A stretch of 64,000 nucleotides of DNA from a virus. This document shows positions 1-64,000 of the stretch, piece by piece. The stretch is from positions 1 through 64,000 of IMG/VR virus record IMGVR_UViG_3300037264_007501; one strand, written 5' to 3'. How positions within the stretch are numbered: the first letter of the stretch is position 1; every line of letters starts with the position of its first letter. Under the pieces are notes generated by a model. The model made no database searches and was not told the DNA's origin. It saw nothing but the letters and a program-made list of their open reading frames with translations. The position numbers were made by a program, and so were the translations under genes.

Positions 1-1059
1 AATGGGGATCAGCCCTGCTTGCGCGTCAAGACCAGGCTCGGATCCACCCTAGAAATCACACTCAACCATCCCCTAAGAAAACTGCTGGGGTGGGTAGAGG
101 CAGATCGTTTAGTCGTTGGCGATAAGATCGCTTCCCTGCGAACCCTTGGGCAGTTCGGTAGCGTATCGAACAGCTGGGCCGGCCTCGTAGGCTTGTGGCT
201 TGGGGATGGGCATAGCTCGGGCAGCTTCGGGTTCACTCAGAAGAGCCCCGAGGTGCAGAGGTGGTTTAGCGAGCTCTTGGCCAAGTCTGGACATCCGCCG
301 CCCACCGCACGCTTGGACGTCCGCTCCGGGACTACAAAATTCTACCTTTCTCTCATGTCTGACTTTGGGAAGTGGGTAGAGAAGACCGGTCTCAAAGGAA
401 AGTTATCGGAGTCGAAGTTCATCCCAGAAGAGTGCTTTCAATACGACAGAGAGTCGACTCGGGACCTTCTCCGAGGTTTGTGGGCCACGGATGGTCACTG
501 CAAGAACGTTCACAAAAGCAAAGTAGACTTGGTCTACTGCTCAGTGAGCCAGACCATGGCTAGGCAGGTCCGGCTGTTGCTTAGGAAGTTCGGCATTGTC
601 ACTGTAGTAAGAGAAAACACGCCCACCAATAAGAACGCCAACAAGGCGTACGTTGTTCGCGTCGTTACACGCAAATCTATTGAGGCTTTTCACAGGGAGA
701 TAGGTCCTGTACCTGGCAAAACATTCTCTATTCCAGATGTCGCCTCAAACAGCAATTTAGACACACTTCCAAAAGATATACATGAGGTTGTAGTTCAGGC
801 TAGAAAAGACGCCGGTACTTACTGGCAAAGAGACGGCTTCCAGTCCAAAGGCCACTGCGTTAAACGAGCCTACTGCCCAACCTATGAGAAAATAGCGGCC
901 CAACAAAAAGAGCTACAAAGTCCCATCATTCAAAAGGTTCTGGATTCAGACATCATCTGGGACGAGATAGCTTCAATAGAAAACATCGGCGTGCAGCCGA
1001 CCTGGGCGCTGCAGACGGCGACTGAAACGTATATCTCTGATTTCGTGGTGAACCATAAC
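1..1059 (+). mobile_element. Intein with LAGLIDADG endonuclease domain in terminase Walker A (partial)
   Basis: The splicing block B-like segment is STLEITLNHPL (nt 46-78). Two LAGLIDADG helices are visible: GLVGLWLGDGH (about nt 181-213) and LLRGLWATDGH (about nt 466-498). The C-terminal junction is FVVNHN followed by Thr: the last intein residue is Asn at nt 1057-1059 and the +1 nucleophile is Thr at nt 1060. The following TTFLGNN fits insertion inside the GK-T/S of the ATPase P-loop, a common intein site. The N-terminal splice residue and block A lie left of the window. The endonuclease looks intact, because both acidic residues of the two motifs are present. Confidence 0.9.
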
Positions 1060-2526
1060 ACCACATTTCTGGGCAACAACTTGGTCATCTCGTCTGTTGT
1101 TCGGCCATACAACAAAGCGCTCTATGTCTCGCCGTCGCATTCACAGACCAGGCAATTCTCAAACGAAAAGCTGAAGCCTGTGCTCGAACAGAGCCCACTA
1201 ATCAAGCGATATTTTCAAGACAGTTTTGTAAGCCAGCAGGTCTTTGAGAAGGGGTTCACGAACGGGTCGTATATATTTTTACGCTCCGCGTTCCGTACTG
1301 CGGACCGGACCCGCGGGATCTCCGCCCGGCAGCTCTGCCTGGACGAGCTCCAGGACTTCTACGGCTCTGAGATCCCGGTCATCATGGAGTGCACGTCCCA
1401 CTTTCCCGACTCCACCGTACTGATGGCGGGCACGCCCAAGTCGTTCGACAATCCGATCGAGCAGCACTGGGAGAACTCCTCCCAGAACGAGTGGATGGTC
1501 CGGTGCCCGGCCTGTAACCACTGGAACTTTCTCGATGAGAAGAACATCGCCCCCACGGTCATGTACGTGGAGAAGAAGCTACCGCCCGGCCCCGTCTGCA
1601 GTAAGTGCGTAAAGCCCATCAACCCGGCCACCGGACAGTGGCAGTCCTTCTCCTCGATGCGAACCGTGCAGGGCTACCGCATCGCCCAGATCATGGTCCC
1701 GTGGATCGTAGAGACCTACGAGCAGTGGCTGAAGCTGCTCTGGAAGCGCGACACCTACCCGATGGGCCAGCTCTACAACGAGGTGCTGGGGCTGTCCTAC
1801 GATAACGCCAGCAAACCCATCACCAAGGCTGAGCTGACCGAGATCTGCGACCCCGGGCTGAAGCTGCTCAAAGAGTTTCCCACCCAGGAGGAGGCAACCG
1901 CTGTACAGGGCCAGATCCTGGTAGCGGGGGTGGACTGGGGCGAAGGCAACGACGGCGCTGACCGCACGCCCACGGGTAAGCTCCGGAGCGCTTCCTATAC
2001 GGTGCTCACGATCGGCACCTACGTTAACCAGAAAATATTCAAAGTCCTCTTCATGAAGCGGTACACCGGCAACCAGGTGGACCCGGACTTTGCCGTGAGA
2101 GACATCGTTCGCATTTGCAAGGCTTACGGTATCTCGCTGATTGGAGTCGACTACGGCCACGGCTGGGGCGTGAACAACCAGCTCGTGCGCATGATGGGCG
2201 CGCAGCGGGTGGTGCAGTTCCAGTACTTGCCCAAGCAGAAGAAGCCCATGATCTGGGACCCGCTCGGCTTCAAGTACATGCTGCTCAGGAACCTCATGAT
2301 CTCCGAGTTTTTTTACGCGCTGAAGGCCCGCCAAATCATCCTGCCCAGGTGGGAGGAGTTCGAGACCTTTGGTAAGGACCTGCTGTCGGTATTCACCGAG
2401 TGGCACGATTATCTTAAGCAAATCCGATACGATCACCGGCAAACGGATCCGGATGACTCCCTCCACAGCATGCTCTACGCGAAGCTCGCTGGGGATGTGT
2501 TCCTGGGCAAGCGCACGCGGGTGTAG
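1..2526 (+). CDS. terL: Large terminase subunit, intein-containing, 5' partial
   Basis: The reading frame is open to the left edge, so the gene starts outside the window. Codons 1-353 are the rest of an intein. The extein resumes at nt 1060 with TTFLGNN, which follows the missing Walker A motif. Walker B is LCLDELQD (about nt 1336-1359). A Cys-rich insert (CPAC at about nt 1507, CSKC at about nt 1600) looks like a zinc finger. The RNase H-like nuclease domain shows acidic motifs AGVDWGEG (nt 1924 on), IGVDYGHG (nt 2140 on) and DPDDSLHS (nt 2449 on). The known role of this family is ATP-driven packaging of DNA into the prohead and cutting of the concatemer. After protein splicing the extein should be a normal terminase. 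It ends at a hairpin cluster. Confidence 0.92.
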   Translation, partial: NGDQPCLRVKTRLGSTLEITLNHPLRKLLGWVEADRLVVGDKIASLRTLGQFGSVSNSWAGLVGLWLGDGHSSGSFGFTQKSPEVQRWFSELLAKSGHPPPTARLDVRSGTTKFYLSLMSDFGKWVEKTGLKGKLSESKFIPEECFQYDRESTRDLLRGLWATDGHCKNVHKSKVDLVYCSVSQTMARQVRLLLRKFGIVTVVRENTPTNKNANKAYVVRVVTRKSIEAFHREIGPVPGKTFSIPDVASNSNLDTLPKDIHEVVVQARKDAGTYWQRDGFQSKGHCVKRAYCPTYEKIAAQQKELQSPIIQKVLDSDIIWDEIASIENIGVQPTWALQTATETYISDFVVNHNTTFLGNNLVISSVVRPYNKALYVSPSHSQTRQFSNEKLKPVLEQSPLIKRYFQDSFVSQQVFEKGFTNGSYIFLRSAFRTADRTRGISARQLCLDELQDFYGSEIPVIMECTSHFPDSTVLMAGTPKSFDNPIEQHWENSSQNEWMVRCPACNHWNFLDEKNIAPTVMYVEKKLPPGPVCSKCVKPINPATGQWQSFSSMRTVQGYRIAQIMVPWIVETYEQWLKLLWKRDTYPMGQLYNEVLGLSYDNASKPITKAELTEICDPGLKLLKEFPTQEEATAVQGQILVAGVDWGEGNDGADRTPTGKLRSASYTVLTIGTYVNQKIFKVLFMKRYTGNQVDPDFAVRDIVRICKAYGISLIGVDYGHGWGVNNQLVRMMGAQRVVQFQYLPKQKKPMIWDPLGFKYMLLRNLMISEFFYALKARQIILPRWEEFETFGKDLLSVFTEWHDYLKQIRYDHRQTDPDDSLHSMLYAKLAGDVFLGKRTRV

Positions 2527-2567
2527 CTGTTCACTTTAAAGTGAACGTTCATTTACAGTGAACAGCT
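2525..2567. repeat. Nested palindromes after the terminase stop
   Basis: An outer inverted repeat AGCTGTTCACT (2525-2535) / AGTGAACAGCT (2557-2567) encloses a perfect 18-bp palindrome GTTCACTTTAAAGTGAAC (2529-2546) and a third imperfect copy, GTTCATTTACAGTGAAC (2547-2563). The half-site GTTCACT/AGTGAAC therefore occurs four times in 40 bp, which suits a dimeric repressor as well as a hairpin. The left arm includes the last bases of the terminase stop codon. Confidence 0.65.
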
Positions 2568-2598
2568 AAAAAGAAAGCCACGGTGGGTGACTTTCTTT
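2566..2598 (-). terminator. Hairpin terminator between convergent genes
   Basis: AAAGAAAG (2570-2577) pairs perfectly with CTTTCTTT (2591-2598), with a further CAC/GTG in the loop. Read on the minus strand the stem is followed by TTTTTAG, so it should end transcription from the minus-strand gene at 2608-3582. Read on the plus strand the tail is weaker. Confidence 0.55.
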
Positions 2599-2607
2599 CT
2601 GGTAGGT

Positions 2608-3582
2608 CTACTGCGCCTTTAAGACACCCAAAAGGATATCCATTTTTAGGTCTGGGCTTAGGTCAGGATCGTCGAGCATTAGCCCTATCGAGACTGGTAG
2701 CTTCCCAACTATAGGACGGATGGAGGCGACTCTTTGCGCGGTATTGAGGTCGGGGTCTTCCAGCATGAACTGGATAGAAACCGGAATTCCCTTTTTTTGC
2801 AGAACGACTGCGGTCGGCGGTGGCGCAATCGGTGGCGTCGGAGTATCGACGGTGGCAGCAATCTTCCCTTCTCTGATTTTTTTATTCCTCAGATTCTGTA
2901 CTTTTTTTCGCTTTGCAGCTCTCCGTGCTGCGGCCCAGGTCGTTTGCTCGGACCACTTCCCGTCTTTCGCACCTGAAACGACCCCGTCATCATTCAACAT
3001 GATCGCTATTTTTGCGTAGGAAATACCTCCGGAGTAAAGGCGCGTAATCCTGGTCGCTGCTATTTTTCTTTCTTCAGGGGTGAGTTTTCTGCTTCCATCT
3101 AGGCCGCATCCTCTCGTTCGCGGCGGCTCAGTCTCTTGCTGCAGTACTTCCGGCTTCGGTTCCGGTCTGGGTAAAATCCTTCCAAAGGTATCTGGAACCG
3201 GCGCTGACTTGGGGTGATATACAGAGACGTGCATTGCCATTTCTGAGACGGTTCCTTTAAAGAAACAATGCGGGGCTCCACACTCGATCCTGGCTTTCTG
3301 CGCTTCCTTGAGTAGAGCTTGCTCCACCTCCTTGGGCGAAGCTGGCACCATCTTCACCATGTCACCCACTTTTGCAGTGAGTGGACCTGAGCGTATTAGT
3401 TTAGAAGTATTGGCTCTGCGTATCACCATCTCGACCTCGGCGGTGGTGTGGGGGTTCTCCTTGTTGCCATTGCTGATAGCGACGGTGTTCTGATCTTTTT
3501 TCCATATGGTCGTTTTTTTGCTCGCCCTGTGCAGCTCAAAGCCACTCTTAATGAGTGCCTTTCTCGCTTCATTATTCGTCAT
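2608..3582 (-). CDS. Multidomain DNA/RNA-binding-like protein (HicA-like, zinc finger, recombinase-type HTH)
   Basis: 324 aa, not assignable to one family. Residues 1-55 (ALIKSGFELHRASKKTTIWK ... NPHTTAEVEMVIRRA) resemble the HicA mRNA-interferase fold, but the catalytic-like His position is not obvious. Residues about 99-125 contain C-x4-C-x11-H-x4-H, a zinc-finger-like pattern. Residues about 165-225 (ITRLYSGGISYAKIAIMLND) look like the HTH/linker region of serine recombinases. The C-terminus carries a tandem duplication: PVSIQFMLEDPDL and PVSIGLMLDDPDL, 34 residues apart. The start has a GGGAGAACACATG ribosome site and an upstream extended -10. A regulator or nucleic-acid-binding role is inference. 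Confidence 0.6.
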   Translation of the reverse strand: MTNNEARKALIKSGFELHRASKKTTIWKKDQNTVAISNGNKENPHTTAEVEMVIRRANTSKLIRSGPLTAKVGDMVKMVPASPKEVEQALLKEAQKARIECGAPHCFFKGTVSEMAMHVSVYHPKSAPVPDTFGRILPRPEPKPEVLQQETEPPRTRGCGLDGSRKLTPEERKIAATRITRLYSGGISYAKIAIMLNDDGVVSGAKDGKWSEQTTWAAARRAAKRKKVQNLRNKKIREGKIAATVDTPTPPIAPPPTAVVLQKKGIPVSIQFMLEDPDLNTAQRVASIRPIVGKLPVSIGLMLDDPDLSPDLKMDILLGVLKAQ

Positions 3583-3612
3583 GTGTTCTCCCTGGGTCAG
3601 TTGTATATCTAC

Positions 3613-3629
3613 TACTTTACTTATACCAA
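3613..3629 (-). promoter_or_regulatory. Extended -10 promoter for the 2608-3582 gene
   Basis: The minus strand reads TTGGTATAAG (plus 3620-3629): a TG-n-TATAAG extended -10, 38 nt before the start codon. The same TGGTATAAG appears upstream of minus genes at 23157 and 52328. No convincing -35 is seen. Confidence 0.5.
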
Positions 3630-3664
3630 TTAAAAAGGGCCCCTCCCGTTTCCAGGAGGGGCCC
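3628..3664 (-). terminator. Intrinsic terminator of the trypsin gene
   Basis: On the minus strand GGGCCCCTCCTGGAAACGGGAGGGGCCC forms a strong stem (10-bp arms) followed by TTTTTAATT. It lies just after the stop of the 3693-4604 gene and just before the promoter of the next minus gene. Confidence 0.85.
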
Positions 3665-3692
3665 GTGGCATCGCCTTCAGCGTCTTTTCAAC

Positions 3693-4604
3693 TTAGCGAT
3701 GACCATCAAAGAACTGCATCAGGAACTCGAACTGACGTTTGATGAAGTCGAGCTCGGCCTCGTTGCCGGGCAGCACTTCAGCATCGAACTTGACCATCTT
3801 GCTCGTGCCGGAGAACTTCATCGGCTGGGGCTGCGGGGTGCCGCAGTCCTTGGTAATGCCACAGACGATGGCGTTGTTGTTACTCGCACTCCAGGCCTTG
3901 ATGAAGTCCGTGCTCTCCACGATATCCAACCGGGCGTTGTAGTTCGTATCCTGGATGTTCCCCTTGGAGTTGATGCCGAGAAGAAGGGGTTTCGTGATGT
4001 CGGCGATATCAAATGCTGGGCCTCCCGAGTCGCCGAAGCAAAGTGCCGCTCCTCCTGGGGCCTTGCCGCTGACCACATCGTAGCCAGATATCCCCGTGAT
4101 CCGGTTCTTACCCTGTCGCAGCTGCCCGTCGTTGCCACCACCGCCACCTGGGTTGGTGCAGCCGTAGCCAAAGATCTGGATATCGACCCCGTTGACGACC
4201 TTGCCGCCGATGCTGGCCGGCTTCAGATCAGCAATCTCTTGGTCGAGGTAAACCATGGCAATGTCGTGGTCCTTGCCCGGGTAGATACTGCTGCGCGTGG
4301 CCGTACCGGTGAAGACCGCGTTGGGGTCACTGATGATGTTGGGCCGGGTCGCACGGAGCTTGAAGGTTACCTTGGCTCCGTTTTGCGCGCAGTGCGCGGC
4401 CGTAATGACGGCACGGGGACCAACGATGGTAGCCGTGCAGCGGGCGTTGTTGACGCTGATGTAGACCACCTCCGGAAAGAGCGGCAAAGGCACCACGGTT
4501 CCATTGATGAGTGTTGGGTGGATAGGCTGGCCCTGGGCATCCTTGAAGATAGGATCGCCGGCCATGGCCGTACTGCAAAGCAACGACAGAAGTAGTGTTT
4601 TCAT
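3693..4604 (-). CDS. Secreted trypsin-like serine protease (S1 family)
   Basis: 303 aa from ATG at 4604, which overlaps the previous stop as ATGA. Residues 1-16 (MKTLLLSLLCSTAMAG) are a Sec signal peptide, so the enzyme is exported. The catalytic triad is visible: H71 in TAAHC, D114 in HDIAMVYL and S193 in CFGDSGGP. Cys56 and Cys72 bracket the His as in trypsins. There is no long propeptide. The C-terminal 60 residues beyond the protease fold are of unknown role. The downstream partner is a terminator and the upstream partner is a small HExxH protein. A secreted trypsin is unusual for a phage. It could attack the host envelope, outer-membrane proteins or competing factors; the target is unknown. 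Confidence 0.93.
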   Translation of the reverse strand: MKTLLLSLLCSTAMAGDPIFKDAQGQPIHPTLINGTVVPLPLFPEVVYISVNNARCTATIVGPRAVITAAHCAQNGAKVTFKLRATRPNIISDPNAVFTGTATRSSIYPGKDHDIAMVYLDQEIADLKPASIGGKVVNGVDIQIFGYGCTNPGGGGGNDGQLRQGKNRITGISGYDVVSGKAPGGAALCFGDSGGPAFDIADITKPLLLGINSKGNIQDTNYNARLDIVESTDFIKAWSASNNNAIVCGITKDCGTPQPQPMKFSGTSKMVKFDAEVLPGNEAELDFIKRQFEFLMQFFDGHR

Positions 4605-4885
4605 CGTCCGTATGCCTCTTTCTCGAAGGGGTGTTTGAGGTACGCTAACCGGTGTGAGCGGTACTGGACAAGCCCTTTCAGGTAGTACCACAGGTACTTG
4701 ACGTAGAATCCAAAGACTCCGTGAGTGTCCATCTGCCGCTGGTGCACCATCTCGTGCTCGAGCAGCGCCTTTGAGACCTGCTCTTTGGCGTCTCTGAAAA
4801 GGATGGTGCGGCCGAAGACAGCGCCCTCGTACTTTTTCATCCATGGCATCTTGAAGTACCAGTGGGAGTATTTGATGGTGGTCAT
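4601..4885 (-). CDS. Small HExxH zinc-metallopeptidase-like protein
   Basis: 94 aa. The motif LLEHEMVHQRQ (H44, E45, H48) is the HExxH zinc-protease signature in a predicted helix. The rest is rich in aromatic and basic residues (KYLWYYLKGLV, KHPFEKEAYG). No signal peptide is seen. It forms a two-gene unit with the trypsin, with an ATGA start/stop overlap. The upstream minus-strand sequence AGTAGTAGATATAC, found also before the 3582 gene, sits directly against the start codon. Enzymatic activity is inferred only from the motif and its small size. Confidence 0.7.
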   Translation of the reverse strand: MTTIKYSHWYFKMPWMKKYEGAVFGRTILFRDAKEQVSKALLEHEMVHQRQMDTHGVFGFYVKYLWYYLKGLVQYRSHRLAYLKHPFEKEAYGR

Positions 4886-4926
4886 GCGTATATCTACTAC
4901 TGCAGCGCGCAGCTACAGGCAAGACG

Positions 4927-4935
4927 TGCTATACT
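4927..4935 (+). promoter_or_regulatory. Extended -10 promoter giving a leaderless transcript
   Basis: TG-C-TATACT (4927-4935) lies 7 nt before the ATG at 4943. Transcription would start at or next to the start codon, and no Shine-Dalgarno site precedes this gene. Confidence 0.5.
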
Positions 4936-4942
4936 CTTTCTG

Positions 4943-5080
4943 ATGAGCCGCCCCACTTGCCCAACTTGCGGAACAGTGGAGTGTGTCCAACGCACTACTC
5001 TCGTCGTTGATGGTCAGCCGCGCCTCTTTTTCGTTTGCGTTGAGTGCAACGAAGTCATCGCTGAAGTCGTAGTCAACTAA
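4943..5080 (+). CDS. Small zinc-ribbon protein
   Basis: 45 aa. Two Cys pairs, CPTC near the N-terminus and CVEC at about residues 33-36, separated by a strand-rich middle, make a classic zinc ribbon. The start was chosen at ATG 4943 because the -10 element lies just before it. It opens the plus-strand unit that contains the secreted 230-aa protein and the papain-like protease. Its function is unknown. Confidence 0.65.
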   Translation: MSRPTCPTCGTVECVQRTTLVVDGQPRLFFVCVECNEVIAEVVVN

Positions 5081-5093
5081 CAAGGAGATCCAC

Positions 5094-5786
5094 ATGAAAG
5101 CATTCATGCTTTTGTTGGTCCCGTTTGTCGCCATGGGTGATATCCGGTCCGACGTTGAAGCTTACCAATTGGCGTCCAAGGGGCTGGTTCCACGTATCAA
5201 TCTCCTTGGCGCACACAACGAAGTCAGCCGCGTGGCCCAGGACCTCGAGAACGGCAAGCTCCGTCAGCGTGTGCAGATGGCGACTGACGCCATCATTCGC
5301 ACGGCCGGCGCGCGCTTACGGGACAAAGGCTTCGTGGCCGAGGCCAACACCATTGAAAGCGAGTGGGCGTTCGTTTACATGCCCATATTCACCGACCGAG
5401 ATATCGGTGACCACAAGCCGCTTTCGGACTGGCTTGCAAAAACCTACGACGCCATTGAGGCAAAGCTCGGCATCCAACTGTGTACACTGTTGCATCTTTC
5501 AGATTTGAAAACCATCAACTTTGGAATTCCAGTTGTGTTCGACCCATGCAACGCTGAGTGGGACATGGTCGAATACGCCAAGCACTTTGTCGGCGACGAG
5601 AAGTACTTCGGATTGGCCCCCGTTATTACCTACTGGTGCGTATCCATCGCATGCACGGCGGCCACCTGGGGAGCAGGCATCGGCTGGCTCTGTGGACCGC
5701 TTGGGTCTGGGGCCGAGCTGGTCATGGCGCGATTCATTGCGCCGAAGCTGTCGGACAGGATCTACACCGCTGCTTGCAAGAAGTAG
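5094..5786 (+). CDS. Exported protein of unknown function
   Basis: 230 aa. The start follows an AAGGAG site 7 nt upstream. Residues 1-15 (MKAFMLLLVPFVAMG) form a signal peptide. The mature part is helical with Cys at about 150, 173, 203, 208, 220 and 228, suitable for periplasmic disulfides. A hydrophobic segment (residues about 195-215, VSIACTAATWGAGIGWL) could be membrane-active. It lies between the zinc-ribbon gene and the papain-like protease. I do not recognise a family. Confidence 0.75.
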   Translation: MKAFMLLLVPFVAMGDIRSDVEAYQLASKGLVPRINLLGAHNEVSRVAQDLENGKLRQRVQMATDAIIRTAGARLRDKGFVAEANTIESEWAFVYMPIFTDRDIGDHKPLSDWLAKTYDAIEAKLGIQLCTLLHLSDLKTINFGIPVVFDPCNAEWDMVEYAKHFVGDEKYFGLAPVITYWCVSIACTAATWGAGIGWLCGPLGSGAELVMARFIAPKLSDRIYTAACKK

Positions 5787-5793
5787 TCAGTGT

Positions 5794-5851
5794 CCGATCG
5801 GTTACAGAGTGGCCGTTTTAGCGATAGAATAGGCCATCTGTAACCGATCGG
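5794..5851. repeat. 20-bp inverted repeat in front of the papain-like protease gene
   Basis: CCGATCGGTTACAGAGTGGCC (5794-5814) is inverted as GGCCATCTGTAACCGATCGG (5832-5851), with one inserted base and a 17-nt loop. No U-run follows. A weak promoter-like pair (TTACAG 5802-5807, 17 bp, TAGAAT 5825-5830) lies inside, so this may be an operator or leader structure rather than a terminator. Confidence 0.6.
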
Positions 5852-5866
5852 TACCAGGGAGACCCC

Positions 5867-6817
5867 ATGAAGCTTATTCTCCTCTTTATGATTGTGTGTG
5901 CCATTGCGCTTCCCGCTCCCAAGCACAAGACCTACAAGTCCAGTAAGAAGCACCGCCACCACATGGGGCTCAAGAAGAAGAAGCTGAACAAAGAGCGGCG
6001 TAAGATGCGTGCGGCCGCCATTCCCATCCCGGACAAGCTCGACCTTCGGCCGAACCTGACGCCCATTTTGGACCAGGGCTCTTGCGGGTCTTGCTGGTCG
6101 TTTAGCCTGACTTCCATGCTGAGAGATGGGTACACGCTGAAGGGCATGGACCCGGGCCCAGTCTCGCAGCAGTACTTAGTCGATTGCGCTGAAACCAGCG
6201 CGGGTTGCAGCGGGGGGTATTTCGATGCTGCCGACTACCTGCAGCTCCCGAAGGGCTCGCCATCGGCAGAAGCGTACCCGTACCGCGGGGTTACTTCGGC
6301 CTGTCAAAAGGTCCCGCCAGTAAAGGGCGTCGTCGGCTGGCACATGCTCGGTGACGCTGATGGCGTGAGCACTCTGGATATCGAGTCGTACATGGCTCGG
6401 TCAGGAAAGCCGGTTTCAATCACGGTCGCGGCCGCTGCCGGCGAATGGGAAAGCTACGACTCTGGCATCTACAACGACTGTGTCTATGCCGGGGTGGATC
6501 ACATGATCAACATAGTCGGCTGGGACAACGAGGGCGCCTCCTTCGATGCCAAGGGGAATCTACCGCCTGGTAAGGGCATCTGGATCCTCCGCAACTCCTG
6601 GGGCCGCCGCTGGGGTGAGGAGGGCTGGATGCGCACCAAGATGACGGACGAGTCCGGAAAGAAGTGTAACAACGTCGCCGACGAAGCCGCGTATTTCGAC
6701 TTTGAGGCGCCTGCACCGCCACCGGAACCCGGCAGCAGCAATAGCTGGCCTATTGCGATTGGTTCTCTGCTGGGCCTCGGGCTGCTCCTAGCCCTCAGAG
6801 CCAAGAAGAGGAAGTAG
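5867..6817 (+). CDS. Secreted, membrane-anchored papain-like cysteine protease (C1A)
   Basis: 316 aa. Residues 1-16 are a signal peptide. Residues 20-48 are extremely Lys/Arg/His-rich and could be a short propeptide. The catalytic core is clear: Q70 and C76 in DQGSCGSCWSF, H212 in VDHMINIVGW and N243 in RNSWGRRWG, plus the papain GCSGG motif at about 113-117. After a Pro-rich linker (APAPPPEPGS) comes a transmembrane helix (about 293-311) and a terminal KKRK, the layout of a C-terminal anchor or sorting signal. Start: GGGAGACCCC precedes the ATG. Cysteine proteases of this class normally cut proteins outside the cytoplasm; the target here is unknown. Confidence 0.93.
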   Translation: MKLILLFMIVCAIALPAPKHKTYKSSKKHRHHMGLKKKKLNKERRKMRAAAIPIPDKLDLRPNLTPILDQGSCGSCWSFSLTSMLRDGYTLKGMDPGPVSQQYLVDCAETSAGCSGGYFDAADYLQLPKGSPSAEAYPYRGVTSACQKVPPVKGVVGWHMLGDADGVSTLDIESYMARSGKPVSITVAAAAGEWESYDSGIYNDCVYAGVDHMINIVGWDNEGASFDAKGNLPPGKGIWILRNSWGRRWGEEGWMRTKMTDESGKKCNNVADEAAYFDFEAPAPPPEPGSSNSWPIAIGSLLGLGLLLALRAKKRK

Positions 6818-6835
6818 ACACGCTCGAGCAGCTTC

Positions 6836-7132
6836 TTAGCGCGCGTGGAGGTGTCCGTTTGTGGTATTGAGGAATTTGTTGAATATCTCCCAAGTGTTAT
6901 TTGAGAGAGTCTTGTAGCCAGGGCTCAAGCCGTCCATCTCGGAGAGGTGCTTGGCCAGTATGATCCACGCCTTCCAGATATCGTGCGGGTCCATAGCTTT
7001 GAGGGTCTCGCCGTCGATAGAGAACATCCCCTGCTCACCGTCTTGAATCATGAAGGCGAGCAGGGCCTTGGATTCGCCTTCTATTCCCTTGTGGCCGCCG
7101 TCCTTCTCGTAGCTGATTTTGAACTTGAGCAC
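6836..7132 (-). CDS. Hypothetical protein
   Basis: 98 aa if started at GTG 7132 (LKFKISYEKDGG...). The frame stays open to a TTG at 7174, but that start would overlap the endolysin start on the other strand. The protein is soluble and mixed alpha/beta, with MDPHDIWKAWIILAKHLSEM predicted as a helix. It is alone on the minus strand between two plus-strand units, and convergent with the papain gene. No family recognised. Confidence 0.5.
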   Translation of the reverse strand: MLKFKISYEKDGGHKGIEGESKALLAFMIQDGEQGMFSIDGETLKAMDPHDIWKAWIILAKHLSEMDGLSPGYKTLSNNTWEIFNKFLNTTNGHLHAR

Positions 7133-7138
7133 AGTTAT

Positions 7139-7167
7139 TTGTACCTGCGGCTGACCGCGATTACAAT
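7139..7167 (+). promoter_or_regulatory. Promoter of the endolysin gene, leaderless geometry
   Basis: TTGTAC (7139-7144), 17-bp spacer, TACAAT (7162-7167), then 6 nt to the ATG at 7174. Both hexamers and the spacing fit a sigma70-type promoter, and transcription would begin at the start codon. No Shine-Dalgarno site is present. Confidence 0.6.
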
Positions 7168-7173
7168 GCCTCA

Positions 7174-7629
7174 ATGGACTTCGAAACGGCAGTGCGCATT
7201 GTCATCGCTACTGAAGGCGGCCTAGTCGATGATCCACTCGACCATGGTGGCCTGACCAAACACGGGATCTCCCAGAGAGCATATCCGGAGTTGGATATAC
7301 GGAACCTGACCGTAGACCTGGCCAAGGTCATCTACCGCGTGGACCGGTGGGACCCGTGCAAGTGCGACAAACTCCCGGACGGGCTCCGCCTCCCAGTCTT
7401 TGACATGGCCGTGAACCAGGGCGTGGGTGCGGCCATCCTGACGCTCCAGCGGGCCATGGGGGCCAAAGTGGACGGAGTCATTGGTGCGGGTACTCTTAAG
7501 GCATGTCTTAGGCCGGACGCCAGGGCCCGGTTCACCGCGGCCAGGATCATGCGCTACACCAACACTAAAAACTTCAGCCGATACGGCATGGGTTGGGTTA
7601 CCAGGGCCGTCCAGGCCGTGTTAGACTAA
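7174..7629 (+). CDS. Endolysin, GH108 N-acetylmuramidase-type
   Basis: 151 aa, the usual length for this family. The N-terminal IATEGGLVDDPLDHGGLTKH is the GH108 lysozyme signature, with catalytic Glu14. The C-terminal half (AVNQGVGAAILTLQRAMGA ... VDGVIGAGTLKA) matches the peptidoglycan-binding domain that usually follows. The enzyme cleaves the glycan backbone of peptidoglycan. There is no signal peptide, so a holin is expected for release. The nearby one-TM proteins (8691 gene, 41922 gene, 62064 gene) are candidates, with no direct proof. Confidence 0.9.
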   Translation: MDFETAVRIVIATEGGLVDDPLDHGGLTKHGISQRAYPELDIRNLTVDLAKVIYRVDRWDPCKCDKLPDGLRLPVFDMAVNQGVGAAILTLQRAMGAKVDGVIGAGTLKACLRPDARARFTAARIMRYTNTKNFSRYGMGWVTRAVQAVLD

Positions 7630-7683
7630 ACTGATCTTGCCGGTGGGCGGTGGCGCTGAAGCCACTATAACCGGAGACGACAC

Positions 7684-7980
7684 ATGGATGAGATGAAGCG
7701 ATACGGTACAAAGTACGAAGTAGGCCAGCACGTTAAGTATGTGAATCAGTTCGGGGTTGCACAGGACGCCTTGATCACCATTTGGTGGGCCGGGCCTGGG
7801 CAAACCATCCAGGACTACGTCAGTGCTACTGGGGAGCCCGGGTGTAACCTGGTCATCTGCAGCACCGACGCTGAGAAGAAGGACTCTTGCGGCCGCCAGA
7901 CGGAGCGAGAGACCTCGGTGGTTCACAAGACTAAGCAGGCCGCTCACGGGCGGTACTGGTGCTGGCCTGACGAACTGTAA
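7684..7980 (+). CDS. Hypothetical protein
   Basis: 98 aa, with a CGGAG site 8 nt before ATG. The N-terminal YEVGQHVKYVNQFGVAQDALI resembles small SH3-like or KOW-type beta-barrels common in phages. It has three Cys residues and two Trp-rich spots (TIWWAGPGQ, YWCWPDEL). It sits between the endolysin and the Cys-rich exported protein. The function is unknown. Confidence 0.6.
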   Translation: MDEMKRYGTKYEVGQHVKYVNQFGVAQDALITIWWAGPGQTIQDYVSATGEPGCNLVICSTDAEKKDSCGRQTERETSVVHKTKQAAHGRYWCWPDEL

Positions 7981-8111
7981 TCCATGAAACGGAACTGGAG
8001 CGGGCACCGACCTGGCACCTGCATGAGTTTCGGAGTCACAGCCGACTGGCAAGGCGATGACTGAGCCCGGGTAGAGTTATGTGTCCGACTTATCCAAAAC
8101 AGGAGAAAAAC

Positions 8112-8420
8112 ATGAAGAACCTCAGTCGGGGACTACTGTCCCTACTTTCGATACTAACCCTGGCTCTCAATGGGCCGGTCGCGAAGGCGGCGCATGCTCA
8201 CGACGGTGGCCAACAGGTCGCCGCGGAGGCTACCGTTCACGCCAACGCAGCCACGGTAAAAGACAGCTGTTGTGATGATTGCGACTGCTGCGAAGGTGGC
8301 GAATGCACTTGCGAAGACTGCGAATGTTGCGGTGATGGTGGTTGCTGTGAAGAAGGTTCCTGCGAATGTGACGGTTGCGGTAGCCAGCAGCCTAGTGGCA
8401 AGGAGCCGTGTGACTTTTAA
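8112..8420 (+). CDS. Exported Cys/Asp/Glu-rich small protein
   Basis: 102 aa from ATG 8112, preceded by AGGAGAAAAAC. Residues 1-27 are a signal peptide ending AKAAHA. From about residue 53 the protein is a low-complexity repeat of CC, CxxC, CDC and CEC units mixed with Asp, Glu and Gly, with about 19 Cys in under 40 residues. That composition suggests metal binding (metallothionein-like) or heavy disulfide cross-linking outside the cytoplasm. Its coding sequence overlaps the next gene by 11 nt. It could also be a lysis or envelope factor; no family is recognised. Confidence 0.75.
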   Translation: MKNLSRGLLSLLSILTLALNGPVAKAAHAHDGGQQVAAEATVHANAATVKDSCCDDCDCCEGGECTCEDCECCGDGGCCEEGSCECDGCGSQQPSGKEPCDF

Positions 8421-8694
8421 AGAATTCTGGCCGCAGTACTTGGCCCTCCATACGAAGTTTGGCACGCGGTTTTTTCACGTCCTGGGGCTTGTGACTGCGT
8501 ACTCTGTCGTCTTCTCGGCGCTGGTTCACTGGCAGCTTTGGTACATAGCCGCGGCTCCCATGTTTGGATACGGTCTCGCTTTCTCCGGCCACTTCTGGGT
8601 TGAGCACAATATGCCAGCCTCATTCAAGCATCCGCTGCTGTCGTTTCTCGCCGATCATCGGATGGCTTACCTAACGCTCCGAGGGAGACTATGA
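8410..8694 (+). CDS. DUF962 / Mpo1-like membrane protein
   Basis: 94 aa from GTG 8410, with AGGAG directly upstream. The sequence follows the DUF962 pattern: LHTKFGTRFFHVLGL near the N-terminus, GHFWVEHNMPASFKHPL and LADHRMAY near the C-terminus, with two hydrophobic segments between. In yeast Mpo1 these His residues bind iron for alpha-oxidation of 2-hydroxy fatty acids. Bacterial relatives are uncharacterised. It overlaps the preceding Cys-rich gene and shares ATGA with the next, so the three are translated together. Confidence 0.8.
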   Translation: MTFKEFWPQYLALHTKFGTRFFHVLGLVTAYSVVFSALVHWQLWYIAAAPMFGYGLAFSGHFWVEHNMPASFKHPLLSFLADHRMAYLTLRGRL

Positions 8695-8963
8695 CACTGA
8701 AGAACATCGGTACCGGCCTCGCGGCCCTGATCGCGGTCTACCTGGTGGGCTACGTTGCTCTTCACACCGAGATCAAGAGCGTTGGCTTGACAGCTTCCGT
8801 TGAGAAGGCCGTCCCTTTCGTTCACAGCGACCCGATGGCCAAGACCAAAACCTGGTGCGCCATGCAGTGCGGGGAAGTGCCCTTTCTTGGTTTCCAGTGC
8901 GGGATGGTCTGCGTGACTTGCACGGATGAATGGGGCGGCGGCTGTCAGATCACGATCTATTGA
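8691..8963 (+). CDS. Single-TM, Cys-rich exported protein
   Basis: 90 aa, ATGA overlap with the DUF962 gene. Residues 8-25 (TGLAALIAVYLVGYVAL) form a signal anchor. The outside part carries six Cys in CAMQCGEVPF, FQCGMVCVTC and GGGCQ, so disulfides or metal binding are likely. The context with two other envelope proteins suggests a joint role at the host membrane. It could instead be a small holin-like protein, but the long Cys-rich tail argues against that. Confidence 0.65.
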   Translation: MTLKNIGTGLAALIAVYLVGYVALHTEIKSVGLTASVEKAVPFVHSDPMAKTKTWCAMQCGEVPFLGFQCGMVCVTCTDEWGGGCQITIY

Positions 8964-9273
8964 ACGCGGCCCTCGCCTCGGCCAGGTTCTTCACCTTCAC
9001 GGTCTTCCCGTTTCGTAAGCTCATGGTAAAGCTCGTGTCCTCGCCTGTCTCCTTGGCGATCACCTCGCGCAGCTCCTGGTACATGTGGAAGAGCTTTGAC
9101 GGGTTTGTCTCTTTGGCGAGCATCTCTACGAGGGGCTTTGTGCTGCCGGTTCCGCCGAGCTTTTCGAGCTTGCCAAGGCACTCGAGGATCGCCTTCTTGT
9201 AGTGTCCGCCAGCCGCTGCTCCGTTACCCGCTTCCACAGGGCCCTTCTTTCGGCCCACTCCTTTGTTTCCCAT
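8950..9273 (-). CDS. Hypothetical protein overlapping rnhB
   Basis: 107 aa from ATG 9273 with GGAAAGG upstream. The N-terminus is Gly/Lys-rich (GNKGVGRKKGPVEAGNG). The middle is helical (YKKAILECLGKLEKL, LFHMYQELREVIA), and the C-terminus is NGKTVKVKNLAEARAAF. The first 148 nt overlap the 3' end of RNase HII in another frame, and the end overlaps the convergent 8691 gene. No family recognised. Confidence 0.65.
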   Translation of the reverse strand: MGNKGVGRKKGPVEAGNGAAAGGHYKKAILECLGKLEKLGGTGSTKPLVEMLAKETNPSKLFHMYQELREVIAKETGEDTSFTMSLRNGKTVKVKNLAEARAAFNRS

Positions 9274-9899
9274 GCTGCCTTTCCGCTTCTTACGAACGGC
9301 CAGTACCTGGCCCTGTGTACGCCTATTTGGAGACCGCTTTGGTCGAGGCCCACGAACTGGTTCTCGCAAGGGTATCCTTTGTTGTCGATCCATGAGTACT
9401 CCGGGTGCTCTTCGTGGAGACGGATCATGATCTCGTCTCGGTAAACTTTGGCTACCACACTGGCAGCCGCGATGCAGAGACTTTTGGCATCCCCTCCGCG
9501 GATGAGCTTGTGCCGTATAGGAGTCGGCAGAGTCAGCTCTCCGTCGATAAGTAAAAAATCAGGGGTCAACTGTTTCTTGCTGGCCGCGGTTGAGCAGGCC
9601 GCAATCGCCCTGAGCATGGCCAATCTGATGGCACTGTACTTACCCAGGTAGTCGATCTCTGGCGGGTAAACGGAGCCGATGCCGATTCCGAGCGCTACCT
9701 GCCACACCACTTCTGCGTGCTGTTTTCGGTAGCGCTCGGGAATCTTTTTTGAGTCGTTGACCTCGAAGATCCTGAGGTCATGTAAATGAAGGTCTATACG
9801 GGGTAGCACCACACAGGCGGCGACCAGAGGGCCGGCGATGTCACTGACGCCAGCTTCATCGACCCCTCCTATGTGGTCGCCTTCGCCGTAGTACATCAT
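9126..9899 (-). CDS. rnhB: Ribonuclease HII
   Basis: 257 aa. Family signatures are GGVDEAGVSDIAGPLVAA (D14, E15), NDSKKIP, LLIDGELT, GGDAKSLCIAAASVVAKVYRDE and the NKGYPCENQF region, so the metal-binding DEDD set is present. RNase HII cuts RNA at RNA-DNA junctions and removes primers or misincorporated ribonucleotides. The canonical fold ends near residue 205. The last 50 residues, rich in Arg, Ser and Ala, coincide with the overlap onto the next gene and may be a dispensable tail. Confidence 0.92.
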   Translation of the reverse strand: MMYYGEGDHIGGVDEAGVSDIAGPLVAACVVLPRIDLHLHDLRIFEVNDSKKIPERYRKQHAEVVWQVALGIGIGSVYPPEIDYLGKYSAIRLAMLRAIAACSTAASKKQLTPDFLLIDGELTLPTPIRHKLIRGGDAKSLCIAAASVVAKVYRDEIMIRLHEEHPEYSWIDNKGYPCENQFVGLDQSGLQIGVHRARYWPFVRSGKAAWETKEWAERRALWKRVTEQRLADTTRRRSSSALASSKSSAEPAAQSPS

Positions 9900-9909
9900 G
9901 TCCCATGTG

Positions 9910-10509
9910 TTATCCGTAAGCGCTCCCCCTTGCCATTACCAGTGCGCAGCTGCCCCAGTCCTTACCTAGGATGAGGGGCTTGTTATTGGCTGGTGACTGC
10001 TCTTGCAGCAAGTAGACCGAAGTGTATTGCAACATTTCCACCAAGGCAATTGCCAGATATCTTGGGTCCACACGAACCTCGTGCGGAAGGCCGAATGGGA
10101 AGGCCAGGTTCAGGGCTGTGTTCTGGACCATGAAGATATGCGTGGCGTTCATAGCCACCAACCCGTCCACCTTCTCCACCTCCTGGCAGAGGGTAATGAA
10201 CTCCCCAAGCCACGCGTGGGGGATCTCGCAGAGGGGGCGGGTCCTCTCAAACGGTGGACGGATCATGTCCACGTCCGGGTACCGCAACCCGTGCTCGTAG
10301 GTTGTCGGTACCAGGAAACCCTCTCTGCTGACATTGTAGACGCCGTCTGGCACGTCCACGAACCTCCTTACAAGAACGTGACCATTGGTAATGTTGGCGG
10401 TCTTGTTGACGACCCTGATGACTTTGAGCTCGTCCCTTTCGCATAGAGCAAATAGCCGTGAAGTGTTGGTGAACTTGGGCATTGCCGCGCCCGATACTGC
10501 AGCGAGCAT
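9910..10509 (-). CDS. Hypothetical protein, replication-module associated
   Basis: 199 aa, with AAGGAGATAGC before ATG. Beta-rich with repeated strand patterns (ITNGHVLVRRFVDVPDG, NATHIFMVQNTALNLAF, SCALVMARG). The C-terminal KPLILGKDWGSCALVM faintly recalls the last strands of sliding-clamp domains, but the true clamp is encoded at 50443-51498. It lies between the DUF932 gene and RNase HII in one minus-strand run. I do not assign a function. Confidence 0.6.
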   Translation of the reverse strand: MLAAVSGAAMPKFTNTSRLFALCERDELKVIRVVNKTANITNGHVLVRRFVDVPDGVYNVSREGFLVPTTYEHGLRYPDVDMIRPPFERTRPLCEIPHAWLGEFITLCQEVEKVDGLVAMNATHIFMVQNTALNLAFPFGLPHEVRVDPRYLAIALVEMLQYTSVYLLQEQSPANNKPLILGKDWGSCALVMARGSAYG

Positions 10510-10518
10510 GCTATCTCC

Positions 10519-11259
10519 TTAGTGGGTGAAGGTGTTCTCAAACCACTCAGCCGTGCGACTGAGCTTGTTGATGACGCCGATCTTGGTCGCTTTTGTTTCG
10601 TGGGTGATGTGATAGGTGATCTGGTTGTACAGGTCCCAAACGGACTCGCCCGCTGGCAAGGCTTTGGCCACCTTCTCTGGGATGAGTTTGGCCTGGCTGG
10701 CCTTATACAGATACTCACTGTAAGAGTTGAGAGTCAGTAGATCCGAGGAGTACTCCCCCCATTGTTTGGTGGCCGTTACAAAGCTCGCGTATACCATGGC
10801 CGGATCCGGGAACTTGATCTCCTGCTCGCCCTGGTGGCGGTAAGAGACGTTGAAGATATCCTTCGACACCAACATGCCGTTCAGGCACTTGAGGACCAGA
10901 GCGCCGACCCGGAACTTCAGACAGCTGCTGCCGTTGTAAGCGTTATGGATATACACTCGCATGCCGACCACTTCGCCAGTTTTTACCGCAAGCGTTTTAT
11001 CGGCGTAGGTGTATTCACCGACTAGGACGGCTCCATTCTTGGCCAGTGCAAAGTTACGGGTGGGTGTGCCCAGCTGGGTGATGAAGGCCTCGGCTGCGTC
11101 GACCACTTGCTTGTGCTCAAGTAGCCGGTACCGGGTGCTGACGGTGGCGATGGGGCCTCCTGTGTCCGTACGGACGACCCCGCGGACCCTGGGCGCTTCC
11201 AGGCCGCCGCGGGTGTATAGGGGTTGGAGGTCTACGGGGAACTCGTGTGCTTGCAACAT
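10519..11259 (-). CDS. DUF932-like phage/plasmid protein
   Basis: 246 aa from ATG 11259, with GGAGTAGTT upstream. The sequence has the order seen in the DUF932 family: an N-terminal VSTRYRLLEHKQVVDAAEAFI, a central beta region (GMRVYIHNAYNGSSCLKFRVG), LKCLNGMLV and a helical C-terminal half. DUF932 proteins are common in plasmids and phages and have no settled biochemical role; some are DNA-repair or recombination-linked. It is shorter than the usual 270-350 aa. Confidence 0.65.
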   Translation of the reverse strand: MLQAHEFPVDLQPLYTRGGLEAPRVRGVVRTDTGGPIATVSTRYRLLEHKQVVDAAEAFITQLGTPTRNFALAKNGAVLVGEYTYADKTLAVKTGEVVGMRVYIHNAYNGSSCLKFRVGALVLKCLNGMLVSKDIFNVSYRHQGEQEIKFPDPAMVYASFVTATKQWGEYSSDLLTLNSYSEYLYKASQAKLIPEKVAKALPAGESVWDLYNQITYHITHETKATKIGVINKLSRTAEWFENTFTH

Positions 11260-11261
11260 AA

Positions 11262-11909
11262 CTACTCCCAAATCCAGACTCGGTTGAGCTCTGGGTTGCT
11301 GGCTCTACTTCTCAGAAAGGGCAGGTCATACACCTCATGTCTCTTGGCCATGATTCGTTTCTGGCCATGTGTGGCAATGTTACCGATTAGGATATACGTG
11401 ACCTTGTCGACGAACTTCCACTCCTTTACTCCAAACACCGATCCTGGTGTTGGTGGCTTGTGCGGGTCCACCCACTGCGTGACCCACGACGCAAGCACCA
11501 CTTGCGGTCTGTACTTCTTGACAGCCTCAGCAGCGTCCAGCTGCTCGACATCGGCCGGGTACTTGATGACTGGCTGACCGAGGATGTCGTAGTACGCGAT
11601 CATCGCCGGCTGACACTGTATCTTTGAGTCCGTAGCGCTTATACCCAGGAGGCTCGCAAAGTCACCGTAGCCGGCGCCAATCTCGATCGTGTAGCGATCC
11701 GCTATGCGTGCGCGCAACCAATCAATCAGCTCGGCCGTGGGTAGGCCGTAGCGGCCGTGGCGATGGCACCAGTGGCGCAGCTGCTCATTGGTGGCGAGCG
11801 CATCCAGCTCGGCCGCCGGCAGCGCTTTCATTTTACCGTTTACGAGAAGCAGCTCGTCCAGGTGGCGGGTGTCCATCCTGGGATCGAGCAGGGATTGTGG
11901 TCCCAGCAT
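11262..11909 (-). CDS. SAM-dependent methyltransferase-like protein
   Basis: 215 aa, with AAGGAGTTCCC before ATG. Residues about 73-84 (TIEIGAGYGDFASLL) match the glycine-rich motif I of class I methyltransferases. A VVLASWVTQW strand near residue 140 could be motif IV, but it lacks a clear catalytic NPPY or DPPY, so the target (nucleic acid, protein or small molecule) cannot be read. The N-terminal 65 residues are helical. It ends 2 nt before the next gene. Confidence 0.65.
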   Translation of the reverse strand: MLGPQSLLDPRMDTRHLDELLLVNGKMKALPAAELDALATNEQLRHWCHRHGRYGLPTAELIDWLRARIADRYTIEIGAGYGDFASLLGISATDSKIQCQPAMIAYYDILGQPVIKYPADVEQLDAAEAVKKYRPQVVLASWVTQWVDPHKPPTPGSVFGVKEWKFVDKVTYILIGNIATHGQKRIMAKRHEVYDLPFLRSRASNPELNRVWIWE

Positions 11910-12057
11910 GGGAACTCCTTTCTATGTGTTCAGCAAGCTCCCAGCCGACCGCCTTCACAGCGGCCTCCAGGGCGTGCATGGTTTTCCAAAGCCCCATACG
12001 AGCGCACTCGTCCTTGATCAGTACGAGCTTCGTAGTCATGGGGTGTAGCTTCCTCAT
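11833..12057 (-). CDS. Small hypothetical protein
   Basis: 74 aa. ATG 12057 overlaps the previous stop as ATGA; an internal ATG at 12039 with AGGAAG upstream is an alternative. Residues 8-45 look like a helical domain (LIKDECARMGLWKTMHALEAA). The last 25 residues (HAGTTIPARSQDGHPPPG...) overlap the methyltransferase gene by 77 nt and are of low complexity. Confidence 0.55.
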   Translation of the reverse strand: MRKLHPMTTKLVLIKDECARMGLWKTMHALEAAVKAVGWELAEHIERSSHAGTTIPARSQDGHPPPGRAASRKR

Positions 12058-12389
12058 CGCTTCCTCTTCGACAGTGGCAACTCCTCATCGATCTCCCGCT
12101 TGGCCTGCGACAACCGCATGTCACGGATCATTCGACGCTTTTCGTTTTCTAGTTCGTTGAGGTCTATCTCGAAGAACTCGGCCACGAGGTCCCCCACGCT
12201 GCGGCTTATTGGCACGAAGCTTCGGCCGCGGAAGTGCCCAAACTCAATGCCTTTAGCTATCAGGAACTCCAGTATAAACTCGTGGATAGCCTGGCTCTTT
12301 TCCTGGACTTCGCGGAGGCGGTCGCACTGTGGAGTGGGGCGAGCTACCTGTACTTCTGTGTCTGGGTCGGTTAGAGCCACCTTGATCAT
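12054..12389 (-). CDS. Hypothetical protein
   Basis: 111 aa. Predicted mostly helical with a charged C-terminal half (FFEIDLNELENEKRRMIRDMRLSQ is one long amphipathic helix). It overlaps its neighbours on both sides by 4 nt (ATGA style), so it is translationally coupled in the chain 13008 to 11262. No family recognised. Confidence 0.65.
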   Translation of the reverse strand: MIKVALTDPDTEVQVARPTPQCDRLREVQEKSQAIHEFILEFLIAKGIEFGHFRGRSFVPISRSVGDLVAEFFEIDLNELENEKRRMIRDMRLSQAKREIDEELPLSKRKR

Positions 12390-12670
12390 CTCAGCTCCTC
12401 CACTTCTTTGTGGTACTTTTCGGATACCTTAGCGGCGTCTTTCACTGTGAGGCCCTGGTTATTAAGCCACGCAGCCAGCGTAGATCGAGAGGCGCCTGCG
12501 TACATGCCAAGTCTGCGTAACAGCTTCTTATCTGGAAGACCTCCGTAACGAACTTGGTACACACGATCCAAAACGCTGCGCAACTCCTCTAGGACCATGG
12601 TATCGACATCGTTGTACGCGAGAATTTCGGCTAATTGCTTGCGGACCTTCTTTGTCAGTTTTGTTTGCAT
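12386..12670 (-). CDS. Small helical protein, paralogue of the next gene upstream
   Basis: 94 aa from ATG 12670 with AAGGAATCG upstream. The C-terminal region AAWLNNQGLTVKDAAKVSEKY aligns with LPAWLSRRGVPPKDATLIAKKY of the 12655-13008 product, and LPDKKLLRRLG aligns with MPDFALLKLLKRG. The two look like a tandem duplication. The KDA-xx-I/V-xxKY helix pair is HTH-like, so DNA binding is possible. Confidence 0.65.
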   Translation of the reverse strand: MQTKLTKKVRKQLAEILAYNDVDTMVLEELRSVLDRVYQVRYGGLPDKKLLRRLGMYAGASRSTLAAWLNNQGLTVKDAAKVSEKYHKEVEELR

Positions 12671-13008
12671 TTGCGATTCCTTTTCTTGGCCATGATCCGG
12701 TTTAACTCTTTTCGAATGCGGTTGAACCCAACCCGTGTCCGGTACTTCTTGGCTATTAACGTGGCATCTTTTGGTGGTACGCCCCGGCGCGATAGCCAGG
12801 CAGGCAGGCCACCGTGGTACTTGCTGCCCCTCTTTAGAAGTTTTAGCAAAGCAAAGTCTGGCATCTCTTCGTACGGCGTACCGGTATATCCGTAGCGCAT
12901 TACCTTCTCCACGAACTCTTCCATCGACGTGCCCCACATCCTCATGTGAGCGTCTTTAGCCAGCGCCTTCTCCAACTGAACTCGGTGCCGTCTGGATAAT
13001 AGGCCCAC
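12655..13008 (-). CDS. Small helical protein, tandem paralogue
   Basis: 117 aa from GTG 13008, preceded by GGAGGTAGAGA. The segment around residues 50-90 (MPDFALLKLLKRG, LPAWLSRRGVPPKDATLIAK) is shared with the 12386-12670 product. The C-terminus is very basic (RIRKELNRIMAKKRNRKCKQ), consistent with nucleic-acid binding. It overlaps the next gene by 16 nt. Confidence 0.65.
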   Translation of the reverse strand: MGLLSRRHRVQLEKALAKDAHMRMWGTSMEEFVEKVMRYGYTGTPYEEMPDFALLKLLKRGSKYHGGLPAWLSRRGVPPKDATLIAKKYRTRVGFNRIRKELNRIMAKKRNRKCKQN

Positions 13009-13040
13009 TCTCTACCTCCACTATGCGGTCTCGGCGTTGC

Positions 13041-13499
13041 TTAGCGATTGAACCATACGACATGGGTGTATCTCCTATCCACTCCATTGGCCACATCCGA
13101 CGGGCGGATGACCACGTTGGACATGCGCTCGGCCGTGGCGTAGTAGCCGAAACCGTCGTCGACGAAGTCGCCATCCTCTACGTTTTTGATGAAGTGCTCC
13201 AGCGTGTAGTGTGAGCACTTACCAGCACGTGGCAGCGGCTTCAGCGCGAACTCCTCTTCCAGAGTGAGCCACTTCTTTGTGGTAGCGGACCCATCTTCCT
13301 GCTTGCATGGCTGCAATGGCCTCGCCTCGCGACATCGTAACTCCGTCGGCGCAATAGTTTGTTCGTGGGACCACTTCATGAGATCGGCCACTGTTGACGT
13401 GGACGGCAGGCACTTGGTCTGCCCAATCCAGTCGGCCACGAGCTCATCCAGGCGCGCGTGCAGCATCTTGTGCCGCTCTTTGTGTTCCTTGTAGTTCAA
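13041..13499 (-). CDS. Hypothetical protein
   Basis: 152 aa from TTG 13499, with AAGGAGAAACTT directly upstream; the TTG overlaps the previous TGA. The N-terminal half is helical and charged (KEHKERHKMLHARLDELVADWI). The C-terminal half has aromatic strands (GFGYYATAERMSNVVIRP, RYTHVVWFNR). Three Cys are scattered. No family recognised. Confidence 0.6.
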   Translation of the reverse strand: MNYKEHKERHKMLHARLDELVADWIGQTKCLPSTSTVADLMKWSHEQTIAPTELRCREARPLQPCKQEDGSATTKKWLTLEEEFALKPLPRAGKCSHYTLEHFIKNVEDGDFVDDGFGYYATAERMSNVVIRPSDVANGVDRRYTHVVWFNR

Positions 13500-13678
13500 A
13501 AGTTTCTCCTTCCAAGCTCTCTCAGCAGCACGTGCAGCACCGCCGAAGGCATTGCCATGCTGACCGCGCTAGATATCTTCATGATGTTAGATTGCCCCCG
13601 CGCAATCGCTACCAGCGCTGAAAGACAGAACCACGCCAGCGCGTGGGTGAGATATAGAAGAGTGATCTCAATTGCCAT
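13496..13678 (-). CDS. Small membrane protein
   Basis: 60 aa from ATG 13678, with GAGGAAAC as ribosome site. Residues 3-26 (IEITLLYLTHALAWFCLSALVAIA) are one strong transmembrane helix, and the C-terminal half has a second weaker one (VSMAMPSAVLHVLL). The size and two-helix layout would suit a holin or membrane-associated factor. It is, however, the first gene of a replication-side operon, so the role is open. Confidence 0.6.
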   Translation of the reverse strand: MAIEITLLYLTHALAWFCLSALVAIARGQSNIMKISSAVSMAMPSAVLHVLLRELGRRNF

Positions 13679-13694
13679 AAGTTTCCTCAAGTTA

Positions 13695-13704
13695 CTTATA
13701 CCTA
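13695..13704 (-). promoter_or_regulatory. -10 promoter element GGTATAAG
   Basis: The minus strand reads CTAGGTATAAGTAA, with the -10 TATAAG at 13700-13695. It is 16 nt before the ATG of the 60-aa membrane protein, leaving a short leader that carries GAGGAA. It matches the element before 3582, 23157 and 52328, but without the TG extension. Confidence 0.4.
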
Positions 13705-13941
13705 GAGTAGTGATGGTTCTTCAATTAGCTCCTCCCTTTGCCTGACAAGTTTGTCATGCTCTTTTACGATCCTCTCGGAGGTCTGAAGAATCAGTTCCGT
13801 GAAGGCGTCCTCTGCGCTGCCGTTTGGAGCCAGCGCCATGGCCCAGCCAGGCACTCGTTTGGTGCGCAGACACTTGGCGATATCTTTGAACACGCGTCTG
13901 CCGTCAAAGTTCTGTATCTGCCCGTCTTTGACGATTGGCAT
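13702..13941 (-). CDS. Hypothetical protein
   Basis: 79 aa, with an ideal AGGAGGTACCT site before ATG. A short strand-rich N-terminus (MPIVKDGQIQNFDGRRVFKDI) is followed by a long charged helix (ELILQTSERIVKEHDKLVRQREELI). No family recognised. Confidence 0.65.
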   Translation of the reverse strand: MPIVKDGQIQNFDGRRVFKDIAKCLRTKRVPGWAMALAPNGSAEDAFTELILQTSERIVKEHDKLVRQREELIEEPSLL

Positions 13942-13956
13942 AGGTACCTCCTATTT

Positions 13957-14376
13957 TTATCGGAGCTGTTGCAGGACTGGCTTGTAGTCTTTGTACGGAG
14001 TGACGAGGAGGACCTTCTTGCCAGAGTCCTCTGCGTATTTGATGAGCCTCTCGGTGTTGCTGCAGGCTCTGTCGAAGAAGGCGAGCACTACGTCAGCAGT
14101 ATCCACTATCTCTCGATCGCGTCTGGGCCCAGCGTTCACATCAAACTGCTTGCCGTCGGCCACTTTTATGGAAGCGTCTTTGTGTGACAGGCCGTACCAG
14201 TCGGCTACGACGTTGGTCACCTTCAACCTGAGGATAGCGGCTTCGTTGGCGGCGGCTTTGTTGACGATGCTGAACCGGCCCAGAACGAGGTGAGTCTTTT
14301 TGGGGAGACTCTTCAATACCTTCCTTACCTGACCCAGATCTGTGTAACGACTGGATCCGATAATGGCGACCTTCAC
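13957..14376 (-). CDS. SLOG/YspA-like nucleotide-binding protein
   Basis: 139 aa from GTG 14376, sharing TAGTG with the preceding stop. MKVAIIGSSRYTDLGQVRKVL opens a Rossmann-like fold as in the DUF2493/YspA branch of the SLOG superfamily. Later strands are LVLGRFSIVNKAA, DTADVVLAFFDRAC and KKVLLVTPY. SLOG proteins bind nucleotides or nucleotide-derived ligands and several act in phage-host conflict. The exact ligand cannot be read. Confidence 0.65.
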   Translation of the reverse strand: MKVAIIGSSRYTDLGQVRKVLKSLPKKTHLVLGRFSIVNKAAANEAAILRLKVTNVVADWYGLSHKDASIKVADGKQFDVNAGPRRDREIVDTADVVLAFFDRACSNTERLIKYAEDSGKKVLLVTPYKDYKPVLQQLR

Positions 14377-14615
14377 TAGCTCTCCTTTTTCCAGACCTCG
14401 AACTGCTTGTATGAGATATCTTCCTCGTTGAGTCGGTTTTGGAGGTAGTCGGAGAACCCCTCCAGATCATCTCTGTCGCTGATGGCGTTGCCGTCCGCGA
14501 TCGCTGTCACACGGCAGCCGGCCAATAGACCGTCCTCCATGTGTGTATTCCAGATCGTACCCGCTTCTTCCGGATCTATCACGACCAGGTGCACGTTGAT
14601 GTCTGTCTTGTTCAT
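14376..14615 (-). CDS. Hypothetical protein
   Basis: 79 aa from ATG 14615, 3 nt after the DNA polymerase stop (GGGGTAACC precedes it). Alpha/beta mix with INVHLVVIDPEEAGTIWNT and an acidic C-terminal half (DDLEGFSDYLQNRLNEEDIS). Probably translated by re-initiation from the polymerase. No family recognised. Confidence 0.6.
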   Translation of the reverse strand: MNKTDINVHLVVIDPEEAGTIWNTHMEDGLLAGCRVTAIADGNAISDRDDLEGFSDYLQNRLNEEDISYKQFEVWKKES

Positions 14616-14617
14616 GG

Positions 14618-15166
14618 TTACCCCTTCGTCCAATACGGGTGCACAGCCCCGTCCACTTCCATCGGCACATTTTTCATCCACACTTCCGCGGCCTCTTTCA
14701 TGAGGCGCAGTTTCACCTCATGGAAGCTCGCAGAGTCATCTTTGTTGGTGCGCGTTACGATCTCGTCATAGATGGCGTTCACAAAGCTGGTGCGGACGCC
14801 GTTGGCTTTGCGGTGCCGGCGGATATCTGCCATGGCCTTTTTGGTGATGTCGGCGTTCACCGACTGAATCATGAAGTTGCCTCCTTCGCGTTCGATCTTG
14901 GCTATCTTTCCCTTGTACTCATCGCCCCACTTGCCGCCTTCACAAGACTCTGGGTATGGGATGATCCAGTTACGCCGGCGGCCGTTGAGGTTGGCTAGGA
15001 ACCCCTCTCGCACGGCCTGGCGGCCAGCATCGCGGAGAAAGCCTACAGCCGTTGAATAGGTGGTGCAGTACTTACGGTGCAGATCGCGGGCCTCATCCAT
15101 GGTCACTGGGAAGCCGTCACCATTGAGGGCTTCGTAGAGCCCTCCTGGGCCTTGTCCATACGCAAT
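14618..15166 (-). CDS. polA: DNA polymerase I family, exon 2 (C-terminal polymerase domain)
   Basis: 182 codons of coding sequence after the intron. Exon 2 begins at 15166 with ATT GCG TAT GGA (IAYG), which completes motif B as NFG-IAYG with exon 1. Motif C is NAIYDEIV (about nt 14750-14773), carrying the catalytic Asp-Glu pair. The junction phase is exact: exon 1 is 425 whole codons and exon 2 is 183 codons including the stop. The spliced protein is about 607 aa, similar to other phage family A polymerases. No start codon of its own is needed. Confidence 0.88.
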   Translation of the reverse strand: MAYGQGPGGLYEALNGDGFPVTMDEARDLHRKYCTTYSTAVGFLRDAGRQAVREGFLANLNGRRRNWIIPYPESCEGGKWGDEYKGKIAKIEREGGNFMIQSVNADITKKAMADIRRHRKANGVRTSFVNAIYDEIVTRTNKDDSASFHEVKLRLMKEAAEVWMKNVPMEVDGAVHPYWTKG

Positions 15167-15753
15167 CAGCTGTTCCCTGATTACTCAGGGGCTAGACTAT
15201 ACCTTGTAGAACGCTAGCAAGGTTGCGTAACAGCAAAAGACTCCCAACAGCGGTGTTCGATCTGGTGGCAGCGCTTGCATAAGCACTCCAAGTTCGTCAG
15301 CTCGTTGTTGTACCTGTTCCCATCTTTGTGGTGGATTAGCAGGTGCTTTTTGCTGCTGCAACGCTCGCAGGCAGTGCGCTTCTTTAGCCTTCTGTACACA
15401 CCAATTCCACCTGTCCAATTGTTATTGCTTGGACCGGCCTGGCTGTACCCCTTTTTCACGTAGTGGTTTTTGTACCACTTTTGCATATACACTTTCTTAT
15501 GGATAGCTTGGCAGCCGACGCAGCGTTTTTGTGCTGGGCCAGTAGGTGTATATCTTTTTGAACATTGTACGCACTGTCTTCTCACGTTATACCTCGCCGT
15601 GTTTATGCCGTTGGCATACGCAGTCCGCGGGCGGTCTGTCCGCGCTGTCAGTCGTTGCACGCTTCCGCTGTTCCCAGCGGATTCGCTCAGGATTGCCCCT
15701 GAGGGGTTTCCCTGAATTGAGCGAGTTTTGATTCGGCTTGGTCGCATTAACTA
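15167..15753 (-). mobile_element. Group I intron in the DNA polymerase gene
   Basis: 587 nt between GGT (exon 1 ends in U) and ATT of exon 2; the intron ends in G. Without removal, TAG follows the GGT codon at once. Group I core signs on the minus strand: CAATCCTGAGC (15695-15685), the typical P4/J3-4 stretch; AAGGTATAGTCTA near the 3' end, typical of P7; and a P9 hairpin CCCTGA-GTAA-TCAGGG (15190-15175) with a GNRA loop. The insertion is in motif B, the most conserved polymerase site, where other phage polymerase introns also sit. An HNH endonuclease frame fills most of it. Confidence 0.87.
15214..15747 (-). CDS. HNH homing endonuclease inside the intron
   Basis: 177 aa from ATG 15747. The HNH motif is at the C-terminus: LLIHHKDGNRYNNELTNLEC followed by CKRCHQIEH, with extra zinc pairs CVQC...CVGC (about residues 59-78) and CERC (about 126-129). 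The N-terminal 50 residues run through the intron core, so the true start may be a later codon, for example near residue 57 or Met88. The known role of this family is nicking or cutting the intronless allele to spread the intron. Confidence 0.85.
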   Translation of the reverse strand: MRPSRIKTRSIQGNPSGAILSESAGNSGSVQRLTARTDRPRTAYANGINTARYNVRRQCVQCSKRYTPTGPAQKRCVGCQAIHKKVYMQKWYKNHYVKKGYSQAGPSNNNWTGGIGVYRRLKKRTACERCSSKKHLLIHHKDGNRYNNELTNLECLCKRCHQIEHRCWESFAVTQPC

Positions 15754-17028
15754 ACCGAAATTTAGATTCTTTGCTGGTGTTCGCAAGCGGCTGTTCTCGC
15801 CCTTCTTGGTTACCTCTACTCCATACAGGTCAGTGGCCACAGCGCAGTGGATATCCTCTCCTCGTTGGAAGATACCAGTCAGCTTCTTGTCCCCAGATAT
15901 CTCGGCCAGGATCCTCGACTCACAACCAGAGTAGTCGTCGCTCTCCATGACTTCGTCTGGGTAGCAGATAAAGCAATGGCGGAAGGCGTTCTCTCTTGGG
16001 ATGTTGAGCGGGTTGACGTCGCTCTCTCCAGCGGCAGGCCTCCCGGTGTCAGTTCCCATCTGCCAGAGGTTGGGGTGGATCCTACCAGTCAGCGGGTTGA
16101 TGGCGTCGATGAAGGGCTGACCGTAGGTGTTGATCCGCTTCTGCAGGCTTCTCCACTTTTGGAGGGCCTGAATGAATGGTAGATCCCGCAGCTTCTTCAG
16201 AGTCTTCTTGTCGGTCTTAGTCACAGGAAGATAGCTGTCACCCTCTTTGATTTTGACCTTCATCATTCGCAGGAGAGTAACCACCTGCGATGGTGAGCCA
16301 TAGTTCATGTCGACTTCGTCGAAGAGATTGACCCCAACGAAAGGTGACGCGAACACGTCCAGCTCTGACTTGGCCACAACCGCAAGACCGGTGTGCTTTT
16401 CGATCAGTGCCTGCCACGCCGGCACGTCGATGAGCATCCCGTCGAACTCCATGTCGCCAAAGGACGACACTACATCACACTCGAGCTGAAACGTGGGAAT
16501 GAGGCCAGCTGGCCGCATCTCGTCCAGCATCTTTTTGCAGAGCGGGATCATGTGCACGACGTCGTCCGCGGCGTATTGGAGCTGCTCCTTGGTGAACGCG
16601 CCCTTGTGGCCGATGAAGCTCTTCTGGAGTGTCTTGTCAGCCACGATGCCCAGACGCTCGAGGAGCACGTCCTCCAACCGGAAGCCGCGCTTCTTCTTGC
16701 CGGCGGTGAGAACCTTCTCGCCGATGAGAGTGTCTCGGATACCCTCCAGTTCGATCTGAGAGGTGCCCTTCAGCATCTTGTAGTCGAACTTGAGGTTGTG
16801 ACCTACTTTGAGCACGTTTACGTTTTCCAAAAACGGACGCAGCGGCTCTATGCTGGCCGTGCGCGTATCGATAACGAACTGCTCTTCTTGCCGACCGATC
16901 TGGAGCAGAACAACTTTGTCTTTGTGGGCATCCAGCCCGGTTGTTTCTGTGTCAACTCCCCACGACGGGAAGCGCATCAGCTCTGGCAGGATGGCAGCTA
17001 CGCCACCTGATTCTGTAATGTATTTCAT
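15754..17028 (-). CDS. polA: DNA polymerase I family, exon 1 (3'-5' exonuclease and palm/fingers)
   Basis: 425 codons. The exonuclease domain has VDTETTGLD (Exo I), GHNLKFDYKML (Exo II) and YAADDVVHM (Exo III), so proofreading should be active. There is no 5'-3' exonuclease domain. The polymerase part has DTGRPAAGESDVNPLNIPRE, motif A DDYSGCESRILA, and the first half of motif B, RTPAKNLNFG, where the intron interrupts. The ATG follows AGGATAAAA. It is the replicative polymerase candidate of this phage, working with the clamp, SSB-like protein and helicase encoded further right. Confidence 0.92.
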
Positions 17029-17064
17029 TTTTATCCTCTGGTTAACTTGTACCAGATATCGGTA

Positions 17065-17304
17065 TCATTGGAGGCTTCGAATGGCTATGACCTTGGCCTT
17101 TTGCGTGTCTGTATATCTACGCTTCTCGTGCCACGGGTCACCGGGGCCAGACCGGTACACACTGCGAGAGTCATCGATCCATCTTGCCAGCGTGGCGTTG
17201 GCAATCTTTGCCACGAGCTTGTAGACGGAGTCAAAGAGGCTGCACACCGGGGACCCGTCATTGACGGAGTCATTGAAGTGGTCAGGCGTAAACTGCCAGT
17301 CCAT
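17065..17304 (-). CDS. Hypothetical protein
   Basis: 79 aa with a strong AGGAGGCGTT site before ATG. Contains WIDDSRSVYRSGPGDPWHEK and a basic C-terminus. Located 36 nt ahead of the polymerase start and probably co-transcribed with it. No family recognised. Confidence 0.65.
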   Translation of the reverse strand: MDWQFTPDHFNDSVNDGSPVCSLFDSVYKLVAKIANATLARWIDDSRSVYRSGPGDPWHEKRRYTDTQKAKVIAIRSLQ

Positions 17305-17365
17305 AACGCCTCCTGATAAATTTTTAGGGAGATGTATATATCCTAGCGTGGAACCTGGGAAGCCG

Positions 17366-17566
17366 TTACCACAGCGGGCTACCAGGCTTGGGCTCGAACT
17401 TCTTTTCTTTCAGGAGAGCGTCAATCAGCTTCTCAATGACCTCGCTCTTGGCCAATTGATTCTCCCAGCAGTAGCTGTTGAAGAGAGTGTGTATATCGGG
17501 GTGGACGTAGGCGGTTATTGCTTTGCGGGGCAACCCTTTGGTAGAGACTCGCTTTGGACGGGGCAT
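17366..17566 (-). CDS. Small ribbon-helix-helix-like protein
   Basis: 66 aa from ATG 17566. The pattern KAITAYVHPDIHTLFNSYC followed by LAKSEVIEKLIDALL is a beta strand plus two helices, as in ribbon-helix-helix DNA-binding proteins. The N-terminus is basic (PRPKRVSTKG). It follows the tmRNA gene by 59 nt on the same strand. A local transcription regulator is a reasonable guess. Confidence 0.6.
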   Translation of the reverse strand: MPRPKRVSTKGLPRKAITAYVHPDIHTLFNSYCWENQLAKSEVIEKLIDALLKEKKFEPKPGSPLW

Positions 17567-17624
17567 CAACTGCAAGTATGGACTTGTTGCCACGGATTGC
17601 ACCGGTGGCCGCGGCAAAAGTTTT

Positions 17625-18026
17625 TGGAGGTAGCGGGGATCGAACCCGCGTCCAGAGTGCGTCATCAATTAAGTCCCACGAGCGTCTCCCGTTTAAAGCC
17701 TGGGCAGGCTGTAGGGGCAACCCTTTCGGATGGCCCTCCACCATCTGGTGTTGTCTCACGGTCCAGCAACCGCACTCACTCTCATTAGGGGGGAGGAGGC
17801 AACCCTTTTGCTGAGTTCTGTTGCCAGGCCTTCAGCGCCCCGATCGCTTTGCCCTCAGTGAAGAGGGTTAGGCGGCCATACGTTGACTTGCAACCTTGCG
17901 GCCGAAGTCGACGTGTACAACATTGCTGTTGTTACTTGTGTTTTGCCTATCCGTTTTAAGGAGTGGCTAGGCTAGCTCCGCTCGCACCCGATCGAATCAG
18001 TACCCTGTCGAAACCATTACACCCCC
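17625..18026 (-). ncRNA. ssrA: Transfer-messenger RNA (tmRNA)
   Basis: 402 nt, one-piece form. The 5' end is GGGGGTGTAATGGTTTCGACAGG (starting at 18026), the standard tmRNA start. The 3' end is GGACGCGGGTTCGATCCCCGC-TACCTCC-A, with a perfect T-arm. The acceptor stem GGGGGUG/UACCUCC forms 7 bp with a G3-U70 wobble, the identity mark for alanyl-tRNA synthetase. CCA is not encoded (AAAA follows). The tag frame ends CAA CGT ATG GCC GCC TAA (stop at 17870-17868), giving ...SQRMAA, close to the usual -LAA degron. The resume codon is uncertain. It would rescue stalled ribosomes and tag the products. Confidence 0.93.
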
Positions 18027-18048
18027 GTAAGCAGACTGTATATCCATA

Positions 18049-18057
18049 TGATACAAT
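18049..18057 (+). promoter_or_regulatory. Extended -10 promoter of the 69-aa exported protein
   Basis: TG-A-TACAAT (18049-18057) ends 10 nt before ATG 18068, so the leader would be only a few nucleotides and carries no Shine-Dalgarno site. It lies back to back with the 5' end of tmRNA. Confidence 0.5.
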
Positions 18058-18067
18058 AAGTCATCCC

Positions 18068-18277
18068 ATGAAATTACTGCTATGCCTCTTGCTTTTGAGC
18101 TCTATCGCACGCTCTTGCGACGATGACGAGCCAGAGGTGGAGTCAACTGACACCATTGAAATGGTTGAGCTAGTTGACCCGGATCCACCCAAGCAGTTCT
18201 ACAGCGGCAGCGACGTTGACACCTCGCATGAGCGGCAGTTCTACGACGATAGCAGGTACTACCCAGAGGATGATTAG
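18068..18277 (+). CDS. Small acidic exported protein
   Basis: 69 aa. MKLLLCLLLLSSIARSC is a signal peptide, possibly a weak lipobox (ARSC). The mature part is very acidic (DDDEPEVES, YYPEDD) with no other Cys. It is the only plus-strand gene between two long minus-strand runs and is convergent by 4 nt with the next gene. The function is unknown. Confidence 0.6.
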   Translation: MKLLLCLLLLSSIARSCDDDEPEVESTDTIEMVELVDPDPPKQFYSGSDVDTSHERQFYDDSRYYPEDD

Positions 18278-18498
18278 AAGCACTGCACTTCGGGTCTGGC
18301 ACACCGAACGATCGGGCCGCCCGGGTAGTTGAGATCCAGCCCGGTCATGACCTCGTCCCGGTATCGGCAGGCGGTGCCATATTCAACGTGCGCTGGCCCC
18401 AAGCGGGCCTGGCAGAAGATCTTGGCCACGTCCGACCCGTAGACCTTCATTGCGGTGAGGAGCAGAATGACTACGCTGACGGCGATAAGTTTTTTCAT
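18274..18498 (-). CDS. Small exported protein
   Basis: 74 aa from ATG 18498, with AAAGGAGGCAAC upstream. Residues 1-22 (MKKLIAVSVVILLLTAMKVYGS) are a signal peptide. The mature part has four Cys (FCQARLG, TACRYRD, VRCARPEVQC), likely two disulfides. It overlaps the upstream gene by 4 nt. No family recognised. Confidence 0.65.
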   Translation of the reverse strand: MKKLIAVSVVILLLTAMKVYGSDVAKIFCQARLGPAHVEYGTACRYRDEVMTGLDLNYPGGPIVRCARPEVQCF

Positions 18499-18719
18499 GT
18501 TGCCTCCTTTGGCGGAGCATAGCCCTTCTTCAGGGCCTTCGCCAGTTGGGCAAAGTAGCTGGAGAGCGCCTGGGCCACCTCTGCGTCGTTGCAAGCGATG
18601 CACAGCATCGAATCCTGCATGGGAGCCGCGTCCAGGGTAATCCCCTTCCACCCCTCATCCAGCGCTACTGACCGAATCTTTGTGTCCTGGTTGATCTCGT
18701 GCAGCCTCAGCTTTTTCAA
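18495..18719 (-). CDS. Hypothetical protein
   Basis: 74 aa. Strand-rich start (KLRLHEINQDTKIRSVALDEGW) and a helical end (AEVAQALSSYFAQLAKALKKGY). It overlaps the upstream Cys-rich gene by 65 nt in another frame and the downstream signal-peptide gene by 4 nt. No family recognised. Confidence 0.6.
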   Translation of the reverse strand: MKKLRLHEINQDTKIRSVALDEGWKGITLDAAPMQDSMLCIACNDAEVAQALSSYFAQLAKALKKGYAPPKEAT

Positions 18720-19266
18720 CTTTCACCTTCTTGTTGTATTGTGGTTCCCAGGTAGCCAAAGTCTGCTTCTTGTTCCACTGATCGACAAAGGCGACGAGCT
18801 CGTCCACGAGGATGAGATGGTCGTAGGCATCCTCGAAGAGGTCCTCGGTGGCTGCTTCCATGGCGTGGTGGATGTTGATGCCAGCGAAAGACTCTACCTT
18901 ACAGGGGTGAACGAACTCCGGCATGCTCTCTTCGTCGTCGCAGTAGTGATCGAGTAGCTCGTCCATGTCCATGAAGTAGCGCTTGTTGTCGAGCACTGGG
19001 CCGCCGTCGTATTCCACGAGCTCGCGCTTGGCCTCGTGAGCAGCCTCCTTGCAGTTGTCGCAGAGGATGTGCCACTTACCCAGCTTCTCCCCGCACTTGC
19101 AGTAGGTTTGCCGGCAGCACTCCTCCGCGGCCTTGTAGGTGCCGTCGTTCAGGGAGAGCTTGTGGCATTCGCCACAGGCCCACACGGGGCTGGGGATAGG
19201 GACGCTGTCCGCCCCCAGGGTGTATAGTTGAATGGGCGGTTTTAGATTATCCACTAGTGTCTTCAT
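18655..19266 (-). CDS. Cys-rich probable zinc-binding protein
   Basis: 203 aa. The N-terminal half has CGEC, CCRQTYCKC and CDNC pairs (residues about 31-72), consistent with two zinc-ribbon knuckles. The central region is acidic (DMDELLDHYCDDEESMPEF) and helical. The last 25 residues lie in the overlap with the next gene and are basic. It starts inside the stop of the upstream gene (ATGA type). Cytoplasmic; the function is unknown. Confidence 0.65.
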   Translation of the reverse strand: MKTLVDNLKPPIQLYTLGADSVPIPSPVWACGECHKLSLNDGTYKAAEECCRQTYCKCGEKLGKWHILCDNCKEAAHEAKRELVEYDGGPVLDNKRYFMDMDELLDHYCDDEESMPEFVHPCKVESFAGINIHHAMEAATEDLFEDAYDHLILVDELVAFVDQWNKKQTLATWEPQYNKKVKVEKAEAARDQPGHKDSVSSAG

Positions 19267-19532
19267 ATGTGTCTCTCCATGAACTCTCGGTCAGTTTGCG
19301 CGGGGTAGTCGTTGAACGCTCTTACGAGCTTTGAGCACCTCTCCAGTAGTTTGTCGACGTCTACAGGGCTGCAAGCCTCGTAGATAAAATACGGGTTTGA
19401 ATCTTTGGGATGTGGGCACACGGCACCGCCGGCCTCACCCGGGGTGCAGAACGAGTTCAGTTCCTCGATGGACCATCCATCTTCGGCGTAGAATCTGAGC
19501 AAAAGATTGCTCGAGAGGATCACTTTTTTCAT
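19263..19532 (-). CDS. Hypothetical protein
   Basis: 89 aa. MKKVILSSNLLLRFYAEDGW has a strand rather than a signal peptide. Four Cys are spread through the middle (SFCTPGEAGGAVCPHP, EACSPVDVDKLLERC). Coupled to the 19266 gene by overlap. No family recognised. Confidence 0.6.
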   Translation of the reverse strand: MKKVILSSNLLLRFYAEDGWSIEELNSFCTPGEAGGAVCPHPKDSNPYFIYEACSPVDVDKLLERCSKLVRAFNDYPAQTDREFMERHI

Positions 19533-19533
19533 A

Positions 19534-19887
19534 TCATGGAATAGCGAGGCAAGCGGCCATCAGCGCAGCCTTACCAGCGGCGCTGGCAAAGTCTAGGCTG
19601 CACTCCCACCTCTCCGGCACCTTCGAAGCCGCGGTAGCAACTATGACGTCCACTATCAAGCCGCATGTGAACGGGTTGAGGGCGACTGCGCCAGTGTCAG
19701 TGCAGAGCCCCAGTCCACGCGCCGCCTCTCGCACGTCCTCTTTGACGAGGTCTGCTCGTTTGCATTGCAGAAGAGCGACTGTGGCGCCGGTGACAGCAGT
19801 CACACCCACGTCTTGAATGACGCATCCTGGCTTTTTTGTGCAGGCCGAAAAGAACACAAATGGAAGGAACAGAAGTAGTTTTTTCAT
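19534..19887 (-). CDS. Lipoprotein of unknown function
   Basis: 117 aa. MKKLLLFLPFVFFSACTKK is a lipoprotein signal with the Cys at residue 16. The mature part has five further Cys and two hydrophobic helices (VGVTAVTGATVALLQ, FTCGLIVDVIVATAAS). It resembles small phage exclusion or envelope lipoproteins only in general layout. It is followed on the same strand by the 19532 gene, one base away. Confidence 0.7.
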   Translation of the reverse strand: MKKLLLFLPFVFFSACTKKPGCVIQDVGVTAVTGATVALLQCKRADLVKEDVREAARGLGLCTDTGAVALNPFTCGLIVDVIVATAASKVPERWECSLDFASAAGKAALMAACLAIP

Positions 19888-19896
19888 TCCCGGATA

Positions 19897-20367
19897 TTAC
19901 TTTAGATAGCTGCGGACCGCCTCAAATAAAGTGCGGACCGTCTCGGATCCAGCACTGAATCTGCGCAGGAGTCTGGTCTCTATCGTGCACACTTCGTTGA
20001 CGCAAGACTCGACGTCAGTGGTGAGCGCGGCCGCAGGCAACGACAAGCCGCTCTCTTGGAAGTAGGTGCGGTATATCTGGCGGCGGAAGTCGGGCTGCAT
20101 ATCCAGGCCAACTCCGAGTTTGGCTTTGTAGGCGGCTACTCCGGCTTCGGTTGGCTGAGAGGCGGGGTGGACGTCGGTCACTACGTAGACTGTGATGTAG
20201 GCCCGGGGGTCTAGCTTTCCTTTATGTCGGTCCACTTCTGGGATTTCTTCGTTGCACCCCCCGCACCATGGCGCAGAAAAGAGGAGCAGGTGTACGTTGT
20301 CATATCGTTCGTGTGGGGTAGGCGAAGCACTGCATGCAGCCAGTAGAAGAAATAAAAGAGCGCGCAT
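19897..20367 (-). CDS. Thioredoxin-fold lipoprotein
   Basis: 156 aa. The lipoprotein signal MRALLFLLLAACSAS has its acylated Cys at residue 12. Then comes a thioredoxin-like strand and active site, LLLFSAPWCGGCNEEIPEVD (C35, C38), as in TlpA/ResA proteins. Later strands (AYITVYVVTDVHP) fit the fold, and a second Cys pair (ESCVNEVC) may form a structural disulfide. It should act in the periplasm, anchored to a membrane, reducing or forming disulfides. The neighbouring exported Cys-rich proteins are possible substrates. Confidence 0.85.
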   Translation of the reverse strand: MRALLFLLLAACSASPTPHERYDNVHLLLFSAPWCGGCNEEIPEVDRHKGKLDPRAYITVYVVTDVHPASQPTEAGVAAYKAKLGVGLDMQPDFRRQIYRTYFQESGLSLPAAALTTDVESCVNEVCTIETRLLRRFSAGSETVRTLFEAVRSYLK

Positions 20368-20368
20368 T

Positions 20369-20491
20369 TCACAAGTCTACCATCAGCTCCTTCAGGTGTT
20401 TCCACCCGCTGCGCAAAACCATCCCGGCGGCTACGCCAGTCAAAAAACTAACCACGATGAACGCGGTTGTGCTTTGGTCAAGAGTGCACAT
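20369..20491 (-). CDS. 40-aa membrane protein
   Basis: ATG 20491 follows AGGAGGACGT, an excellent ribosome site. The product is MCTLDQSTTAF followed by a hydrophobic helix (IVVSFLTGVAAGMVL) and a basic tail (RSGWKHLKELMVDL). The stop lies 1 nt before the thioredoxin-lipoprotein start, so the two are coupled. A small single-pass membrane protein of unknown function. Confidence 0.65.
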   Translation of the reverse strand: MCTLDQSTTAFIVVSFLTGVAAGMVLRSGWKHLKELMVDL

Positions 20492-20499
20492 ACGTCCTC

Positions 20500-20841
20500 C
20501 TAGTTTTTGGGTTTTGCAAGCAGCTCGGCCACGACTTCGCGCGCCTGCTGCTCAATTCTCTTTTCTATCGCATATCTGAGATTGTAGTTCTCCTTGATGA
20601 CGGTATCCACAGCCTTCTTGAGTAGCTCCTGCATGGAGCGTGTCACCTGCTCGTGTATTTCACGGGCGAGATTTTGCTCAAAGTGAATCAGACCATCCTT
20701 GATGGCGGCGTTGACCACCGGCTCTAGCTCAGCGTCCCACATCCCCCGTACGTGGTGCACTATCTGTGTTTTCAATTCCGCGAGCTCGATGCGTACGAGC
20801 CCTGCTAGATGGCCGCCGTGCGACCGTCCTTCTGATTGCAT
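20500..20841 (-). CDS. Helical hypothetical protein
   Basis: 113 aa. Almost wholly amphipathic helix (LVRIELAELKTQIVHHVRGMW, REIHEQVTRSMQELLKKAVDTV, IEKRIEQQAREVVAELLA), so probably a coiled-coil or oligomer. AAAGGGATAACAC precedes ATG. It stands ahead of the 40-aa membrane protein. No family recognised. Confidence 0.65.
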   Translation of the reverse strand: MQSEGRSHGGHLAGLVRIELAELKTQIVHHVRGMWDAELEPVVNAAIKDGLIHFEQNLAREIHEQVTRSMQELLKKAVDTVIKENYNLRYAIEKRIEQQAREVVAELLAKPKN

Positions 20842-20967
20842 GTGTTATCCCTTTTGGAGGTGCAACCCTCCGAATATCTGTTCTCTGTGTCATCGTCTGT
20901 GAAATTGAGGAAGGTGGTCTTGACCGGCCCGTGAAGGCTCCAGTCCCACTCCCAGTCGCGGTATACG

Positions 20968-21165
20968 TCAGACGCCTAAGCTTGCCTTCGTAATGTACTC
21001 GGTGACATTCCCCTTGCAGCGCTGGTCAGCCAGCTTCTGGATTTTGGAGAAATCGCGCCTGCGAAAGCGAATTAGCTTGGAGACGTTCTTTGCGTTGATC
21101 GGCTCCGCTGCCTTTGCTTCCACAACCGCCTTTGCTTTCCGAATCTTCGTCACTTTCTTTTTCAT
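20968..21165 (-). CDS. Small basic protein, possible RHH-like DNA-binding protein
   Basis: 65 aa from ATG 21165. Lys/Ala-rich start (KKKVTKIRKAKAVVEAKAAE), then VSKLIRFRRRDFSKIQKLADQRCKGNVTEYI, reminiscent of the strand-helix-helix of small regulators. The stop context is GTC TGA C, and an open +1 frame continues for 54 codons with no start codon of its own. The start is uncertain; GGACGG is a weak ribosome site. Confidence 0.5.
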   Translation of the reverse strand: MKKKVTKIRKAKAVVEAKAAEPINAKNVSKLIRFRRRDFSKIQKLADQRCKGNVTEYITKASLGV

Positions 21166-21391
21166 AGACTGCCGTCCATATCCTCTGGTCCCAGCTACAC
21201 CTAAAGGGGCCATTATAGAGATTTGCGCATGTGGAGTTGTAGCGAACTCTGCATGATGCCTCCGGAGCGCCTAAGCTATCCAGAGTCAGTTGCTTTAGGT
21301 TGTAGATATACCCATTTTTATGATTCAACGCAAAAAATCCTTTACCTCTTTTTTCTAGCAGCTGACGAAGAGAACTGAAGATATAGGCCAC
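21026..21391 (-). CDS. Hypothetical protein with long 3' overlap
   Basis: 121 aa from GTG 21391, which overlaps the region of the previous stop (GAGGTGTGAGGTG). Residues 2-75 look like a real domain (IFSSLRQLLEKRGKGFFALN, GYIYNLKQLTLDSLG, YNGPFRCSWDQRIW). The last 45 residues lie in the out-of-frame overlap with the 20968-21165 gene and are low complexity. Coding status is moderately supported by coupling to the gene before it. Confidence 0.45.
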   Translation of the reverse strand: MAYIFSSLRQLLEKRGKGFFALNHKNGYIYNLKQLTLDSLGAPEASCRVRYNSTCANLYNGPFRCSWDQRIWTAVYEKESDEDSESKGGCGSKGSGADQRKERLQANSLSQARFLQNPEAG

Positions 21392-21392
21392 C

Positions 21393-21842
21393 TCACACCT
21401 CGTAGACCATGTCAAGTAGCTTTGGCTGATATCTGATCCAGGCTTTACCGATCGCATCCGAAGAGAAGTCGATGAACGTGTTGTCGGGCGCCTGGAACTT
21501 CACGTAGCCGGCGACAGCCAGACGATCAAGCCCTATGATAGAAGCCTCCTTGGGAATGCCGGCCTGCTCAAGCCCCCAGACCATGTCGCCGATGAGCCCC
21601 TCTTGCACGTCCTTTTGTTTCTCAAAGCAACTCAGCAGCGCGTGAAGCACGACCTGAGCCTCTGGCGGTAGCAGGGCTGGTACATTCTTGCTCGCCTCGT
21701 AGTAGGGGCGCAGCTTGCGCAACGGCTGCGGGTTGTTCTCCACCACCGCTTCCAGCGTCATCACGCTTGCTGGCGGTGTCGTCCCCTCCGGAGGTTTGGA
21801 ATCCAGATGCTTGAACTTTTCGGTGATCTCTCTATCGTCCAT
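21393..21842 (-). CDS. Hypothetical protein
   Basis: 149 aa. N-terminal acidic and Pro-rich linker, then a helical region (EAQVVLHALLSCFEKQKDVQEG) and a winged-helix-like end (LIGDMVWGLEQAGIPKEASIIG, RLAVAGYVKF, FIDFSSDAIGKAWIR). A DNA-binding winged helix is possible. It starts within the upstream gene (82-nt overlap). No family recognised. Confidence 0.65.
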   Translation of the reverse strand: MDDREITEKFKHLDSKPPEGTTPPASVMTLEAVVENNPQPLRKLRPYYEASKNVPALLPPEAQVVLHALLSCFEKQKDVQEGLIGDMVWGLEQAGIPKEASIIGLDRLAVAGYVKFQAPDNTFIDFSSDAIGKAWIRYQPKLLDMVYEV

Positions 21843-22003
21843 ATTCCCTCATCATGAGCTATTTTTATGCACTTGGGGCAGGTCAGTTCTTCTGGAGTGG
21901 TGGCGAGCTTGCCCTGTGGTTTCCACGGCTCTAGTCCGCACCTCCTCACTGGAGCACCGAGGTGTCCTCTGTTACTGCCGTACGGCTTTTCTGGTTTACC
22001 CAT
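21761..22003 (-). CDS. Small zinc-knuckle protein
   Basis: 81 aa from ATG 22003 with GGGAGGTAAG upstream. Contains LTCPKCIKIAHDEGIW and a further Cys at about residue 22. Its start lies 2 nt past the stop of the YhaM-like gene, so it is in the same operon. The last 27 codons overlap the 21842 gene in another frame. Confidence 0.55.
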   Translation of the reverse strand: MGKPEKPYGSNRGHLGAPVRRCGLEPWKPQGKLATTPEELTCPKCIKIAHDEGIWTIERSPKSSSIWIPNLRRGRHRQQA

Positions 22004-22004
22004 C

Positions 22005-22964
22005 TTACCTCCCGTACTGATAGAACGAAGCCTTCTCAAAGTAGGAACGTTCGCTGAACCCGGCTACGGGCCCAGTCTTTCCCTCGATCAAGTCAATGGC
22101 GTGCAGCATCTTAGCGTCGAGGTAATCCAGTTGATGAACAAGGATGGCCTCTAGGGACGCGGGCACCACCGGAGACCCCCACGCTACCTGCCCGTGGTGT
22201 GCGGCCAGGATATGCATGAGATGGGCGCGCTCCACCTTGAAGTTCTCTGGCGGTGCTGGGCACTTGTTTGCTTTTTCGTACACCCAGGCTGGTCCAATCA
22301 CAATGTGCGGAGTGAACTGCCCAAGAGCGCTGTAGCCAATCGTCGGCTTTGAAAAGTCGTACTCGATGACTTTGGCGGCGTCATGTAGCATCAGACCGAA
22401 GAGAACTTTGTCTCTGCTGAACGCGACGCCATACCTCTTCTGGTAGTGCTTAATGACCGGCTCAGCGATGGTGCACAGAGAGTGCACGTGTTCAATGAGT
22501 CCGCCATGCCAGTTGTTGTGGATGGTCTTTGCCGCCGGCGCCTTCTTGAACAGCTCGATGAAGTCGGCGTGCTTCAGAAGGATCTCTTCGGTCACGTACT
22601 TGGTTAGCGGCTCCGTAAAGGTGTCTACCAGTGCGACCAGCTCAGTCCACATTTGCTCGATGTTGAACCGAGTGCTATTGACGTAGTTCCCGTACGGCTC
22701 GGTGCTGGCGTAGGCATCGTTGACGATCATTTGCGGGGCGCCGTTGTACTCGTCCACCGGCCCTACTACTTGAAGGACTGCCCCCTCCTTTACGTTCGGG
22801 TACCTGTCCACGTCGAAGTTCCAAATCTTGGCCTGGATAGCTCCGGACTTATCTCTGAGGGTCAGAGTGGCGTACGGCTTTCCGTTCTTGGCCGTGCTGA
22901 CCACCATCTTCTCAACGAGTGCGTGTATATCTGCTACGTCGCCTTTCACAAGTGACTTAATCAT
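22005..22964 (-). CDS. YhaM-like 3'-5' exoribonuclease (OB fold plus HD domain)
   Basis: 319 aa, the family's usual length. Residues 1-90 are an OB fold (MVVSTAKNGKPYATLTLRD ... IQAKIWNFDV, GAVLQVVGPVDEYNG). The HD domain has HNNWHGGLIEHVHSL, GLMLHDAAKVIEY (His-Asp metal ligands) and HILAAHHGQVAWGSP. The end LEAILVHQLDYLDAKM matches the family's last conserved helix. YhaM enzymes degrade RNA and ssDNA from the 3' end. A phage copy may turn over host mRNA or process its own. Confidence 0.88.
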   Translation of the reverse strand: MIKSLVKGDVADIHALVEKMVVSTAKNGKPYATLTLRDKSGAIQAKIWNFDVDRYPNVKEGAVLQVVGPVDEYNGAPQMIVNDAYASTEPYGNYVNSTRFNIEQMWTELVALVDTFTEPLTKYVTEEILLKHADFIELFKKAPAAKTIHNNWHGGLIEHVHSLCTIAEPVIKHYQKRYGVAFSRDKVLFGLMLHDAAKVIEYDFSKPTIGYSALGQFTPHIVIGPAWVYEKANKCPAPPENFKVERAHLMHILAAHHGQVAWGSPVVPASLEAILVHQLDYLDAKMLHAIDLIEGKTGPVAGFSERSYFEKASFYQYGR

Positions 22965-23157
22965 TCAATTCTCCGTAGTAAGCGATCATTCTGTGCCCGT
23001 CAGAGAAGACTACCGCGCACTCCTCTGTTCCTGGGCCGTAATTTTTAGCAACGCGCACAATCTGGCCTGTATATCTGCTCATGTGTTTGTTGCGAAAAAT
23101 AAACGTGGCCCCTCTTCTGTATTTAAGAAAGCAGAGCCATCTTTTAAGGAAGCTCAC
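22957..23157 (-). CDS. Small SH3-like hypothetical protein
   Basis: 66 aa from GTG 23157 with GGGAGGAAATTACTT upstream; an internal ATG (residue 26) is an alternative. The C-terminal part (YTGQIVRVAKNYGPG, ECAVVFSDGHRMIAYYGEL) looks like a small beta barrel. It is the first gene of the minus-strand operon after the divergent promoter region. Confidence 0.6.
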   Translation of the reverse strand: MSFLKRWLCFLKYRRGATFIFRNKHMSRYTGQIVRVAKNYGPGTEECAVVFSDGHRMIAYYGELND

Positions 23158-23178
23158 AAGTAATTTCCTCCCGATGGG

Positions 23179-23188
23179 CTTATACCAT
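23179..23188 (-). promoter_or_regulatory. Extended -10 promoter for the 22957-23157 operon
   Basis: The minus strand reads CATGGTATAAGCCC: a TG-G-TATAAG extended -10 (plus 23179-23187), 21 nt before GTG 23157. It lies in the 78-bp intergenic region that also must drive the virion module on the plus strand (TTGACT at 23190-23195 is a possible -35). Confidence 0.5.
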
Positions 23189-23235
23189 GTTGACTGCTGT
23201 ATATCTCTCTACTAGCGTTTGGTCTCGGAGGACAC

Positions 23236-23439
23236 ATGGAACAAATTAATAACGTGATTCCCTTGAAGCCACAGTACGCAATCTTTAACCCGGGTCTTCG
23301 CAGCCAGCTGGAAGCCGTATCCAAACCCGAGACCGTGACAACGTTGGAGCAGATCATCTGCACCTACGCCATCGTGTGGGCCAGGCGGACGGCGATTGCG
23401 TGGGCCAACAATCTGGTGAAACGTTTTGAGCAACCTTGA
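23236..23439 (+). CDS. Small hypothetical protein, first gene of the virion module
   Basis: 67 aa with CGGAGGACAC before ATG. Helical C-terminal half (TVTTLEQIICTYAIVWARRTA, IAWANNLVKRFEQ). It overlaps the next gene by 14 nt. No family recognised. Confidence 0.6.
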   Translation: MEQINNVIPLKPQYAIFNPGLRSQLEAVSKPETVTTLEQIICTYAIVWARRTAIAWANNLVKRFEQP

Positions 23440-23761
23440 ACTTGTAGGACCTGACGGGGGACCGATCCCCAAGAAACTGTCCGTTCGTTACGGGGATCGG
23501 TACTATCCGTACCGTGTTGTCAGCGCTGAACAGCTGAACGACGTCAAGGATCCCCGGCTAGGAATGCTGGGGGTCCTGGTGCAGGTAGGAGACCAGACCA
23601 ATATCTCCTGGCTGGCACTACTGGCACTCGCCAAAGACATCTACTCCCGCCAGCCGGAGGGTACCCGCCACTTCCAGGACTTCGCCAGTGAGCTTGGCCT
23701 TGTCATCATAGATGGCAAACGCCAGGAACTTAGCGTTGCCGAAGAACTGAAGAAGCTCTAG
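23426..23761 (+). CDS. Hypothetical protein
   Basis: 111 aa from TTG 23426 (the only reasonable start in frame). Beta-rich start (KLSVRYGDRYYPYRVVSAEQL) with a helical middle (WLALLALAKDIYSRQPEGTRH). It precedes the portal-side structural genes. No family recognised and the start is uncertain. Confidence 0.6.
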   Translation: MSNLELVGPDGGPIPKKLSVRYGDRYYPYRVVSAEQLNDVKDPRLGMLGVLVQVGDQTNISWLALLALAKDIYSRQPEGTRHFQDFASELGLVIIDGKRQELSVAEELKKL

Positions 23762-23794
23762 TATTTGATGCTGGCCCGCCACACTAGGTCAGGC

Positions 23795-23800
23795 TATACT
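23795..23800 (+). promoter_or_regulatory. Possible -10 (TATACT) before the 303-aa virion gene
   Basis: GGCTATACTTTA, 29 nt before ATG 23830, matches the TATACT used at 4930. No TG extension or good -35 is seen, so this is weak. Confidence 0.3.
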
Positions 23801-23829
23801 TTAGCGAGCACCCTAATCCAAGGAGCCGT

Positions 23830-24741
23830 ATGTTTTTTGATTCGAGTACGCTATCCGAGTCAAAATATTCCATGGACCACTATCGGGAGTGGGCCGGCGA
23901 GATCGCGAACTCGTTCTTCAATGCTGGGGCCCTGCCCACGGGAACGCTGGTCAAGATAGCCAAGTCCGAGGAACTCACGCCCCATCAAGTGGCCACCCTC
24001 GCGGCCGAAGCCAACAAGCTCATCCACCACCACAAATACGCGAACGAAAAAGAGAAGTACTTCGCCGCGGAATTTCCCCACGCCGACGCCAAAGCAGCCC
24101 TCAAGGAGTTGCAGCTCGACGGCGGAGAGGTGAAGGTTGCCGGCGCATTCGTGGCTCCGAAGGTCCCCGACACGGGCCCCTCTCCCTATGAGATGTTCGG
24201 TATCCAGCCCGAGGTCATGGACAAGACAGCCGAGGTCAAGCACCGCCTCAAGTACGCCAGCGACCGGTCTGGGTTGCTCGAGCAAAAGCTCCAGGACAAG
24301 ATTTACGTTACCAAGACTGCGGCCGAGGACGCTTCCCGCGCCTTCATCAAAGAGGCCAGACAACACCTTTTGGATGAGTCTGGGTCGGCTGCGCGGATGA
24401 AGTCCCTTGGCCATTTCGACCACTTCGTAAAATGCGCCGGGTTCCCGGTCGGCCGCAAGCTCTTGGCCAAGCTCGCCTTCATTCTCATGAAGGAAGGGAA
24501 GCTCGAGCCCAAGCCGGCACAGGCCGCGATCGCGTACCTCACCAAGGAAGGCGACTGCAAGGCCCCGGTGGAGATGATCAGCCAGAACCTCCCCGCCAAC
24601 GTCATCAACGGCGACCACCCCCTGTACATCACCTTGAAAACCATCGGCGACCACGAAGCTGACCTACTGCGTTACGAGAACGATGCCCTGCTGACCCAAG
24701 ATAAGGCCCGCATCCTGAAGCAGAAAATCAGAGCCTTGTAA
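23830..24741 (+). CDS. Virion-module protein of unknown function
   Basis: 303 aa with AAGGAGCCGT before ATG. Largely helical and charged. Contains KIYVTKTAAEDAS at about residues 158-170, one of the K-T-A motifs repeated through the virion proteins, and LGHFDHFVKCAGFPVGRKLL. It may be an internal head or portal-associated protein judging from its place before the protease. No family recognised. Confidence 0.65.
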   Translation: MFFDSSTLSESKYSMDHYREWAGEIANSFFNAGALPTGTLVKIAKSEELTPHQVATLAAEANKLIHHHKYANEKEKYFAAEFPHADAKAALKELQLDGGEVKVAGAFVAPKVPDTGPSPYEMFGIQPEVMDKTAEVKHRLKYASDRSGLLEQKLQDKIYVTKTAAEDASRAFIKEARQHLLDESGSAARMKSLGHFDHFVKCAGFPVGRKLLAKLAFILMKEGKLEPKPAQAAIAYLTKEGDCKAPVEMISQNLPANVINGDHPLYITLKTIGDHEADLLRYENDALLTQDKARILKQKIRAL

Positions 24742-24742
24742 C

Positions 24743-24994
24743 ATGATGAAACTATTCACTTTAGCCGGGTCCCGTCATGAGAGCATCGTCAAGACTGCTC
24801 TGGTTGGTGCGCTGGCCGCTGGAGCGGGCAAGTTCGGTCTCAAGTCCGTTAAGGCCATGGGTAGGAACCTGGGCACCACCCTCGGGGTAGGCCTGGGCGC
24901 GGCCGATGTCATTGGCGGCGTCCGCCGCGGTATCCCTCTGACGCCCAAGGGCGTCGCTCCAATAATTCACAGCGTTAATGTGGGGACGGTATGA
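24743..24994 (+). CDS. Small Gly/Ala-rich virion-module protein
   Basis: 83 aa, 1 nt after the previous stop. Rich in Gly, Ala and Leu (VKTALVGALAAGAGKFGLK, GTTLGVGLGAADVIGG), with one glycine-zipper-like hydrophobic helix. It carries VKTA at residues 16-19. It overlaps the next start (ATGA). Possibly membrane-interacting. Confidence 0.6.
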   Translation: MMKLFTLAGSRHESIVKTALVGALAAGAGKFGLKSVKAMGRNLGTTLGVGLGAADVIGGVRRGIPLTPKGVAPIIHSVNVGTV

Positions 24995-26112
24995 AATACG
25001 CCTGGCTCGATAAGCTCGCCGAACAGGGACTCATTAGGCCGGCGGTTCTGGACAGCATCTACGCGGATGTGAACCAAACCGTCAAAGAAGGGGCAGTGGG
25101 CAGTCAGGCACGCGAACTCTTTGAGCGCGCTCTCAACATGGGGGTGATGGTCGGCACCGGAGCAGTCGCCAGCATGGTCGGGCGGCACCTGGGCGAGAAG
25201 AAGCACCTGCAACAGGGCATGGCCAAGATCGTTGCCTCAAGAAGCGCGATCGCGAGCGACCCCGAGTTCCAGGGGTCTGAGGATAAGGCGCAGGCCCGAT
25301 TCGACGAGATCGCTCTCTACGCCCCACACGTTGCCATGAACACGCCACTGGCCAAGCGCGTGGTCAAATCAAAGCTCAACGAGGGGCTGAGCGACAGCGA
25401 CGTACAGGCGCTGGCGTTGCTTCAGGCTCAATATTTTCCGAACGCTTTGCAGACCGACAAGTTTCAGCAGAAGGCCGCCTCTATCAGTCAGGAAAAGATG
25501 GGCGAAATGCTGGCCGATATCTACCTACTCAAGACTGCCGCCACCGACTTTTCAAAGATGACAAAGGTTCGTGGGTCAATGCCGTTCTTGGGCCGCCTTG
25601 GTCGCTATGCCCAGCATGTGGGCATGTACGCTTCTATCCCGCTGGTGGTGGGCGCTGCGGCCGGCGCTGCAAACGTCGCCCTGAGAAAACATGACCAAAA
25701 GTCGCTTGAGAAGAACCTCGAGGCTGCCTTTAGCAAGGCCATGTCCTTGAGCGACAAGGACAAGGAGCCGCTCCACGCCAACAAGGAAAAGGCGCGCCAG
25801 GCTTTCAGCGCCCTCGCCCATTTCGCCCCGCACGTCGCTCTCGAGCCGCAGGCCGCGCGCGCATTCATGACCAAGATCGTGGCCTACGACCAGGGGATGA
25901 ACATCAGCGACATCAAAGACCTGGCCGAGATTCAAAACAACATCAGCAAGAATCAAAAGGACGGGCCGTTTAGGTCGGGGTTCTTGGCTGCGGGCGCCGG
26001 CCTCGGCACCTCTAAGATAGTGCAGAGATCAATGGAAGAGGCTGGGTTTGATTTTGGCGTAGAGGGCAAGGAAGAGTTCGAAGACCCCGGTGGCAAGGTG
26101 CACTACCGCTAA
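24991..26112 (+). CDS. Virion-module protein with an internal duplication
   Basis: 373 aa. Two copies of one helical unit: RFDEIALYAPHVAMNTPLAK (about residues 103-122) and AFSALAHFAPHVALEPQAAR (about 268-287), each preceded by a charged helix with KDKA/KEKAR and followed by a D-V/I-QAL or DIKDLAEIQ helix. Between them are LLKTAATDF (K-T-A motif) and a hydrophobic stretch (YASIPLVVGAAAGAANVAL). A structural or membrane-contact role is likely; no family recognised. It ends in a 1-nt overlap with the protease gene. Confidence 0.65.
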   Translation: MKYAWLDKLAEQGLIRPAVLDSIYADVNQTVKEGAVGSQARELFERALNMGVMVGTGAVASMVGRHLGEKKHLQQGMAKIVASRSAIASDPEFQGSEDKAQARFDEIALYAPHVAMNTPLAKRVVKSKLNEGLSDSDVQALALLQAQYFPNALQTDKFQQKAASISQEKMGEMLADIYLLKTAATDFSKMTKVRGSMPFLGRLGRYAQHVGMYASIPLVVGAAAGAANVALRKHDQKSLEKNLEAAFSKAMSLSDKDKEPLHANKEKARQAFSALAHFAPHVALEPQAARAFMTKIVAYDQGMNISDIKDLAEIQNNISKNQKDGPFRSGFLAAGAGLGTSKIVQRSMEEAGFDFGVEGKEEFEDPGGKVHYR

Positions 26113-28070
26113 TGGACAAGCTACTTCTATTTCAAGGCAAGTCAGAGCGTGGGATATTCACCTACGTCATTGACCATGAGCACGCGCATCTGGTGAAGAC
26201 TGCCGCTGAGTACCACCCGGAGATATCCAACTACATCAACTCGGCCAGACGGATACCGGGGAAGACCCAGATTCTTTTGACGGCGTTGGGCGCTGGCGAG
26301 ATCTGGGGCGATAACCAAAATGGCGATTTTTTCCCAGAGGCGGCTCTTGCGCATGATGGGGCTGACTACGGACATCAGACTTTCAAGCATCACGCCAAGA
26401 TATACAAACACCACATTAACAAGGATCCGCTGGCTAGCTACGGAGATGTAGCTTTGTCAGTTTACAACACCAAGTACCGCCGCGTGGAGCTTATCGTCGT
26501 ATTGGACAATGAAAAGGCACCAGATATCGCCCAACGCATAGACTCCGGCGATTACCCAGACTGGAGCATGGGTACTCGAGTGCCGTTCGATCTGTGTTCC
26601 AACTGCGGCAACAAGGCGCCCAACCGGATTCAGTACTGCGAATGCCTCAAGTACTACATGGGGCGTATCCATCCAGAAACAGGGAAAAAAGTTTACGCCA
26701 TCAATACGATGCCCAAGTTTTTCGACATCAGCCTGGTCCTGATCGGTGCTGATCGCATTGCCAAGACTTTGAAGAAGGTGGCGTCTGCCGGCGGGCAAGT
26801 TGTCGGCTCAGCTCTTCTCGCTGAGAAGATGGCCGACGCCAACAAAGAGGCCGAGATCGAAAAAGAAGTGCCGGCGGAGACTCCTCCCGGGTCGCAGGAC
26901 CTGGTCGACTCCATTCCGGAAGTGAAGGCGCAGGAGCCGGTGTTGCCGCAGCCGCTCCTCGACGGGTTAGGCCAGCATCCTTTGTCGAAGGTATTCTCGA
27001 CTATGGCAATGCTGGGCATCTTGCCCAAGCCGCAGGAGTTTCAGCGCATCGTGTTGATCTCGATCGGCAAGCGAGACATGGCCAATGACCTGGACTCCCG
27101 CAATACCTGCTTTGACCCGATGATGACGGCGGCGCCGGCCGCCGCCCATGAGAAGCTGCTGCGCATTAGCGGCGACGATTTCTCTCCTCAGATCATGGGT
27201 ATGCTGTCTCCGCATGTCCCCGACCGCAGCTACGCCATACCACACTTGGTCCGTCGGGTTCTGCTGCTGTCCAAAACGGCTGCTCCGGAGACGGTGCCCA
27301 CCTTCGTCAAGTGGGCAGGAGACGGCGAGCGGAAACCTTTCGGCATTATCCCAATTATGGCCCTGCTGGCTGGGATGTATGCAGTGCTGGGCAAACGCGC
27401 ACCCGGTGAGGCCGTGGGCAAGATAGACGGCTTGATCGCTAAGCACCCCGGGCTGGCCATGGCATTGGCTGCCTCGGTACCAGCTATCTTCAATCAAGTT
27501 GCGGGCACGAACGTTAGAGGGCAGTATGACGCGTACGGCACTCCAGAAAACCCTGACATGAACGATCTCGGTCGTCGTATTGAGGAACGTCGTCAGCAGC
27601 CGTTTTTGAAAGTGAGCAGCATCATCGGACCCTCAGCCAAAAGATTGTTTCTTGGAGTACCTGCTGCCTATATGGCCTCCGGTCTTCTTCAGAAGCACAG
27701 AAACGCGAACCCATACGATCAAGAGGGCCGCGTGCACAGATTTTTTCGCCAGTATCCTGACCTTGTAGGCGGAGCTGTTGCACTGGATGCCTTTCTCGCC
27801 TTGAAGGGCGGGGGCACACATGGGATTTCTAAAAGAGTGGGTCAGGCTGCCAAGGTTCTCCTTGGAAAGACGGCCGCAATCTTAGAAAAGAACGCTGTAT
27901 CCGCCGACCTGATATCTAGCGGGTTGATCTGGCCCTTGGCTTACGGGCCGGCCAATCTTTCTAGCAGGATCGCAGGAGGCGTCGCCGACCATTTGATTTT
28001 GATGGGATCTAGAAAGATTTTGTCAAAGAAAAATGAGCGGAATACAATAACAAATACCGGGAGGATTTAA
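26112..28070 (+). CDS. Prohead maturation protease-like protein with long C-terminal extension
   Basis: 652 aa. Residues about 40-215 follow the pattern of T4-group/jumbo phage prohead proteases: WGDNQNGDFFPEAAL, HQTFKHHAKIYKHHINKDP, a SYGDVALSVYN-RRVELIVVLD strand pair, DWSMGTRVP and a Cys cluster CSNCGNKA...YCECLK. The His and Ser in these stretches are the likely catalytic residues. The remaining 430 residues hold K-T-A motifs (HLVKTAAEY, LLSKTAAPE, LLGKTAAIL) and hydrophobic helices; self-cleavage there is conceivable. It processes capsid proteins during head assembly. Confidence 0.72.
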   Translation: MDKLLLFQGKSERGIFTYVIDHEHAHLVKTAAEYHPEISNYINSARRIPGKTQILLTALGAGEIWGDNQNGDFFPEAALAHDGADYGHQTFKHHAKIYKHHINKDPLASYGDVALSVYNTKYRRVELIVVLDNEKAPDIAQRIDSGDYPDWSMGTRVPFDLCSNCGNKAPNRIQYCECLKYYMGRIHPETGKKVYAINTMPKFFDISLVLIGADRIAKTLKKVASAGGQVVGSALLAEKMADANKEAEIEKEVPAETPPGSQDLVDSIPEVKAQEPVLPQPLLDGLGQHPLSKVFSTMAMLGILPKPQEFQRIVLISIGKRDMANDLDSRNTCFDPMMTAAPAAAHEKLLRISGDDFSPQIMGMLSPHVPDRSYAIPHLVRRVLLLSKTAAPETVPTFVKWAGDGERKPFGIIPIMALLAGMYAVLGKRAPGEAVGKIDGLIAKHPGLAMALAASVPAIFNQVAGTNVRGQYDAYGTPENPDMNDLGRRIEERRQQPFLKVSSIIGPSAKRLFLGVPAAYMASGLLQKHRNANPYDQEGRVHRFFRQYPDLVGGAVALDAFLALKGGGTHGISKRVGQAAKVLLGKTAAILEKNAVSADLISSGLIWPLAYGPANLSSRIAGGVADHLILMGSRKILSKKNERNTITNTGRI

Positions 28071-28072
28071 AA

Positions 28073-28690
28073 ATGCCAACGCTTCAGGATATACTGGAGA
28101 ACGATCTTGGTCTTGGTTCCGACCAGCAAACCACGGAAAAAACGGCTTCTGAGAAGGACAATGCCGCCGAGACTGACGACATTGAGAAATTGGCGATGGA
28201 AATCGGGCTGGTCGAAGAACCAGATGAGACCTCGTCACAGGAAGAGACGACACTAAAAAAGGAGGCAGGAATGTCACTCGAAAACTTGTACGGAGATCTG
28301 TTTCCTGGGGACGCGGACATCGTCGGCGGCCAGCAGGGACAGGAAAAGGTGGCCGAGGAAGAGAAAACCGCGGCTGTCGAAGAGGCCATGGGGGAAGTGG
28401 CTTATGACTACTTCCAGCAGTGTGTTGATGGGCACATCACCAAGATGGCCCAGGCTGTTGCCGAGACGCTTGAGAAGGCTGGGGAGTCCCCGGCCCCTGC
28501 TCAAGCGCTCGCCAACAACGAGCACTCTGAAGACCAGGCCATCGACACGGATCCCAAGGTCGAAGATTCTGTGAAGGACACCTCGCCCGAAGGCGGCGTC
28601 GGTGACTACGAGCAGAAAAAGGGACCCATGGGCGAACTCAAACATGCCGCGGTCCGAAAGCACCTGCTTTTGGCGCAGCTCGAGAAATAA
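28073..28690 (+). CDS. Acidic scaffold-like protein
   Basis: 205 aa with GGGAGGATTTAAAA before ATG. Highly acidic and Glu/Gln-rich with predicted helices and no Cys apart from one, as in head scaffold or core proteins next to a prohead protease. Two K-T-A sites are present (TEKTASEKD at about 21-29, EEKTAAVEEAM at about 95-105). The scaffold role is inference from composition and location. Confidence 0.55.
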   Translation: MPTLQDILENDLGLGSDQQTTEKTASEKDNAAETDDIEKLAMEIGLVEEPDETSSQEETTLKKEAGMSLENLYGDLFPGDADIVGGQQGQEKVAEEEKTAAVEEAMGEVAYDYFQQCVDGHITKMAQAVAETLEKAGESPAPAQALANNEHSEDQAIDTDPKVEDSVKDTSPEGGVGDYEQKKGPMGELKHAAVRKHLLLAQLEK

Positions 28691-28700
28691 GGGGGCGAAG

Positions 28701-29330
28701 ATGAAATTTGAAGCACTCAGTAAAGAAGACCAGGCGCTCTTGAACACCAAGTTCCCCGAGGAACTTGAAAAGGAAGCGTCTGCGGAAGTCGGCCGGGCCA
28801 ACGAGCTCTACGCTGTCGGCTTCGAGAAAATGGCGTCGGGCGCAGCCGACGAACTCGACAAGTCGGCCGAGGAAGAGGAAGAGGAAGAGAAGAAAGAGAA
28901 GCCGGAACTCGACGAAGACCACAAGAAGGAAGCGGCCGCTCGCGGCGCTTTCATCGCTCGTGGCTATGTCGACGGCCTGAAGAAGCTCGGACAAGAGCGC
29001 CATCAGGACGAGCTTCACTACTTCTATCCCGCTCTCGAAGAGAAGCTTGGGATGGACGCGGGCAAGCTCAAAGGCGCGTTCTCCAGCTTCGCGGCCAAAG
29101 CGAAGGACCTCGCCAGCAAAGCGAAGGCCGGCGCCGGCAAAGCGGTCGAGAAGGGCAAAGCCATGCACCAGGCCTCCATGGCGCATGTCAAGAGCGTTGG
29201 CGACAAGTCGCTCTCGAAGATGGAGCGGACCAAGCACGGCCTGAAGGCTCTCCACCATCCCGGTGTTTACGGCGCCGGTGCGGCGGCAGCGGCCGCTGGC
29301 GCTCACCGCGCTCTGAAGAAAAAGGACTAA
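28701..29330 (+). CDS. Charged virion/core protein
   Basis: 209 aa from ATG 28701 (GGGGGCGAAG upstream). Contains YAVGFEKMASGA near residue 40 (the FEKxA motif), a run of nine Glu/Lys residues at about 57-70, and a Lys/Ala-rich histone-H1-like C-terminal half (KAKDLASKAKAGAGKAVEKG) ending in a Gly/Ala helix. It could be an internal, DNA-contacting head protein or second scaffold. It ends at a strong terminator. Confidence 0.6.
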   Translation: MKFEALSKEDQALLNTKFPEELEKEASAEVGRANELYAVGFEKMASGAADELDKSAEEEEEEEKKEKPELDEDHKKEAAARGAFIARGYVDGLKKLGQERHQDELHYFYPALEEKLGMDAGKLKGAFSSFAAKAKDLASKAKAGAGKAVEKGKAMHQASMAHVKSVGDKSLSKMERTKHGLKALHHPGVYGAGAAAAAAGAHRALKKKD

Positions 29331-29337
29331 CGGTTCA

Positions 29338-29370
29338 ATGGGGCAGGGGTAACTCCCCTGCCCCATTTTT
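29338..29370 (+). terminator. Intrinsic terminator inside the head gene cluster
   Basis: ATGGGGCAGGGG (29338-29349), loop TAACT, CCCCTGCCCCAT (29355-29366), then TTTTT. The perfect 12-bp stem with a U-run is a classic terminator. It separates the protease/scaffold genes from those leading to the capsid gene. Confidence 0.88.
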
Positions 29371-29383
29371 CAAGGGGCTGCTT

Positions 29384-29860
29384 ATGAGTTCACTCGACCA
29401 GCTTTTTAGAGACGCGGACGCTCTGATCAAGAAGCGAGCGGCCGCTGTCGTAACCTTGGCTCCTCAGCCAGATGACGAAGTAACGAAGCTCGCCGACCTG
29501 CTGGCCAAGGACGGAGAGGTCAAGCAGGCCGCACCAGTCGCCATCGAAGAGACGCTTTTTGAGAAGGTGGCCCATGCTATCGCCATCATTGAAACGATGG
29601 AGAAGCTCGGCGAGATCAATAAATTGGTCGAGTTCGAGAAAAAGGCCGCGGAAGCTGGTCACACCGCGGAGCAGATCGACGCCTTCATCGAGAAGAAGGG
29701 TATGAAGCTGTCTCCGAAATACCTGAAGATTTTGGGTGGGGCGGCGGCGCTGGGGGCGTCCGGCGCAGTCGGCGCGCACGCCGGCAAGAAGAAGGGCTAC
29801 CAGTCAGCCGTAGAGGACGTGAACAAGGCCCTCGAGTCCTACGCGAGCGCCAGTGAATGA
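29384..29860 (+). CDS. Virion-module protein with FEK motifs
   Basis: 158 aa, starting 13 nt after the terminator (AAGGGGCTGCTT site). It carries LFEKVAHAI (about 58-66) and VEFEKKAAEAG (about 84-94), so two copies of the FEKxA-type motif. The C-terminus has a Gly/Ala-rich hydrophobic helix (ILGGAAALGASGAVGAHAG). Head protein by location; function unknown. Confidence 0.6.
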   Translation: MSSLDQLFRDADALIKKRAAAVVTLAPQPDDEVTKLADLLAKDGEVKQAAPVAIEETLFEKVAHAIAIIETMEKLGEINKLVEFEKKAAEAGHTAEQIDAFIEKKGMKLSPKYLKILGGAAALGASGAVGAHAGKKKGYQSAVEDVNKALESYASASE

Positions 29861-30354
29861 TCAAGGAAGCCTTCTTGCAGGGGTTTTACAAGAGCGCCTC
29901 CAAGCTCTCCCGTGTCCACTCTGGTCTCAGCTCCATGGAGAAGAGGGTGCGGGCTGGGTACCGACGCAGTGGCGGATCCGCGGGGGGACTCGGAGGTTCC
30001 CTGTTTGAGATTCCAGTGTCAGCAGTGGCCAGGAAGCTGTTTGGAAAAGGCAAAGTGAACCGCGCCCTTCGTAATGTGAACCAAGCCGGGTTGAAGGCGG
30101 ATACATTGGTGGGGAGAGCAGGTCATGCTGTGACCAAGCATCTGCCCAAAGGTTTTGGTAAGGATCTTTTCGTGCAGAAGGATCTGGTACCAGTCGGAAA
30201 AGGGATGCACAAGGAAGTCCGCAGGACATCGGTACTGGCGCCGGCAAACAAGGCTATGGGCATTGCGGCACCCATCGTAGTTGGGGTAGTATTAGATAAG
30301 CAAATCCGAAAAGTTAAACACAGTGGACAACAACCTGAGAAAATTAGCCGCTGA
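29857..30354 (+). CDS. Virion-module protein with N-terminal FLQGFYKSA motif
   Basis: 165 aa, ATGA overlap with the previous gene. The N-terminus MIKEAFLQGFYKSASK is a version of the recurrent FWxGFEKxA motif. The body is basic and Gly-rich, with a hydrophobic stretch near the end (GIAAPIVVGVVLD). It overlaps the next gene by 32 nt. Confidence 0.6.
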   Translation: MIKEAFLQGFYKSASKLSRVHSGLSSMEKRVRAGYRRSGGSAGGLGGSLFEIPVSAVARKLFGKGKVNRALRNVNQAGLKADTLVGRAGHAVTKHLPKGFGKDLFVQKDLVPVGKGMHKEVRRTSVLAPANKAMGIAAPIVVGVVLDKQIRKVKHSGQQPEKISR

Positions 30355-30634
30355 GAAAATGCTCCAACTCCATAGTGAGAACAAGGAGCATGTAAAGCGT
30401 GCCCATGCACTGCGCTTGATTTTCAAGCAGGCAGAGCTTGGCTTTGGGGACGTCCCGCGCTCATACAGGGAGCTTCAAGAAAAAGTCGCCTCTCTACTTA
30501 CACAAGACCTAGTCATAGTCGAGAAAGCCCTGGAACTGACCGGTGGCAATATGAAGCTTGGCGAACTTGATCGAACTGATCTCTCCGCCAGCCCAGACGC
30601 CACAGAGCAATTTCAGGCAGCGATCATGGAGTGA
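30323..30634 (+). CDS. Small helical virion-module protein
   Basis: 103 aa from GTG 30323. Helical with KLAAEKMLQLHSENKEHVKRA and YRELQEKVASLLTQDLVIVEKALEL. No FEKxA motif beyond EKVA. It ends before the decoration-like gene. The start overlaps the upstream gene by 32 nt. No family recognised. Confidence 0.6.
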   Translation: MDNNLRKLAAEKMLQLHSENKEHVKRAHALRLIFKQAELGFGDVPRSYRELQEKVASLLTQDLVIVEKALELTGGNMKLGELDRTDLSASPDATEQFQAAIME

Positions 30635-30673
30635 GGCTGTGCCTCACTTCAAAACTGTAACCCGGAGGATCAG

Positions 30674-31159
30674 ATGCCTGTTTCTGTATCGGATATCCGC
30701 ACGGTTCCGGTTGGCGAAGACCTGACGACTGAAAGCCTGTCCTTGTCCGTGCTCCGTGGGATGGAAAAAGCCCACAGAGTCGATCACAAGTCGGCCGCAG
30801 CGTTGGCCCTCGTCGCTGGAGAGTGGGGAGTCCTTCAAACTGACGGTACCGTTGCGCGCCCTGGCGCGTCCTCGGTGCCGAATACCTTTCTGTGCTTTTG
30901 CGGCACGGATCGGTTCGACGCCCGCGCCACTGGTCAGGTTACCCTGATGCAGGGGTCGGCCCTTGTCTGCAAGACCAACAAGTACCTGTCCACCGACGTT
31001 TACGTCGCCGGCTCGTACTTGACGGTCGACGACCAGGGGTCGGGCAAGGCCGAACTCAGACTCGCCGCGAGCGGCGACTATGTGTTGGCCATGGTCGACG
31101 AAGTCGGCGATGGGTACTTGGTGTACACCATCGTTCCTGTGCCCTTTCAACTTCCCTAA
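30674..31159 (+). CDS. Head decoration-like protein
   Basis: 161 aa with CGGAGGATCAG before ATG, directly before the capsid gene. A beta-rich protein (GQVTLMQGSALVCKTNKYL, TDVYVAGSYLTVDDQGSGKAEL) ending EVGDGYLVYTIVP. The position, size and beta content fit capsid-decorating or stabilising proteins, for which short beta barrels are usual. The assignment is by context. Confidence 0.55.
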   Translation: MPVSVSDIRTVPVGEDLTTESLSLSVLRGMEKAHRVDHKSAAALALVAGEWGVLQTDGTVARPGASSVPNTFLCFCGTDRFDARATGQVTLMQGSALVCKTNKYLSTDVYVAGSYLTVDDQGSGKAELRLAASGDYVLAMVDEVGDGYLVYTIVPVPFQLP

Positions 31160-31168
31160 GGAGGAAAT

Positions 31169-32080
31169 ATGAACGAACTAGACGCAGTCACGTTCAATAA
31201 CCTCTTTATTGAGAGGTTGGACACGACCGAAGGAATCCAAAAAACCGCCGCCGCCGGAGCCGCGTTCGTGCGTTCCAAAATCCGTGAAATCGGATTTGGT
31301 CGCCGAGTGTTGCCACCGGAATCGGTAACCCGTGCCGATACCACTCGGTCCACTGATCACGACACGTTGATCAAGATCGTGGATATCGAGCACGACTCCA
31401 AGGCAATGGCTGTGAATTTCGCCGGCGAGTCCGACGAACGTTACATCCAAGGAAAACGCTACGCACTTCCCTTCTTTAAGATCGAATCTGAGAAGTTTGT
31501 GAAGAGCGAAGGCGAACTCCTGGCCTACGATTACCCCATCACGAAGGTAATCGAGGAGAACAGCATCAAGGACATCCAACGTACCGAGGACGAAAAGTTC
31601 ATCGAGTACGCTGAGTCTGCGATCACCATCACGGGGAAGCGCATTGTTTCTCCGGCGACCGCTGCGGACAGAAAAGAGCTGAACTCTCTTTTCAAGATGA
31701 TCGATTTCGATCAGCTGACCGCCGCGACCGTGCTCATGAACACCGTCGACTTCGACGACTACATGGTCCAGCCGGCTACTGAAGTCGGTTCGCCATTGGC
31801 CAGCGAAATCACCGTCAACGGTTACAAGTACCCGACGATCATGAAGCGCAAGCTCGTGGTCACCAACAAGCACGATATCGTGAAACCCGGATTCGTCTGG
31901 GCCTTCACGGATCCTGCTTACTTGGGTAACTTCTTCATCCTGAACGACGTAAAGTTCTGGATCAAGAAGGAAGCGGACCTTGTGATCTGGAAGACGTGGG
32001 AGTACGTCGCCGAAGGCTTCGGAAACATCAAGTCGATCGCCAAGATCGAACTTGACGTCCCGAGCCCGATCCCGGTCTGA
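31169..32080 (+). CDS. Major capsid protein (HK97-type)
   Basis: 303 aa with a strong AAGGAGGAAAT site, as expected for a highly expressed gene. The N-terminus has GIQKTAAAGAAFVRSKIRE (K-T-A motif at about 24-27), a plausible maturation cleavage point. The body has long strands and helices typical of HK97-type capsids (SEGELLAYDYPITKVIEENS, ESAITITGKRIVSP) and ends with WEYVAEGFGNIKSIAKIELD. A stem-loop follows the stop. The identification rests on fold-like features, synteny (protease, decoration, capsid) and the ribosome site. Confidence 0.78.
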   Translation: MNELDAVTFNNLFIERLDTTEGIQKTAAAGAAFVRSKIREIGFGRRVLPPESVTRADTTRSTDHDTLIKIVDIEHDSKAMAVNFAGESDERYIQGKRYALPFFKIESEKFVKSEGELLAYDYPITKVIEENSIKDIQRTEDEKFIEYAESAITITGKRIVSPATAADRKELNSLFKMIDFDQLTAATVLMNTVDFDDYMVQPATEVGSPLASEITVNGYKYPTIMKRKLVVTNKHDIVKPGFVWAFTDPAYLGNFFILNDVKFWIKKEADLVIWKTWEYVAEGFGNIKSIAKIELDVPSPIPV

Positions 32081-32092
32081 TAAGCGGATGAC

Positions 32093-32125
32093 GTCGGGGC
32101 AGGTATGAGATATACCTGCCCCGAC
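32093..32125 (+). terminator. Strong hairpin after the capsid gene, no U-run
   Basis: GTCGGGGCAGGTAT (32093-32106), loop GAGAT, ATACCTGCCCCGAC (32112-32125). A perfect 14-bp stem but followed by CGTCCCAAAAAGG, so it lacks a U-tail. It may act as an attenuator, an mRNA 3' stabiliser for the capsid message or an RNase processing site. Confidence 0.6.
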
Positions 32126-32147
32126 CGTCCCAAAAAGGAGAACACAC

Positions 32148-32651
32148 ATGGAAAAGTACAGGATCACGAATACCACCGTTAAGCCTCCCCGAGTTGGGCC
32201 ATCTGGCAAAGACACACGCACCACCATCGAAAGAGTCGGCCACTTCGTTCAGTGGAGAGACGAGCAAGACCGGATGATATCTTTCCCGGTTGGCAGCCCC
32301 AAGTTCGTCAACAAGGTTGACGGTGGGCTGATGGGGCTCGCTCGTGGTGGTTACATCAAGATTGAAAAGATCGGTGACGTCACCGAAGTTTTGGAAGAAC
32401 ACGCGTACCCGGTTCGACCCAAGGCTGCTCCGGCCAAGACAGCCAAGCGAGCGTCAGCCGTTCAGATGGGGCTCGATACACACGAAAGCAAGGGCGGGGC
32501 CGAGTACGAAGGCGCGGTCAACCCGGACGGTGACCCGAACTTCTTAGTCACGGCCGGCGCCGCCGGAAAGAGAAAGAGGAGAGCTCGCAATGGCAACGCC
32601 GCAAACACCGGAGTCCAAGCGTCGGTGGGAGAAGGCGAAGAAGTATCTTAG
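32148..32651 (+). CDS. Hypothetical virion-module protein
   Basis: 167 aa with AAAAAGGAGAACACAC before ATG. The N-terminal 85 residues are beta-rich (RVGHFVQWRDEQDRMISFPVG). Then follows a Pro/Ala/Lys linker (AAPAKTAKRAS) and a basic Gly-rich end. The last 62 nt overlap the next gene in another frame. Probably a head-tail joining or head protein by position. Confidence 0.55.
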   Translation: MEKYRITNTTVKPPRVGPSGKDTRTTIERVGHFVQWRDEQDRMISFPVGSPKFVNKVDGGLMGLARGGYIKIEKIGDVTEVLEEHAYPVRPKAAPAKTAKRASAVQMGLDTHESKGGAEYEGAVNPDGDPNFLVTAGAAGKRKRRARNGNAANTGVQASVGEGEEVS

Positions 32652-33069
32652 GCTTTTCCTACTAGACACGCCCGCTTTCAATCGACTGATCCGCACCGAG
32701 GAGTCTGACGACGACCTGATTTCGTTTGCCCTCGATATGGCGATCGATGACTGGAATACGACCGCGCCAGTCATAGGGAACACCCACATCGGAAACTTCC
32801 CCAGCCTCTATCTTTTGATGCACGCGGCAGCTATCCAGGTGCTGAAGAGCCAGGGACTGCGCCAGGCCCGCAACGAGCTCAATTACAACACGGGCGGGTC
32901 GAGCTTCATCAGGTCAAACAAGAGCAACTACTACATGTCGTGGCTCACTAATTTCGCGCAGGAATTTGAGGGGAAAAAAAGGAACCTCAAAGTTTTTCAG
33001 AACATTACTGGTGGCTGGGGCGGTGGAGGCGTTGCGTCAGAATATGATCGTATCGGATATTCGTGGTAA
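32590..33069 (+). CDS. Neck/connector-like protein
   Basis: 159 aa. Mainly helical (KRRWEKAKKYLRLFLLDTP, LISFALDMAIDDWNTT, LYLLMHAAAIQVLKSQGLR), then a flexible end (NITGGWGGGGVASEYD). Helical connectors of this size follow the capsid gene in many myoviruses. The identification is positional only. Its stop overlaps the HNH gene by 7 nt. Confidence 0.5.
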   Translation: MATPQTPESKRRWEKAKKYLRLFLLDTPAFNRLIRTEESDDDLISFALDMAIDDWNTTAPVIGNTHIGNFPSLYLLMHAAAIQVLKSQGLRQARNELNYNTGGSSFIRSNKSNYYMSWLTNFAQEFEGKKRNLKVFQNITGGWGGGGVASEYDRIGYSW

Positions 33070-33680
33070 GCCATTTGTCAAGAACTATTTGTCCAAGATG
33101 CGAAAAAAGTAGACCACTGACCAAGACCTACTATCACCCTCGATCCGGACCAAAACTCCCGTGCTGTGTTGTGTGTGAGAAGGTTTTGCTAGAAAAGAGG
33201 GCAGTGATGAAGCGCTGTGCTGCCCGCAATCCGGAAAAAATAAAAGCACGCGCAAAGGAATACGGAAAAAGTGAAAAGTGGCGAACCTGGCACAACGAGT
33301 ACAGGCGCGGTAAGAAAAAAGAGCGCGCTCTAGAAGCGAGACAATACCGAGCAAATAACCGAGAGAAAGTGCTGGCTTACAAAAGAGATTGGTACGCCAA
33401 AAACAAAGAAAGGCTGCAGCAATATAGAGCTGACTATGTCAAAAAGAACCCGTGGTTCAACAGGGCAGCGTCTGCAAGAAATCGTGCTTTAAGGATACAA
33501 CGCACCCCAGAGTGGGCCAACATGGAAGCCATAAAGAAATTTTACAAAGAGTGCCCGGTCGATAAGGTGGTTGACCACCAGATACCGCTCAGAGGAAAAA
33601 TCGTCAGCGGACTACACGTACCGAACAATTTTCAATATCTCACGCCTAAAGACAACAACGTGAAAGGCAACCGCTGGTGA
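33063..33680 (+). CDS. Free-standing HNH homing endonuclease
   Basis: 205 aa from GTG 33063. The N-terminus has CPRC and CVVC zinc pairs. The middle is a long, highly charged helix typical of this group. The C-terminal catalytic part VDHQIPLRGKIVSGLHVPNN and YLTPKDNNVKGNRW matches the phage HNH family with DHxxPLxGKxVSGLHV. It lies between two neck genes with short overlaps (7 nt, then 4 nt), so it invaded without breaking them. Its base composition is more A-rich than its neighbours. Confidence 0.85.
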   Translation: MVSHLSRTICPRCEKSRPLTKTYYHPRSGPKLPCCVVCEKVLLEKRAVMKRCAARNPEKIKARAKEYGKSEKWRTWHNEYRRGKKKERALEARQYRANNREKVLAYKRDWYAKNKERLQQYRADYVKKNPWFNRAASARNRALRIQRTPEWANMEAIKKFYKECPVDKVVDHQIPLRGKIVSGLHVPNNFQYLTPKDNNVKGNRW

Positions 33681-34543
33681 GCGCCTCCGCTCTAAAAAAT
33701 ATCAAAGTCAGTAAGCTGCGCACAGCCGTCTTGTCTATTGAGCATATTTCCCGCGTCCTGGTGAAGTGGGACCTGGCGCCAACCGCGCAAGACCTCAGTA
33801 ACCTTACGTTCGTCGTAGACCGCGGTGAGAGCCCGAGCGCCCTGGTCCCCATCAGCCACGCTATCCCGGCCACAGCACTGCGAGAGTTTGTCGACTACAC
33901 GGCCAAGCTCAAGAACGTTGAGAAGGTCTACTACTACCGCGTCCGTGCCGTCGAAACTATCGCCGACGTACCCACGCAGACGTTTCTGTCAGAGACGCTC
34001 CCCCTCGAGGGGCGACCCGATCTGGTCGCACTCTACATTGTCGAGGAGCACCTCTTCGCCCACAGGTACGTGTACGGCTCGCCCGCGCTCATCTTCAAGC
34101 ACATGATGGAGGGTACGGCTTGCAAGGACTGCTTTGACCCGGTTCTCAAGCGCGTGACCAAGAGCAACTGTACGACGTGCTATGGCACTGGTTTTCTTGG
34201 CGGGTATTATCCCTTCATGGAGTCCTGGATGGACTTCAACCCGGATCCTAAGCAGGTGCAAATAGCGGAGTGGGGAGCGCGCCAGCCCAGTCAAACTGAT
34301 ATACAATTCACCAACTACCCACTACTGGCCGTAGGGGACCTCATCGTTGAGCTGAAGCAGAACCGTTATTGGAAGGTGGCCAACGTTCGTAACACGGAGA
34401 AGAACCGCACCACCATTCTTCAGGTATGCCGGCTCGACGAGGTCAACAGGTCTGACATAGAATACAAAATCGAAGTGCCTGACGAGGCTCGTCTGCGCCT
34501 GCTCAAAGAGCTGGAAGACAGAGAAGCCGTACCGGAGTTCTGA
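33677..34543 (+). CDS. Neck/head-completion-like protein with zinc knuckle
   Basis: 288 aa from GTG 33677. Contains CKDCFDP and CTTCYGTGF (about residues 149-173), a zinc knuckle. The N-terminal 110 residues look like a fibronectin-like beta sandwich (HISRVLVKWDLAP, VEKVYYYRVRAVETI). The C-terminal part is beta-rich (PLLAVGDLIVELKQNRYWKVANV). The position between connector and tail genes suggests head completion. No named family. Confidence 0.55.
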   Translation: MSASALKNIKVSKLRTAVLSIEHISRVLVKWDLAPTAQDLSNLTFVVDRGESPSALVPISHAIPATALREFVDYTAKLKNVEKVYYYRVRAVETIADVPTQTFLSETLPLEGRPDLVALYIVEEHLFAHRYVYGSPALIFKHMMEGTACKDCFDPVLKRVTKSNCTTCYGTGFLGGYYPFMESWMDFNPDPKQVQIAEWGARQPSQTDIQFTNYPLLAVGDLIVELKQNRYWKVANVRNTEKNRTTILQVCRLDEVNRSDIEYKIEVPDEARLRLLKELEDREAVPEF

Positions 34544-34908
34544 TGCACAAACGCGCCGAGCCATCTTTGACTGCTGAACTTGAACCGGTCCAAGAGACCG
34601 CCCAGGGAGACACCTACGTTGGCAAAGTCAGCGACGGGTACTTCTGGGGCGGCTTCCGTAAGAAGGCGGCGTACCGGGTAGCTCTCGGTGAGAAGGCGAT
34701 GTCGCACACCACTGGTGGGAGCCTCAAGGGGCTGAGCCCTAAGACGGGTGTGGCGACGGCCGCCGCCTTCAAACCCAATCCTTTGCCTACACCTAAGCCG
34801 ATGGCTGCGGATAAAACGCTGGCCCCTGCGCCCACACTGGGAGGGCTTGGCAAAGCTCCGCGCCAGCCACGGCAGGGCGGAATGGGCGTTGCAAAAATGG
34901 TAGTATGA
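34543..34908 (+). CDS. Virion-module protein with central FWGGFRKKAA motif
   Basis: 121 aa, overlapping the previous stop by 1 nt. The motif GYFWGGFRKKAAYR is at about residues 32-45, with a disordered acidic segment before it and a Pro/Gly-rich disordered tail after it. The overlap with the next gene is ATGA. Confidence 0.55.
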   Translation: MHKRAEPSLTAELEPVQETAQGDTYVGKVSDGYFWGGFRKKAAYRVALGEKAMSHTTGGSLKGLSPKTGVATAAAFKPNPLPTPKPMAADKTLAPAPTLGGLGKAPRQPRQGGMGVAKMVV

Positions 34909-35045
34909 AGAAGCCAGTGCAGATCAAGCTACCGGGGCAACAGCGCTTCAAGACCATCAAGGAGGCGTTCCGCCATATCACGGAAACTTTGGATAGGCTG
35001 CATGTCCAAACCCATGATAATCTCAAGAGAAAGGGTCGGCATTGA
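34905..35045 (+). CDS. 46-aa basic protein
   Basis: ATG 34905 in an ATGA overlap; it ends at TGA 35045, overlapping the TTG start of the next gene. The product begins MKKPVQIKLPGQQRF and continues as one amphipathic helix (TIKEAFRHITETLDRLHVQT). It is similar in layout to the small connector genes between neck and tail genes. It is supported by coupling on both sides. Confidence 0.55.
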   Translation: MKKPVQIKLPGQQRFKTIKEAFRHITETLDRLHVQTHDNLKRKGRH

Positions 35046-35683
35046 TAGTCGAGAAAGCCACTGGGACTGGCGCCCTTCGAAAGAGAAGCATTGCGGACTC
35101 CCTTGAGATCCCCAATGTCGCTATCTTTCTAAAGCGCACCACGATAGAATTTCTACAGATTCTATTTTCCCAACGAGCCCCCGGCAGCTATCATTACTCC
35201 CCGGAAGACACACAGACTGAGATCCAGATATCTGATCAACACACGGTTAACTTAGAAGCAATCCACGTCCGTCCCGCTATTGTGGGTGTGCGTGGACCAC
35301 TCAGCTGGCACGGGCTTGGGCTTGGTGGAAACGCTTTCGAGCAGCAGAGCCGCACAACGGGGAACACAACGTTTAGCGATTTACTGACCGGTTCAGTGGC
35401 TTTTTCATGTTTGAGTCGTGAAGGAACAGAGGCAGAGCAGTTGGCACACCTGGTGTTCAACAGCTTTAAGTTTTTCAGGCCCGTTCTTCAGAAGTATGGT
35501 TTTTTTACCATCAAAAGCCTCAATATCGGCGGTGAATCGTTAGTGGTGCAAGAAGGAGATAATGACGATCTCTACATCGTTCCGGTGTTCGTCACAGCAC
35601 AGATCCAAGACAGGTGGACACTGAAAGACGACGCCGGCAGACGATTGGAGAAAATCATCATCGAGATACTAACGAATCCTTAA
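35042..35683 (+). CDS. Tail-completion/terminator-like protein
   Basis: 213 aa from TTG 35042. Alpha/beta protein with ANVAIFLKRTTIEFLQ-like start and a C-terminal DDLYIVPVFVTAQIQDRW strand. It sits immediately before the sheath, where myoviruses encode the tail terminator. The assignment is by position and size. Confidence 0.5.
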   Translation: MIVEKATGTGALRKRSIADSLEIPNVAIFLKRTTIEFLQILFSQRAPGSYHYSPEDTQTEIQISDQHTVNLEAIHVRPAIVGVRGPLSWHGLGLGGNAFEQQSRTTGNTTFSDLLTGSVAFSCLSREGTEAEQLAHLVFNSFKFFRPVLQKYGFFTIKSLNIGGESLVVQEGDNDDLYIVPVFVTAQIQDRWTLKDDAGRRLEKIIIEILTNP

Positions 35684-35692
35684 GGAGAGACT

Positions 35693-38125
35693 ATGGCTTA
35701 TCGCAAACCAGCAGTTACGGTTATCCAAGAATTTCTAGGACTGGTGCCGGCACTGGCGCCGTTCTCCCTTCCATCGGTGGCGGTTGGAGCTACCTACCAG
35801 CTGGTCGACAATGACCTCCTCGGTACTTACGTCGGCAACCTTCAAGCCTACCCCTACGCCAGTAAGATGGCCGGGGCCGCGGTCGACCTCGAGGAGGAAG
35901 ATCCGGAAGAGCTCTACCCCGCCACGAAGAAGCCCATTGAAGTTACTTTGAAAAACGCGGTCGTAGAAGTGCTGACCTCGCAGACGACCGGACGTGGCGT
36001 GGGCACGTCCTTTTCGGATGTGTCCGTTGGGCAGTTCGCTGACGTCCTGGCTGGTGACCTGGTCGTCATCATCCCCTCTTTGGGAGTGGAGATCATTGCC
36101 CCGCAGACGGACGGTGTGAGTGCCGCGGCTACGCCCACGGTTTTGACCGCCGGCACCCCTGGCCAATTCGCCGACGTTCTGGCCGGCGATATTGTCACGG
36201 TCACGGCCGGCACCAACGCCGTCCCCGGAGTGTTCACCGTATTGGTGAACACGGCCGGCAACTCGCTGAAGCTCGATAGCAGCGTCAACACCGGCGGCGG
36301 CGCGAGCACGGACACGGCCTACTCCATCGCGGGCGACCGGGGTGTGGTTACCGAGGGCTCGTACCGTGTGCGGAGCAAGACCGACCCCAACACTTTGGTC
36401 CTTGAAGGCGCTCTGGCCCAGGCCGAATACCCGCTGACCTACTCAGTCAACCGGGAAGTGGCCTTGATTGTCGTCGACCGGGATCCGCTGACTGGGTTCA
36501 CCCCGATCGCAGCCAGCATCTCCTTGCCGGCGGCCCTGAGCGTTGCCGCGGGCCCCATTCTTTCCGCTGATGTGTACGCGAATTACCGCGCTCTCCGGAA
36601 CGACAAGGCCGCGACCGTACTGGAATACGCGAAGCTCGCGGATCTCCAGGCCGACTTTGGCGTGACTCAGATCACCCCTCAGAACCCGCTGGCCTACGCG
36701 CTGTCGCTCATGCTTCAGAACACGGTCACGCCGGTCAACGGACTCGGCCTGGACGGCCTGGCCGTCACTGACGAGAGCCTGTCCTTTCTGAACGCGGCCG
36801 ACGTACTGGGCATGACCGAAATGTACGCCATCGTTCTGCTGACGCAGAATCCGGCCATCCACCAAATCTACAAGACTCATGTGGAAGGTCAGTCTGCTCT
36901 TCAGAAAGAGCGCGTGGTCATCGTCAACAGGACGATCAAGCTGGAAGAGACGCTGGTGCCGACTTCGACCACGTCCGTCGCTACCAGTGGCGCCAGGATC
37001 ATCGTCAACACGCAGCTGGACGGCGACGCGCTCGTTGCCTTCCCCACGATCTTGAACGACGCGACCCCGGATGCCTTCTTGAATGTGCAGCCGGGCGACT
37101 CCGTCGTTATCGTCGGTGGAACCAATTCGGTACCGGGCACCTACACGGTGGTCAGCAAGCAGAGCTCGAACCAGATCACGCTCTCGGGCAACGTTGTCGT
37201 TGGTGGCAACTCGACGGACCTTCAGTACTACATCGTCCGCAGGGACGGTCTCAGCTTCAACGGGACCACCTTCTACGACCGTGAGGCTACCTTCATCAGC
37301 AGCGGCGTCTCGGCTGGCATGATCGTTCGCATCGCCTCTGGCACCTTCGCCGGTGACCAGACCATTGCGTCGGTTACGAGCGAGACCGAGCTGGAAGTGG
37401 CCCAGGTCCCCGGAGTGGTGACGCTGGAAACCGCGGTCGAGTACTCGGTCGTCAGGAACCTGAGCAAGACCGAGCAAGCCGCCTTCATCAGCGGGTACTC
37501 GGCGGCACTCGCCTCTCGTCGGGTGGTCAACGTTTGGCCAGACACTCTGAGCGCGCCCGTTGGGCAGACTCTGGAGGATGTGCCCGGGTTCTACGGCGGT
37601 TGCGCGATCGGGGCCATCACTACTGGCCTGCCCACTCAGCAGGGGTTCACGAACCTTTCCATCAGCGGGTTTTTGGGGCTGCAGCACAGCACCAAGTACT
37701 TCACGGACGCGCAGCTCGATACCATCGCGGACGGCGGTACCATGATCTTGGCCCAGGAGGGGGATCAGTCGCCGCTCTTCATCCGGCATCAGCTGACGAC
37801 CGACCGCTCTGCGATCAAGTTCCAAGAGTACAGCGTTACCAAGAACGTGGATTTCATTTCCAAGTTCTTGCGACGGACGTACGCACCGTTCATCGGGGTC
37901 TACAACATCACGGACGCTGCCAAGGATGAGCTTCGCGGGACCGCGAAGGCTGCCCTCAGCTTCCTGAAGGACTCCACCAGGCTGCCTAAGATTGGCGGCG
38001 TCATCAGGGGCGGTCAGTTGGCGTCGTTGATTGAGGACCCGGCCAACATCGACACCATCTTGATGACCTTCCGGTTGGATATCCCGATCCCGTTGAACAA
38101 CCTCATTATCACGGTCCAAGTTTAA
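35693..38125 (+). CDS. Contractile tail sheath protein
   Basis: 810 aa with AAGGAGAGACT before ATG. The C-terminal region (DFISKFLRRTYAPFIGVYNI ... DIPIPLNNLIITVQV) and the central GFYGGCAIGAITTGLPTQQG follow known sheath proteins, and the C-terminal strand is the one that links subunits. An N-terminal insert contains three copies of a beta domain: QFADVLAGDLVVI, QFADVLAGDIVTVTAGTNAV and NVQPGDSVVIVGGTNSV. These probably decorate the outer surface. It is larger than the usual 400-700 aa because of these repeats. It shows the phage is a myovirus. Confidence 0.88.
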   Translation: MAYRKPAVTVIQEFLGLVPALAPFSLPSVAVGATYQLVDNDLLGTYVGNLQAYPYASKMAGAAVDLEEEDPEELYPATKKPIEVTLKNAVVEVLTSQTTGRGVGTSFSDVSVGQFADVLAGDLVVIIPSLGVEIIAPQTDGVSAAATPTVLTAGTPGQFADVLAGDIVTVTAGTNAVPGVFTVLVNTAGNSLKLDSSVNTGGGASTDTAYSIAGDRGVVTEGSYRVRSKTDPNTLVLEGALAQAEYPLTYSVNREVALIVVDRDPLTGFTPIAASISLPAALSVAAGPILSADVYANYRALRNDKAATVLEYAKLADLQADFGVTQITPQNPLAYALSLMLQNTVTPVNGLGLDGLAVTDESLSFLNAADVLGMTEMYAIVLLTQNPAIHQIYKTHVEGQSALQKERVVIVNRTIKLEETLVPTSTTSVATSGARIIVNTQLDGDALVAFPTILNDATPDAFLNVQPGDSVVIVGGTNSVPGTYTVVSKQSSNQITLSGNVVVGGNSTDLQYYIVRRDGLSFNGTTFYDREATFISSGVSAGMIVRIASGTFAGDQTIASVTSETELEVAQVPGVVTLETAVEYSVVRNLSKTEQAAFISGYSAALASRRVVNVWPDTLSAPVGQTLEDVPGFYGGCAIGAITTGLPTQQGFTNLSISGFLGLQHSTKYFTDAQLDTIADGGTMILAQEGDQSPLFIRHQLTTDRSAIKFQEYSVTKNVDFISKFLRRTYAPFIGVYNITDAAKDELRGTAKAALSFLKDSTRLPKIGGVIRGGQLASLIEDPANIDTILMTFRLDIPIPLNNLIITVQV

Positions 38126-38135
38126 GGAGAGCTAA

Positions 38136-38840
38136 ATGCCAGCAACCAATTCTTTTTCAAACTGGGACTTTTACAACTACCACATCCAGAGCGATCTGGT
38201 CGGTGGGCAGTTTGTAAGTGCGGAGTCGACCCTGGTAGCGGCCGGGCCGCCCCAGATCAGTCAGACCTCCGGAGGCGGGACTACCGGGGGTATCTACCCC
38301 ATCGGTCTTCTCGAGTCCGTGGGACTCCAGCAGTCCAAGCAGCTGCAGAGGATCTTTGAGATCGGGTCGAACCGGTCTTACTTCATCCCCGGCCGCGTGA
38401 TTGGTTCGCTGTCGATCGGGCGCACCTTCTACTTCGGGCCCAGTCTTCTGCGGGTGCTCTACGCTTACTACCGCAGCACGAGAAACAACATCGTCTTCGG
38501 GACCGCTCCTCAAGGGTCGACCATCGTTGTCGACGGCATCGAGGTTCCGGATCCGGCGGCAGTGTTGCTCGATGTGGTTGAGGAGTCGGCGCTCCACGCC
38601 CTTCGCCGGACACCTGGCGAAGATTACTTCTTCGTCGAATTGGCGTCGGACCTCTTCAACCAGCCCACTGGCATGGCTATCTACTTCAAGGACCAGAACG
38701 CCACCAGCGTTGGTGCCTTGTACTTGGAGTTCTGCTACGTTCAGGGGCATCAGATGTCCATCTCGAGCGGTTCCGTTTTGGTCATGGAAGGTGTTTCCAT
38801 GCAGTACGACCGAATCGTTCCTATCAAGGTAATGGTGTAG
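38136..38840 (+). CDS. Tail tube protein
   Basis: 234 aa with AAGGAGAGCTAA before ATG, right after the sheath. Beta-rich fold with Gly-rich loop (SQTSGGGTTGGIYPIGLLE), ISRTFYFGP-like strands and the ending SGSVLVMEGVSMQYDRIVPI seen in tube proteins. Sheath-tube order is conserved in myoviruses. Confidence 0.75.
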   Translation: MPATNSFSNWDFYNYHIQSDLVGGQFVSAESTLVAAGPPQISQTSGGGTTGGIYPIGLLESVGLQQSKQLQRIFEIGSNRSYFIPGRVIGSLSIGRTFYFGPSLLRVLYAYYRSTRNNIVFGTAPQGSTIVVDGIEVPDPAAVLLDVVEESALHALRRTPGEDYFFVELASDLFNQPTGMAIYFKDQNATSVGALYLEFCYVQGHQMSISSGSVLVMEGVSMQYDRIVPIKVMV

Positions 38841-38842
38841 TT

Positions 38843-39157
38843 GTGGAAAAATTCTGGGCCGGGTTTGAGAAAACCGCAGTATCTGTTGGCCTGGCTACCA
38901 GGGCAATGGCGTCCCGTGGTTTGCGTACTAACAAGAGCGCGCCCGGTGAGTACGCCAGAATGCTTCGTAGCGGCGGTGTGGATGTTAAAAAATTCATACG
39001 ATCTAACAAGGCCATGAAAGAAGAGGCTAATAGACTCGGAGTTTTGGTCGGCACTGACCGGATGTTAGAGCAGCCAGTCCGCAGCCTTCTCAAAGAACCC
39101 CATAGTTCCTGGAAATCCGTAAAAGATATTCGAAGCTTCACGAAGGGCAGCAAATGA
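38843..39157 (+). CDS. Small virion-module protein, FWAGFEKTA motif
   Basis: 104 aa from GTG 38843. It starts EKFWAGFEKTAVSVGLATRA, the best form of the repeated N-terminal motif, and the rest is basic and helical. First of a run of six short genes that share this start and overlap by 1-4 nt. The function is unknown. Confidence 0.6.
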   Translation: MEKFWAGFEKTAVSVGLATRAMASRGLRTNKSAPGEYARMLRSGGVDVKKFIRSNKAMKEEANRLGVLVGTDRMLEQPVRSLLKEPHSSWKSVKDIRSFTKGSK

Positions 39158-39414
39158 AAACTTTCTGGGCAGGATTTGAGAAGCAGGCCAGCATAGCCAG
39201 CGTCGTAGGTGGTGCAGGTACCGCCGTCAGGCGCGCCGGCGTCGGTATGATGGGCGGAGGCAAAGCGAAGCAGCTTGTAGGCCGCGCCATGATGGGCGCT
39301 GGCAAAGTCGTTGCTCGTAACCCGGTTGCAACCGCGGTGGGTGCTGCCGGAGCAGCGGGCCTCGCCGGCGGATACGTGGCCGGCAAGAGTCAGCCACAGC
39401 CCAGGATGTACTAA
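39154..39414 (+). CDS. Small virion-module protein, FWAGFEKQA motif, Gly/Ala-rich
   Basis: 86 aa, ATGA overlap. Starts MKTFWAGFEKQASIASVVGG. The rest is Gly/Ala/Arg-rich with one membrane-like stretch (VATAVGAAGAAGLAGGYVA). It may insert in a membrane or fill the tail lumen; no evidence beyond composition. Confidence 0.6.
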   Translation: MKTFWAGFEKQASIASVVGGAGTAVRRAGVGMMGGGKAKQLVGRAMMGAGKVVARNPVATAVGAAGAAGLAGGYVAGKSQPQPRMY

Positions 39415-39761
39415 TGAGCAATTTTTGGATTGGTTTTGAGAAGCGTGCCGGGGCCGGAGTTCTTGAACCGTTCTCGGCTGTCGGTGGCGCCATTGGCGGC
39501 CGGACGGACAAGGCCAAAGAGAGCAATACCGTGAAGGCCAAGGCGCACGCCTCTAACGTTGTGGACGCCAAAAAAACGCGTAAACAGAACATCATGCAGT
39601 ACCTGATCAACCCAGAAACCCCTGGCCCCTTTTCTGAAATAGGGCACAGACTCAGCCGCCGGCACCGGGCTTCGATGGTGGAGCACCCGACTCGCACTGC
39701 ACTGATTCCTTTGTACGGCGAGATCCGCGGCGGGAAGGCCGGAGAGAAAGACGTAAAGTGA
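39414..39761 (+). CDS. Small virion-module protein, FWIGFEKRA motif
   Basis: 115 aa, TAATG overlap with the previous gene. Starts MSNFWIGFEKRAGAGVLEPF; the middle is basic with KKTRKQNIMQYL and the end is RHRASMVEHPTRTALIPLYG. No family recognised. Coupled to its neighbours by 1-4 nt overlaps. Confidence 0.6.
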   Translation: MSNFWIGFEKRAGAGVLEPFSAVGGAIGGRTDKAKESNTVKAKAHASNVVDAKKTRKQNIMQYLINPETPGPFSEIGHRLSRRHRASMVEHPTRTALIPLYGEIRGGKAGEKDVK

Positions 39762-40114
39762 CACCCTTTTGGACAGCCTTCGAGAAGCAAGCTGGGCTCG
39801 CCGGTGCAGCAGGTGCAGCCTGGGGAAGCGCCCGTACACTCGGTGGTGCTCCTCGAGCGGTTGGAAAGTTTTTCAAGAAGACTACCCGGGCGGCCAAGTC
39901 TGAGTTCCACCGCGGCCTGCGATCGACGGACCCCGCGGCCCGGGCCAAAGACATCGCCAGTGTCGCGGCCAAGCGCCAAGCCCAAGAAGGGCTGGTGGCC
40001 AAGGCAAAGCGTTTACCGTCTCCTGTGAAGGCCCTGGGCCTAATCGGCGCTGGCGTCGCCGGCCATGCGGCCTACTCCGGAAGGGACACCTCGCAGCCGC
40101 AGGGATACTACTGA
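39758..40114 (+). CDS. Small virion-module protein, FWTAFEKQA motif
   Basis: 118 aa from GTG 39758. Starts MTPFWTAFEKQAGLAGAAGA. The middle is strongly basic (FFKKTTRAAKSEFHRGLR) and the end has a Gly/Ala helix (KALGLIGAGVAGHAAYSG). Same layout as the 39154 product: motif, basic middle, hydrophobic end. Confidence 0.6.
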   Translation: MTPFWTAFEKQAGLAGAAGAAWGSARTLGGAPRAVGKFFKKTTRAAKSEFHRGLRSTDPAARAKDIASVAAKRQAQEGLVAKAKRLPSPVKALGLIGAGVAGHAAYSGRDTSQPQGYY

Positions 40115-40722
40115 TGCACACGGCTATCCGCCGCGGAGTTGCCAAATCCATGGATGACATCAGAGACCTTGGCAACCGCGCCTCACAAGAAATTCTGAAG
40201 AGCCCAAAGCTGCATGCAGCTATCAAGCCGCGCCGGCGAGAGGAGAAGACCGCGTTTTGGGTGGGTTTTGAGAAACAGGCCATCAGTACGAAGCTGATGC
40301 GCAAAGCTATCCGTCGTGCCGAAGACGCCAGAGAGCTCGTCTCCGCCATCAGCCGCGCCGAGGGCTCGGCGGGCGCAGGAGTACTCGCCGGGAAGCACGG
40401 TGGGCATATTGAGAGGTTCAAGCAAGCTCTGGGCGCGCACATGAGAAAAGGCGAGCTCCCCCTGCAACGTCGCAAACACTTGCGTAAGAAGTTCCGAGAC
40501 AAGGCCTACAGCGGTGCCTTCGTACGTCGAAATCACGCCAATTTATTTCAACGGCTCCCGGTACACCCGCAAGCGTGGCTGGACACTGTGCAAGCTGCGC
40601 GAAAAAACCCGGAAATGGCTGCTGCTCTGAGTAAAGCCATCCCCGAAAATGGACCGCTGGATAAAAAGACTTTGTTTAAGTTGACCGACTACAACATGGC
40701 CCAAAGGAAGAGCTGGAAATGA
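40114..40722 (+). CDS. Virion-module protein, internal FWVGFEKQA motif
   Basis: 202 aa. Here the motif (EEKTAFWVGFEKQA) is at residues 44-57, after a basic leader, which could be removed if the motif is a cleavage site. The rest is helical and basic (MRKAIRRAEDARELVSAISR, RKHLRKKFRDKAYS). Overlaps on both sides. Confidence 0.6.
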   Translation: MHTAIRRGVAKSMDDIRDLGNRASQEILKSPKLHAAIKPRRREEKTAFWVGFEKQAISTKLMRKAIRRAEDARELVSAISRAEGSAGAGVLAGKHGGHIERFKQALGAHMRKGELPLQRRKHLRKKFRDKAYSGAFVRRNHANLFQRLPVHPQAWLDTVQAARKNPEMAAALSKAIPENGPLDKKTLFKLTDYNMAQRKSWK

Positions 40723-41234
40723 GCTTTTGGAAAGGATTCGAGAAGCGCGCCGTTAGCGAGAAGTACTTTTCACGCATTGCCAGTGGTGCAAAAGGTGACC
40801 GGTCTAAAAGGCTGAACAGGGCGGGCGGGCTTTGGCAGGAGCGCATGATGACCGGCACTCGGGGTTCTAGCAGTTACCGAGAAGGCTTTCAGAGCGAGCT
40901 GCACAAAGCCCACGGCGACTGGCGGATGGCCGCTCTCAAGCGAATTCATTCAGAGCCGAAGGACTGGCAAATAGCCGGGTTGGCCGCGGCGGCCGGTGGA
41001 GTAGCCGGCGCGTTAGCGGCGCGGCTCAGAGGTAGTAAGGAAAAGCGTGCTTACCAGGAAAGCTCCGACGAACTGCTAAACACGTTTTACAAGCCGGAGA
41101 AGAAGGCGCCCTCCTTCTTGGACGGTATCGGCACGAGCTCCCAGCTCGATGCCAGAGATATCGGCGAGGGACAGCCGAGGATGTTCAGCCGCAACGAAGC
41201 CATGTCGGACACGTACGCTGGCTTAAGCAGGTGA
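40719..41234 (+). CDS. Virion-module protein, FWKGFEKRA motif
   Basis: 171 aa, ATGA overlap. Starts MSFWKGFEKRAVSEKYF. It has an Ala-rich hydrophobic segment (IAGLAAAAGGVAGALAARL) near residue 90 and an acidic C-terminus. Last of the small motif proteins before the Nudix gene. No family recognised. Confidence 0.6.
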   Translation: MSFWKGFEKRAVSEKYFSRIASGAKGDRSKRLNRAGGLWQERMMTGTRGSSSYREGFQSELHKAHGDWRMAALKRIHSEPKDWQIAGLAAAAGGVAGALAARLRGSKEKRAYQESSDELLNTFYKPEKKAPSFLDGIGTSSQLDARDIGEGQPRMFSRNEAMSDTYAGLSR

Positions 41235-41235
41235 T

Positions 41236-41922
41236 ATGCGACTTTTTCTCAGAAGCTTTTACAAGACCGCTGGCCTCGCCGAGGTCTCCACCGTTGGTGT
41301 CATCGACGGCGACAAGTTTCTCATGGGTAAGCGCCGGGATAACGGTCGGTATACCAACCCGGGCGGTCACCTGGATCCCGGGGAGGACCCCAAGGCCGGC
41401 GCCAAGCGCGAGCTCGTGGAAGAAGCTGGCATTGACCTGCCGCTGTCTGCCTTCGAGCATCTGACCTCCGAAAAGGTCACCACCCCCACCGGCAAGCAGT
41501 TGATGATCCACGCTTTCAAATGCAACGTGTCAGGGCAGAAGACCACCATGAAGGGAGACCCCGACCAGGAGGTTGAGCGATGGTCCTGGATGAGCACCAA
41601 AGGCGGTCTACCCTCTGAGGTGATGGAGAACCTTCACAGCCCCAAGAACGTGCTCCTGAAGGCACTGGGGCTCATGGAGAAGACCGCTATGGCGTTCTGG
41701 GCAGGGTTCGATAAGCAGGCCCGCAAGCTGACCTCCAAGGCACGCGCTGACCTCCAGGAAGGCAGCTTCGTCTTCCCCCAGGAACGCCGGTATCCCATCC
41801 ATGATGAGAACCATGCCAGGGCTGCTCTCCAGCGGGTGTCGCAGTTTGGCAGCCCCAGTGAGAAGGCCGCGGTCCGCTCGGCCGTGCACTCCCGGTACCC
41901 GCAGATCCAACAAGAAAAGTAA
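41236..41922 (+). CDS. Nudix hydrolase fused to a DUF6582-like domain
   Basis: 228 aa. A perfect Nudix box spans G44-I66 (GGHLDPGE...REL-VEEAGI), so it should hydrolyse nucleoside diphosphate-linked compounds. It starts LFLRSFYKTA and has a second motif MAFWAGFDKQA at about 152-162, so both halves carry the virion-protein motif. The C-terminal half (TSKARADLQEGSFVFPQERR, YPIHDENHARAALQRV) matches a small phage domain I recall as DUF6582. Possible virion-carried enzyme acting on host nucleotides early after entry; that is inference. Confidence 0.82.
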   Translation: MRLFLRSFYKTAGLAEVSTVGVIDGDKFLMGKRRDNGRYTNPGGHLDPGEDPKAGAKRELVEEAGIDLPLSAFEHLTSEKVTTPTGKQLMIHAFKCNVSGQKTTMKGDPDQEVERWSWMSTKGGLPSEVMENLHSPKNVLLKALGLMEKTAMAFWAGFDKQARKLTSKARADLQEGSFVFPQERRYPIHDENHARAALQRVSQFGSPSEKAAVRSAVHSRYPQIQQEK

Positions 41923-42254
41923 TGGAAGATTTCCTCCAGAAGCTTCTCAGTAAACTGACCTTCTTGAATGTGAAAGGTGCGCTGGCAAGAGCTGAGTTCG
42001 CTAACCACATTGGGTGGGGCTTCACCATTCCCCTGTTCCTCTACTGGGTAGCTGGCGACATCGCTTTCAACGTTGGCATCGTTAGTTGGTTCGCGTACAC
42101 GCTCTACAAAGAGCTGATCGTTGACGAGCACCTTGTACTGAGGCTCCGCAAAACGGAGACAGCTGCGTACAGCAAGGATATGTGGACGGACCTGATTTCT
42201 AGGTTGCTCCCAGTGGTCGTTTTGATCACTATCCAGATATGGAAGAAAACGTAA
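41922..42254 (+). CDS. Two-TM membrane protein
   Basis: 110 aa, TAATG overlap with the Nudix gene. Two hydrophobic segments (IGWGFTIPLFLYWVAGDIAF, and LLPVVVLITIQIW at the C-terminus) with VGIVSWFAYTLYK between. The size and topology allow a holin, but the gene is far from the endolysin. The start of the next gene lies 16 nt inside it. Confidence 0.6.
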   Translation: MEDFLQKLLSKLTFLNVKGALARAEFANHIGWGFTIPLFLYWVAGDIAFNVGIVSWFAYTLYKELIVDEHLVLRLRKTETAAYSKDMWTDLISRLLPVVVLITIQIWKKT

Positions 42255-43294
42255 ACGGCTGGTATATCGCCCTTCGGTGGACGCTGTTCGTAGTAGTCGG
42301 GATACCTTTTCAGGTTCTCTGTTACGCGCTCTACCCACTCCTACTGGTGTACTACCGCTTCTACGTTAAGCCCACGAGCGGAGAAAAGCTGGTGTTACCA
42401 GCAGAGCGCTGGTCGATCGACGAGCTGATTGGGCGCGCTAGTAACGATCGGCTCCGCGACGAGTTCTTTCTGGATATACAGGATGACCACGCGGCCCTCT
42501 GTCATTACGGACTGTGGTTCCTTCGGCCGGGCCTGGCCGCTGGTGGGCTGCGGGCCCTGCTGTACCCCAATGGCGGCCTACGTCGGCGCTATCCCAATGA
42601 CGGGGGTAACCCGGTCAGCGGCGACGCTCTATCAAGCTGGGCTGCTTGCTACGCCATGCACGGCGGGGACAAGGAGCTGCTTAGATCGCTGGCAAAGCAC
42701 TACACCGTCAATTGTATGGGGCTCGGTGCCTACGCCCACGATTGGAAGGTATCCAACCGCTCCTCGAACAGTGGTGTGAACTACGTCTTCGACGGCTGGA
42801 AGGGGATCAACCAGCCCTGTCTGGGGCCGCAGTACTTCACCTCGGCAGCGCTCCTGGCGCTTGCTGCCCGCGACCTGGGTGGCTGGTGGCATGTCGTCTA
42901 CTTTTTGCACTGGCTGTTGATGGGCGGCTGGATGTTCTCCATTGTCCCGTTCATCGGCACGCACCTGGCGGATCTCTACTACGTCCAGCACGTTACCATG
43001 CTGAACCTGTACACGGTGTCTCGATGCAGCCGCAACCCGGTCTACAAGTGGGCCATGAGGTACATCGCCATCCACTGCTCGCCGGGCAAGAACGTGAACC
43101 CGCTCTTCTACGCGCTGGCAGCGACGGCTCTCACTGAGAGCGAGCGAGAGGAGGCCCTGAAGGTATGCACGCGCATCAAGCACTTGTGGCCGCAGGTGTC
43201 CCCCACCAGCCAGTCCTTCTTCGACTCTGGGATGGACAATGACTTCTACTCAATAGTTGCGGGAGCGGCGGCGATGCTCAGGGGCAAGGCGTAG
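42239..43294 (+). CDS. Membrane-anchored protein of unknown function
   Basis: 351 aa. A hydrophobic N-terminus (LRWTLFVVVGIPFQVLCYAL, LYPLLLVYYRFYV) anchors it. The body has repeated helix-turn patterns (GDALSSWAACYAMHGGDKEL, SAALLALAARDLGGWWHVVY, NPLFYALAATALTESEREE) that recall alpha/alpha toroids of glycan-active enzymes. Seven Cys. Last plus-strand gene of the virion module. An envelope glycan-active role is a guess from the repeats. Confidence 0.6.
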   Translation: MEENVNGWYIALRWTLFVVVGIPFQVLCYALYPLLLVYYRFYVKPTSGEKLVLPAERWSIDELIGRASNDRLRDEFFLDIQDDHAALCHYGLWFLRPGLAAGGLRALLYPNGGLRRRYPNDGGNPVSGDALSSWAACYAMHGGDKELLRSLAKHYTVNCMGLGAYAHDWKVSNRSSNSGVNYVFDGWKGINQPCLGPQYFTSAALLALAARDLGGWWHVVYFLHWLLMGGWMFSIVPFIGTHLADLYYVQHVTMLNLYTVSRCSRNPVYKWAMRYIAIHCSPGKNVNPLFYALAATALTESEREEALKVCTRIKHLWPQVSPTSQSFFDSGMDNDFYSIVAGAAAMLRGKA

Positions 43295-43493
43295 CCTTGA
43301 CCACGCGCTCGAGCACGCAGTCTTTCAGCAGCTTCTGCTGCCGGTCGGCGCTGGCCGTGCCCGTGGGATCCGCCTTGAAGTAGCACTGCACGTACTCCTG
43401 CTGGCAGTTCAGCTGGTACTTGTCAGCTCTGGCCATGTAGGGCTGGTTGGCGCTGACCTGGCAAAGGGCGGCGATAGCAATTAGGACATCCAT
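43278..43493 (-). CDS. Small exported Cys-containing protein
   Basis: 71 aa from ATG 43493. MDVLIAIAALCQVSANQ is a short signal peptide. The mature part has YQLNCQQEYVQCYF and DCVLERVVKATPCP, so two disulfides are likely. It is convergent with the previous plus gene by 17 nt. No clear ribosome site. Unknown function. Confidence 0.55.
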   Translation of the reverse strand: MDVLIAIAALCQVSANQPYMARADKYQLNCQQEYVQCYFKADPTGTASADRQQKLLKDCVLERVVKATPCP

Positions 43494-43503
43494 AGGTAAA
43501 ATT

Positions 43504-43968
43504 CTACACCAGAGTGTTGAGAACCTCAAAGAGCTTGAGGTTCATTTTGGCAATACTGGTCCCATTCACATTCCACGCCACGGATAAGCCCATGGCCTTG
43601 AAGGTGATTTCCTGTAGGTCCCAGTCGGCCATCGGTAAAAAAATCCTCACTTCTATTGTCTGTGGGATTACCCCGTTCATGACTTTCGCGATCGCGTAAA
43701 CCACCCGGTCGATGCTGACCCGCCACGGCTTCTTGGGGTGGAACGCGCTAATGTGCCATACGTAGTCTTCGCCATGGTGCCCGTGGGATATCCGGATATA
43801 CCCGGACTGCTGGTCCACGAGCTCCGGTGCCGAGACTTGATCTACGGCACCGGAGACAACCCTAGAGTAGTCCCCCGGGTCAGCCACCAGGGACTTGATG
43901 GCTTCCATGAATGTTTCCACCTGCTCTTCAGGTGTATTGAAAATGTCATCGAGGAGGTTCTTTTCCAT
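43504..43968 (-). CDS. Hypothetical protein
   Basis: 154 aa. Acidic helical N-terminus (LLDDIFNTPEEQVETFMEAI), then beta strands (GYIRISHGHHGEDYVWHISAF, WRVSIDRVVYAIAKV). Weakly similar to capsid-tail accessory proteins but not assignable. It is in the minus-strand operon ahead of the exported Cys protein. Confidence 0.6.
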   Translation of the reverse strand: MEKNLLDDIFNTPEEQVETFMEAIKSLVADPGDYSRVVSGAVDQVSAPELVDQQSGYIRISHGHHGEDYVWHISAFHPKKPWRVSIDRVVYAIAKVMNGVIPQTIEVRIFLPMADWDLQEITFKAMGLSVAWNVNGTSIAKMNLKLFEVLNTLV

Positions 43969-43977
43969 AGTCTTACG

Positions 43978-44391
43978 CTAAAGATATCTCATGAATGGAG
44001 TTATCTCCAGCCATGGCATGGCCTCCCACGGGCCACCGCTACGAAAGTCGCCAGACACCCAATTGCCAGAGTGTGGAATCAACCTACTCTCTACTAGGAA
44101 CATCCTGCCAGCTTCCTTCACAGCTATCAGCCCCACGGCCATGTGGCCAGCGAGGCGCACGCTCTCCATGAAGGTCAGCTGCTCTCCGGAGAATGGGTGC
44201 TTCAATAGCCGCGCCTTATCGCTTGGCCAATCAGAGATGAACTTGCACTCCATAGCCAGCGTGCGGCTGTTGTGCAGGATCAGAAAGTCGCTGATCCCGA
44301 TCGTGAACTTGTCAGCGACCTTGATGGCAAATATCCCTGCCTTACGAAGCTGCTTGCTCAAGGCTGCATTGAAATCGCCCTCGGTCTTCAT
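43978..44391 (-). CDS. VRR-NUC/PD-(D/E)XK-like nuclease
   Basis: 137 aa from ATG 44391, with GGAGTTATTCCC upstream and an ATGA overlap. The pattern FNAALSKQLRKAGIFAIKV, then TIGISDFLILHN and TLAMECKFI fits the small phage Holliday-resolvase/VRR-NUC nucleases (Asp then Glu-x-Lys). HPFSGEQLTFMESVRLAGH is the conserved following helix. Likely role: DNA junction cutting or recombination. Confidence 0.75.
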   Translation of the reverse strand: MKTEGDFNAALSKQLRKAGIFAIKVADKFTIGISDFLILHNSRTLAMECKFISDWPSDKARLLKHPFSGEQLTFMESVRLAGHMAVGLIAVKEAGRMFLVESRLIPHSGNWVSGDFRSGGPWEAMPWLEITPFMRYL

Positions 44392-44984
44392 GGGAATAAC
44401 TCCTGTGTCCATTCACGGACTTCGCCGGCGTTAATCTTCGCCAATGGAAAAGAAGACAACCCCCCATGGTGCATCTTCGTAACGATGTGAGGCTCCTTCT
44501 TCTTGGCCTCGAGCATGGCATTGATTATCTGTGGCGACGGCTCTTCCTTGGATATCAGAGCCAGCTCGTCCGCGCAAAAGCACGGCTTGCCGTTGGCCCA
44601 CTCCTTTTCAAAAATTGGGGAGAACCGTGGAATCCAAGTCTGATTCGTACAGTGCACTACCAGTGGGGAGAACTTGAACCAGTTCCATCCTTTGGTCAGA
44701 ATCTTGGAAAGGCTCGCGTACTGGTCTGCAACCATGCAGTCCATGACCATGGCCTCGAACAGCCTTTGCACATTTTGTTGGTGGTAGCGAAGGCAGGCGC
44801 AGTACTTCTCCTCGTTACCTTCACTGACGGCGGTGCTGATGTTTTTGACTGAGTCTCTGAGGAGACCAGCCATCGTTCGCCACTGGCCCGGCCCCTTCAT
44901 CTCTGCCGAGTAGTCGGCAAAGCTCTCTAGGGCATCGTTTGATACTGCGGCCCTGTAGGACGCGTAATGAGCAGACAGGTTCAT
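44388..44984 (-). CDS. Hypothetical protein
   Basis: 198 aa, ending in an overlap with the nuclease. Helical N-terminus (HYASYRAAVSNDALESFADY), Cys-rich middle (MVMDCMVADQY, YCACLRYHQQN) and a strand-rich end (ALISKEEPSPQIINAMLEA). Coupled to the nuclease, so perhaps in the same process. No family recognised. Confidence 0.6.
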   Translation of the reverse strand: MNLSAHYASYRAAVSNDALESFADYSAEMKGPGQWRTMAGLLRDSVKNISTAVSEGNEEKYCACLRYHQQNVQRLFEAMVMDCMVADQYASLSKILTKGWNWFKFSPLVVHCTNQTWIPRFSPIFEKEWANGKPCFCADELALISKEEPSPQIINAMLEAKKKEPHIVTKMHHGGLSSFPLAKINAGEVREWTQELFP

Positions 44985-44992
44985 GTGTCCTC

Positions 44993-45415
44993 CTATTGGT
45001 TAAGTAGCTCCTCCAAGCGCTCGAGGGCGGCCGGCAAATCCCGGCTTCGTTTCAATATGTCCAGGGCCTGTTTCAACCCCTGGCGGTAGGTTGCTGTGTC
45101 GGCTGATTCATCTGGGTAGACGGCAAATGACCGGACTCGCACCTGGTCGTGACCGTCTACGTGGTCTTGGCGGAGGTACCCGTCCACTGTGTACCTCGCG
45201 CCTTGGCGCACACGCTGGACGGTGATGTCCGCGCTCTTTCCAAGACTCTCGACGCGGATCAAGTTCGACTTCAGCTGGGCTACCCCGCTTCTGTCGATGA
45301 ACCGCTCGCTGACTTGGATTGTGAATGTGGTGAACGGGGTTTTAGAGGCCAGCTTTGTCAGAATTGGCTGTGTCACTACCAGGCCAGAAAGCCATACCTT
45401 GTTGATATCGCCCAT
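44993..45415 (-). CDS. ssb: Single-stranded DNA-binding protein-like (OB fold)
   Basis: 140 aa from ATG 45415, with GGAGAACACAC upstream. MGDINKVWLSGLVVTQPILT, TTFTIQVSERFIDRSGVAQL and NLIRVESLGKSADITVQRV match the SSB/PriB OB-fold strand order, and GYLRQDHVDGHDQVRVRSFAVY the last strands. A helical C-terminal tail replaces the usual acidic DDDIPF-type tip. It would coat ssDNA for replication and recombination with the polymerase encoded at 14618-17028. Confidence 0.75.
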   Translation of the reverse strand: MGDINKVWLSGLVVTQPILTKLASKTPFTTFTIQVSERFIDRSGVAQLKSNLIRVESLGKSADITVQRVRQGARYTVDGYLRQDHVDGHDQVRVRSFAVYPDESADTATYRQGLKQALDILKRSRDLPAALERLEELLNQ

Positions 45416-45460
45416 GTGTGTTCTCCGTGTTGTCACGGTAACACAACGCAATGGAAACGA

Positions 45461-46477
45461 CTACTTGGATAGTTTCAGTGGGCCTTGTGCCAACGACTGC
45501 CGCTTCTGCTCGGCCAACCGGCTGAGCTGTCCGCTGCCAGAGAGCGTGCGGTAGAGTGCGTCCTCTTTTCCGAACTCGCAGTGGTGCGGGCATTCGGTAA
45601 AGCGACAAGACCTTGTACCGCAATTCGCCCGCTGATGTAGCGGCACGGATCCGTTCAAGCACCGCTCGCACATGTGCCGTGTGACCCCGTCGATATGCGC
45701 GAGATCCACGCACCACGAGCCCAGGCCGCAGTTGACACAGCTCTCTGGTGAGCGTGCTAGTCGCTTCACGTGCTCACCGCTGATTAGCATCCCTTCGTAC
45801 AGATAGGCGTAACCACTGCGTGAAGCCGCAAAGAAAATGTCGTGGTACTGGTACCTGAACACGCGCCCCGGCGGTCCTATGAACCACAGAAACGCTGCCC
45901 ACGCTGACAGCTGGAAGTACGGCATTATCTTGCTAACTTCATCTCCACACTGCTTGATCAGCCACTCTCGATTGTCCGCGCTGATATCCTCGTAAAGTGG
46001 GTCATTACTGCAGTGGTCACCCCACAAGATCTCGTCTATAGCATCGCCTACCGAATACGGAAGCGCAGCCAGTCCGGGCTTGGCAATGCACTCGTTGAAG
46101 ACTTCCACGTCGCCGCCTGGTACGAACGTGAAGCTCTCTAGCTGCTCTGGGTTAGCCTCGTGGATCTTCTCGTCCACCGTAACTTCGTAGGCGAAGTTGG
46201 CCCAGTCATCAGTTGCGTGCACGTCGCTGAGGCCACACAAATAGGCGTAGGGGTCCTCGAAGTCTAGGTAGTAGTGAGAGGCCCAGGCTCCGGTGCGAAT
46301 CACTTCTTCTGGCGGAACCGGTACGTTGAACCTGAGGTACTGCGATTCACAAAAAGCTATTAGGTCACACGGCAGATCTTCTCTCCCTTGCAGCCCAGTC
46401 AGTCCGTAGCCGTTGTTATGCACCCAATCGTAGAGCGACGTTTCTTTCTCCCATTGCTTCTCTCCGCCTATCCGCAT
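45461..46477 (-). CDS. Hypothetical protein with C-terminal zinc-binding cluster
   Basis: 338 aa. The N-terminal domain (LIAFCESQYLRFNVPVPPEEV, FQLSAWAAFLWFIGPPGRV) is shared with the 46678-47094 product. The C-terminal third has CVNCGLGSWC, CERC, CGTRSCRFTECPHHC, a multi-Cys zinc cluster. Probably a protein or RNA-binding adaptor; no named family. Confidence 0.6.
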   Translation of the reverse strand: MRIGGEKQWEKETSLYDWVHNNGYGLTGLQGREDLPCDLIAFCESQYLRFNVPVPPEEVIRTGAWASHYYLDFEDPYAYLCGLSDVHATDDWANFAYEVTVDEKIHEANPEQLESFTFVPGGDVEVFNECIAKPGLAALPYSVGDAIDEILWGDHCSNDPLYEDISADNREWLIKQCGDEVSKIMPYFQLSAWAAFLWFIGPPGRVFRYQYHDIFFAASRSGYAYLYEGMLISGEHVKRLARSPESCVNCGLGSWCVDLAHIDGVTRHMCERCLNGSVPLHQRANCGTRSCRFTECPHHCEFGKEDALYRTLSGSGQLSRLAEQKRQSLAQGPLKLSK

Positions 46478-46763
46478 AAAACCCCCTCGTATCTACTGGC
46501 TTGAGTGTCTCCCCAGCCTTCAGTTGTCGTGTATTCCACAGCACCTTCCAGTGCGGCTGCAGCATGAACCTCGGCGTGACGGCTCCCTTCGAGAGCCAGA
46601 TAACGAACTTCACTGGGTTGCGCCCGTACTGTACGAACTTGGTCCCGTTCTTGTAAGTCAGCATGTCCCATCCAGTCTTAAGCCAGCGAAAGCTGTACAG
46701 GGCTCCCTCCGGAAACCTGCTTGACCGGAACCTTGGTATTAATCTTGCGATACCACGCCACAT
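46416..46763 (-). CDS. Hypothetical basic protein
   Basis: 115 aa from ATG 46763, with GGGAGAAGAAC upstream. Rich in Arg, Trp and Phe (RGIARLIPRFRSSRFPEGAL, YGRNPVKFVIWLSKG). It overlaps the upstream gene by 86 nt and the downstream one by 62 nt in other frames. No family recognised. Confidence 0.55.
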   Translation of the reverse strand: MWRGIARLIPRFRSSRFPEGALYSFRWLKTGWDMLTYKNGTKFVQYGRNPVKFVIWLSKGAVTPRFMLQPHWKVLWNTRQLKAGETLKPVDTRGFYADRRREAMGERNVALRLGA

Positions 46764-47094
46764 GTTCTTCTCCCTTCTCAGACCAGCAAAATAGCAACGC
46801 TGCCCACGCCACCAGATGGATCTGGTCAGTGGTGACTGACTGGCGTAACTGCACCTTGAGGTGGTACTCAAGCGGTCCAATGATTTGGAATTTCTCTGGC
46901 TCCGTCAGCCCGGGGCGAGCGTATCTAGCCGCCGCCTCCGGAGCGCTGACGAAGTAGTTGTTCTCAATGGCGTAGTTTACGACGAAGTCACCGATGACAT
47001 CGATGGTTTTGTCAGACGGGGCAGGCGCACGAAACCGCTTCAGTTGCTCGTCGATAAAGACGACCAGCTCTGGCGGAACAATCCATGGGTGCAT
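46678..47094 (-). CDS. Hypothetical protein, paralogue of the 45461 product N-domain
   Basis: 138 aa. ELVVFIDEQLKRFRAPAPSD and IHLVAWAALLFCWSEKGEEH correspond to stretches of the 45461-46477 product, so the two genes derive from one duplication separated by the 46416 gene. The helix pair HLVAWAALLFCW is hydrophobic and may be a core or membrane helix. Confidence 0.6.
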   Translation of the reverse strand: MHPWIVPPELVVFIDEQLKRFRAPAPSDKTIDVIGDFVVNYAIENNYFVSAPEAAARYARPGLTEPEKFQIIGPLEYHLKVQLRQSVTTDQIHLVAWAALLFCWSEKGEEHVAWYRKINTKVPVKQVSGGSPVQLSLA

Positions 47095-47124
47095 GTGTCC
47101 TCCGGGGCAACGCCCCGAAGGGCA

Positions 47125-47484
47125 TTAGGCTAAGGTAAAAACTTTTACCTTAAGGTCTGGCATACCGTTGCCGTCGCAGCAGTCCTCGAACTCAATGTGA
47201 AACGTACGTTTCACTGCGACCAGGTACTCGTCGGTTTTCACCAGCAGCCGCCGGATCATCGCCGTGCCGTCAGAGACGTAGGCGTTGTCTGCAAAACCCT
47301 TATTCCCGATTCCGCGCGGACTGTGCAAAAGTCCTTGCACATCAACGGATTCGGCCCACCACAGTTCGCCCTCTGGTGCGGCCTTCGGAACCGAGTCCCT
47401 GACGGCGAGAGCAGGCTTCTCGTCCGGGGTGTACTCGATCGGGTTGCCCTTCATCTTTCCGCCAGTTACGCCTTTGATCTTCAT
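47125..47484 (-). CDS. Hypothetical protein
   Basis: 119 aa with AAGGAGGCACT before ATG. Beta-rich throughout (GELWWAESVDVQGLLHS, TAMIRRLLVKTDEYLVAV, TFHIEFEDCCDGNG). Its stop lies 31 nt ahead of the 46678 gene's start. No family recognised. Confidence 0.6.
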   Translation of the reverse strand: MKIKGVTGGKMKGNPIEYTPDEKPALAVRDSVPKAAPEGELWWAESVDVQGLLHSPRGIGNKGFADNAYVSDGTAMIRRLLVKTDEYLVAVKRTFHIEFEDCCDGNGMPDLKVKVFTLA

Positions 47485-47493
47485 AGTGCCTCC

Positions 47494-47751
47494 TTACGAA
47501 CCCCATTGAGAGCCGCAGAGGTTCTCTCCAACGGTGTCTACTAGGTTGTGAATATCGGCCAGATGTTGTTCTTGCAAATCGCATAGTTGCGCGATTGCAT
47601 ACGGCATTTTACGTTCAGACCCGTCTTTTTCAGCTCCGCCGCCAGTCACTTTTACAGACAGCTTATGTAGCTTTGCTTCGAGTAACACCAAGCTGATCAG
47701 GTTGTTCTCTAGCTTCCCTATGATGCCAGGGTCTTTCGCTTCTTCGTTCAT
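47494..47751 (-). CDS. Hypothetical helical protein
   Basis: 85 aa, ATGA overlap with the zinc-ribbon gene. Helical with IIGKLENNLISLVLLEAKLHK and QLCDLQEQHLADIHNLVDTV. It may form a small coiled-coil oligomer. No family recognised. Confidence 0.6.
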   Translation of the reverse strand: MNEEAKDPGIIGKLENNLISLVLLEAKLHKLSVKVTGGGAEKDGSERKMPYAIAQLCDLQEQHLADIHNLVDTVGENLCGSQWGS

Positions 47752-48209
47752 GTGTTCTCCTTTGCAATGACGTTGGTGCCGTCAGAGAGATACTCTCCGT
47801 CGGGCATGTTCTTGAGCATGTCCGCGGCCGAGGTTACCTTGGCGCGCTTGCGGCTGTGCTCCGTGCGCAGCATTTGATCCTGCTCTGTTTTCTCCAGGTG
47901 CTCCCGATAGGCGGGCGTGTACTGATTCTCAATCTTGCCCGTTTTCATGTAGTGGAGCTTGGTCTTGGATATGTAGCTGATGCTGCCATCTCTCCCTCTG
48001 ATGGCCATGCCTTTGCGGCCATTCTGGTCGAACTCAACCTGAGTCGTCTGCCTCAGTTCAACAGGGACGAAGCCCATGTACTGAGCTTCGCCCCCGCATT
48101 GGGGACAGGCGGTAGTCGGCGGCATCTCGCCGGCTGGGCCGCCCACCATGAACTCGTGCTCTGCGCACTTGTAAAGGTAGTCGTACTGGATATCGTTTAG
48201 CCAGCTCAT
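47748..48209 (-). CDS. FmdB-type zinc-ribbon protein
   Basis: 153 aa. YDYLYKCAEHEF and TTACPQCGGEAQYMG (residues 10-47) give a zinc ribbon like the small FmdB family. The C-terminal half is a charged helix (YREHLEKTEQDQMLRTEHSR). It follows the RecB-like nuclease gene by a 4-nt overlap. Role: perhaps a transcription or nuclease cofactor; not certain. Confidence 0.65.
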   Translation of the reverse strand: MSWLNDIQYDYLYKCAEHEFMVGGPAGEMPPTTACPQCGGEAQYMGFVPVELRQTTQVEFDQNGRKGMAIRGRDGSISYISKTKLHYMKTGKIENQYTPAYREHLEKTEQDQMLRTEHSRKRAKVTSAADMLKNMPDGEYLSDGTNVIAKENT

Positions 48210-49450
48210 GATTTGTACCCGGCGAACCTGGTTTCTGTCTTCCTGGGGAACAGGTTCGCAAGCTCTTTCACCAGGGCCTCGTTCTCTGTCAGCCAGATCG
48301 TTTTGGAAGCAGTCTGGTTGAAGCTCATGAAGCTCTTTGGGTCAACACCATGCTTTTCAAAGATAGCGTACGTGTCTTCCCGTAGTCTCGTGTTGACCTT
48401 GTCCCAGTTGATCCCGTCCGAAGCCCGATACTCATAGATTTTGCCTGGTATGGCAACTCTGCCCTCGCCCTCTTTGACGAACTCGCGGAGCTCGTCCTTG
48501 GCCACGCTGACTGCCTCCTCGAGCACGTTCAATACTCCAGCTATCTTCACGGCTTTGTTCTGGTCGCCGAGGATTCGAAAGGACTGGGCTGGCGACACAC
48601 GGGCCGCCCCAGTATCGTCGATTTGGACGTACTCCCGCATAGTGGGGCATTCCAGGATGAACGCGCAGTACTGGCAGTTATTGTGCGGGGTAGGCGACCA
48701 CTCGGCGCGGTTCTCGATGATGGAGGCGCGGGTCAGAAATCCCTCCTCTATTTTGTTGAGGTCCTGCTGAGTCCAAACGTATGGGTCGGAGTACTTGCCA
48801 TACCTGGCAAAGTGCAACACCGTGTGAATCTCATTCAGGAACGGATATATGCGGCTGATGACCCAGGCGTAGAAGCCCATCTGGAAGGTGTCAGCCTCCT
48901 CAACATTTGGCTGCGTCTTATGATCGTAAACAATAGCGGTCGTTGTATCATCCGAGATAACAAGGATATCCGCTCTGCCTCTGGCCCAGGCATCTGGATC
49001 GTTGTAGTCGCACTCTTCAAAGAGAATCCTTTCAATGGGCTGGCCTGGGAACACCTTATCGTCTAGGTAGGTAGCGATCTTATCGCCCACCATCTTCGGC
49101 TTAATGGCAAGCCTCAGCTCGATGCCGGCGTCCTCTGTGAGCACGCTGGGAGGGCGTTGCACATAGAGTTTGACCATGTCAGTGATAGAGTCGACTTCCT
49201 GGTAAGCGGTGGGGTGGTTGTTGACGGCCTCTACTACCCAGGCCCGGACTTCATCGGCGTTGAAGACGCAGTTGCCGGTAACCAGACGCTTGGTAACCTT
49301 CTCAAGGACTTCGTGGATGGCGGATCCGCGGGCGGCGGGGAGGCTTTCAATCTCCTGACGCTTCTCGATGTACCGCTTATTGAAGGCAAAGCCACATACA
49401 CCCGTGTCTAGACGGGATGGGCTGTATGGCCCGTACTTGAACTTCATCAT
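48206..49450 (-). CDS. RecB/Cas4-like PD-(D/E)XK nuclease with Cys cluster
   Basis: 414 aa from ATG 49450 (GGAGAACACACA upstream). PYSPSRLDTGVCGFAFNKRY at the N-terminus, then RGSAIHEVLEKV, GRADILVISDD and IVYDHKTQPNVEE form the nuclease core (His, Asp, Glu/Asp-x-Lys). NCQYCAFILECPTM supplies the other Cys ligands of a Cas4/AddB-style iron-sulfur cluster with the N-terminal Cys. Likely a replication- or recombination-linked DNA nuclease. Confidence 0.85.
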   Translation of the reverse strand: MMKFKYGPYSPSRLDTGVCGFAFNKRYIEKRQEIESLPAARGSAIHEVLEKVTKRLVTGNCVFNADEVRAWVVEAVNNHPTAYQEVDSITDMVKLYVQRPPSVLTEDAGIELRLAIKPKMVGDKIATYLDDKVFPGQPIERILFEECDYNDPDAWARGRADILVISDDTTTAIVYDHKTQPNVEEADTFQMGFYAWVISRIYPFLNEIHTVLHFARYGKYSDPYVWTQQDLNKIEEGFLTRASIIENRAEWSPTPHNNCQYCAFILECPTMREYVQIDDTGAARVSPAQSFRILGDQNKAVKIAGVLNVLEEAVSVAKDELREFVKEGEGRVAIPGKIYEYRASDGINWDKVNTRLREDTYAIFEKHGVDPKSFMSFNQTASKTIWLTENEALVKELANLFPRKTETRFAGYKS

Positions 49451-49463
49451 TGTGTGTTCTCCG

Positions 49464-49856
49464 TTAACTGTAGTCGGTCTTCGAAGGCCGTATAGATTCA
49501 ATCTCTCCAGACTTCAAAGTGCTTATACCCTTTTTGCGCGGGCTCTTCATCACCAGTATTTCTGTGTTCTCCTCGAGTAAGTCGTGCAAGTGCTCATCCG
49601 GCACCCACAAAGTTTCGCTGTCGCTCTCCCCAATAACGGCCAGGCCTTTGAACTCTTGCGTGACCGCGTCGAACATAGACGCGATGTGTTCCGCACTCTT
49701 TCTGTAGATACGGTCTATGTTGACTTTGCCGGCCACGCCAGAGGTTCGGATGAACCCGTTGCGGCAGTAGATATAGACGATATCGTTGACCAACTGCTCT
49801 ACGTCGGCCGTCCCTTCAAGGAGCTTCAGGATTTCCGGGTGGAGCTTGATCTGCAC
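49464..49856 (-). CDS. Hypothetical protein
   Basis: 130 aa if started at GTG 49856; the frame runs back to TTG 49880. An extended -10 sits 6 nt before this GTG, so the message would be leaderless. Alpha/beta protein (LHPEILKLLEGTADVEQLVND, FKGLAVIGESDSETLWVP, LEENTEILVMKSPRKKG). It overlaps the upstream gene by up to 41 nt. No family recognised. Confidence 0.55.
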   Translation of the reverse strand: MQIKLHPEILKLLEGTADVEQLVNDIVYIYCRNGFIRTSGVAGKVNIDRIYRKSAEHIASMFDAVTQEFKGLAVIGESDSETLWVPDEHLHDLLEENTEILVMKSPRKKGISTLKSGEIESIRPSKTDYS

Positions 49857-50151
49857 CACTCGATTGTACCATGTGGGCAATGGACACAGCTTGCCCGGCG
49901 GCGCCTTGCAGTGCAGGAGCGGGTGGCGGCGCCAGGTGCCTCTCCGCGGCCGCCTGCAATTCCTTCAGCAGCTGCTGGTAATCGTTAGAGACTTGGTCCA
50001 GCCGCATACCAACCACCGTAGCCGCCTCGTAGTGCTGGCTGGCGATGAGATCGTTCATGCTCGCGAGCAGAATGGTCACCTTCTCGTAAGAGTCGCGCAA
50101 GACTTCCACTACTTCTGGGTCAACGTGCTTGTAGAGTTCACTCTTCTTCAT
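49816..50151 (-). CDS. Helical hypothetical protein
   Basis: 111 aa from ATG 50151, with GAGGAGACAGACG upstream. Residues 1-75 form a helical domain (EVVEVLRDSYEKVTILLASM, GMRLDQVSNDYQQLLKELQA). The tail is Pro/Ala/Gly-rich and mostly in the overlap with the next gene. No family recognised. Confidence 0.6.
   Translation of the reverse strand: MKKSELYKHVDPEVVEVLRDSYEKVTILLASMNDLIASQHYEAATVVGMRLDQVSNDYQQLLKELQAAAERHLAPPPAPALQGAAGQAVSIAHMVQSSGADQAPPGNPEAP
49863..49871 (-). promoter_or_regulatory. Extended -10 promoter (TGGTACAAT) inside a coding overlap
   Basis: The minus strand reads ATGGTACAATCGAGTGGTG: TG-G-TACAAT at 49871-49863, then 6 nt to the GTG at 49856. The same TGGTACAAT occurs at 62039. 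It lies within the 3' end of the upstream gene. Confidence 0.45.
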
Positions 50152-50260
50152 CGTCTGTCTCCTCATCATTCAAAAGGATCTCTTCTTTGTCGTCATCTTC
50201 TGGCTTGACCACCGGCGTGGTCGGAGTCGTCGCGGCCTCTTTCTCAGGTTCTTCCATCAT
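50138..50260 (-). CDS. 40-aa highly acidic protein
   Basis: Starts MMEEPEKEAATTPTT and ends in a Glu/Asp-rich tail (LLNDEETDDEEE). AAAGGAGCTAGAATGTG precedes the start. It overlaps the genes on both sides. Short acidic phage peptides often act as DNA mimics or inhibitors, but nothing specific can be read here. Confidence 0.5.
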   Translation of the reverse strand: MMEEPEKEAATTPTTPVVKPEDDDKEEILLNDEETDDEEE

Positions 50261-50468
50261 CACATTCTAGCTCCTTTCCCAGCTCTTGTAACACTTCGGC
50301 GATGACTTGCTTGCGCTGAACTCCGAAGGCCATGTCTATCCTCCCAGATACTCCTTCCGGAATGCAGAGGTTCAGGGCGACCTGCTTAAGGAACGCCTTA
50401 GCGGCCGCCCTGACCTCTTTTATTCTGGCCTCGCGAAACTCCTCAGAGTCGCTTTGGCATGATGACAT
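50244..50468 (-). CDS. Small hypothetical protein
   Basis: 74 aa from ATG 50468, which lies 26 nt inside the clamp gene's end. Helical (REARIKEVRAAAKAFLKQVALN, RKQVIAEVLQELGKELECD). It follows the clamp in the operon. No family recognised. Confidence 0.55.
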   Translation of the reverse strand: MSSCQSDSEEFREARIKEVRAAAKAFLKQVALNLCIPEGVSGRIDMAFGVQRKQVIAEVLQELGKELECDDGRT

Positions 50469-51498
50469 GGAGATAGCCTCCGTCAGTTATGGCTACGGGA
50501 TTGGTCGGCTGCCTGACCTCCAGGGTGACGGTCTCAGCGTCCATTTTGCTGGTCGCCTGGCGGACATAGTCCACGTTCATGCCCACGGCAACGTCAGGAC
50601 CCTGGTACATGCACTCCAGAGCGCACTCAGCCGACCCGGTCTCGTTGGATTGCGCCACCAGCTTCAGGCTACCCTGAGAGAACTGAAAGCTCACAGTGAA
50701 CTGGTTGTCCGTAACCAGGTTGACCAGGCTCATGGCCTGCCTGAGGTCTGCGAGACGCACTACAGCCTTTGTGTGGGCTCCGGAGGGGATTACCCTACGG
50801 TAGTCAGGGAAGGTCCCCTCAAGCCCACGGAGCGTCCCGTAGCACCCGTCCTGATGGAAGTGAACCTCGGTGCTGCCGAAGGACACGTTCACAGACTCGC
50901 CAGGGAACACCTTCGACAACTTGGCCAGTGCCTCAGCAGGTAAAATTGTGCTCTTGGGCAACTCGTAAGCATGTGGGTACACGGCCATGCGGTGACCGTC
51001 GATGGCGACTACGCAGCCGGCCGTCAGGTATACCCCCCGTAGAAGCGGCCTATCGTCGGACTTGGCCGCGGCAAAAACCACCTTGTCGATGGTCTTGAAT
51101 AGCCCCTCCATGGGAGAGTAGCTGAGCCTGTCGTACTCAGGCACGACCGGAAACATGTCGGCCTCGAGCGCGTTCAGATGCGCCGCTGACCTGCCAGCCG
51201 TAATCCGCACCCTCCCCTCTCCGGAGAAGTCCACGGTGACTTTCCCAGGCGGCATCTGACCGACGATGTCGGCCATGGCCTTGCCAGCAACGCATACGGC
51301 CCCCCCGGTTCTTACCCTAGCTACAGAAGAGGACCTAAGGGTCAACGTCTGCGGATCGCAGGCGGTCAGTGCTATGCTGCCATTCATGGCTTCCAGTTTG
51401 ATGGTGCTACACACCGGTAGCCCGGTTACTCCGCCGACAGCCGGCAGCACTTTTCTGATGAGTTTATTGAACTCTGGTTGTTCGATATCGAATTTCAT
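50443..51498 (-). CDS. dnaN: DNA polymerase III beta subunit-like sliding clamp
   Basis: 351 aa from ATG 51498, with AAGGAAGACACA upstream. Three clamp domains can be followed: N (IEQPEFNKLIRKVLPAVGGV, GSIALTACDPQTLTLRS), middle (LLRGVYLTAGCVVAIDGHRM), and C (FPDYRRVIPSGAHTKAVVRL ... GGYLHVIMPKRL). The ending YLHVIMPKRL is the beta-clamp C-terminus. It tethers the polymerase to DNA. A bacterial-type clamp with a family A polymerase is an uncommon pairing. Confidence 0.9.
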   Translation of the reverse strand: MKFDIEQPEFNKLIRKVLPAVGGVTGLPVCSTIKLEAMNGSIALTACDPQTLTLRSSSVARVRTGGAVCVAGKAMADIVGQMPPGKVTVDFSGEGRVRITAGRSAAHLNALEADMFPVVPEYDRLSYSPMEGLFKTIDKVVFAAAKSDDRPLLRGVYLTAGCVVAIDGHRMAVYPHAYELPKSTILPAEALAKLSKVFPGESVNVSFGSTEVHFHQDGCYGTLRGLEGTFPDYRRVIPSGAHTKAVVRLADLRQAMSLVNLVTDNQFTVSFQFSQGSLKLVAQSNETGSAECALECMYQGPDVAVGMNVDYVRQATSKMDAETVTLEVRQPTNPVAITDGGYLHVIMPKRL

Positions 51499-51512
51499 TG
51501 TGTCTTCCTTAC

Positions 51513-51538
51513 TAAAAAAGAGCCCCTCGTGGAGCTCT
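51513..51538 (-). terminator. Terminator upstream of the clamp gene
   Basis: On the minus strand AGAGCTCC-ACGA-GGGGCTCT forms an 8-bp stem (one G-U) followed by TTTTTT. It ends 15 nt before the clamp start with no room for a promoter after it, so the clamp must be expressed by read-through or by a promoter further up. Confidence 0.75.
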
Positions 51539-51550
51539 CTAGCCGTTAGG

Positions 51551-51712
51551 CTATTTCTTTGTCGTCGTAGGCGCGGCCACTGGCTCTGCCTTAGAGAACA
51601 ATTTGGTCCAAGCAAGCTTGACCCCCTCAATGAGGAGGTTGCCAACGATAGCTCCGGCCGCAGCATACCCAACAGCCTCGAGGCTGGCCGATACCGATGA
51701 CGGACGGTTCAT
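51551..51712 (-). CDS. Small one-TM protein
   Basis: 53 aa from ATG 51712; a longer start at 51745 is possible, but a TATACAAT element lies directly before it. SASLEAVGYAAAGAIVGNLLIEG is a membrane-like helix, followed by a basic and Pro/Thr tail. No clear ribosome site. Function unknown. Confidence 0.5.
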   Translation of the reverse strand: MNRPSSVSASLEAVGYAAAGAIVGNLLIEGVKLAWTKLFSKAEPVAAPTTTKK

Positions 51713-51812
51713 AGGGAGCACTTTAGCTACTTTCAACGGTTCCATTGTATATACATCCTACTTGCATAGTTTGATAGAGACTGCCTGGCAAGCAGCAGGC
51801 TTTCTCTTGCCG

Positions 51813-51851
51813 CAAAATAAAGGGACCCCGGGTTGCAACCCGGGGTCCCTT
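51813..51851 (-). terminator. Intrinsic terminator, 32-bp perfect palindrome
   Basis: AAGGGACCCCGGGTTG and its exact inverse CAACCCGGGGTCCCTT meet without a spacer (51820-51851). On the minus strand it is followed by TATTTTGC. It ends the 51855-52328 transcript. Confidence 0.85.
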
Positions 51852-51854
51852 ATG

Positions 51855-52328
51855 TCAGACATGTCTTACGGCTTGCTCAACGTTTTCAAAGGGTCTTAAG
51901 AATTCCGTCAGGCCTCTTGCTTTGCCAACGCAAAGAGCCTGTCCGACGGCAGGATAGTGGTCAGCAGCTGCCTTTACGTTATCCACAAAAATGTCACAAG
52001 CCATGTCAAAGTGTGGCGTATCGCGCAATTGCAACAACAGGGTTATTTGGTTCCCGATGTCGTTGATCTGCTTTTCTTTCTCCAGGCTGACTTTTACCTT
52101 GCAGAGACTTGCCTCCAGGTCGTCATACCTTCGATGGAACTCTTCTCTATCGACGGGGCTAACGGACAGCTCAAAAGCTGACTTCTCTTCTTCGTGCAGC
52201 TTCTCAGCGTCCGGTGCTTCATCTTTCTTTGCTGGCCTCCTATCTTCTCCTAATAAATACACGGCAGCTCCAATTAACCCCAATAGTGCTGCCGCGATTC
52301 CACCGCCTACCCAGCAGTTGCGATTCAT
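51855..52328 (-). CDS. Signal-anchor coiled-coil protein
   Basis: 157 aa, with GGGGAG 2 nt before ATG 52328. Residues 7-27 (VGGGIAAALLGLIGAAVYLLG) are a transmembrane helix. The rest includes a coiled coil (EFHRRYDDLEASLCKVKVSLEKEKQIND) and a C-terminal helical domain. The layout recalls inner-membrane spanins or superinfection-exclusion proteins, without proof. It has its own promoter and terminator, so it is regulated as a single gene. Confidence 0.65.
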   Translation of the reverse strand: MNRNCWVGGGIAAALLGLIGAAVYLLGEDRRPAKKDEAPDAEKLHEEEKSAFELSVSPVDREEFHRRYDDLEASLCKVKVSLEKEKQINDIGNQITLLLQLRDTPHFDMACDIFVDNVKAAADHYPAVGQALCVGKARGLTEFLRPFENVEQAVRHV

Positions 52329-52390
52329 CTCCCCTAGTCTCCCCTACTCAATGATGTGATAACGAAATGACTCCGTGTCACTTCAAGACT

Positions 52391-52400
52391 CTTATACCAA
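52391..52400 (-). promoter_or_regulatory. Extended -10 promoter of the 51855-52328 gene
   Basis: The minus strand reads TCTTGGTATAAGAG (TG-G-TATAAG, 52400-52391), 62 nt before the start. Identical in 10 nt (TTGGTATAAG) to the promoter at 3620-3629. Confidence 0.55.
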
Positions 52401-52403
52401 GAT

Positions 52404-52775
52404 TTACCTGGTGGTTAGGCGGGATTCGATGCCACTATTGTACAGCTCCGCAGCGTGCGGGCCAGTGCATAGCACTCCGGTAATGGCACCGGATACGTTT
52501 CGGCAGGTGTGTACGGCGGCCTTCTTCATGTCAATCACGCGGTCGCGGATATCGTCGAGGCTAGCTACCTGTACGACCTTCGGGGAGTAGAAGATCCAGA
52601 ATATGCAGGTGCTCATGGATGATTCGTAGCTTCGCTTGTGCCTTTCCTCATATTGCTTCTCTACCGACGATACGGCATCCTCCAACGACGGATATCCACA
52701 CAGTACACCATCTTTGTCAGAGCCCAGATACAGCCGCCCCTCAGAGCGGTACATCATCAACGTTATCTTTTCCAT
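52404..52775 (-). CDS. Hypothetical protein
   Basis: 123 aa. Beta-rich start (ITLMMYRSEGRLYLGSDKDG), a helix (LEDAVSSVEKQYEERHKRSY) and a Cys-containing end (AAVHTCRNVSGAITGVLC). Its start overlaps the DUF7768-like gene by 35 nt. No family recognised. Confidence 0.6.
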   Translation of the reverse strand: MEKITLMMYRSEGRLYLGSDKDGVLCGYPSLEDAVSSVEKQYEERHKRSYESSMSTCIFWIFYSPKVVQVASLDDIRDRVIDMKKAAVHTCRNVSGAITGVLCTGPHAAELYNSGIESRLTTR

Positions 52776-53091
52776 AGAGCCTCCTGTACTCCACCGGTAT
52801 CCTTTCTATTCGAGCAATCTCGACAGCGGCACGCATGCCGGCTGAGACGCCACGGTCTTGGTATACGACCACGGCCTCAGCAGCCGGTATCCACGTATGC
52901 CCAGCCTGCATGCCTAATTGGCGGTGCTCTGGCACGTCGTCATGTAGGATACCTGGCTGCGTGAACAGAAGGTGACTGACTATGGGCGCGTCTCCGCGGG
53001 ACAAGCAATCCAAGATGCACGCTTTCGCGTACTCAATGTTACCCTCCACATCGCCGGCAAACGGGCTTTCTAGCACGACTCTTCTCACCAC
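52741..53091 (-). CDS. DUF7768-like (deoxyribosyltransferase-fold) protein
   Basis: 116 aa from GTG 53091 with GGAGGGG upstream. LESPFAGDVEGNIEYAKACI, RGDAPIVSHLLFTQPGIL and the later AEAVVVYQDRGVSAGM show the strand-loop pattern of a small family related to nucleoside 2-deoxyribosyltransferases (recalled as DUF7768/DUF4406). Such proteins may salvage or modify nucleosides. Confidence in the fold is fair, in the reaction low. Confidence 0.65.
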   Translation of the reverse strand: MVRRVVLESPFAGDVEGNIEYAKACILDCLSRGDAPIVSHLLFTQPGILHDDVPEHRQLGMQAGHTWIPAAEAVVVYQDRGVSAGMRAAVEIARIERIPVEYRRLYGKDNVDDVPL

Positions 53092-53303
53092 CCCCTCCTT
53101 TTGGCTTGCTTGTCGCCGGTCAAGTCGTCTTCGATCTTGGTCAGCCAGTCCGTCTGCTTCTTGGTAAGCTCAGCCACCGGCTTATCCTTCACCGAGTGCC
53201 AGAAGCCTGCCACACCGACCCAGTACTCAGACGAAGCAGCGCGCTCGTCTATTTCGCTGTCATCGAACTGATAAACGTCTCCGGCTGTTCGATTGTTTTC
53301 CAT
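53085..53303 (-). CDS. Small hypothetical protein
   Basis: 72 aa from ATG 53303, starting 55 nt inside the helicase's 3' end. Acidic and helical (DDSEIDERAASSEYWVGVAG, AELTKKQTDWLTKIEDDL). It continues the operon to the DUF7768-like gene by a 7-nt overlap. No family recognised. Confidence 0.6.
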   Translation of the reverse strand: MENNRTAGDVYQFDDSEIDERAASSEYWVGVAGFWHSVKDKPVAELTKKQTDWLTKIEDDLTGDKQAKRRGW

Positions 53304-54892
53304 CCATCCTCCGCTGTGCGTAGAGCTGCCTTGAAGTCCACGGGAAGGCTCTTCTCCACTTGTTTTTTGAATATCTCGAATTGGCTGTCCAGCATGAAGT
53401 TCTCGCACCAGTCCTCGGTACCGCGCATGCCGCGGCCCTTGGATTGGACCAACGTCTTCAAGGTTTGGTACGAGTACCAGCCCCAGTCTTCGTTGGCTTT
53501 GGCCTTGACCAGCCTGTCTCCAAGGCTCGGGTAAGGGACCTTGCACATGATCTGAAAGCGCACGCGGGATCCCTTGCCATCGACTCCTTCCGTCAGAGAC
53601 GGGGAGAAGATGACAGAGGGCTCGTCGCTTTCAAACAGCTCGTTTACGGTCTCCTCTCGCTCAGATGGTATGGGGAACTTGCACCGCGGATTACCGGCGA
53701 AGTGGCGTTCCAAGTAGTCCTGGATGCCTTCGTACTTGTGCGTGTGCACGATGCCCTTGAGCCCTGGGCGCGAGTTGATGATAGCCTCCACAGTGCGTGC
53801 GATCTCTGGCTGGCTCGCAGTCATCGTCTTGTAGCTCATGTTGCCGACGCTCATCACGTAGAGAGGGGACCTCTCCGGCGGGAACGGGGACGGCCGCACG
53901 ATCTTGTAGGCTTCGCTCTTGTCGATACCAAGCTCACCGGCGTACCTGGCAAAGTCGACGATGGTCGCCGACTGCAGGATGAATTGGCGGGCCTGGTTCT
54001 TGAAGAGCATGTTTTGAGCAAAGTACCCGGTGTCAATCGGCCTGGCCGTGAGAATATCTCGCCCACGGAACTCGTGCTCCACTATCCATCTGACGTTCTC
54101 AACCAGCGACTTCTGAAACCACCGAATACGACCTGCAATATCCTCGAGCTTCCCCTTTTCCTTTGAAGAGAACGCGTAGTCCTCTTCAACCTGCTCCAGC
54201 ACGAGCTCTACTTCTTCCAGAAGCTCAGAGAGGTAATCCGAGAACGGGTCCAGCTCAACCAGCTCACTGCGTGTACTACCAGTACACAGCTCTCGCGGCA
54301 CCCTGATTGCCAGCTTCAGATCCCCCAGCTTTTTGTCGTCGATTACCAGCGACGTGAGCTTCAGGATCTCGCCAGGCAGGTTGTGTGCTTCGTCGAGCAC
54401 GGCCAGTTCTCGCTGCTCCCACAGCATCGCGTTTCTACAGGCTAGGGCGTAGTAGGTGTTGTTGGTAAGGGCGATCTTTGCCGCAATGGCATTGTCCCGC
54501 TCACGCTTGTAGGTGCAGAAGTCGCCGTCTTCTTTTCCATGCGACTTGAAGTACGGGCACTTGTTATCGCCGCCCTCGCCGCAGTTGTCGTACCTGTCGC
54601 TCCTGCACTCGTAATGGGTCTTGCCCTTAATGAAGTGGAAGTCGGGCTCGTTACCGAAGTCGTCGAGGTACTGCTTGATGAGCACGTTCTGTGAGGTGGT
54701 GATGAACGCCTTCTCCGGGCATGTCTTAGCCAGCGCCATAGCAATATCGGACTTGCCCAGCCCAGTGGGGAGCTCTGCAATGATGAACTTGGTGCCAGCC
54801 TCTAGTTGTTTGGCCGTTGCTTCAAGAGCGGTTTCTTGGCCTGGGCGGAAGGTTGGATATCTGAAGTTACTCTTCCAAGCTGTGTAATCCAC
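53249..54892 (-). CDS. DinG/XPD-family superfamily 2 helicase
   Basis: 547 aa. Motif Q/I: FRPGQETALEAT and ELPTGLGKSDIAMALA. Between motifs I and II lie ECRSDRYDNC...KCPYF...FCTY, the four Cys of the iron-sulfur cluster of XPD-like helicases. Motif II is AVLDEAHNLPGE (DEAH). C-terminal motifs: KGIVHTHKYEGIQDYLERHF, SVIFSPSLTEGVDGKGSRVR (motif V) and VQSKGRGMRGTEDW (motif VI). It unwinds DNA 5' to 3' and may remove R-loops or serve replication or recombination. Confidence 0.92.
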   Translation of the reverse strand: MDYTAWKSNFRYPTFRPGQETALEATAKQLEAGTKFIIAELPTGLGKSDIAMALAKTCPEKAFITTSQNVLIKQYLDDFGNEPDFHFIKGKTHYECRSDRYDNCGEGGDNKCPYFKSHGKEDGDFCTYKRERDNAIAAKIALTNNTYYALACRNAMLWEQRELAVLDEAHNLPGEILKLTSLVIDDKKLGDLKLAIRVPRELCTGSTRSELVELDPFSDYLSELLEEVELVLEQVEEDYAFSSKEKGKLEDIAGRIRWFQKSLVENVRWIVEHEFRGRDILTARPIDTGYFAQNMLFKNQARQFILQSATIVDFARYAGELGIDKSEAYKIVRPSPFPPERSPLYVMSVGNMSYKTMTASQPEIARTVEAIINSRPGLKGIVHTHKYEGIQDYLERHFAGNPRCKFPIPSEREETVNELFESDEPSVIFSPSLTEGVDGKGSRVRFQIMCKVPYPSLGDRLVKAKANEDWGWYSYQTLKTLVQSKGRGMRGTEDWCENFMLDSQFEIFKKQVEKSLPVDFKAALRTAEDGWKTIEQPETFISSMTAK

Positions 54893-54895
54893 TGG

Positions 54896-55132
54896 CTACT
54901 CCTTTTTGCCCTCTTTCATCGCATCACCGAGTGTGCTGAATGCCGGGGGCGGCTTACGATATACAATGAAATCTACTGCCTGTATCTCCATTGCTTTGAT
55001 TTGTTGGTGAAGGCCGTACTTCCACCCGAACGTGGCCCTGCAGCCGGTGGCCTGCATCCACTTGTCGAACCTGTCATTGAAGTCAGAGACGATGGCTGCG
55101 AGCTCTATAGATACCTTCTCCTTGTCAATCAA
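54896..55132 (-). CDS. Hypothetical protein
   Basis: 78 aa from TTG 55132 with GGAGGTGTCC upstream. Helical start (KVSIELAAIVSDFNDRFDKWM) and a middle with FGWKYGLHQQIKAMEIQAVDF. It lies immediately before the helicase gene (3-nt gap). No family recognised. Confidence 0.6.
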   Translation of the reverse strand: MIDKEKVSIELAAIVSDFNDRFDKWMQATGCRATFGWKYGLHQQIKAMEIQAVDFIVYRKPPPAFSTLGDAMKEGKKE

Positions 55133-55334
55133 AGGACACCTCCGTCAGATTGATGACGACGTCCTTGAGTCCAAGGACTCTGACCTGACCTTTCATTTCA
55201 TCTGGTGACTTAAGCACCACCAAGAACATTGGATCCTCTTCAACCTGACCGAAGGTGAAATCAAGGATGGTGGCCTTATGGCTGGTCCCTTCCTTGATGG
55301 TCACCGTCGCCGGTATCGGACCTTTAACTAGCAT
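55125..55334 (-). CDS. Small beta-rich hypothetical protein
   Basis: 69 aa. Strands ATVTIKEGTSHKATILDFTF, MFLVVLKSPDEMKGQVRVLG and VVINLTEVSF suggest a small beta barrel (Lsm/SH3-like size). ATG 55334, 11-nt overlap with the previous gene. No family recognised. Confidence 0.6.
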   Translation of the reverse strand: MLVKGPIPATVTIKEGTSHKATILDFTFGQVEEDPMFLVVLKSPDEMKGQVRVLGLKDVVINLTEVSFD

Positions 55335-55590
55335 CTTTTACTCCTAGGTAAGCCCTGGCCTCTTTGGCCTCGCGGGCAATGATATTGAAAGCGGTGATGT
55401 GCTTGTGGCACGAGAGATCGGGCCGTGGGTCTGCTGCCTCAATGATGATGAGGTGGCGGTCCAGCTTGGGCGCCCACGTAGCACACTGAGCTTGTATATC
55501 GTGGTTGATCTCATCGGTCACGTCTTCCGCGGACGGCCCCTCGGGGTAACGTGGGTCCGAGTATACGGTGACTTTGATTGGGCACTTCAC
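55324..55590 (-). CDS. Hypothetical protein
   Basis: 88 aa from GTG 55590, which shares GTGA with the zinc-ribbon gene's stop; the frame is open further up but would lie fully on that gene. Residues VTVYSDPRYPEGPSAEDV, LDRHLIIIEAADPRPD and AFNIIAREAKEARAYL form an alpha/beta protein. No family recognised. Confidence 0.6.
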   Translation of the reverse strand: MKCPIKVTVYSDPRYPEGPSAEDVTDEINHDIQAQCATWAPKLDRHLIIIEAADPRPDLSCHKHITAFNIIAREAKEARAYLGVKDAS

Positions 55591-55742
55591 AGCGTTGCCT
55601 TCATGACTTTTCTCAAGCCCCTGCACCCACATCGCGGGCACTCTTTCTCACCAAGTGTGAGTCCTTTGAGTATGACCATCCGGCCTTGCCAATCGCAGTT
55701 GTTGCAGTAGGCAGTTACTTCGTATGTGTCATCTACGATCAC
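55587..55742 (-). CDS. 51-aa zinc-ribbon protein
   Basis: GTG 55742 to TGA 55587. YCNNCDWQG and ECPRCGCRG (residues about 12-43) are two Cys pairs in a rubredoxin-like zinc ribbon. It is flanked by coupled genes on both sides (14-nt overlap before, GTGA after). The ribosome site is weak (GGAG about 20 nt upstream). Confidence 0.6.
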   Translation of the reverse strand: MIVDDTYEVTAYCNNCDWQGRMVILKGLTLGEKECPRCGCRGLRKVMKATL

Positions 55743-56148
55743 TTACGGCTTCATCGACCTTCTCCTTCATGTATGTCAGCCCCATCGGGGTGTAATAGAC
55801 GCAGGCGCGAGCGCCAGTGCGTTTGCCAGTCACTGTGTTGTCGACTGGGATTACTTTCACTGTTACCAGGCGCATGGCCTCGAGCTCGTCCAACGTGGAC
55901 CTACGGACCCCGCTGGCCAAAAGCTCGTCACGAAGCGTGGGGATCTGCCTCCGGGTCATTTTGATGGCCCTGACCCAGTCGCCCAGGTACACCATGGCCT
56001 TGTGATGCAGTTCAGTGAAGTTCTCCGGGATGGTCAGAGTTACCTCTGGCAACGGCAGCATCTCTTCCACACCGTCGTGGTGGCAAACTGGGGACTCTCC
56101 ATCGACGGTAAACTTCGTGTAGAACCGTGGCAGCGAGTCAGTTTCCAT
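55729..56148 (-). CDS. Hypothetical protein, possible winged-helix
   Basis: 139 aa from ATG 56148 with CGGAGGAGTGCG upstream. The C-terminal half (IPTLRDELLASGVRRSTLDELEAMRLV, RACVYYTPMGLTYMKEKV) resembles a winged helix-turn-helix with its wing. The N-terminal half is strand-rich with PVCHHDGVEEM. A DNA-binding role is possible. Confidence 0.6.
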   Translation of the reverse strand: METDSLPRFYTKFTVDGESPVCHHDGVEEMLPLPEVTLTIPENFTELHHKAMVYLGDWVRAIKMTRRQIPTLRDELLASGVRRSTLDELEAMRLVTVKVIPVDNTVTGKRTGARACVYYTPMGLTYMKEKVDEAVSDRR

Positions 56149-56299
56149 CGCACTCCTCCGGTGTCTTGATTGGCACCTCGGGCACCGGCAGCTTTGCCTC
56201 CAGGTACTTGATGTAGTCAACAAGCACCCGCATCCGACATTCCAAGATATCTTTGTCCACATCCTGCTGCAGCCATAAGTCGACATCTGGTCTTACCAT
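56138..56299 (-). CDS. 53-aa helical protein
   Basis: ATG 56299 to TGA 56138, overlapping the J-domain gene's stop by 7 nt and the next gene by 11 nt. Product: VRPDVDLWLQQDVDKDILEC then RVLVDYIKYLEAKLPVPEVP. A short helical dimer-type protein of unknown function; a GGGGGG run 9 nt upstream may be its ribosome site. Confidence 0.55.
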   Translation of the reverse strand: MVRPDVDLWLQQDVDKDILECRMRVLVDYIKYLEAKLPVPEVPIKTPEECDGN

Positions 56300-57099
56300 T
56301 TGATGAGCCCCCCTAGCTCAGTGAATTTGATTTCCAAGCGCTGCTCCTCCTCGTCTTCAGAGTGGTGACTCCAGTTAATATCCAGCCCTTTCCAGCTGTT
56401 CTGCTTGAGCTGGTCCGCGGACGGAAAGACTGGGTCGACGATGACGACGTGGCTGCCCATCTGGCCCACCCCGCACCTTCGTATGGGCACTCTGGCACCA
56501 GGCTGGGTCCCGGGGCTGATCCAGCACGTCTTCAGTCCGTACATGGTCTGAACAGTAATCTCACCGCCCTTGAGAAGCGTCTCGAGCGGGATCTGTTCCG
56601 TCGTCACAACCTCCAGGCCCTCTATGCTAAAGCGTGGGTGATTGGCCGGCACAGTGGTAACAACGGCATCGCCGTACTCTTCACCACATCGCAGCCCTTT
56701 GCCTGGAAAAACCATGTCGTGCTTGTTGCCGCCTGGTGCAATCATGATATTGAGCGTGATGATGTCCTGCTTCTCCTTGATAATTGGTTCACCGGTCTTC
56801 GTCACTTCGTTCTGATTATAGGAGATGGTAACGCTCCTGCCAAAGAAAGCGTCTTCAAAGGAGATCGGTATTCGCAGTGTCATATTCAGCAGCGCCCGCC
56901 TGTCAACGGTGGCGTTTAGTCGACGGTACGACGGGTCTGAGATCATCTTGTAAGCGTGCATGATGGCGAGGAACTTGTCCTTGTCGCCGCCCTTGTCGGG
57001 GTGGTGCTCACCGATCTTCTCACGCCACGCCTTCTTCACCTCTTCGGCCGTGTGGTCTTTGTCTGGGTCAAGCCCCAGGGCGATTATGGAATCTTTCAT
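56293..57099 (-). CDS. DnaJ-like J-domain co-chaperone
   Basis: 268 aa. Residues 1-60 are a J domain with the HPD motif in EHHPDKGGDKDKFLAIMHAY. There is no Cys-repeat zinc domain. The rest is a DnaJ C-terminal-type substrate domain (LRIPISFEDAFFGRSVTISY, VFPGKGLRCGEEYGDAVVTT, IPLETLLKGGEITVQTMYG). It should stimulate host DnaK for virion folding, replication-complex handling or reprogramming. Its start overlaps the end of the dNMP kinase gene by 32 nt. Confidence 0.9.
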   Translation of the reverse strand: MKDSIIALGLDPDKDHTAEEVKKAWREKIGEHHPDKGGDKDKFLAIMHAYKMISDPSYRRLNATVDRRALLNMTLRIPISFEDAFFGRSVTISYNQNEVTKTGEPIIKEKQDIITLNIMIAPGGNKHDMVFPGKGLRCGEEYGDAVVTTVPANHPRFSIEGLEVVTTEQIPLETLLKGGEITVQTMYGLKTCWISPGTQPGARVPIRRCGVGQMGSHVVIVDPVFPSADQLKQNSWKGLDINWSHHSEDEEEQRLEIKFTELGGLIKW

Positions 57100-57637
57100 G
57101 AACCATCTCCGTAATGCTTTTGACTATTGCGTCCACCGGCATGACAGAGCTGTCGTACACCTGGTCGAAGCGGTGTAGCCAGTCATCCAAGTCCACCTCT
57201 GATGGGTGGGTTTCGTTCTCCCTCCACTGGTCGCAGCGGGCCTTGCGAATGTCACGGGGGCACTCCAAGCGCACCGCGAGCCTAGGCTTTATCGGTATCT
57301 CAAGCTCGTTCTTGAACCGGCAGTCATCTATAATTACGACCGCGTTGGCTCCGTCGAAATCCTTGTAGTGATTCACAGCGCAGGTGATCCAACCGTTTTT
57401 ATCGACGGTGTTTCTCATCCACTCCGTACCGAGAACTTGAAGAAGGGCACCGTCCTTTTTCACATCGAGGCAGAGCCCGTGCTTCCTGGCGATTGCAAGA
57501 ACCGCATCGTGCATCTCATAGAGAGGGCCTGCGAACCTGGGCCGGCTCACCGGGTACACCTTGCTAAGTTCTACAGCTAGCCTATCAGCCGTCGTTGTCT
57601 TACCACTGCCCATCTTCCCGCTAATCAGAACCAACAT
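57068..57637 (-). CDS. Deoxynucleoside monophosphate kinase
   Basis: 189 aa. The P-loop is LISGKMGSGKTTTADRLA. The later LLQVLGTEWMRNTVDKNGWI is the pattern of T4 gp1-type dNMP kinases, and DCRFKNELEIP and VRLECPRDIRKAR follow the family order. It converts dNMPs to dNDPs to feed phage DNA synthesis. It starts just after a terminator, with GGGGGACAC before the ATG. Confidence 0.85.
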   Translation of the reverse strand: MLVLISGKMGSGKTTTADRLAVELSKVYPVSRPRFAGPLYEMHDAVLAIARKHGLCLDVKKDGALLQVLGTEWMRNTVDKNGWITCAVNHYKDFDGANAVVIIDDCRFKNELEIPIKPRLAVRLECPRDIRKARCDQWRENETHPSEVDLDDWLHRFDQVYDSSVMPVDAIVKSITEMVHERFHNRPGA

Positions 57638-57646
57638 GTGTCCCCC

Positions 57647-57686
57647 AAAAAATAGGGCGAGGTCGTATTATAATACGACCTCGCCC
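57647..57686 (-). terminator. Intrinsic terminator, 32-bp perfect palindrome
   Basis: GGGCGAGGTCGTATTA and its exact inverse TAATACGACCTCGCCC (57655-57686). On the minus strand the stem is followed by TATTTTTT. It separates the Gp3-like gene from the dNMP kinase. Confidence 0.88.
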
Positions 57687-57691
57687 GAAGG

Positions 57692-58774
57692 TTAGATCAG
57701 TCCGTCTGCATTGCCCTGAGGCATGGGAGCTGCCGGCGGCGGAGGCGAGGCCTTGTGCTCCACCGTAGCCGCGGCTTTGGCCTTGGCCTCAGCGTCTGCT
57801 ATCTGCGTGTTGAGGTAGTTCATGAGCGCCCCCTTGATGTCGGTCGCCTTCTCGAACTGTCTCGCTGTCAGCTGGCGCGTCTTGGGCGAGTTCGCCTTAC
57901 CTTTCAACGCGGTCAACTTCACAAACAGCGGAGCCAGCTCAGGGTCCTCTGCGATCGCTTCAATGCCTGGCGGCTTGGCACCCACTTCTTCGACGATGAT
58001 GTCGTTCGTGGACTCTTCCAGTAGCTTCTGCGTAGGCACGGCCATGGCCGCTCCGGAGGATAGCTCCAGCAGCGTGTTTCTCATCAGGTCGCCGTGCTTG
58101 GCCAGGAACCCTTCCTTATTGGGTACGATGTTGAGTACGTAGTGGACCCGGCTCTGGCTCTTGCCGTCCTTGTCTACGAATTGAATGTTGGTCGGCTCAC
58201 GGTAGATGCGGAAGGGGATGTTCTTCAGAACGCCCCACTGCGCTTTGATGCTCCCTACGATAGAGATGAAGTTGTTGATGGCACTGACGCTGTTGGTGTC
58301 GATCTGGTACACGCCGAACAAAGAAGCAAGAGGCACCAGCACATAGACACTCATCGACGGCCGGCACTGTTGCTTACCGTTGACTATCCAATCTGTGCAC
58401 TTCTCAGCCAAGCACGTCCTGGTCGGCACAACCCGGGTAACCGGATCGCGTTTGGCCATGTGGTGTGCCACTTCTCCGTTGCCGTAGCACTGGAGGCGGC
58501 CACCGACCATCTTGCCGTCCTTGTCCTTGGCGCCTCCAGCGTACCATTTGTACCAATAGGGCATGACCTCGTTGGGATCATCCGAGATAAAAAAGCAATC
58601 GATGGAAGTGGGTGCGTCTCCGTAGACACGGGCCACATCCGGTGCGTCCGTCAGGACGAAGTGCGGTGTTTCAACTGGGTACTCCTTGCCACCCTGGCTG
58701 ATCTTCTTCTCACCCAAACGAATTTTGCCAATGACACCCATGTGGCGGTTTTTTTCAAACGATGCAATAGCCAT
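57692..58774 (-). CDS. Gp3-like protein (recombination directionality factor family)
   Basis: 360 aa with AGGAGGATAT before ATG. VIGKIRLGEKKISQGGKEYP, THFVLTD, RVYGDAPTSIDCFFISDD, YKWYAGG, GRLQCYGNGEVAHH, then CLAEKCTDW and QQCRPSMSVYVLVPLASLFG follow the phage Gp3-like family, named after the phiC31 recombination directionality factor but also found in lytic phages. Cys residues suggest zinc. The C-terminus is Ala/Pro-rich. The actual role here (DNA or recombination) is open, as no integrase is visible. Confidence 0.7.
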   Translation of the reverse strand: MAIASFEKNRHMGVIGKIRLGEKKISQGGKEYPVETPHFVLTDAPDVARVYGDAPTSIDCFFISDDPNEVMPYWYKWYAGGAKDKDGKMVGGRLQCYGNGEVAHHMAKRDPVTRVVPTRTCLAEKCTDWIVNGKQQCRPSMSVYVLVPLASLFGVYQIDTNSVSAINNFISIVGSIKAQWGVLKNIPFRIYREPTNIQFVDKDGKSQSRVHYVLNIVPNKEGFLAKHGDLMRNTLLELSSGAAMAVPTQKLLEESTNDIIVEEVGAKPPGIEAIAEDPELAPLFVKLTALKGKANSPKTRQLTARQFEKATDIKGALMNYLNTQIADAEAKAKAAATVEHKASPPPPAAPMPQGNADGLI

Positions 58775-58802
58775 ATATCCTCCTAATCCCTTTTATTGCT
58801 AT

Positions 58803-59957
58803 CTAAAGTGCGTCCGTTATCGACCGCTGTTTAGTTACCACTTCACCGACGCTTCGTAGCGTCTCCGTGGCCGTTACTTCGCCGCAAGCCGCGGCTAGCT
58901 TTCTCAAGTTGATGGCAGCGTTTAGATCGCGATCGATCCTCACTCCGCACTCACACTGAAAAGTTCGTTCGCCAAGCGATAACGTACCCTTGACTAGTCC
59001 GCAAGAACTACACGTCTTGCTGGACGGGAAGAAACGGTCCGCCACTACTATTTTAGTTCCGTATATCTCTGCTTTGTAAGCGAGCAGGCTTCGAAACTTA
59101 GAAAAGCCAGCGTCACTGATAGCCTGCGCCAGCTTGTGGTTCTTCTGCATGTTGCTAACAGCAAGATCCTCAATCCCTACCGCTTGGTTTTCACGGCAGA
59201 GTCTCGTCGTCAGCTTGTGCAAGCCATCATGGCGGATGTTCCGAATACGGCGGTGAATCTTAGCCACTACCATTCGCTGCTTGTTCCGGTTTTGCGATCC
59301 TTTCACACGGCGGCTCAGCTTACACTGAGCACGTCGTAGTTTTTTCTGGGCTTTGCGGAGCGGCCTTGGATTTTCGATTTGCTCCCCCGTGGATAACGTG
59401 ACCAGTGTTCTTATACCAAGATCCACTCCGGCAGTCCCGCTACCGTCGCGCTTCTTGCGCAGCTCGCCGACGTCTACTGAAACGCACAGGAACCACTTGC
59501 CGGCTTCTTCGACGACGCGGGCTGGATGGATTTTGCCGGTGAGACGGAGCGCTTCGTGCATTTTTACTCTGCCGATCCTAGGCAAGCGAACACTCTTACC
59601 AGCAGTGTAAAAGGTGTGGTTTGGAACGTAGAAAGACGCTCTAGCCTTCCCTTTGCATTTGAACGTAGGCCATTGGGCTCGTTTTGAGAAAAAATTACCG
59701 AAGGCTCTTTGCAGATCTATAAATGGCTGCGAGTGGCAGCCGCTATGAGCCTCCTTCACCCACGGGAACAGCTCTGGATAAGTGGCGTTAAATAATCTCT
59801 TGATCGAGTGCCCCGTTGGTCTGCCGCCAGCCTTGTACTGGCTGTTCCACTCAGCCAATCCCCAGTTATAAACAAAGCGCGTGGTACCGGCAGCACGGCG
59901 AAAATATTCGGCCTGTCTTACCGTAGGATCCAGAGCTATTTTATGTGAGAGGGTCAC
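58803..59957 (-). CDS. tnpB: TnpB (IS200/IS605-type RNA-guided nuclease)
   Basis: 384 aa from GTG 59957, near the usual 370-410 aa. RuvC motifs are intact: GVDLGIRTLVTL (Asp), GIEDLAVSNM (Glu) and RIDRDLNAAINL (Asp). The zinc finger is CSSCGLVKGT...FQCEC. The N-terminal REC/WED part (RFVYNWGLAEWN, NATYPELFPWVKEA, HSQPFIDLQRAFGNFF) is typical. The start overlaps the previous stop (CAGTGACC). No tnpA is near, so it moved alone or lost its transposase. The omega-RNA should lie at or just past the 3' end (about 58700-58900); its guide cannot be read with confidence. Confidence 0.92.
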   Translation of the reverse strand: MTLSHKIALDPTVRQAEYFRRAAGTTRFVYNWGLAEWNSQYKAGGRPTGHSIKRLFNATYPELFPWVKEAHSGCHSQPFIDLQRAFGNFFSKRAQWPTFKCKGKARASFYVPNHTFYTAGKSVRLPRIGRVKMHEALRLTGKIHPARVVEEAGKWFLCVSVDVGELRKKRDGSGTAGVDLGIRTLVTLSTGEQIENPRPLRKAQKKLRRAQCKLSRRVKGSQNRNKQRMVVAKIHRRIRNIRHDGLHKLTTRLCRENQAVGIEDLAVSNMQKNHKLAQAISDAGFSKFRSLLAYKAEIYGTKIVVADRFFPSSKTCSSCGLVKGTLSLGERTFQCECGVRIDRDLNAAINLRKLAAACGEVTATETLRSVGEVVTKQRSITDAL

Positions 59958-60151
59958 TGTGCGTCTCTCTGACCCAGATCCAGCTCAGATATTTTCCCCC
60001 GTACTTGGTGCAGTTCCGACTCAATGGTGGTCCTGTCCGAAGCCGTCTTGGTAGGGTCTGACATCAGCGCCTGCATCTGCCGCATAAGCGCGGCCTCTCT
60101 GATGCGAAGCTCTCCGTAAAGCACCTCGTTACTGACTCCGTATTTATCCAT
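59954..60151 (-). CDS. Helical hypothetical protein
   Basis: 65 aa. A coiled coil (REAALMRQMQALMSDPTKTAS, RTTIESELHQVRGKISELDLG). It starts inside the zinc-ribbon gene's stop (8-nt overlap) and ends at the TnpB start. TnpB insertion may have trimmed its 3' end. Confidence 0.6.
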   Translation of the reverse strand: MDKYGVSNEVLYGELRIREAALMRQMQALMSDPTKTASDRTTIESELHQVRGKISELDLGQRDAQ

Positions 60152-60500
60152 TTTCTGCCTTTGCTGCTCCCAGGACTAGCCCTTGCTTGAGCCCATCAAA
60201 CCACATTTGCGTACCGTACTCGAGGAGCCTGGCCGTGAGCAGCGCCTTCGTAGCCGGGTTCATGGTCTCTCCTCCCAGGGTCTCTGCCAGGGCCCGCTGA
60301 CTTAGCGTAGCCCCGCGGAAGATATCACGCAGCCGTTCCGTGTCCTCTACGAACTCGCCGCCGTCCGCCTTGAAGGCAAACCCGCACTTGCGGTTCTGGC
60401 AGGCAAATACGGCAATGCTGCGGTCGTGGTTCTTGAGAGGGGTGATGTTGATTGCGGCGCCCTTGCACTTCGGGCAGTCCATTTTCTCACCCGGGTTCAT
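60144..60500 (-). CDS. Zinc-ribbon protein
   Basis: 118 aa, ATG 60500 (GAGGAAAACACACT upstream). DCPKCKGAAINITP and FACQNRKCGFAF (residues 8-42) make a zinc ribbon. The C-terminal part is helical (RLRDIFRGATLSQRALAETL). Overlaps its neighbours by 4 and 8 nt. No named family. Confidence 0.65.
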   Translation of the reverse strand: MNPGEKMDCPKCKGAAINITPLKNHDRSIAVFACQNRKCGFAFKADGGEFVEDTERLRDIFRGATLSQRALAETLGGETMNPATKALLTARLLEYGTQMWFDGLKQGLVLGAAKAENG

Positions 60501-61018
60501 AGTGTGTTTTCCTCAGTGAAGGTGGCGCTAAGAGCGGACACTTTGCCCCGGCTACGGCGCTTGGGCTTTCGGGACTCGCCCCGCTGGTCGAAGCCTGCGA
60601 CCTCAGCAAACAGCTCTTCCCCATCTACGACGGATAGCGTCGCCTCTGCCTTGGCCTCAGACCGCGGGTCATCCACGGACATGTCCTTGGCGATGTCATC
60701 CTCAGTGAGGCCGCCGGTAGCGGGCACCATAGCATCCTCGTTGGTGTCCCCTTCCACGTCCTCTGGCTCCGTGTCGCCCAGGCCGTCTGAGAGGTTGGTG
60801 ATGTCCTCAAATCGTTTCTTAGGCGGATCAGCTTTGCGAACCACCGAGATGTTGAGCTCAGCCGCAATGCGCGCGGTCAGCTCCTTGTCCAAGGTAGCGG
60901 ACACGAGCTCGCTCAGCTCCCGGGTGATCTCCTCAATGGGTTTGCCACTCAACGTGGCGTACCCCTTAAGTACCCGGAACGCTCTCTCGGTTAGGTGTAA
61001 CGTCACTTCTGTCGTCAT
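60497..61018 (-). CDS. RHH-like protein with acidic tail
   Basis: 173 aa. The N-terminal TEVTLHLTERAFRVLKGYAT followed by GKPIEEITRELSELVSATL looks like ribbon-helix-helix. A long acidic and disordered middle (GDTEPEDVEGDTNEDAM) is followed by a basic C-terminus (ESRKPKRRSRGKVS). A DNA-binding regulator is likely; it could also be a decorative phage protein. Confidence 0.6.
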   Translation of the reverse strand: MTTEVTLHLTERAFRVLKGYATLSGKPIEEITRELSELVSATLDKELTARIAAELNISVVRKADPPKKRFEDITNLSDGLGDTEPEDVEGDTNEDAMVPATGGLTEDDIAKDMSVDDPRSEAKAEATLSVVDGEELFAEVAGFDQRGESRKPKRRSRGKVSALSATFTEENTL

Positions 61019-61193
61019 ATTTCCCTTTCATGTGTTCAATGAACCCGCGCAATGCTTCCTCTGGCGTTGCCGCTTTCGGGGGCGGCGACTCCTCGAATCG
61101 CATCCACAAGACGATGTACTGCCCATCTGCGAGCTGCTCTACCTCGACTGGCCTGCCAGCTAGCTTACTGGCTTCTTCTAGTAGCTCTTGCAT
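60966..61193 (-). CDS. Small hypothetical protein
   Basis: 75 aa. EEASKLAGRPVEVEQLADGQ, YIVLWMRFEESPPPKAAT and EEALRGFIEHMKGKY make a small alpha/beta protein. Its last 17 codons overlap the RHH-like gene. No family recognised. Confidence 0.55.
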   Translation of the reverse strand: MQELLEEASKLAGRPVEVEQLADGQYIVLWMRFEESPPPKAATPEEALRGFIEHMKGKYDDRSDVTPNRESVPGT

Positions 61194-61350
61194 TTCTTAC
61201 CTCCGCTGCCGTTATGCCAAGTAGCTTGGTCTCTTCTGGCTTAGGCTGTATCCACCCAGAAGTGATATTAACCAGACGATAGTAGTTGATCTGACAGGTG
61301 GCCGCGGCATTTCTCAGCGTCCCGTACTTCTTCTTCAACCGCTCTTTCAT
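61165..61350 (-). CDS. Small HTH-like protein
   Basis: 61 aa from ATG 61350. TLRNAAATCQINYYRLVNIT and PKPEETKLLGIT resemble a Cro/XRE helix-turn-helix. No Shine-Dalgarno site is visible upstream. It is the first gene after the structured element at 61395-61467. A repressor role is a guess. Confidence 0.5.
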   Translation of the reverse strand: MKERLKKKYGTLRNAAATCQINYYRLVNITSGWIQPKPEETKLLGITAAEVRNARATRRSQ

Positions 61351-61394
61351 GTTTGTTGTTGTAGCAGGATATCTGCTGGTAGGCAAAGGAAAGG

Positions 61395-61467
61395 TGGGGC
61401 GCCACGGGGACTCTCACCCCTTACTCTTTAGCTTCCTCCGTTGGTTCCCTCCAACGGCCAAGGCGCC
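61395..61467 (-). ncRNA. Folded tRNA-like or leader RNA element
   Basis: Closing stem GGCGCC (61462-61467) with GGCGCC (61398-61403). Inside are hairpin CCGTTGG-AGGGAA-CCAACGG (61457-61438) and hairpin GGGG-TGAGAGT-CCCC (61420-61406). The second hairpin resembles a T-arm with an altered loop, and CCA follows at 61397-61395, but no anticodon stem can be drawn. It may be a degenerate tRNA or a leader RNA for the HTH-like gene. Confidence 0.3.
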
Positions 61468-61473
61468 GCAATG

Positions 61474-61716
61474 TTATAACACTCCCAGGTCTTCGAAATA
61501 CTTCTCACTTTCACGGTTCAAGAAGAAAGCGAGGTGACTCACGTCAGCACGGAAAACGATCCACCCGTCATGTTGAGCCAGCAGAATACGATATCCGGCC
61601 ATGCTCATGGTGTCTTGGCTCAGGTCATACTTCTCAAAGAAGGTGATCTTGTAGCCTTCCATGAGTTCACCGGTGTGCTTTGCCATCAGCACGTGGGCTA
61701 TTGGTTTGTCAGCCAT
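61474..61716 (-). CDS. Small hypothetical protein
   Basis: 80 aa from ATG 61716 with an ideal AGGAGGATAT site. Beta/alpha: AHVLMAKHTGELMEGYKITF, MAGYRILLAQHDGWIVFRAD. The same AGGAGGATATATGGC start region is found at 58774. It overlaps the MbcA-like gene by 8 nt. No family recognised. Confidence 0.65.
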   Translation of the reverse strand: MADKPIAHVLMAKHTGELMEGYKITFFEKYDLSQDTMSMAGYRILLAQHDGWIVFRADVSHLAFFLNRESEKYFEDLGVL

Positions 61717-62020
61717 ATATCCTCCTAACAGCTCCGCGCACTTCGCACCAGCCGTCTTCAGCCGTTTCAATGTTGCCGATGCGAAGTAGCTCCTGAATGA
61801 AGTCCTCCGCATTCATATCACCGAACACGCTGTGTTTGGTATTTAACCAGGTATCGACTGCCTCTTTCGACTTGAGCGCCTTCAGAAGAAGGTCTCTGAC
61901 CTCGTTGTACACCTCGTACCAAAGATCGGGCCGAAAGCCTGGCCGATGCACCCCGCACTTTGGGCAAGGGGCACCACCACTTAGCACGGAACACAAGCAC
62001 TTTTCGCAGAACCAGGCCAT
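61709..62020 (-). CDS. Zinc-ribbon protein with MbcA/ParS-like antitoxin domain
   Basis: 103 aa. FCEKCLCSVLSGGAPCPKCG is an N-terminal zinc ribbon. The C-terminal half (KEAVDTWLNTKHSVFGDMNA, EDFIQELLRIGNIET) resembles the toxin-binding domain of Xre-MbcA-ParS antitoxins (WLNTxxxxxxGxxPxxLL). No RES-type toxin is adjacent, so it may neutralise a host toxin. AAAGGAGACGGCCT precedes ATG. Confidence 0.5.
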   Translation of the reverse strand: MAWFCEKCLCSVLSGGAPCPKCGVHRPGFRPDLWYEVYNEVRDLLLKALKSKEAVDTWLNTKHSVFGDMNAEDFIQELLRIGNIETAEDGWCEVRGAVRRIYG

Positions 62021-62038
62021 AGGCCGTCTCCTTTCGTG

Positions 62039-62047
62039 TGGTACAAT
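62039..62047 (+). promoter_or_regulatory. Extended -10 promoter (TGGTACAAT)
   Basis: TG-G-TACAAT (62039-62047), 16 nt before the ATG at 62064, with a GAGGAA ribosome site in between. The only plus-strand gene of this region depends on it. Confidence 0.55.
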
Positions 62048-62063
62048 TTAGAACGAGGAACCC

Positions 62064-62510
62064 ATGACAACCTATCTCCTTGCCATCGCTACGCAAGCTC
62101 TTGCGTCCGAGTCCGTACCTGTGTCTGCGTACGTGAGCCTCCTTATAAGAGTGGTCCCAGTTATTGCCGCTCTCATTGGTGTAGTTGGCGTCTACTTCTT
62201 CAGAAAGAAAGCGTCTGAAAAGGAACTTGCCGAAATCCATAAAATTTACGCCGAGACGCATGTTCTTCAGCAAGAGGGCACCTCCAAGACTTATAAGGAC
62301 TTGCTGCTAATGCAGAAGGAAATGATCGATAACCAGGCCGACGCCATCAAGTGCATGCAGTCACGCCTTGATAAGTTGACCGGCGACGTCGAAGACTTGT
62401 GGGAACAAAACCGACAGTGCAAAGAAGAAAATGCGAAGCTCAAAGAGGAGGTAGACGACCTGCGGTCTACTCTAGCCGCAAATCCTCAACGTGCTCGTAC
62501 CACATCTTGA
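62064..62510 (+). CDS. Membrane protein with coiled coil
   Basis: 148 aa. Residues 22-47 (VSLLIRVVPVIAALIGVVGVYFF) are a transmembrane helix, preceded by an exported N-terminus with a possible cleavable leader. Residues 50-140 are a long charged coiled coil (RLDKLTGDVEDLWEQNRQCKE). It is a lone plus-strand gene in a minus-strand operon. A spanin- or exclusion-like role is possible but unproven. Confidence 0.6.
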   Translation: MTTYLLAIATQALASESVPVSAYVSLLIRVVPVIAALIGVVGVYFFRKKASEKELAEIHKIYAETHVLQQEGTSKTYKDLLLMQKEMIDNQADAIKCMQSRLDKLTGDVEDLWEQNRQCKEENAKLKEEVDDLRSTLAANPQRARTTS

Positions 62511-62679
62511 GTATTTGCTGGTGCTCTTCGTGCGCTGCCTTGCTCGGGTCTCCGTGCTTCCAGCGACGGCATAAAGCGTTGCCAAACTCCCAGAGTGCTG
62601 CCTTGTAAGCGCCGGCGTTCGTTGCCGCCTCGAACTCTTCCCGCTCCTCGGGCAGGTTAAATTTTAGGATTCCTTCCAT
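62467..62679 (-). CDS. Small phage protein
   Basis: 70 aa. MEGILKFNLPEEREEFEAAT and ALWEFGNALCRRWKHGDPS are close to a widespread short phage protein (FNLPE...EF) of unknown function. The last 44 nt are convergent with the 62064 gene. The stop of the gene before it meets its start (1-nt overlap). Confidence 0.65.
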   Translation of the reverse strand: MEGILKFNLPEEREEFEAATNAGAYKAALWEFGNALCRRWKHGDPSKAAHEEHQQILKMWYEHVEDLRLE

Positions 62680-62930
62680 CAGTCCTCCACTTGTTCAGCC
62701 TTGCAGAATGCCTCTAGCGTCTTCCTAAAGTCTTTCAAAGTCAGCTCATCCAAGAACTTCTTGGGGTAGCCTGGGTGACTCTCCCAATGGCTGGGCCTGA
62801 GCTGATTGCAAAAATCTTCTGCTGCCCATGCCACGCCGGCGAGGAACGCTTTGCGCTGTGCCTCGTCGACGTGGCAGACAGTGGCGGCCTTACGAGCGGC
62901 TTCCTCGTAGGCGTACTTAATATGCCTCAT
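62679..62930 (-). CDS. Hypothetical helical protein
   Basis: 83 aa. KYAYEEAARKAATVCHVDEA, AFLAGVAWAAEDFCNQLRP and LKDFRKTLEAFCKAEQV are helical with two Cys. ATGA overlap with the previous gene. No family recognised. Confidence 0.6.
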   Translation of the reverse strand: MRHIKYAYEEAARKAATVCHVDEAQRKAFLAGVAWAAEDFCNQLRPSHWESHPGYPKKFLDELTLKDFRKTLEAFCKAEQVED

Positions 62931-63178
62931 CCTTTCACCTCCGCGATCGCGGCCAGTGTGGCCCGCAGCAAGCGGCCGTTTTCATAGTGGCCGCCCTGGT
63001 GGTGCGGCAGCACAGACTCGCACGTGAGCCGCGCCTTCTCAATCACGATCTCGAGCGCGGCTATACGAGCGAACAACTCTGGTCTCTCCTTCATTCGAAA
63101 CGCGTGGTACTCCCGTTGCTGCTCACCCTCGGAATACGCGTTGCTAAGCTTCTCTTGCCAGTACGTGAGCTCGTTCAT
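62927..63178 (-). CDS. Hypothetical helical protein
   Basis: 83 aa. A long helix (YWQEKLSNAYSEGEQQREYH, RIAALEIVIEKARLTCESVL) ending with a His/Gly patch (PHHQGGHYENG). It overlaps its neighbours by 4 nt. No family recognised. Confidence 0.6.
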   Translation of the reverse strand: MNELTYWQEKLSNAYSEGEQQREYHAFRMKERPELFARIAALEIVIEKARLTCESVLPHHQGGHYENGRLLRATLAAIAEVKG

Positions 63179-63345
63179 TTCAACACCGTTACCTTGTATA
63201 TATCGCCGTTCTGCTTGATGGCGCTGACGCGCACCCCCTGTCTACAGGCCGCATTGCGGATGGCCTGGACGTACTTCCTGTGGACCACAATGATCGTACC
63301 AACAGTCATGAGACGCTGCCAGTGATTCTGGGGGTGCTTCTTCAT
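63175..63345 (-). CDS. Small hypothetical protein
   Basis: 56 aa from ATG 63345 with GGGAGATCAA upstream, in an ATGA overlap. LMTVGTIIVVHRKYVQAIRN, ACRQGVRVSAIKQNGDIYKV shows a beta-alpha-beta unit. No family recognised. Confidence 0.55.
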   Translation of the reverse strand: MKKHPQNHWQRLMTVGTIIVVHRKYVQAIRNAACRQGVRVSAIKQNGDIYKVTVLK

Positions 63346-63782
63346 TTGATCTCCCACTGCTTCAGAGACCGCTTCCACAGCTTCCACGTAACCCAGCGGC
63401 AGCCAGTAGCGCGCCACTCCTGGTACGCCTTTTCGAAAGGCCAGCCCTGGTACAGGCGGTAGACCGCAGCCACGTAGCCAGTTCTCTCTCGGTGGGCGCG
63501 GCAATGGAAAACAACTGGCTGGTTCGCCGGGTCGCTGATCACCCAGAGAATACTCTCGATATCTTTGCGAGCAGGCGGAAGCAGCCCGGACAAGGCGTAA
63601 TCAAACAACCGTATCTTGAGGGATATACAAGCCCGCAACTCCACGTTGCAGTCACGGTCGAATAAGATCTCCCAGAACCCAGTCTGCAGGTTGACCACCG
63701 ACTTAGCCGATGGAAACCGAAACGGATATAGAAGGGCGTCTTCTTTGTTTGCACGCCATACGCCTGGTCCGAGCTCAAGCAT
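63342..63782 (-). CDS. Dual-specificity-type protein phosphatase
   Basis: 146 aa. PVVFHCRAHRERTGYVAAVY carries the C-x5-R-T phosphatase loop, with the nucleophile Cys about residue 98. The WPD-like Asp is in an upstream loop (possibly ISDPANQ). The family removes phosphate from Tyr or Ser/Thr, and some members act on nucleotides or polyphosphate. The C-terminal half (LYQGWPFEKAYQEWRATG) is the usual helical cap. TAATG overlap with the next upstream gene. Confidence 0.8.
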   Translation of the reverse strand: MLELGPGVWRANKEDALLYPFRFPSAKSVVNLQTGFWEILFDRDCNVELRACISLKIRLFDYALSGLLPPARKDIESILWVISDPANQPVVFHCRAHRERTGYVAAVYRLYQGWPFEKAYQEWRATGCRWVTWKLWKRSLKQWEIK

Positions 63783-64000
63783 TACGCCACTCCTTCATCT
63801 TCAATTAGCATGAACTTCATCGCCTCTCGAGCGCGCTCTTTGACGTCACCATCCACGGAGTGTTCTCTGATCAGCCGGTCCAGGCCGTACCGTATCGTCG
63901 ATAGGTGCGGCCTCATCCGTCTGAGCAGGTTCTCGTTGGTGATATCTGAGATGCAGTCTAGGCTATCGCGCTCACCGGGGATGACCCGGTCGTTGAATCG
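63782..64000 (-). CDS. Hypothetical protein, 5' partial
   Basis: The frame is open to the right edge. The visible C-terminal 72 codons read RFNDRVIPGERDSLDCISDI, then ENLLRRMRPHLSTIRYGLDR and a helical end (VKERAREAMKFMLIEDEG). The stop overlaps the phosphatase start (TAATG). No family can be read from this fragment. Confidence 0.55.
   Translation of the reverse strand, partial: RFNDRVIPGERDSLDCISDITNENLLRRMRPHLSTIRYGLDRLIREHSVDGDVKERAREAMKFMLIEDEGVA

Follow-up and report, generated by a model that had tools for sequence, protein, structure and literature searches.

Which function could make a phage carry genes for exported proteases of the papain and trypsin families? The question is raised by a window of 64,000 nt (the whole stretch of DNA analysed here) from a virus record of 71,398 bases. 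The original prediction described a trio of neighbouring genes, and its three ORFs do exist: a trypsin, a 94-aa HExxH protein and a papain-like enzyme whose sequence features include a signal peptide and a C-terminal membrane anchor (Table 1). However, they form two units rather than one, the HExxH and trypsin genes constituting a separate, repeat-flanked operon that ends in a terminator. On balance, and with modest confidence, we interpret the papain and a neighbouring exported protein, SP5094, as an exported-protease lysis module that would cut envelope proteins after the endolysin has acted.

Table 1. Features of the window discussed in the text
Feature	Position	Strand	Basis
22-bp direct repeat, copy 1	3595..3616		Upstream of gene 2608-3582; GTAGATATAC on the - strand
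Terminator-like stem-loop ending the HExxH-trypsin operon	3637..3664	-	12 pairs, 10 GC, T tail
Exported S1-family (trypsin-fold) protease	3693..4604	-	PF00089, triad, phage relatives
HExxH putative zinc protease, 94 aa	4601..4885	-	PHROG 15610
22-bp direct repeat, copy 2	4880..4901		Start of the HExxH-trypsin operon
Zinc-ribbon-like ORF, 45 aa	4943..5080	+	CPTC/CVEC motif
SP5094, exported all-helical protein	5094..5786	+	Homologues in 31 contigs, A5 alignment, AF2, gene contexts
Very strong RNA hairpin, SP5094-papain gap	5790..5854	+	-45.5 kcal/mol
Exported papain-like C1 protease	5867..6817	+	PF00112, catalytic residues, AF2 fold
Conserved small protein next to endolysin	6836..7174	-	43% identical relative (L009)
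GH108 endolysin	7174..7629	+	PF05838 2.7e-21; PHROG 315 endolysin 4.6e-40
Lipoprotein with CGGC thioredoxin-like motif	19897..20367	-	Pfam matches under cut-off

The papain comprises 316 aa, matches PF00112 (E 7.4e-42) and has the oxyanion glutamine together with the catalytic cysteine, histidine and asparagine of papain (Q70, C76, H212 and N243), which are conserved in 26 aligned papains. Its AF2 model (mean pLDDT 88) aligns in VIA with procathepsin K over 244 residues (Z 30.0, rmsd 2.6); both the Peptidase C1 fold and the Q-C-H-N set are present. The signal peptide is accompanied by a short, basic pro-region of ~35 aa with no Pfam I29 match, and model residues 16–53 align with the end of the procathepsin K prosegment. 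The C-terminus consists of a Pro-rich linker and a hydrophobic segment, the last residues being KKRK. Judging from this layout, the enzyme is predicted to be exported and anchored at its C-terminus. An LPXTG/GlyGly-CTERM sorting signal was considered for the tail and rejected, as no LPXTG motif is present; LPXTG_anchor scored 18.3 bits with the tail alone and 15.0 with the full-length protein, under the 15.9 cut-off.

The papain gene is placed between SP5094 and a GH108 endolysin, 0.36 kb from the latter. The endolysin, which went unmentioned in the original prediction, scores over the PF05838 cut-off and has the EGG (Glu-Gly-Gly) motif at its N-terminus. The relative of the small protein encoded next to it likewise adjoins an endolysin in a sister phage, G001. 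Upstream of the papain, the hairpin (z -8.5 versus 200 shuffles) ends ~13 nt before the start codon, and the zinc-ribbon-like ORF lies just upstream of SP5094, its match to Pfam Zn_ribbon_TFIIS (0.0056) being under the cut-off. No holin was recognised within the window, and a sigma-70 promoter scan gave nothing above shuffle expectation.

SP5094, also overlooked originally, is a 230-aa protein encoded between the HExxH gene and the papain. It matches no family in Pfam, PHROG or NCBIfam. Its AF2 model (pLDDT 84.9) found no match in the PDB with Foldseek (best E 0.37), and VIA returned helical-bundle matches at Z 5–6 only, which perhaps reflect merely a common arrangement. One homologue in BFVD is uncharacterised. 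Homologues were detected in 31 viral contigs, often within lysis cassettes, and essentially all have signal-peptide-like N-termini. By sequence and gene context, SP5094 thus appears to be a phage family not filed before that recurs beside papains and lysis genes.

How far this arrangement extends was addressed in other phages, for which alignments were needed: single-protein scans of viral contigs for papain, trypsin and terminase gave no match. As to the rarity of such proteases in phages, 50,697 isolate records yielded two weak papain matches and no trypsin, but in IMG/VR 55 contigs have a papain relative and 17 a trypsin relative. Of 57 viral papains, 49 begin with a signal-peptide-like N-terminus; membrane tethering is modestly commoner among the viral enzymes (14/57) than among cellular ones (6/68). 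Where an Amidase_2 or M15_3 gene is detectable, it lies within 2.5 kb of the papain in 17 of 21 other viral contigs (4.5 expected by chance; maximum 12 in 20,000 random placements). Amidase-linked papains, however, look like one lineage; therefore there are fewer events than contigs, which the placement test treats as more independent than they are. Neither domain was found in 29 of 50 papain contigs, these being the only endolysin families searched. Moreover, 14 of 23 SP5094 clusters include a papain, versus 5 of the 50 phages with a related terminase (Fisher 1e-5), and in nine of those 14 it lies within 1.2 kb of SP5094. Examples are the clusters of L244 (M15 endolysin, SP5094, holin-like, papain) and L257 (holin-like, SP5094, papain), several holin calls being short hydrophobic ORFs judged by reading, with no family match. 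SP5094 homologues also occupy lysis-type clusters in L255, L269 and L260, and nine of the 23 clusters have no papain. In the closest relative, G001, a 31% identical papain is 100 kb from the amidase match and 106 kb from SP5094; linkage of the papain to either is therefore not obligatory. With these placements, the suggestion that the envelope is dismantled at lysis gains support for the papain.

The closest cellular relatives of the papain are Elusimicrobiota genes (49–59% identity; next best 36%), which leaves a eukaryotic origin unsupported, and we infer that Elusimicrobiota is probably the host phylum. No evidence was found for a predatory or social host, leaving predation unsupported. The same relationship would favour a host-derived accessory gene with a non-lysis role, such as releasing nutrients or attacking prey or neighbouring cells, which happened to settle in an interval tolerant of insertions. 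Indeed, terminase relatives at 59–73% identity gave synteny with the window phage, the content of the terminase-to-RNase HII interval differs among them, and HExxH and trypsin appear inserted. We nonetheless consider this explanation distinctly unlikely: endolysin proximity is well above chance and recurs in divergent contigs, the catalytic residues are conserved, and the papain has a specific phage partner family, SP5094, that matched in 0 of 294 Elusimicrobiota genomes, although this empty answer alone shows little.

From the observed families, fold, signal peptides, gene placement and recurrence, we infer a timing, an activity, substrates and a role for SP5094 in the lysis module. The papain and SP5094 would be secreted via Sec during infection, and the C-terminal segment would tether the papain to the inner membrane on its periplasmic side, the KKRK tail fitting the positive-inside rule. 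Folding in the periplasm would involve disulfide formation, with the pro-region or a partner keeping the protease quiet. Consistent with disulfide-bonded periplasmic proteins, exported thioredoxin-fold proteins adjoin the papain in six contigs and the trypsin in L274. After the peptidoglycan has been breached by the GH108 endolysin, the papain would cut envelope proteins, candidate targets being tethers of the outer membrane or of peptidoglycan, or else a surface layer, and would thereby remove a protein barrier beyond the reach of peptidoglycan hydrolases. SP5094 may be an exported helical partner that guides, restrains or assists the protease; because it also occurs in lysis cassettes lacking a papain, it may have a lysis role of its own.

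The position of the tether, facing the periplasm near the holin and exported partners, and the frequent adjacency of SP5094 would also suit a maturation protease that cleaves the phage endolysin, SP5094 or holin and so sets lysis timing while sparing the host envelope. This seems improbable, since many related cassettes have SP5094 and endolysins but no papain, so that processing is not generally required, and endolysin families vary from contig to contig among papain carriers. Alternatively, the protease might strip surface receptors so that debris and already infected cells do not capture released progeny (receptor destruction, superinfection exclusion). Known exclusion proteins are lipoproteins or membrane-anchored, as are some of the exported viral papains; receptor stripping at release would likewise place the gene near lysis genes, and the trypsin sits in its own accessory operon, as is typical of exclusion and other accessory genes. 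Exclusion genes, however, are usually early and not specifically located by endolysins, whereas the papain is grouped with endolysin and holin genes, and we regard this alternative as unlikely, though not negligible.

As for the second unit, the true start of the trypsin is ATG 4604 rather than the upstream TTG 4922, giving 303 aa. The protein matches PF00089 (E 2.5e-16), has the H71, D114 and S193 triad exactly as claimed and in PF00089 order, which places it in Peptidase S1, and a Sec signal peptide is apparent at its N-terminus (MKTLLLSLLCSTAMA). The aspartate at chymotrypsin position 189, six residues ahead of the catalytic serine, is absent, AALCFGDS placing Ala187 there. Thus, the enzyme is an S1 protease by sequence, and trypsin-like (Lys/Arg) specificity is only putative. 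Its phage relatives are 27–49% identical; weak matches (28–35%) occur in three of ten Elusimicrobiota genomes and in Streptomyces plasmids, and none among 50 terminase-related records. The HExxH protein has HEMVH at residue 44, a glutamate in HPFEKEAY as candidate third metal ligand and a match to PHROG 15610 ‘protease’ (2.3e-10). Its relatives are found in crAss-like phages and in Riemerella phages, in the latter directly upstream of holin/endolysin. It has no evident signal peptide and so does not obviously belong among the exported proteins; an exported role is unsupported. Its stop codon overlaps the trypsin ATG (ATGA), which implies translational coupling. With flanking 22-bp repeats (86% identical, 1285 bp apart) and a terminator of its own, the pair probably represents an inserted accessory operon. 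The repeat-associated GTAGATATAC, a candidate phage promoter, is enriched in the window, but two sites with one mismatch or further fall within or close to coding sequence and clear conservation in G001 was not seen; it is therefore left as a lead. The trypsin could belong with the papain in one functional class of proteases, arriving through this separate operon. A papain and a trypsin are divergently adjacent in another phage, L279, and in L256 a trypsin lies directly downstream of SP5094. SP5094 is missing from ten trypsin-bearing records, an empty answer that alone shows little.

Collectively, we tentatively suggest, as a possibility with less weight than the reading of this locus, that several phage lineages break the envelope at lysis by dedicated proteolysis, using a papain or S1 protease that is exported and tethered to the membrane, a phage-specific helical partner of the SP5094 family and sometimes an exported thioredoxin-fold protein. 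The recurrence of exported papain- or trypsin-type proteases beside endolysins, together with a new partner family, would point to a proteolytic step undescribed in the searched literature, in which no paper dealing with C1 proteases within lysis cassettes of phages was found; in the portion consulted, a review of papain-like proteases mentions phages only for CHAP endolysins (PMC10318531). Such a step would offer a testable route to the exit of phages from uncultured phyla such as Elusimicrobiota and would yield candidate envelope-active enzymes, with SP5094 as a marker family for finding further modules.

Compared with known systems, the window papain shares with family C1 (papain, cathepsins K/L; PF00112) the fold, the Q-C-H-N set and a processing-type precursor, but is phage-encoded, carries a C-terminal membrane anchor and a short basic pro-region, and lies beside lysis genes. 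Like it, the C1 peptidases of Elusimicrobiota (L104–L113) are exported, and they share its loop insertions, e.g. NEGAxFDxxGNLPxGKGIWILRNSWG. Unlike it, they are chromosomal with a conserved neighbourhood in the loci read; L104 and L106 lack the anchor, and the N-terminal region differs. The window trypsin resembles S1 bacterial trypsins (PF00089) in its triad, signal peptide and LINGT activation-type N-terminus, and differs in the alanine at the Asp189 position, the separate accessory operon and a GYGC..GGGGGNDG signature common to it and its L256 homologue. The HExxH protein agrees in motif, size and HPFEKEAY-type tail with the small zinc proteases that PHROG 15610 groups from Riemerella and crAss-like phages, although the member in phage RAP44 adjoins holin/endolysin, whereas that of the window is in an operon with the trypsin. 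The accepted account of how phages lyse double-membrane hosts involves holins, endolysins, and spanins or disruptins. A spanin consists of an i-spanin (TM and coiled coil) and an o-spanin lipoprotein, or is unimolecular; the papain and SP5094, modelled as globular exported proteins, are neither, and this identity was rejected. Spanins and disruptins, the third lysis step in phages of Gram-negative hosts, show no sequence relation to the window proteins. They are nevertheless similarly envelope-tethered and encoded with holin and endolysin and, as proposed for the papain module, act on the barrier remaining after peptidoglycan cleavage. The papain may work at the same step as spanins, but by enzymatic means and in place of spanins and disruptins, which work by membrane fusion or disruption without proteolysis.

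In the original prediction, the trypsin, the HExxH protein and the papain of this region were treated as one group with two exported proteases, which might break down the host envelope at lysis, block superinfection or act on prey or neighbours. The description of the individual genes is borne out, with the trypsin start moved to 4604 (minus strand), but the trio itself dissolves into two units: a minus-strand HExxH–trypsin operon and, apart from it, a plus-strand run consisting of a 45-aa zinc-ribbon-like ORF, the exported protein SP5094, the papain and the GH108 endolysin.

Coordinates of features in and around the two protease units
Feature	Position	Strand	Remark
22-bp repeat, copy 1	3595-3616		upstream of next minus-strand gene
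Terminator-like hairpin, strong	3664-3637	-	3' of HExxH-trypsin
Trypsin	3693-4604	-	
HExxH protein	4601-4885	-	
22-bp repeat, copy 2	4880-4901		start of HExxH-trypsin operon
SP5094	5094-5786	+	
RNA hairpin, very stable	5790-5854		between SP5094 and papain start; -45.5 kcal/mol, z -8.5
Papain	5867-6817	+	
Small gene	6836-7174	-	adjoins endolysin in relative G001 as well
GH108 endolysin	7174-7629	+	

The papain matches PF00112 (7.4e-42) and has Q70, C76, H212 and N243, positions that are invariant or nearly so among 26 aligned homologues. Its catalytic residues hold up against known structures, since the AF2 model (pLDDT 88) aligns to procathepsin K (Z 30.0, rmsd 2.6, 244 residues). The hairpin immediately 5' of the papain start is a near-perfect inverted repeat, CCGATCGGTTACAGA...TCTGTAACCGATCGG, which could be a regulatory hairpin or operator. 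Close to the lysis genes lies an Mpo1-like dioxygenase unusual for a phage (8272-8694; PF06127, 9.8e-24). At 8079-8420, a protein with a signal peptide contains a repeat very rich in Cys, CCDDCDCCEGGECTCEDCECC; a comparable Cys-rich exported ORF directly precedes the papain of contig L193.

SP5094 has no match in Pfam, PHROG or NCBIfam, but an alignment-based scan recovered homologues in 31 viral contigs, all with a signal-peptide-like N-terminus and sharing GDxxPL, HF, YW and two near-invariant cysteines. The protein is confidently predicted to be all-helical (AF2, pLDDT 84.9), and the model found no convincing match in the PDB. SP5094 genes occupy lysis-type clusters; for example, L244 has an M15 endolysin, SP5094, a holin-like ORF and a papain within 3.2 kb, L257 an overlapping holin-like ORF, SP5094 and papain, and L269 SP5094, a holin-like ORF and an M15 endolysin without papain. 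Once the SP5094 homologues are clustered at 70% identity, a C1 papain accompanies SP5094 in the record for 14 of the 23 clusters; among phages related by terminase, the figure is 5 of 50 (Fisher 1e-5). Short membrane ORFs with a common DAR(K)xG pattern directly precede SP5094 in L257, L260, L263 and L193 and may represent a new holin family.

C1/S1 protease genes are nearly absent from isolate phages, and a C1 relative is encoded by 55 IMG/VR contigs. Among 50 papain-bearing records, an Amidase_2 endolysin gene was detected in 12 and an M15_3 one in 9, and in 17 of these 21 the endolysin lies within 2.5 kb of the papain, versus a mean of 4.5 and a maximum of 12 under random placement (20,000 trials). 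Amidase-linked papains have a C-terminal domain in common and probably constitute a single lineage; those linked to M15, transglycosylase-like and GH108 enzymes look like separate cases.

In the proposed mechanism both the papain and SP5094 are exported, and the C-terminal segment and KKRK tail of the papain are predicted to tether it to the inner membrane with its domain in the periplasm. Similar anchors occur in four other viral papains (L185, L190, L232, L247) and lipoprotein signals in ten; the excess of membrane-tethered papains in viruses (14/57) over cellular ones (6/68) is modest. Because the endolysin adjoins, the simplest role would be cleavage of envelope proteins at lysis. Alternatively, an exported protease might act in receptor destruction or exclusion, a papain encoded among lysis genes might mature other lysis proteins, or its role might be accessory and unrelated.

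The trypsin (PF00089, 2.5e-16), whose catalytic residues were checked on sequence only, has the S1 triad but Ala where trypsin proper has Asp189, so Lys/Arg specificity is not expected. Its gene overlaps that of the HExxH protein by ATGA. The 22-bp repeat copies are 86% identical and spaced by exactly 1285 bp, and the pair of genes looks like an inserted accessory operon. A relative of the HExxH protein directly upstream of the holin in Riemerella phage RAP44 is a further lysis link. GTAGATATAC is present in four exact copies (3603-3612, 4888-4897, 17111-17120 (-), 21302-21311 (+)) and in seven copies that differ at a single base (about 1 expected). Of the exact copies, three precede minus-strand genes, among them a polymerase gene, and the motif is a possible phage promoter.

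Relatives of the trypsin (up to 49%) are found in 17 viral contigs. In L256, an S1 protease 34% identical to it directly follows SP5094; L279 repeats the window's divergent papain–trypsin arrangement, with 0.8 kb between the two; and in L274 an exported thioredoxin-fold protein comes after the trypsin, its type being one that adjoins papains in six further contigs. Trypsin and papain thus seem to substitute for each other within a single exported set. The window's own thioredoxin-like lipoprotein (19897-20367) is 13 kb off, with Pfam matches below cut-off.

The full IMG/VR virus record has 71,398 bases, of which the window covers 1-64,000; the remainder encodes a 301-aa collagen-like Gly-X-Y protein (L002, 5610-6515, minus strand). 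By terminase, the nearest isolate relatives are large phages, e.g. Salmonella phage Arash and Vibrio phage D69 (27-31%), and 12 metagenomic relatives reach 59-73% identity. The nearest of them, G001 (152 kb), shows synteny around the terminase–RNase HII region, and since it and further relatives carry other genes in this interval, the interval is a variable site. In the terminase large subunit (1-1056), an intein-like segment, within which the record starts, interrupts the ATP-binding motif and ends in VVNHN, followed by TTFLGN; terminase inserts in L009, L010 and L016 terminate at the identical site. Elsewhere, a full-length tmRNA missed by ARAGORN (17622-18026, minus strand; Rfam, 78 bits) lies by the DNA polymerase region, and near the N-terminus of a 652-aa structural-module protein (26112-28070) there is weak similarity to a head-maturation protease (PHROG 18299, 1.2e-6).

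In a scan of 84,980 species genomes, the best ten papain matches among those listed (49-59%) form one similarity group; their source MAGs carry the title Elusimicrobia or unclassified 'bacterium', and the top four titled ones are Elusimicrobia. The next listed match is at most 36%. The host is therefore probably a member of Elusimicrobiota. In two Elusimicrobiota loci (L104, L106) the papain gene is chromosomal, as its neighbourhood (MarC-like, NTPase) is common to both. The phage copy differs from the Elusimicrobia papains in its N-terminal region and in the added C-terminal anchor. The protein families themselves (C1, S1, GH108 and HExxH) are already known. A search of open-access literature found no description of the SP5094 family or of a C1 protease encoded within a phage lysis cassette, and the papain–SP5094–endolysin set would, with its inferred function, be a new form of phage lysis module.

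Follow-up and report, generated by a model that had tools for sequence, protein, structure and literature searches.

A complete one-piece tmRNA gene in the genome of an uncultured phage, with a hairpin inside its tag reading frame

We have found a complete one-piece tmRNA (ssrA) gene in a phage genome, and describe its structure and tag reading frame as well as its retention and conservation in related phages. The gene lies at 17622-18026, on the minus strand, of the window, by which we mean the whole 64,000-nucleotide stretch analyzed, taken from an uncultured virus record of 71,398 bases. In a covariance-model search, the full RF00023 model (1-374) aligned in order to 18026-17622 of the minus strand, scoring 78 bits where the cut-off is 47 (E 1.4e-28); this was the only match in the whole record. 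A preliminary description made from the letters had already proposed a complete one-piece tmRNA at 17625-18026, which is exactly the span from G1 to the discriminator A, with the strand not given; ARAGORN, which it had named as a second check, found nothing in the window. For comparison, we assembled a set of 14 phage tmRNAs (the window, L053-L061, L187, L083, L084 and L086; L188 was left out, its match being incomplete at both ends). G3-U70 and the discriminator A are present in 14/14 of these, and all seven acceptor pairs in 13/14, with the pairs varying by compensation. Given the E-value and this acceptor compensation around a fixed G3-U70, the match in the window is not due to chance.

The tRNA-like domain bears out the preliminary description in its details. 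With RNA nucleotide 1 at 18026 (nucleotide n at 18027-n), the 5' strand of the acceptor stem, GGGGGUG (18020-18026, minus), forms 7/7 pairs, including the alanine identity pair G3-U70, with the 3' strand UACCUCC (17626-17632, minus), which is followed by the discriminator A at 17625; the T-arm, GCGGG-UUCGAUC-CCCGC (17633-17649, minus), is canonical with 5/5 pairs. Nucleotides 403-405 (AAA) occupy the place of CCA and the 3' end reads AAAA, so that CCA, as had been noted, is not encoded and must be added; it is encoded in 7/14 phage tmRNAs and absent from the window and 6/13 others. Two of the phage tmRNAs, L058 and L059, have T-arm loops GGCGGCU and GGCAGUA in place of UUCGAUY and, in the D-loop region, UUAGAUUCG in place of UGGUUUCG; the D- and T-loops may possibly have changed jointly.

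Of the four pseudoknots typical of tmRNA, PK1 is clear (GGAG/CUCC and GCCUA/UAGGC, 17945-17979, minus), its complementarity agreeing with the RF00023 alignment at PK1. Candidates for PK2 (GCUGA/UCAGC and GGCAAC/GUUGCC, 17798-17836, minus) and PK3 (CGGU/ACCG and CUGG/CCAG, 17745-17772, minus) were picked solely by complementarity, and no PK4 was made out. A helix, CCCUC-UUCACU-GAGGG (17852-17867, minus), stands directly 3' of the stop codon. The sequence GGCAACCCTTT has three exact copies (17529, 17716 and 17798), two in the 3' part of the tmRNA and one beyond its 3' end, a copy number slightly above chance.

The tag reading frame (17868-17933, minus) runs from AAC to GCC UAA and comprises 21 codons, which would add NNSNVVHVDFGRKVASQRMAA behind the alanine with which the RNA would be charged; it closes with AUG GCC GCC UAA, and the frame ending in M-A-A-stop that had been pointed out earlier is therefore real. 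This tag is unusually long, but the type is also bacterial, and it ends hydrophobic-Ala-Ala as usual. Its start was set by comparison with the relative L059 (AUAA-GU-GCU vs. ACAA-GU-AAC in the window) together with the published tetramer preference, and the resume codon is accordingly taken to be AAC. The cited passage describes A-U-A-(A/G) two bases before the resume codon as a strong but not absolute preference (PMC4236655); in the window the tetramer is ACAA rather than AUAA/AUAG, with the last two As kept and the U changed to C, a point that counts against a working tmRNA. An alternative frame through ACA GCA AUG was rejected because its last residues are PPNPLH and relatives do not share it.

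The segment N-V-(V/I/T)-x-V-(D/E/N)-F is present in 11 of the 14 phage tmRNAs, whose tags have 19-25 codons, and missing from the other three, whose tags have 8, 12 and 14 codons; the phage tag frames end in a stop, 12/14 of them after -AA. Over aligned bases, identity among the 11 long-tag tmRNAs is only 65-75%. We rejected the notion that this segment is phage-specific, since some tags of bacteria have it too (for instance AKNVIHVDFSRPQYALAA, ANVVKVDFTPQALAA and AEKQTSNVIAVDFSAENVDLERAAA). A scan of a genome collection of 84,980 species for the segment with tmRNA-like spacing gave eight matches, four of them real tmRNAs (two in Margulisiibacteriota, one in Waddliaceae and one in 'Proteobacteria bacterium AM_0240'); narrower scans for the segment matched 4/232 genomes in the phylum of G074, three of which look like tmRNA, and 1/45 genomes in the class of G073.

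We built an HMM from the 11 long-tag phage tmRNAs and ran it on 77 bacterial tmRNAs from three groups only, which does not amount to a host assignment; it scored best with the class of AM_0240 (L089), at 91 (L273), 79 (L272), 75 and 70 bits; the best scores were 57 bits in Chlamydiota and 38 in Margulisiibacteriota. This ranking hints at a donor or host. The tmRNAs of the AM_0240 class and of Chlamydiota resemble that of the window in their long tags and are the closest of the three groups sampled. Global pairwise identities between the window and bacterial tmRNAs are inflated by gaps and were not used for ancestry, and capsid relatives, found in 0/45 genomes of the nearest bacterial class, are uninformative as to the host.

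Wholly within the tag frame of the window lies a hairpin with a GCAA loop (17880-17914, minus), a feature that all 11 long-tag phage tmRNAs have at this position, with compensatory changes. The hairpin starts at the F codon or close to it in all 11, as it does in a single Waddliaceae tmRNA. Numbered from the first base of that codon, positions 3 and 4 are paired in 12/12 with several pair types (GC, GU, AU or UA at position 3; GC, CG or GU at position 4), and position 6 has CG, GC or GU. Compared with versions made of synonymous codons, phage tags of at least 20 residues fold more stably (n = 9, mean z -1.5), as do long bacterial tags (n = 32, mean z -1.23), although the sequences are related rather than independent and summed z-scores overstate the certainty. 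Short tags of 8-14 residues have no extra stability (mean z +0.58 for three phage and +0.22 for 23 bacterial tags), and tags of 15-19 residues average -0.14 in bacteria (n = 13) and -1.42 in two phage tags; L061 runs opposite to the long-tag trend with a z of +0.18 (+0.45 in another run). The bacterial rows are the 77 of 78 loci found by ARAGORN, from which three duplicate tags and six double stops were dropped, and six of the rows kept have doubtful tag starts. The hairpin as a phage-only element was hence rejected, given that bacterial long tags fold likewise.

Searches with the capsid protein of the window (31169-32080) gave relatives in IMG/VR; Salmonella phage Arash and three Vibrio phages have distant ones, with 30-33% identity. 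The phage belongs to a group without a close named relative, and window positions 15000-22000 gave no match at the DNA level to any phage record. RF00023 was run on 36, 33 and 5 further records, with 9/36, 2/33 and 3/5 above cut-off; the three positives of the last batch had been picked by tag pattern, its other two members being Arash and Vibrio phage D69, both without a tmRNA. Records under about 5 kb from the capsid search were mostly left out, and all records are uncultured and may be fragments. Eleven records measure 100 kb or more and have a capsid at least 59% identical to that of the window; eight of them carry a tmRNA (G020, G023, G024, G029, G031, G032, G035 and G043), and G001, G042 and G044 had no match; among eight distant records of at least 100 kb with a capsid 30-48% identical (G047, G056, G059, G061, G065, G066, Arash and D69), only G047 exceeded the cut-off, with an incomplete match.

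The gene appears to come and go within the group. G001, with a capsid 90% and a polymerase 65% identical to those of the window, has no RF00023 match, and between conserved flanks it has 203 bases where the window has 550 (17572-18122), about 350 fewer; judging from these sequences, a tmRNA-sized stretch is missing from G001, the base-level alignment at the gap being too poor to place the joints. In L053 and L061, the flanks of the tmRNA match other parts of the window (at ~60 kb and 9.4 kb), so the place of the gene is not conserved. The family A DNA polymerase gene (14618-17028, minus) is split into an N-terminal part (15751-17028) and a C-terminal part (14618-15106), with an HNH endonuclease frame (15214-15747) between them; since the two parts are contiguous in G001, the ~590 bases have the look of a mobile element inserted into the gene, and no group I intron in the window exceeded the Rfam cut-off. 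The terminase large subunit (19-2526, plus) has an intein-like stretch with a LAGLIDADG domain, and a TnpB-family RNA-guided nuclease gene (58803-59957, minus; NCBIfam, above the subfamily cut-off) adjoins a recombination-directionality-factor-like gene (57692-58774). The window also encodes a papain-type cysteine protease (5867-6817) and a trypsin-type protease (3693-4922).

We consider it probable, from the sequence features described, that the gene yields a working phage tmRNA that uses the SmpB, AlaRS and CCA-adding enzyme of the host and recycles ribosomes during infection, with ribosome rescue as its likeliest use. We infer that the RNA would be transcribed, charged, used with SmpB and put to tagging with benefit to the phage, in the following manner: 1) the phage RNA would be trimmed and receive CCA from the host CCA-adding enzyme; 2) host AlaRS would charge it with alanine by way of G3-U70; 3) it would bind host SmpB and enter ribosomes stalled on broken mRNAs; 4) alanine plus the tag peptide would be added and the ribosome would stop at UAA; 5) the product bearing the tag would be marked for a tail-specific protease of the host. 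The phage would probably benefit because ribosomes stay available as mRNAs are cut by RNases of host and phage, perhaps including a YhaM-like enzyme. The YhaM-like RNase invoked in the preliminary description is present at 22005-22964 (minus) as a putative 3'-5' exoribonuclease, with an OB-fold and a full-length NCBIfam YhaM match; the latter, at 137 bits, is under the equivalog cut-off of 460, and its HD match in Pfam is likewise sub-cut-off. That this enzyme makes truncated mRNAs for the tmRNA to act on is only a suggestion. Besides the putative AAC resume codon and the ACAA tetramer, a working tmRNA is opposed by the strict sigma-70 scan, which found no promoter (0.8 expected by chance; TATACA was spotted by eye about 10 bases before nucleotide 1), by the absence of the gene from 3/11 large relatives including G001, and by its shifting location.

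The patchy presence and varying places of the gene among related phages would also suit a passenger, i.e. a host tmRNA gene acquired by imprecise excision or recombination and carried without use, and passages in two papers describe ssrA as a common integration site (PMC9004378, PMC11915505). We find this very unlikely, considering that the gene is whole rather than a 3' fragment, that its structure is conserved across divergent phages and that most large relatives retain it. The RNA might instead serve as a decoy, binding SmpB and stalled ribosomes and thereby slowing host trans-translation, as proposed for phage DS6A, whose tRNA-domain-only RNA is described in passages of PMC11915505 and PMC4131195 as inhibitory when expressed in E. 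coli. The lack of SmpB in all 14 phage records, with the same search positive in 10/14 control genomes, would fit such a role, and it counts equally for a working tmRNA that uses host SmpB. Unlike DS6A, the window tmRNA retains its tag frame with stop codon and hairpin, as well as PK1 and the candidate further pseudoknots, none of which a decoy needs, and we hold this reading to be highly improbable.

An addition to the working tmRNA, rather than an alternative to it, is that a phage tag with N-V-V/I-x-V-D-F would send the proteins it marks to a protease or adaptor different from that used by the host tag. The segment is found in the 11 long-tag phage tmRNAs and missing from the three short-tag ones; yet some bacterial tags share it, and the phage tag may simply match that of its host. 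We regard such re-tagging as unlikely. A little more doubtful still is the proposal that, in this phage lineage, selection has acted on the tag at two levels, the peptide, with N-V-V/I-x-V-D-F ... A-A as its signal, and the RNA, with a hairpin that the ribosome has to open mid-tag, such that phage labelling differs from that of the host; if true, proteins may, for example, be spared from, or sent to, a particular protease.

Phage tmRNAs are already established, and what is new here is another phage group carrying one. The window tmRNA resembles the bacterial one-piece form (RF00023) in its G3-U70 tRNA-like domain, PK1, tag frame, post-stop helix and candidate PK2 and PK3, and differs from it in its phage location, 21-codon tag, inferred AAC resume codon and unencoded CCA. 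According to passages in PMC4131195, PMC9004378 and PMC5764925, Bxz1, Bacillus phage G, the Streptomyces cluster BE1 phages and the methylophage Melnitz likewise have a complete tmRNA in a phage genome, with that of Melnitz being two-piece vs. one-piece in the window; the RNA of DS6A, also of the tmRNA family, is described in a passage of PMC11915505 as having no tag frame. A list of tmRNA-carrying phages is found in PMC4131195, and a passage of PMC7162821, which names ARAGORN, reports huge phages with both tmRNA and SmpB. Among the titles listed by our literature searches on phage-encoded tmRNA, phage tags, tag hairpins and Arash, none dealt with this group or with a hairpin within a phage tag. 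The view that phage tmRNAs are rare is fair in light of the 402/18,146 phage genomes given in a passage of PMC9004378 that also names ARAGORN. However, this program missed 7/14 phage tmRNAs (as trimmed sequences) while finding 77/78 bacterial ones (a set picked as strong Rfam matches); the published count is therefore probably low, and phage tmRNAs are probably commoner than reported. The present finding adds a tailed-phage group whose records reach 182 kb; most of its large members have a tmRNA, the position of which varies. The folding data suggest a general rule that long tags, phage and bacterial alike, fold their own reading frame whereas short tags do not.
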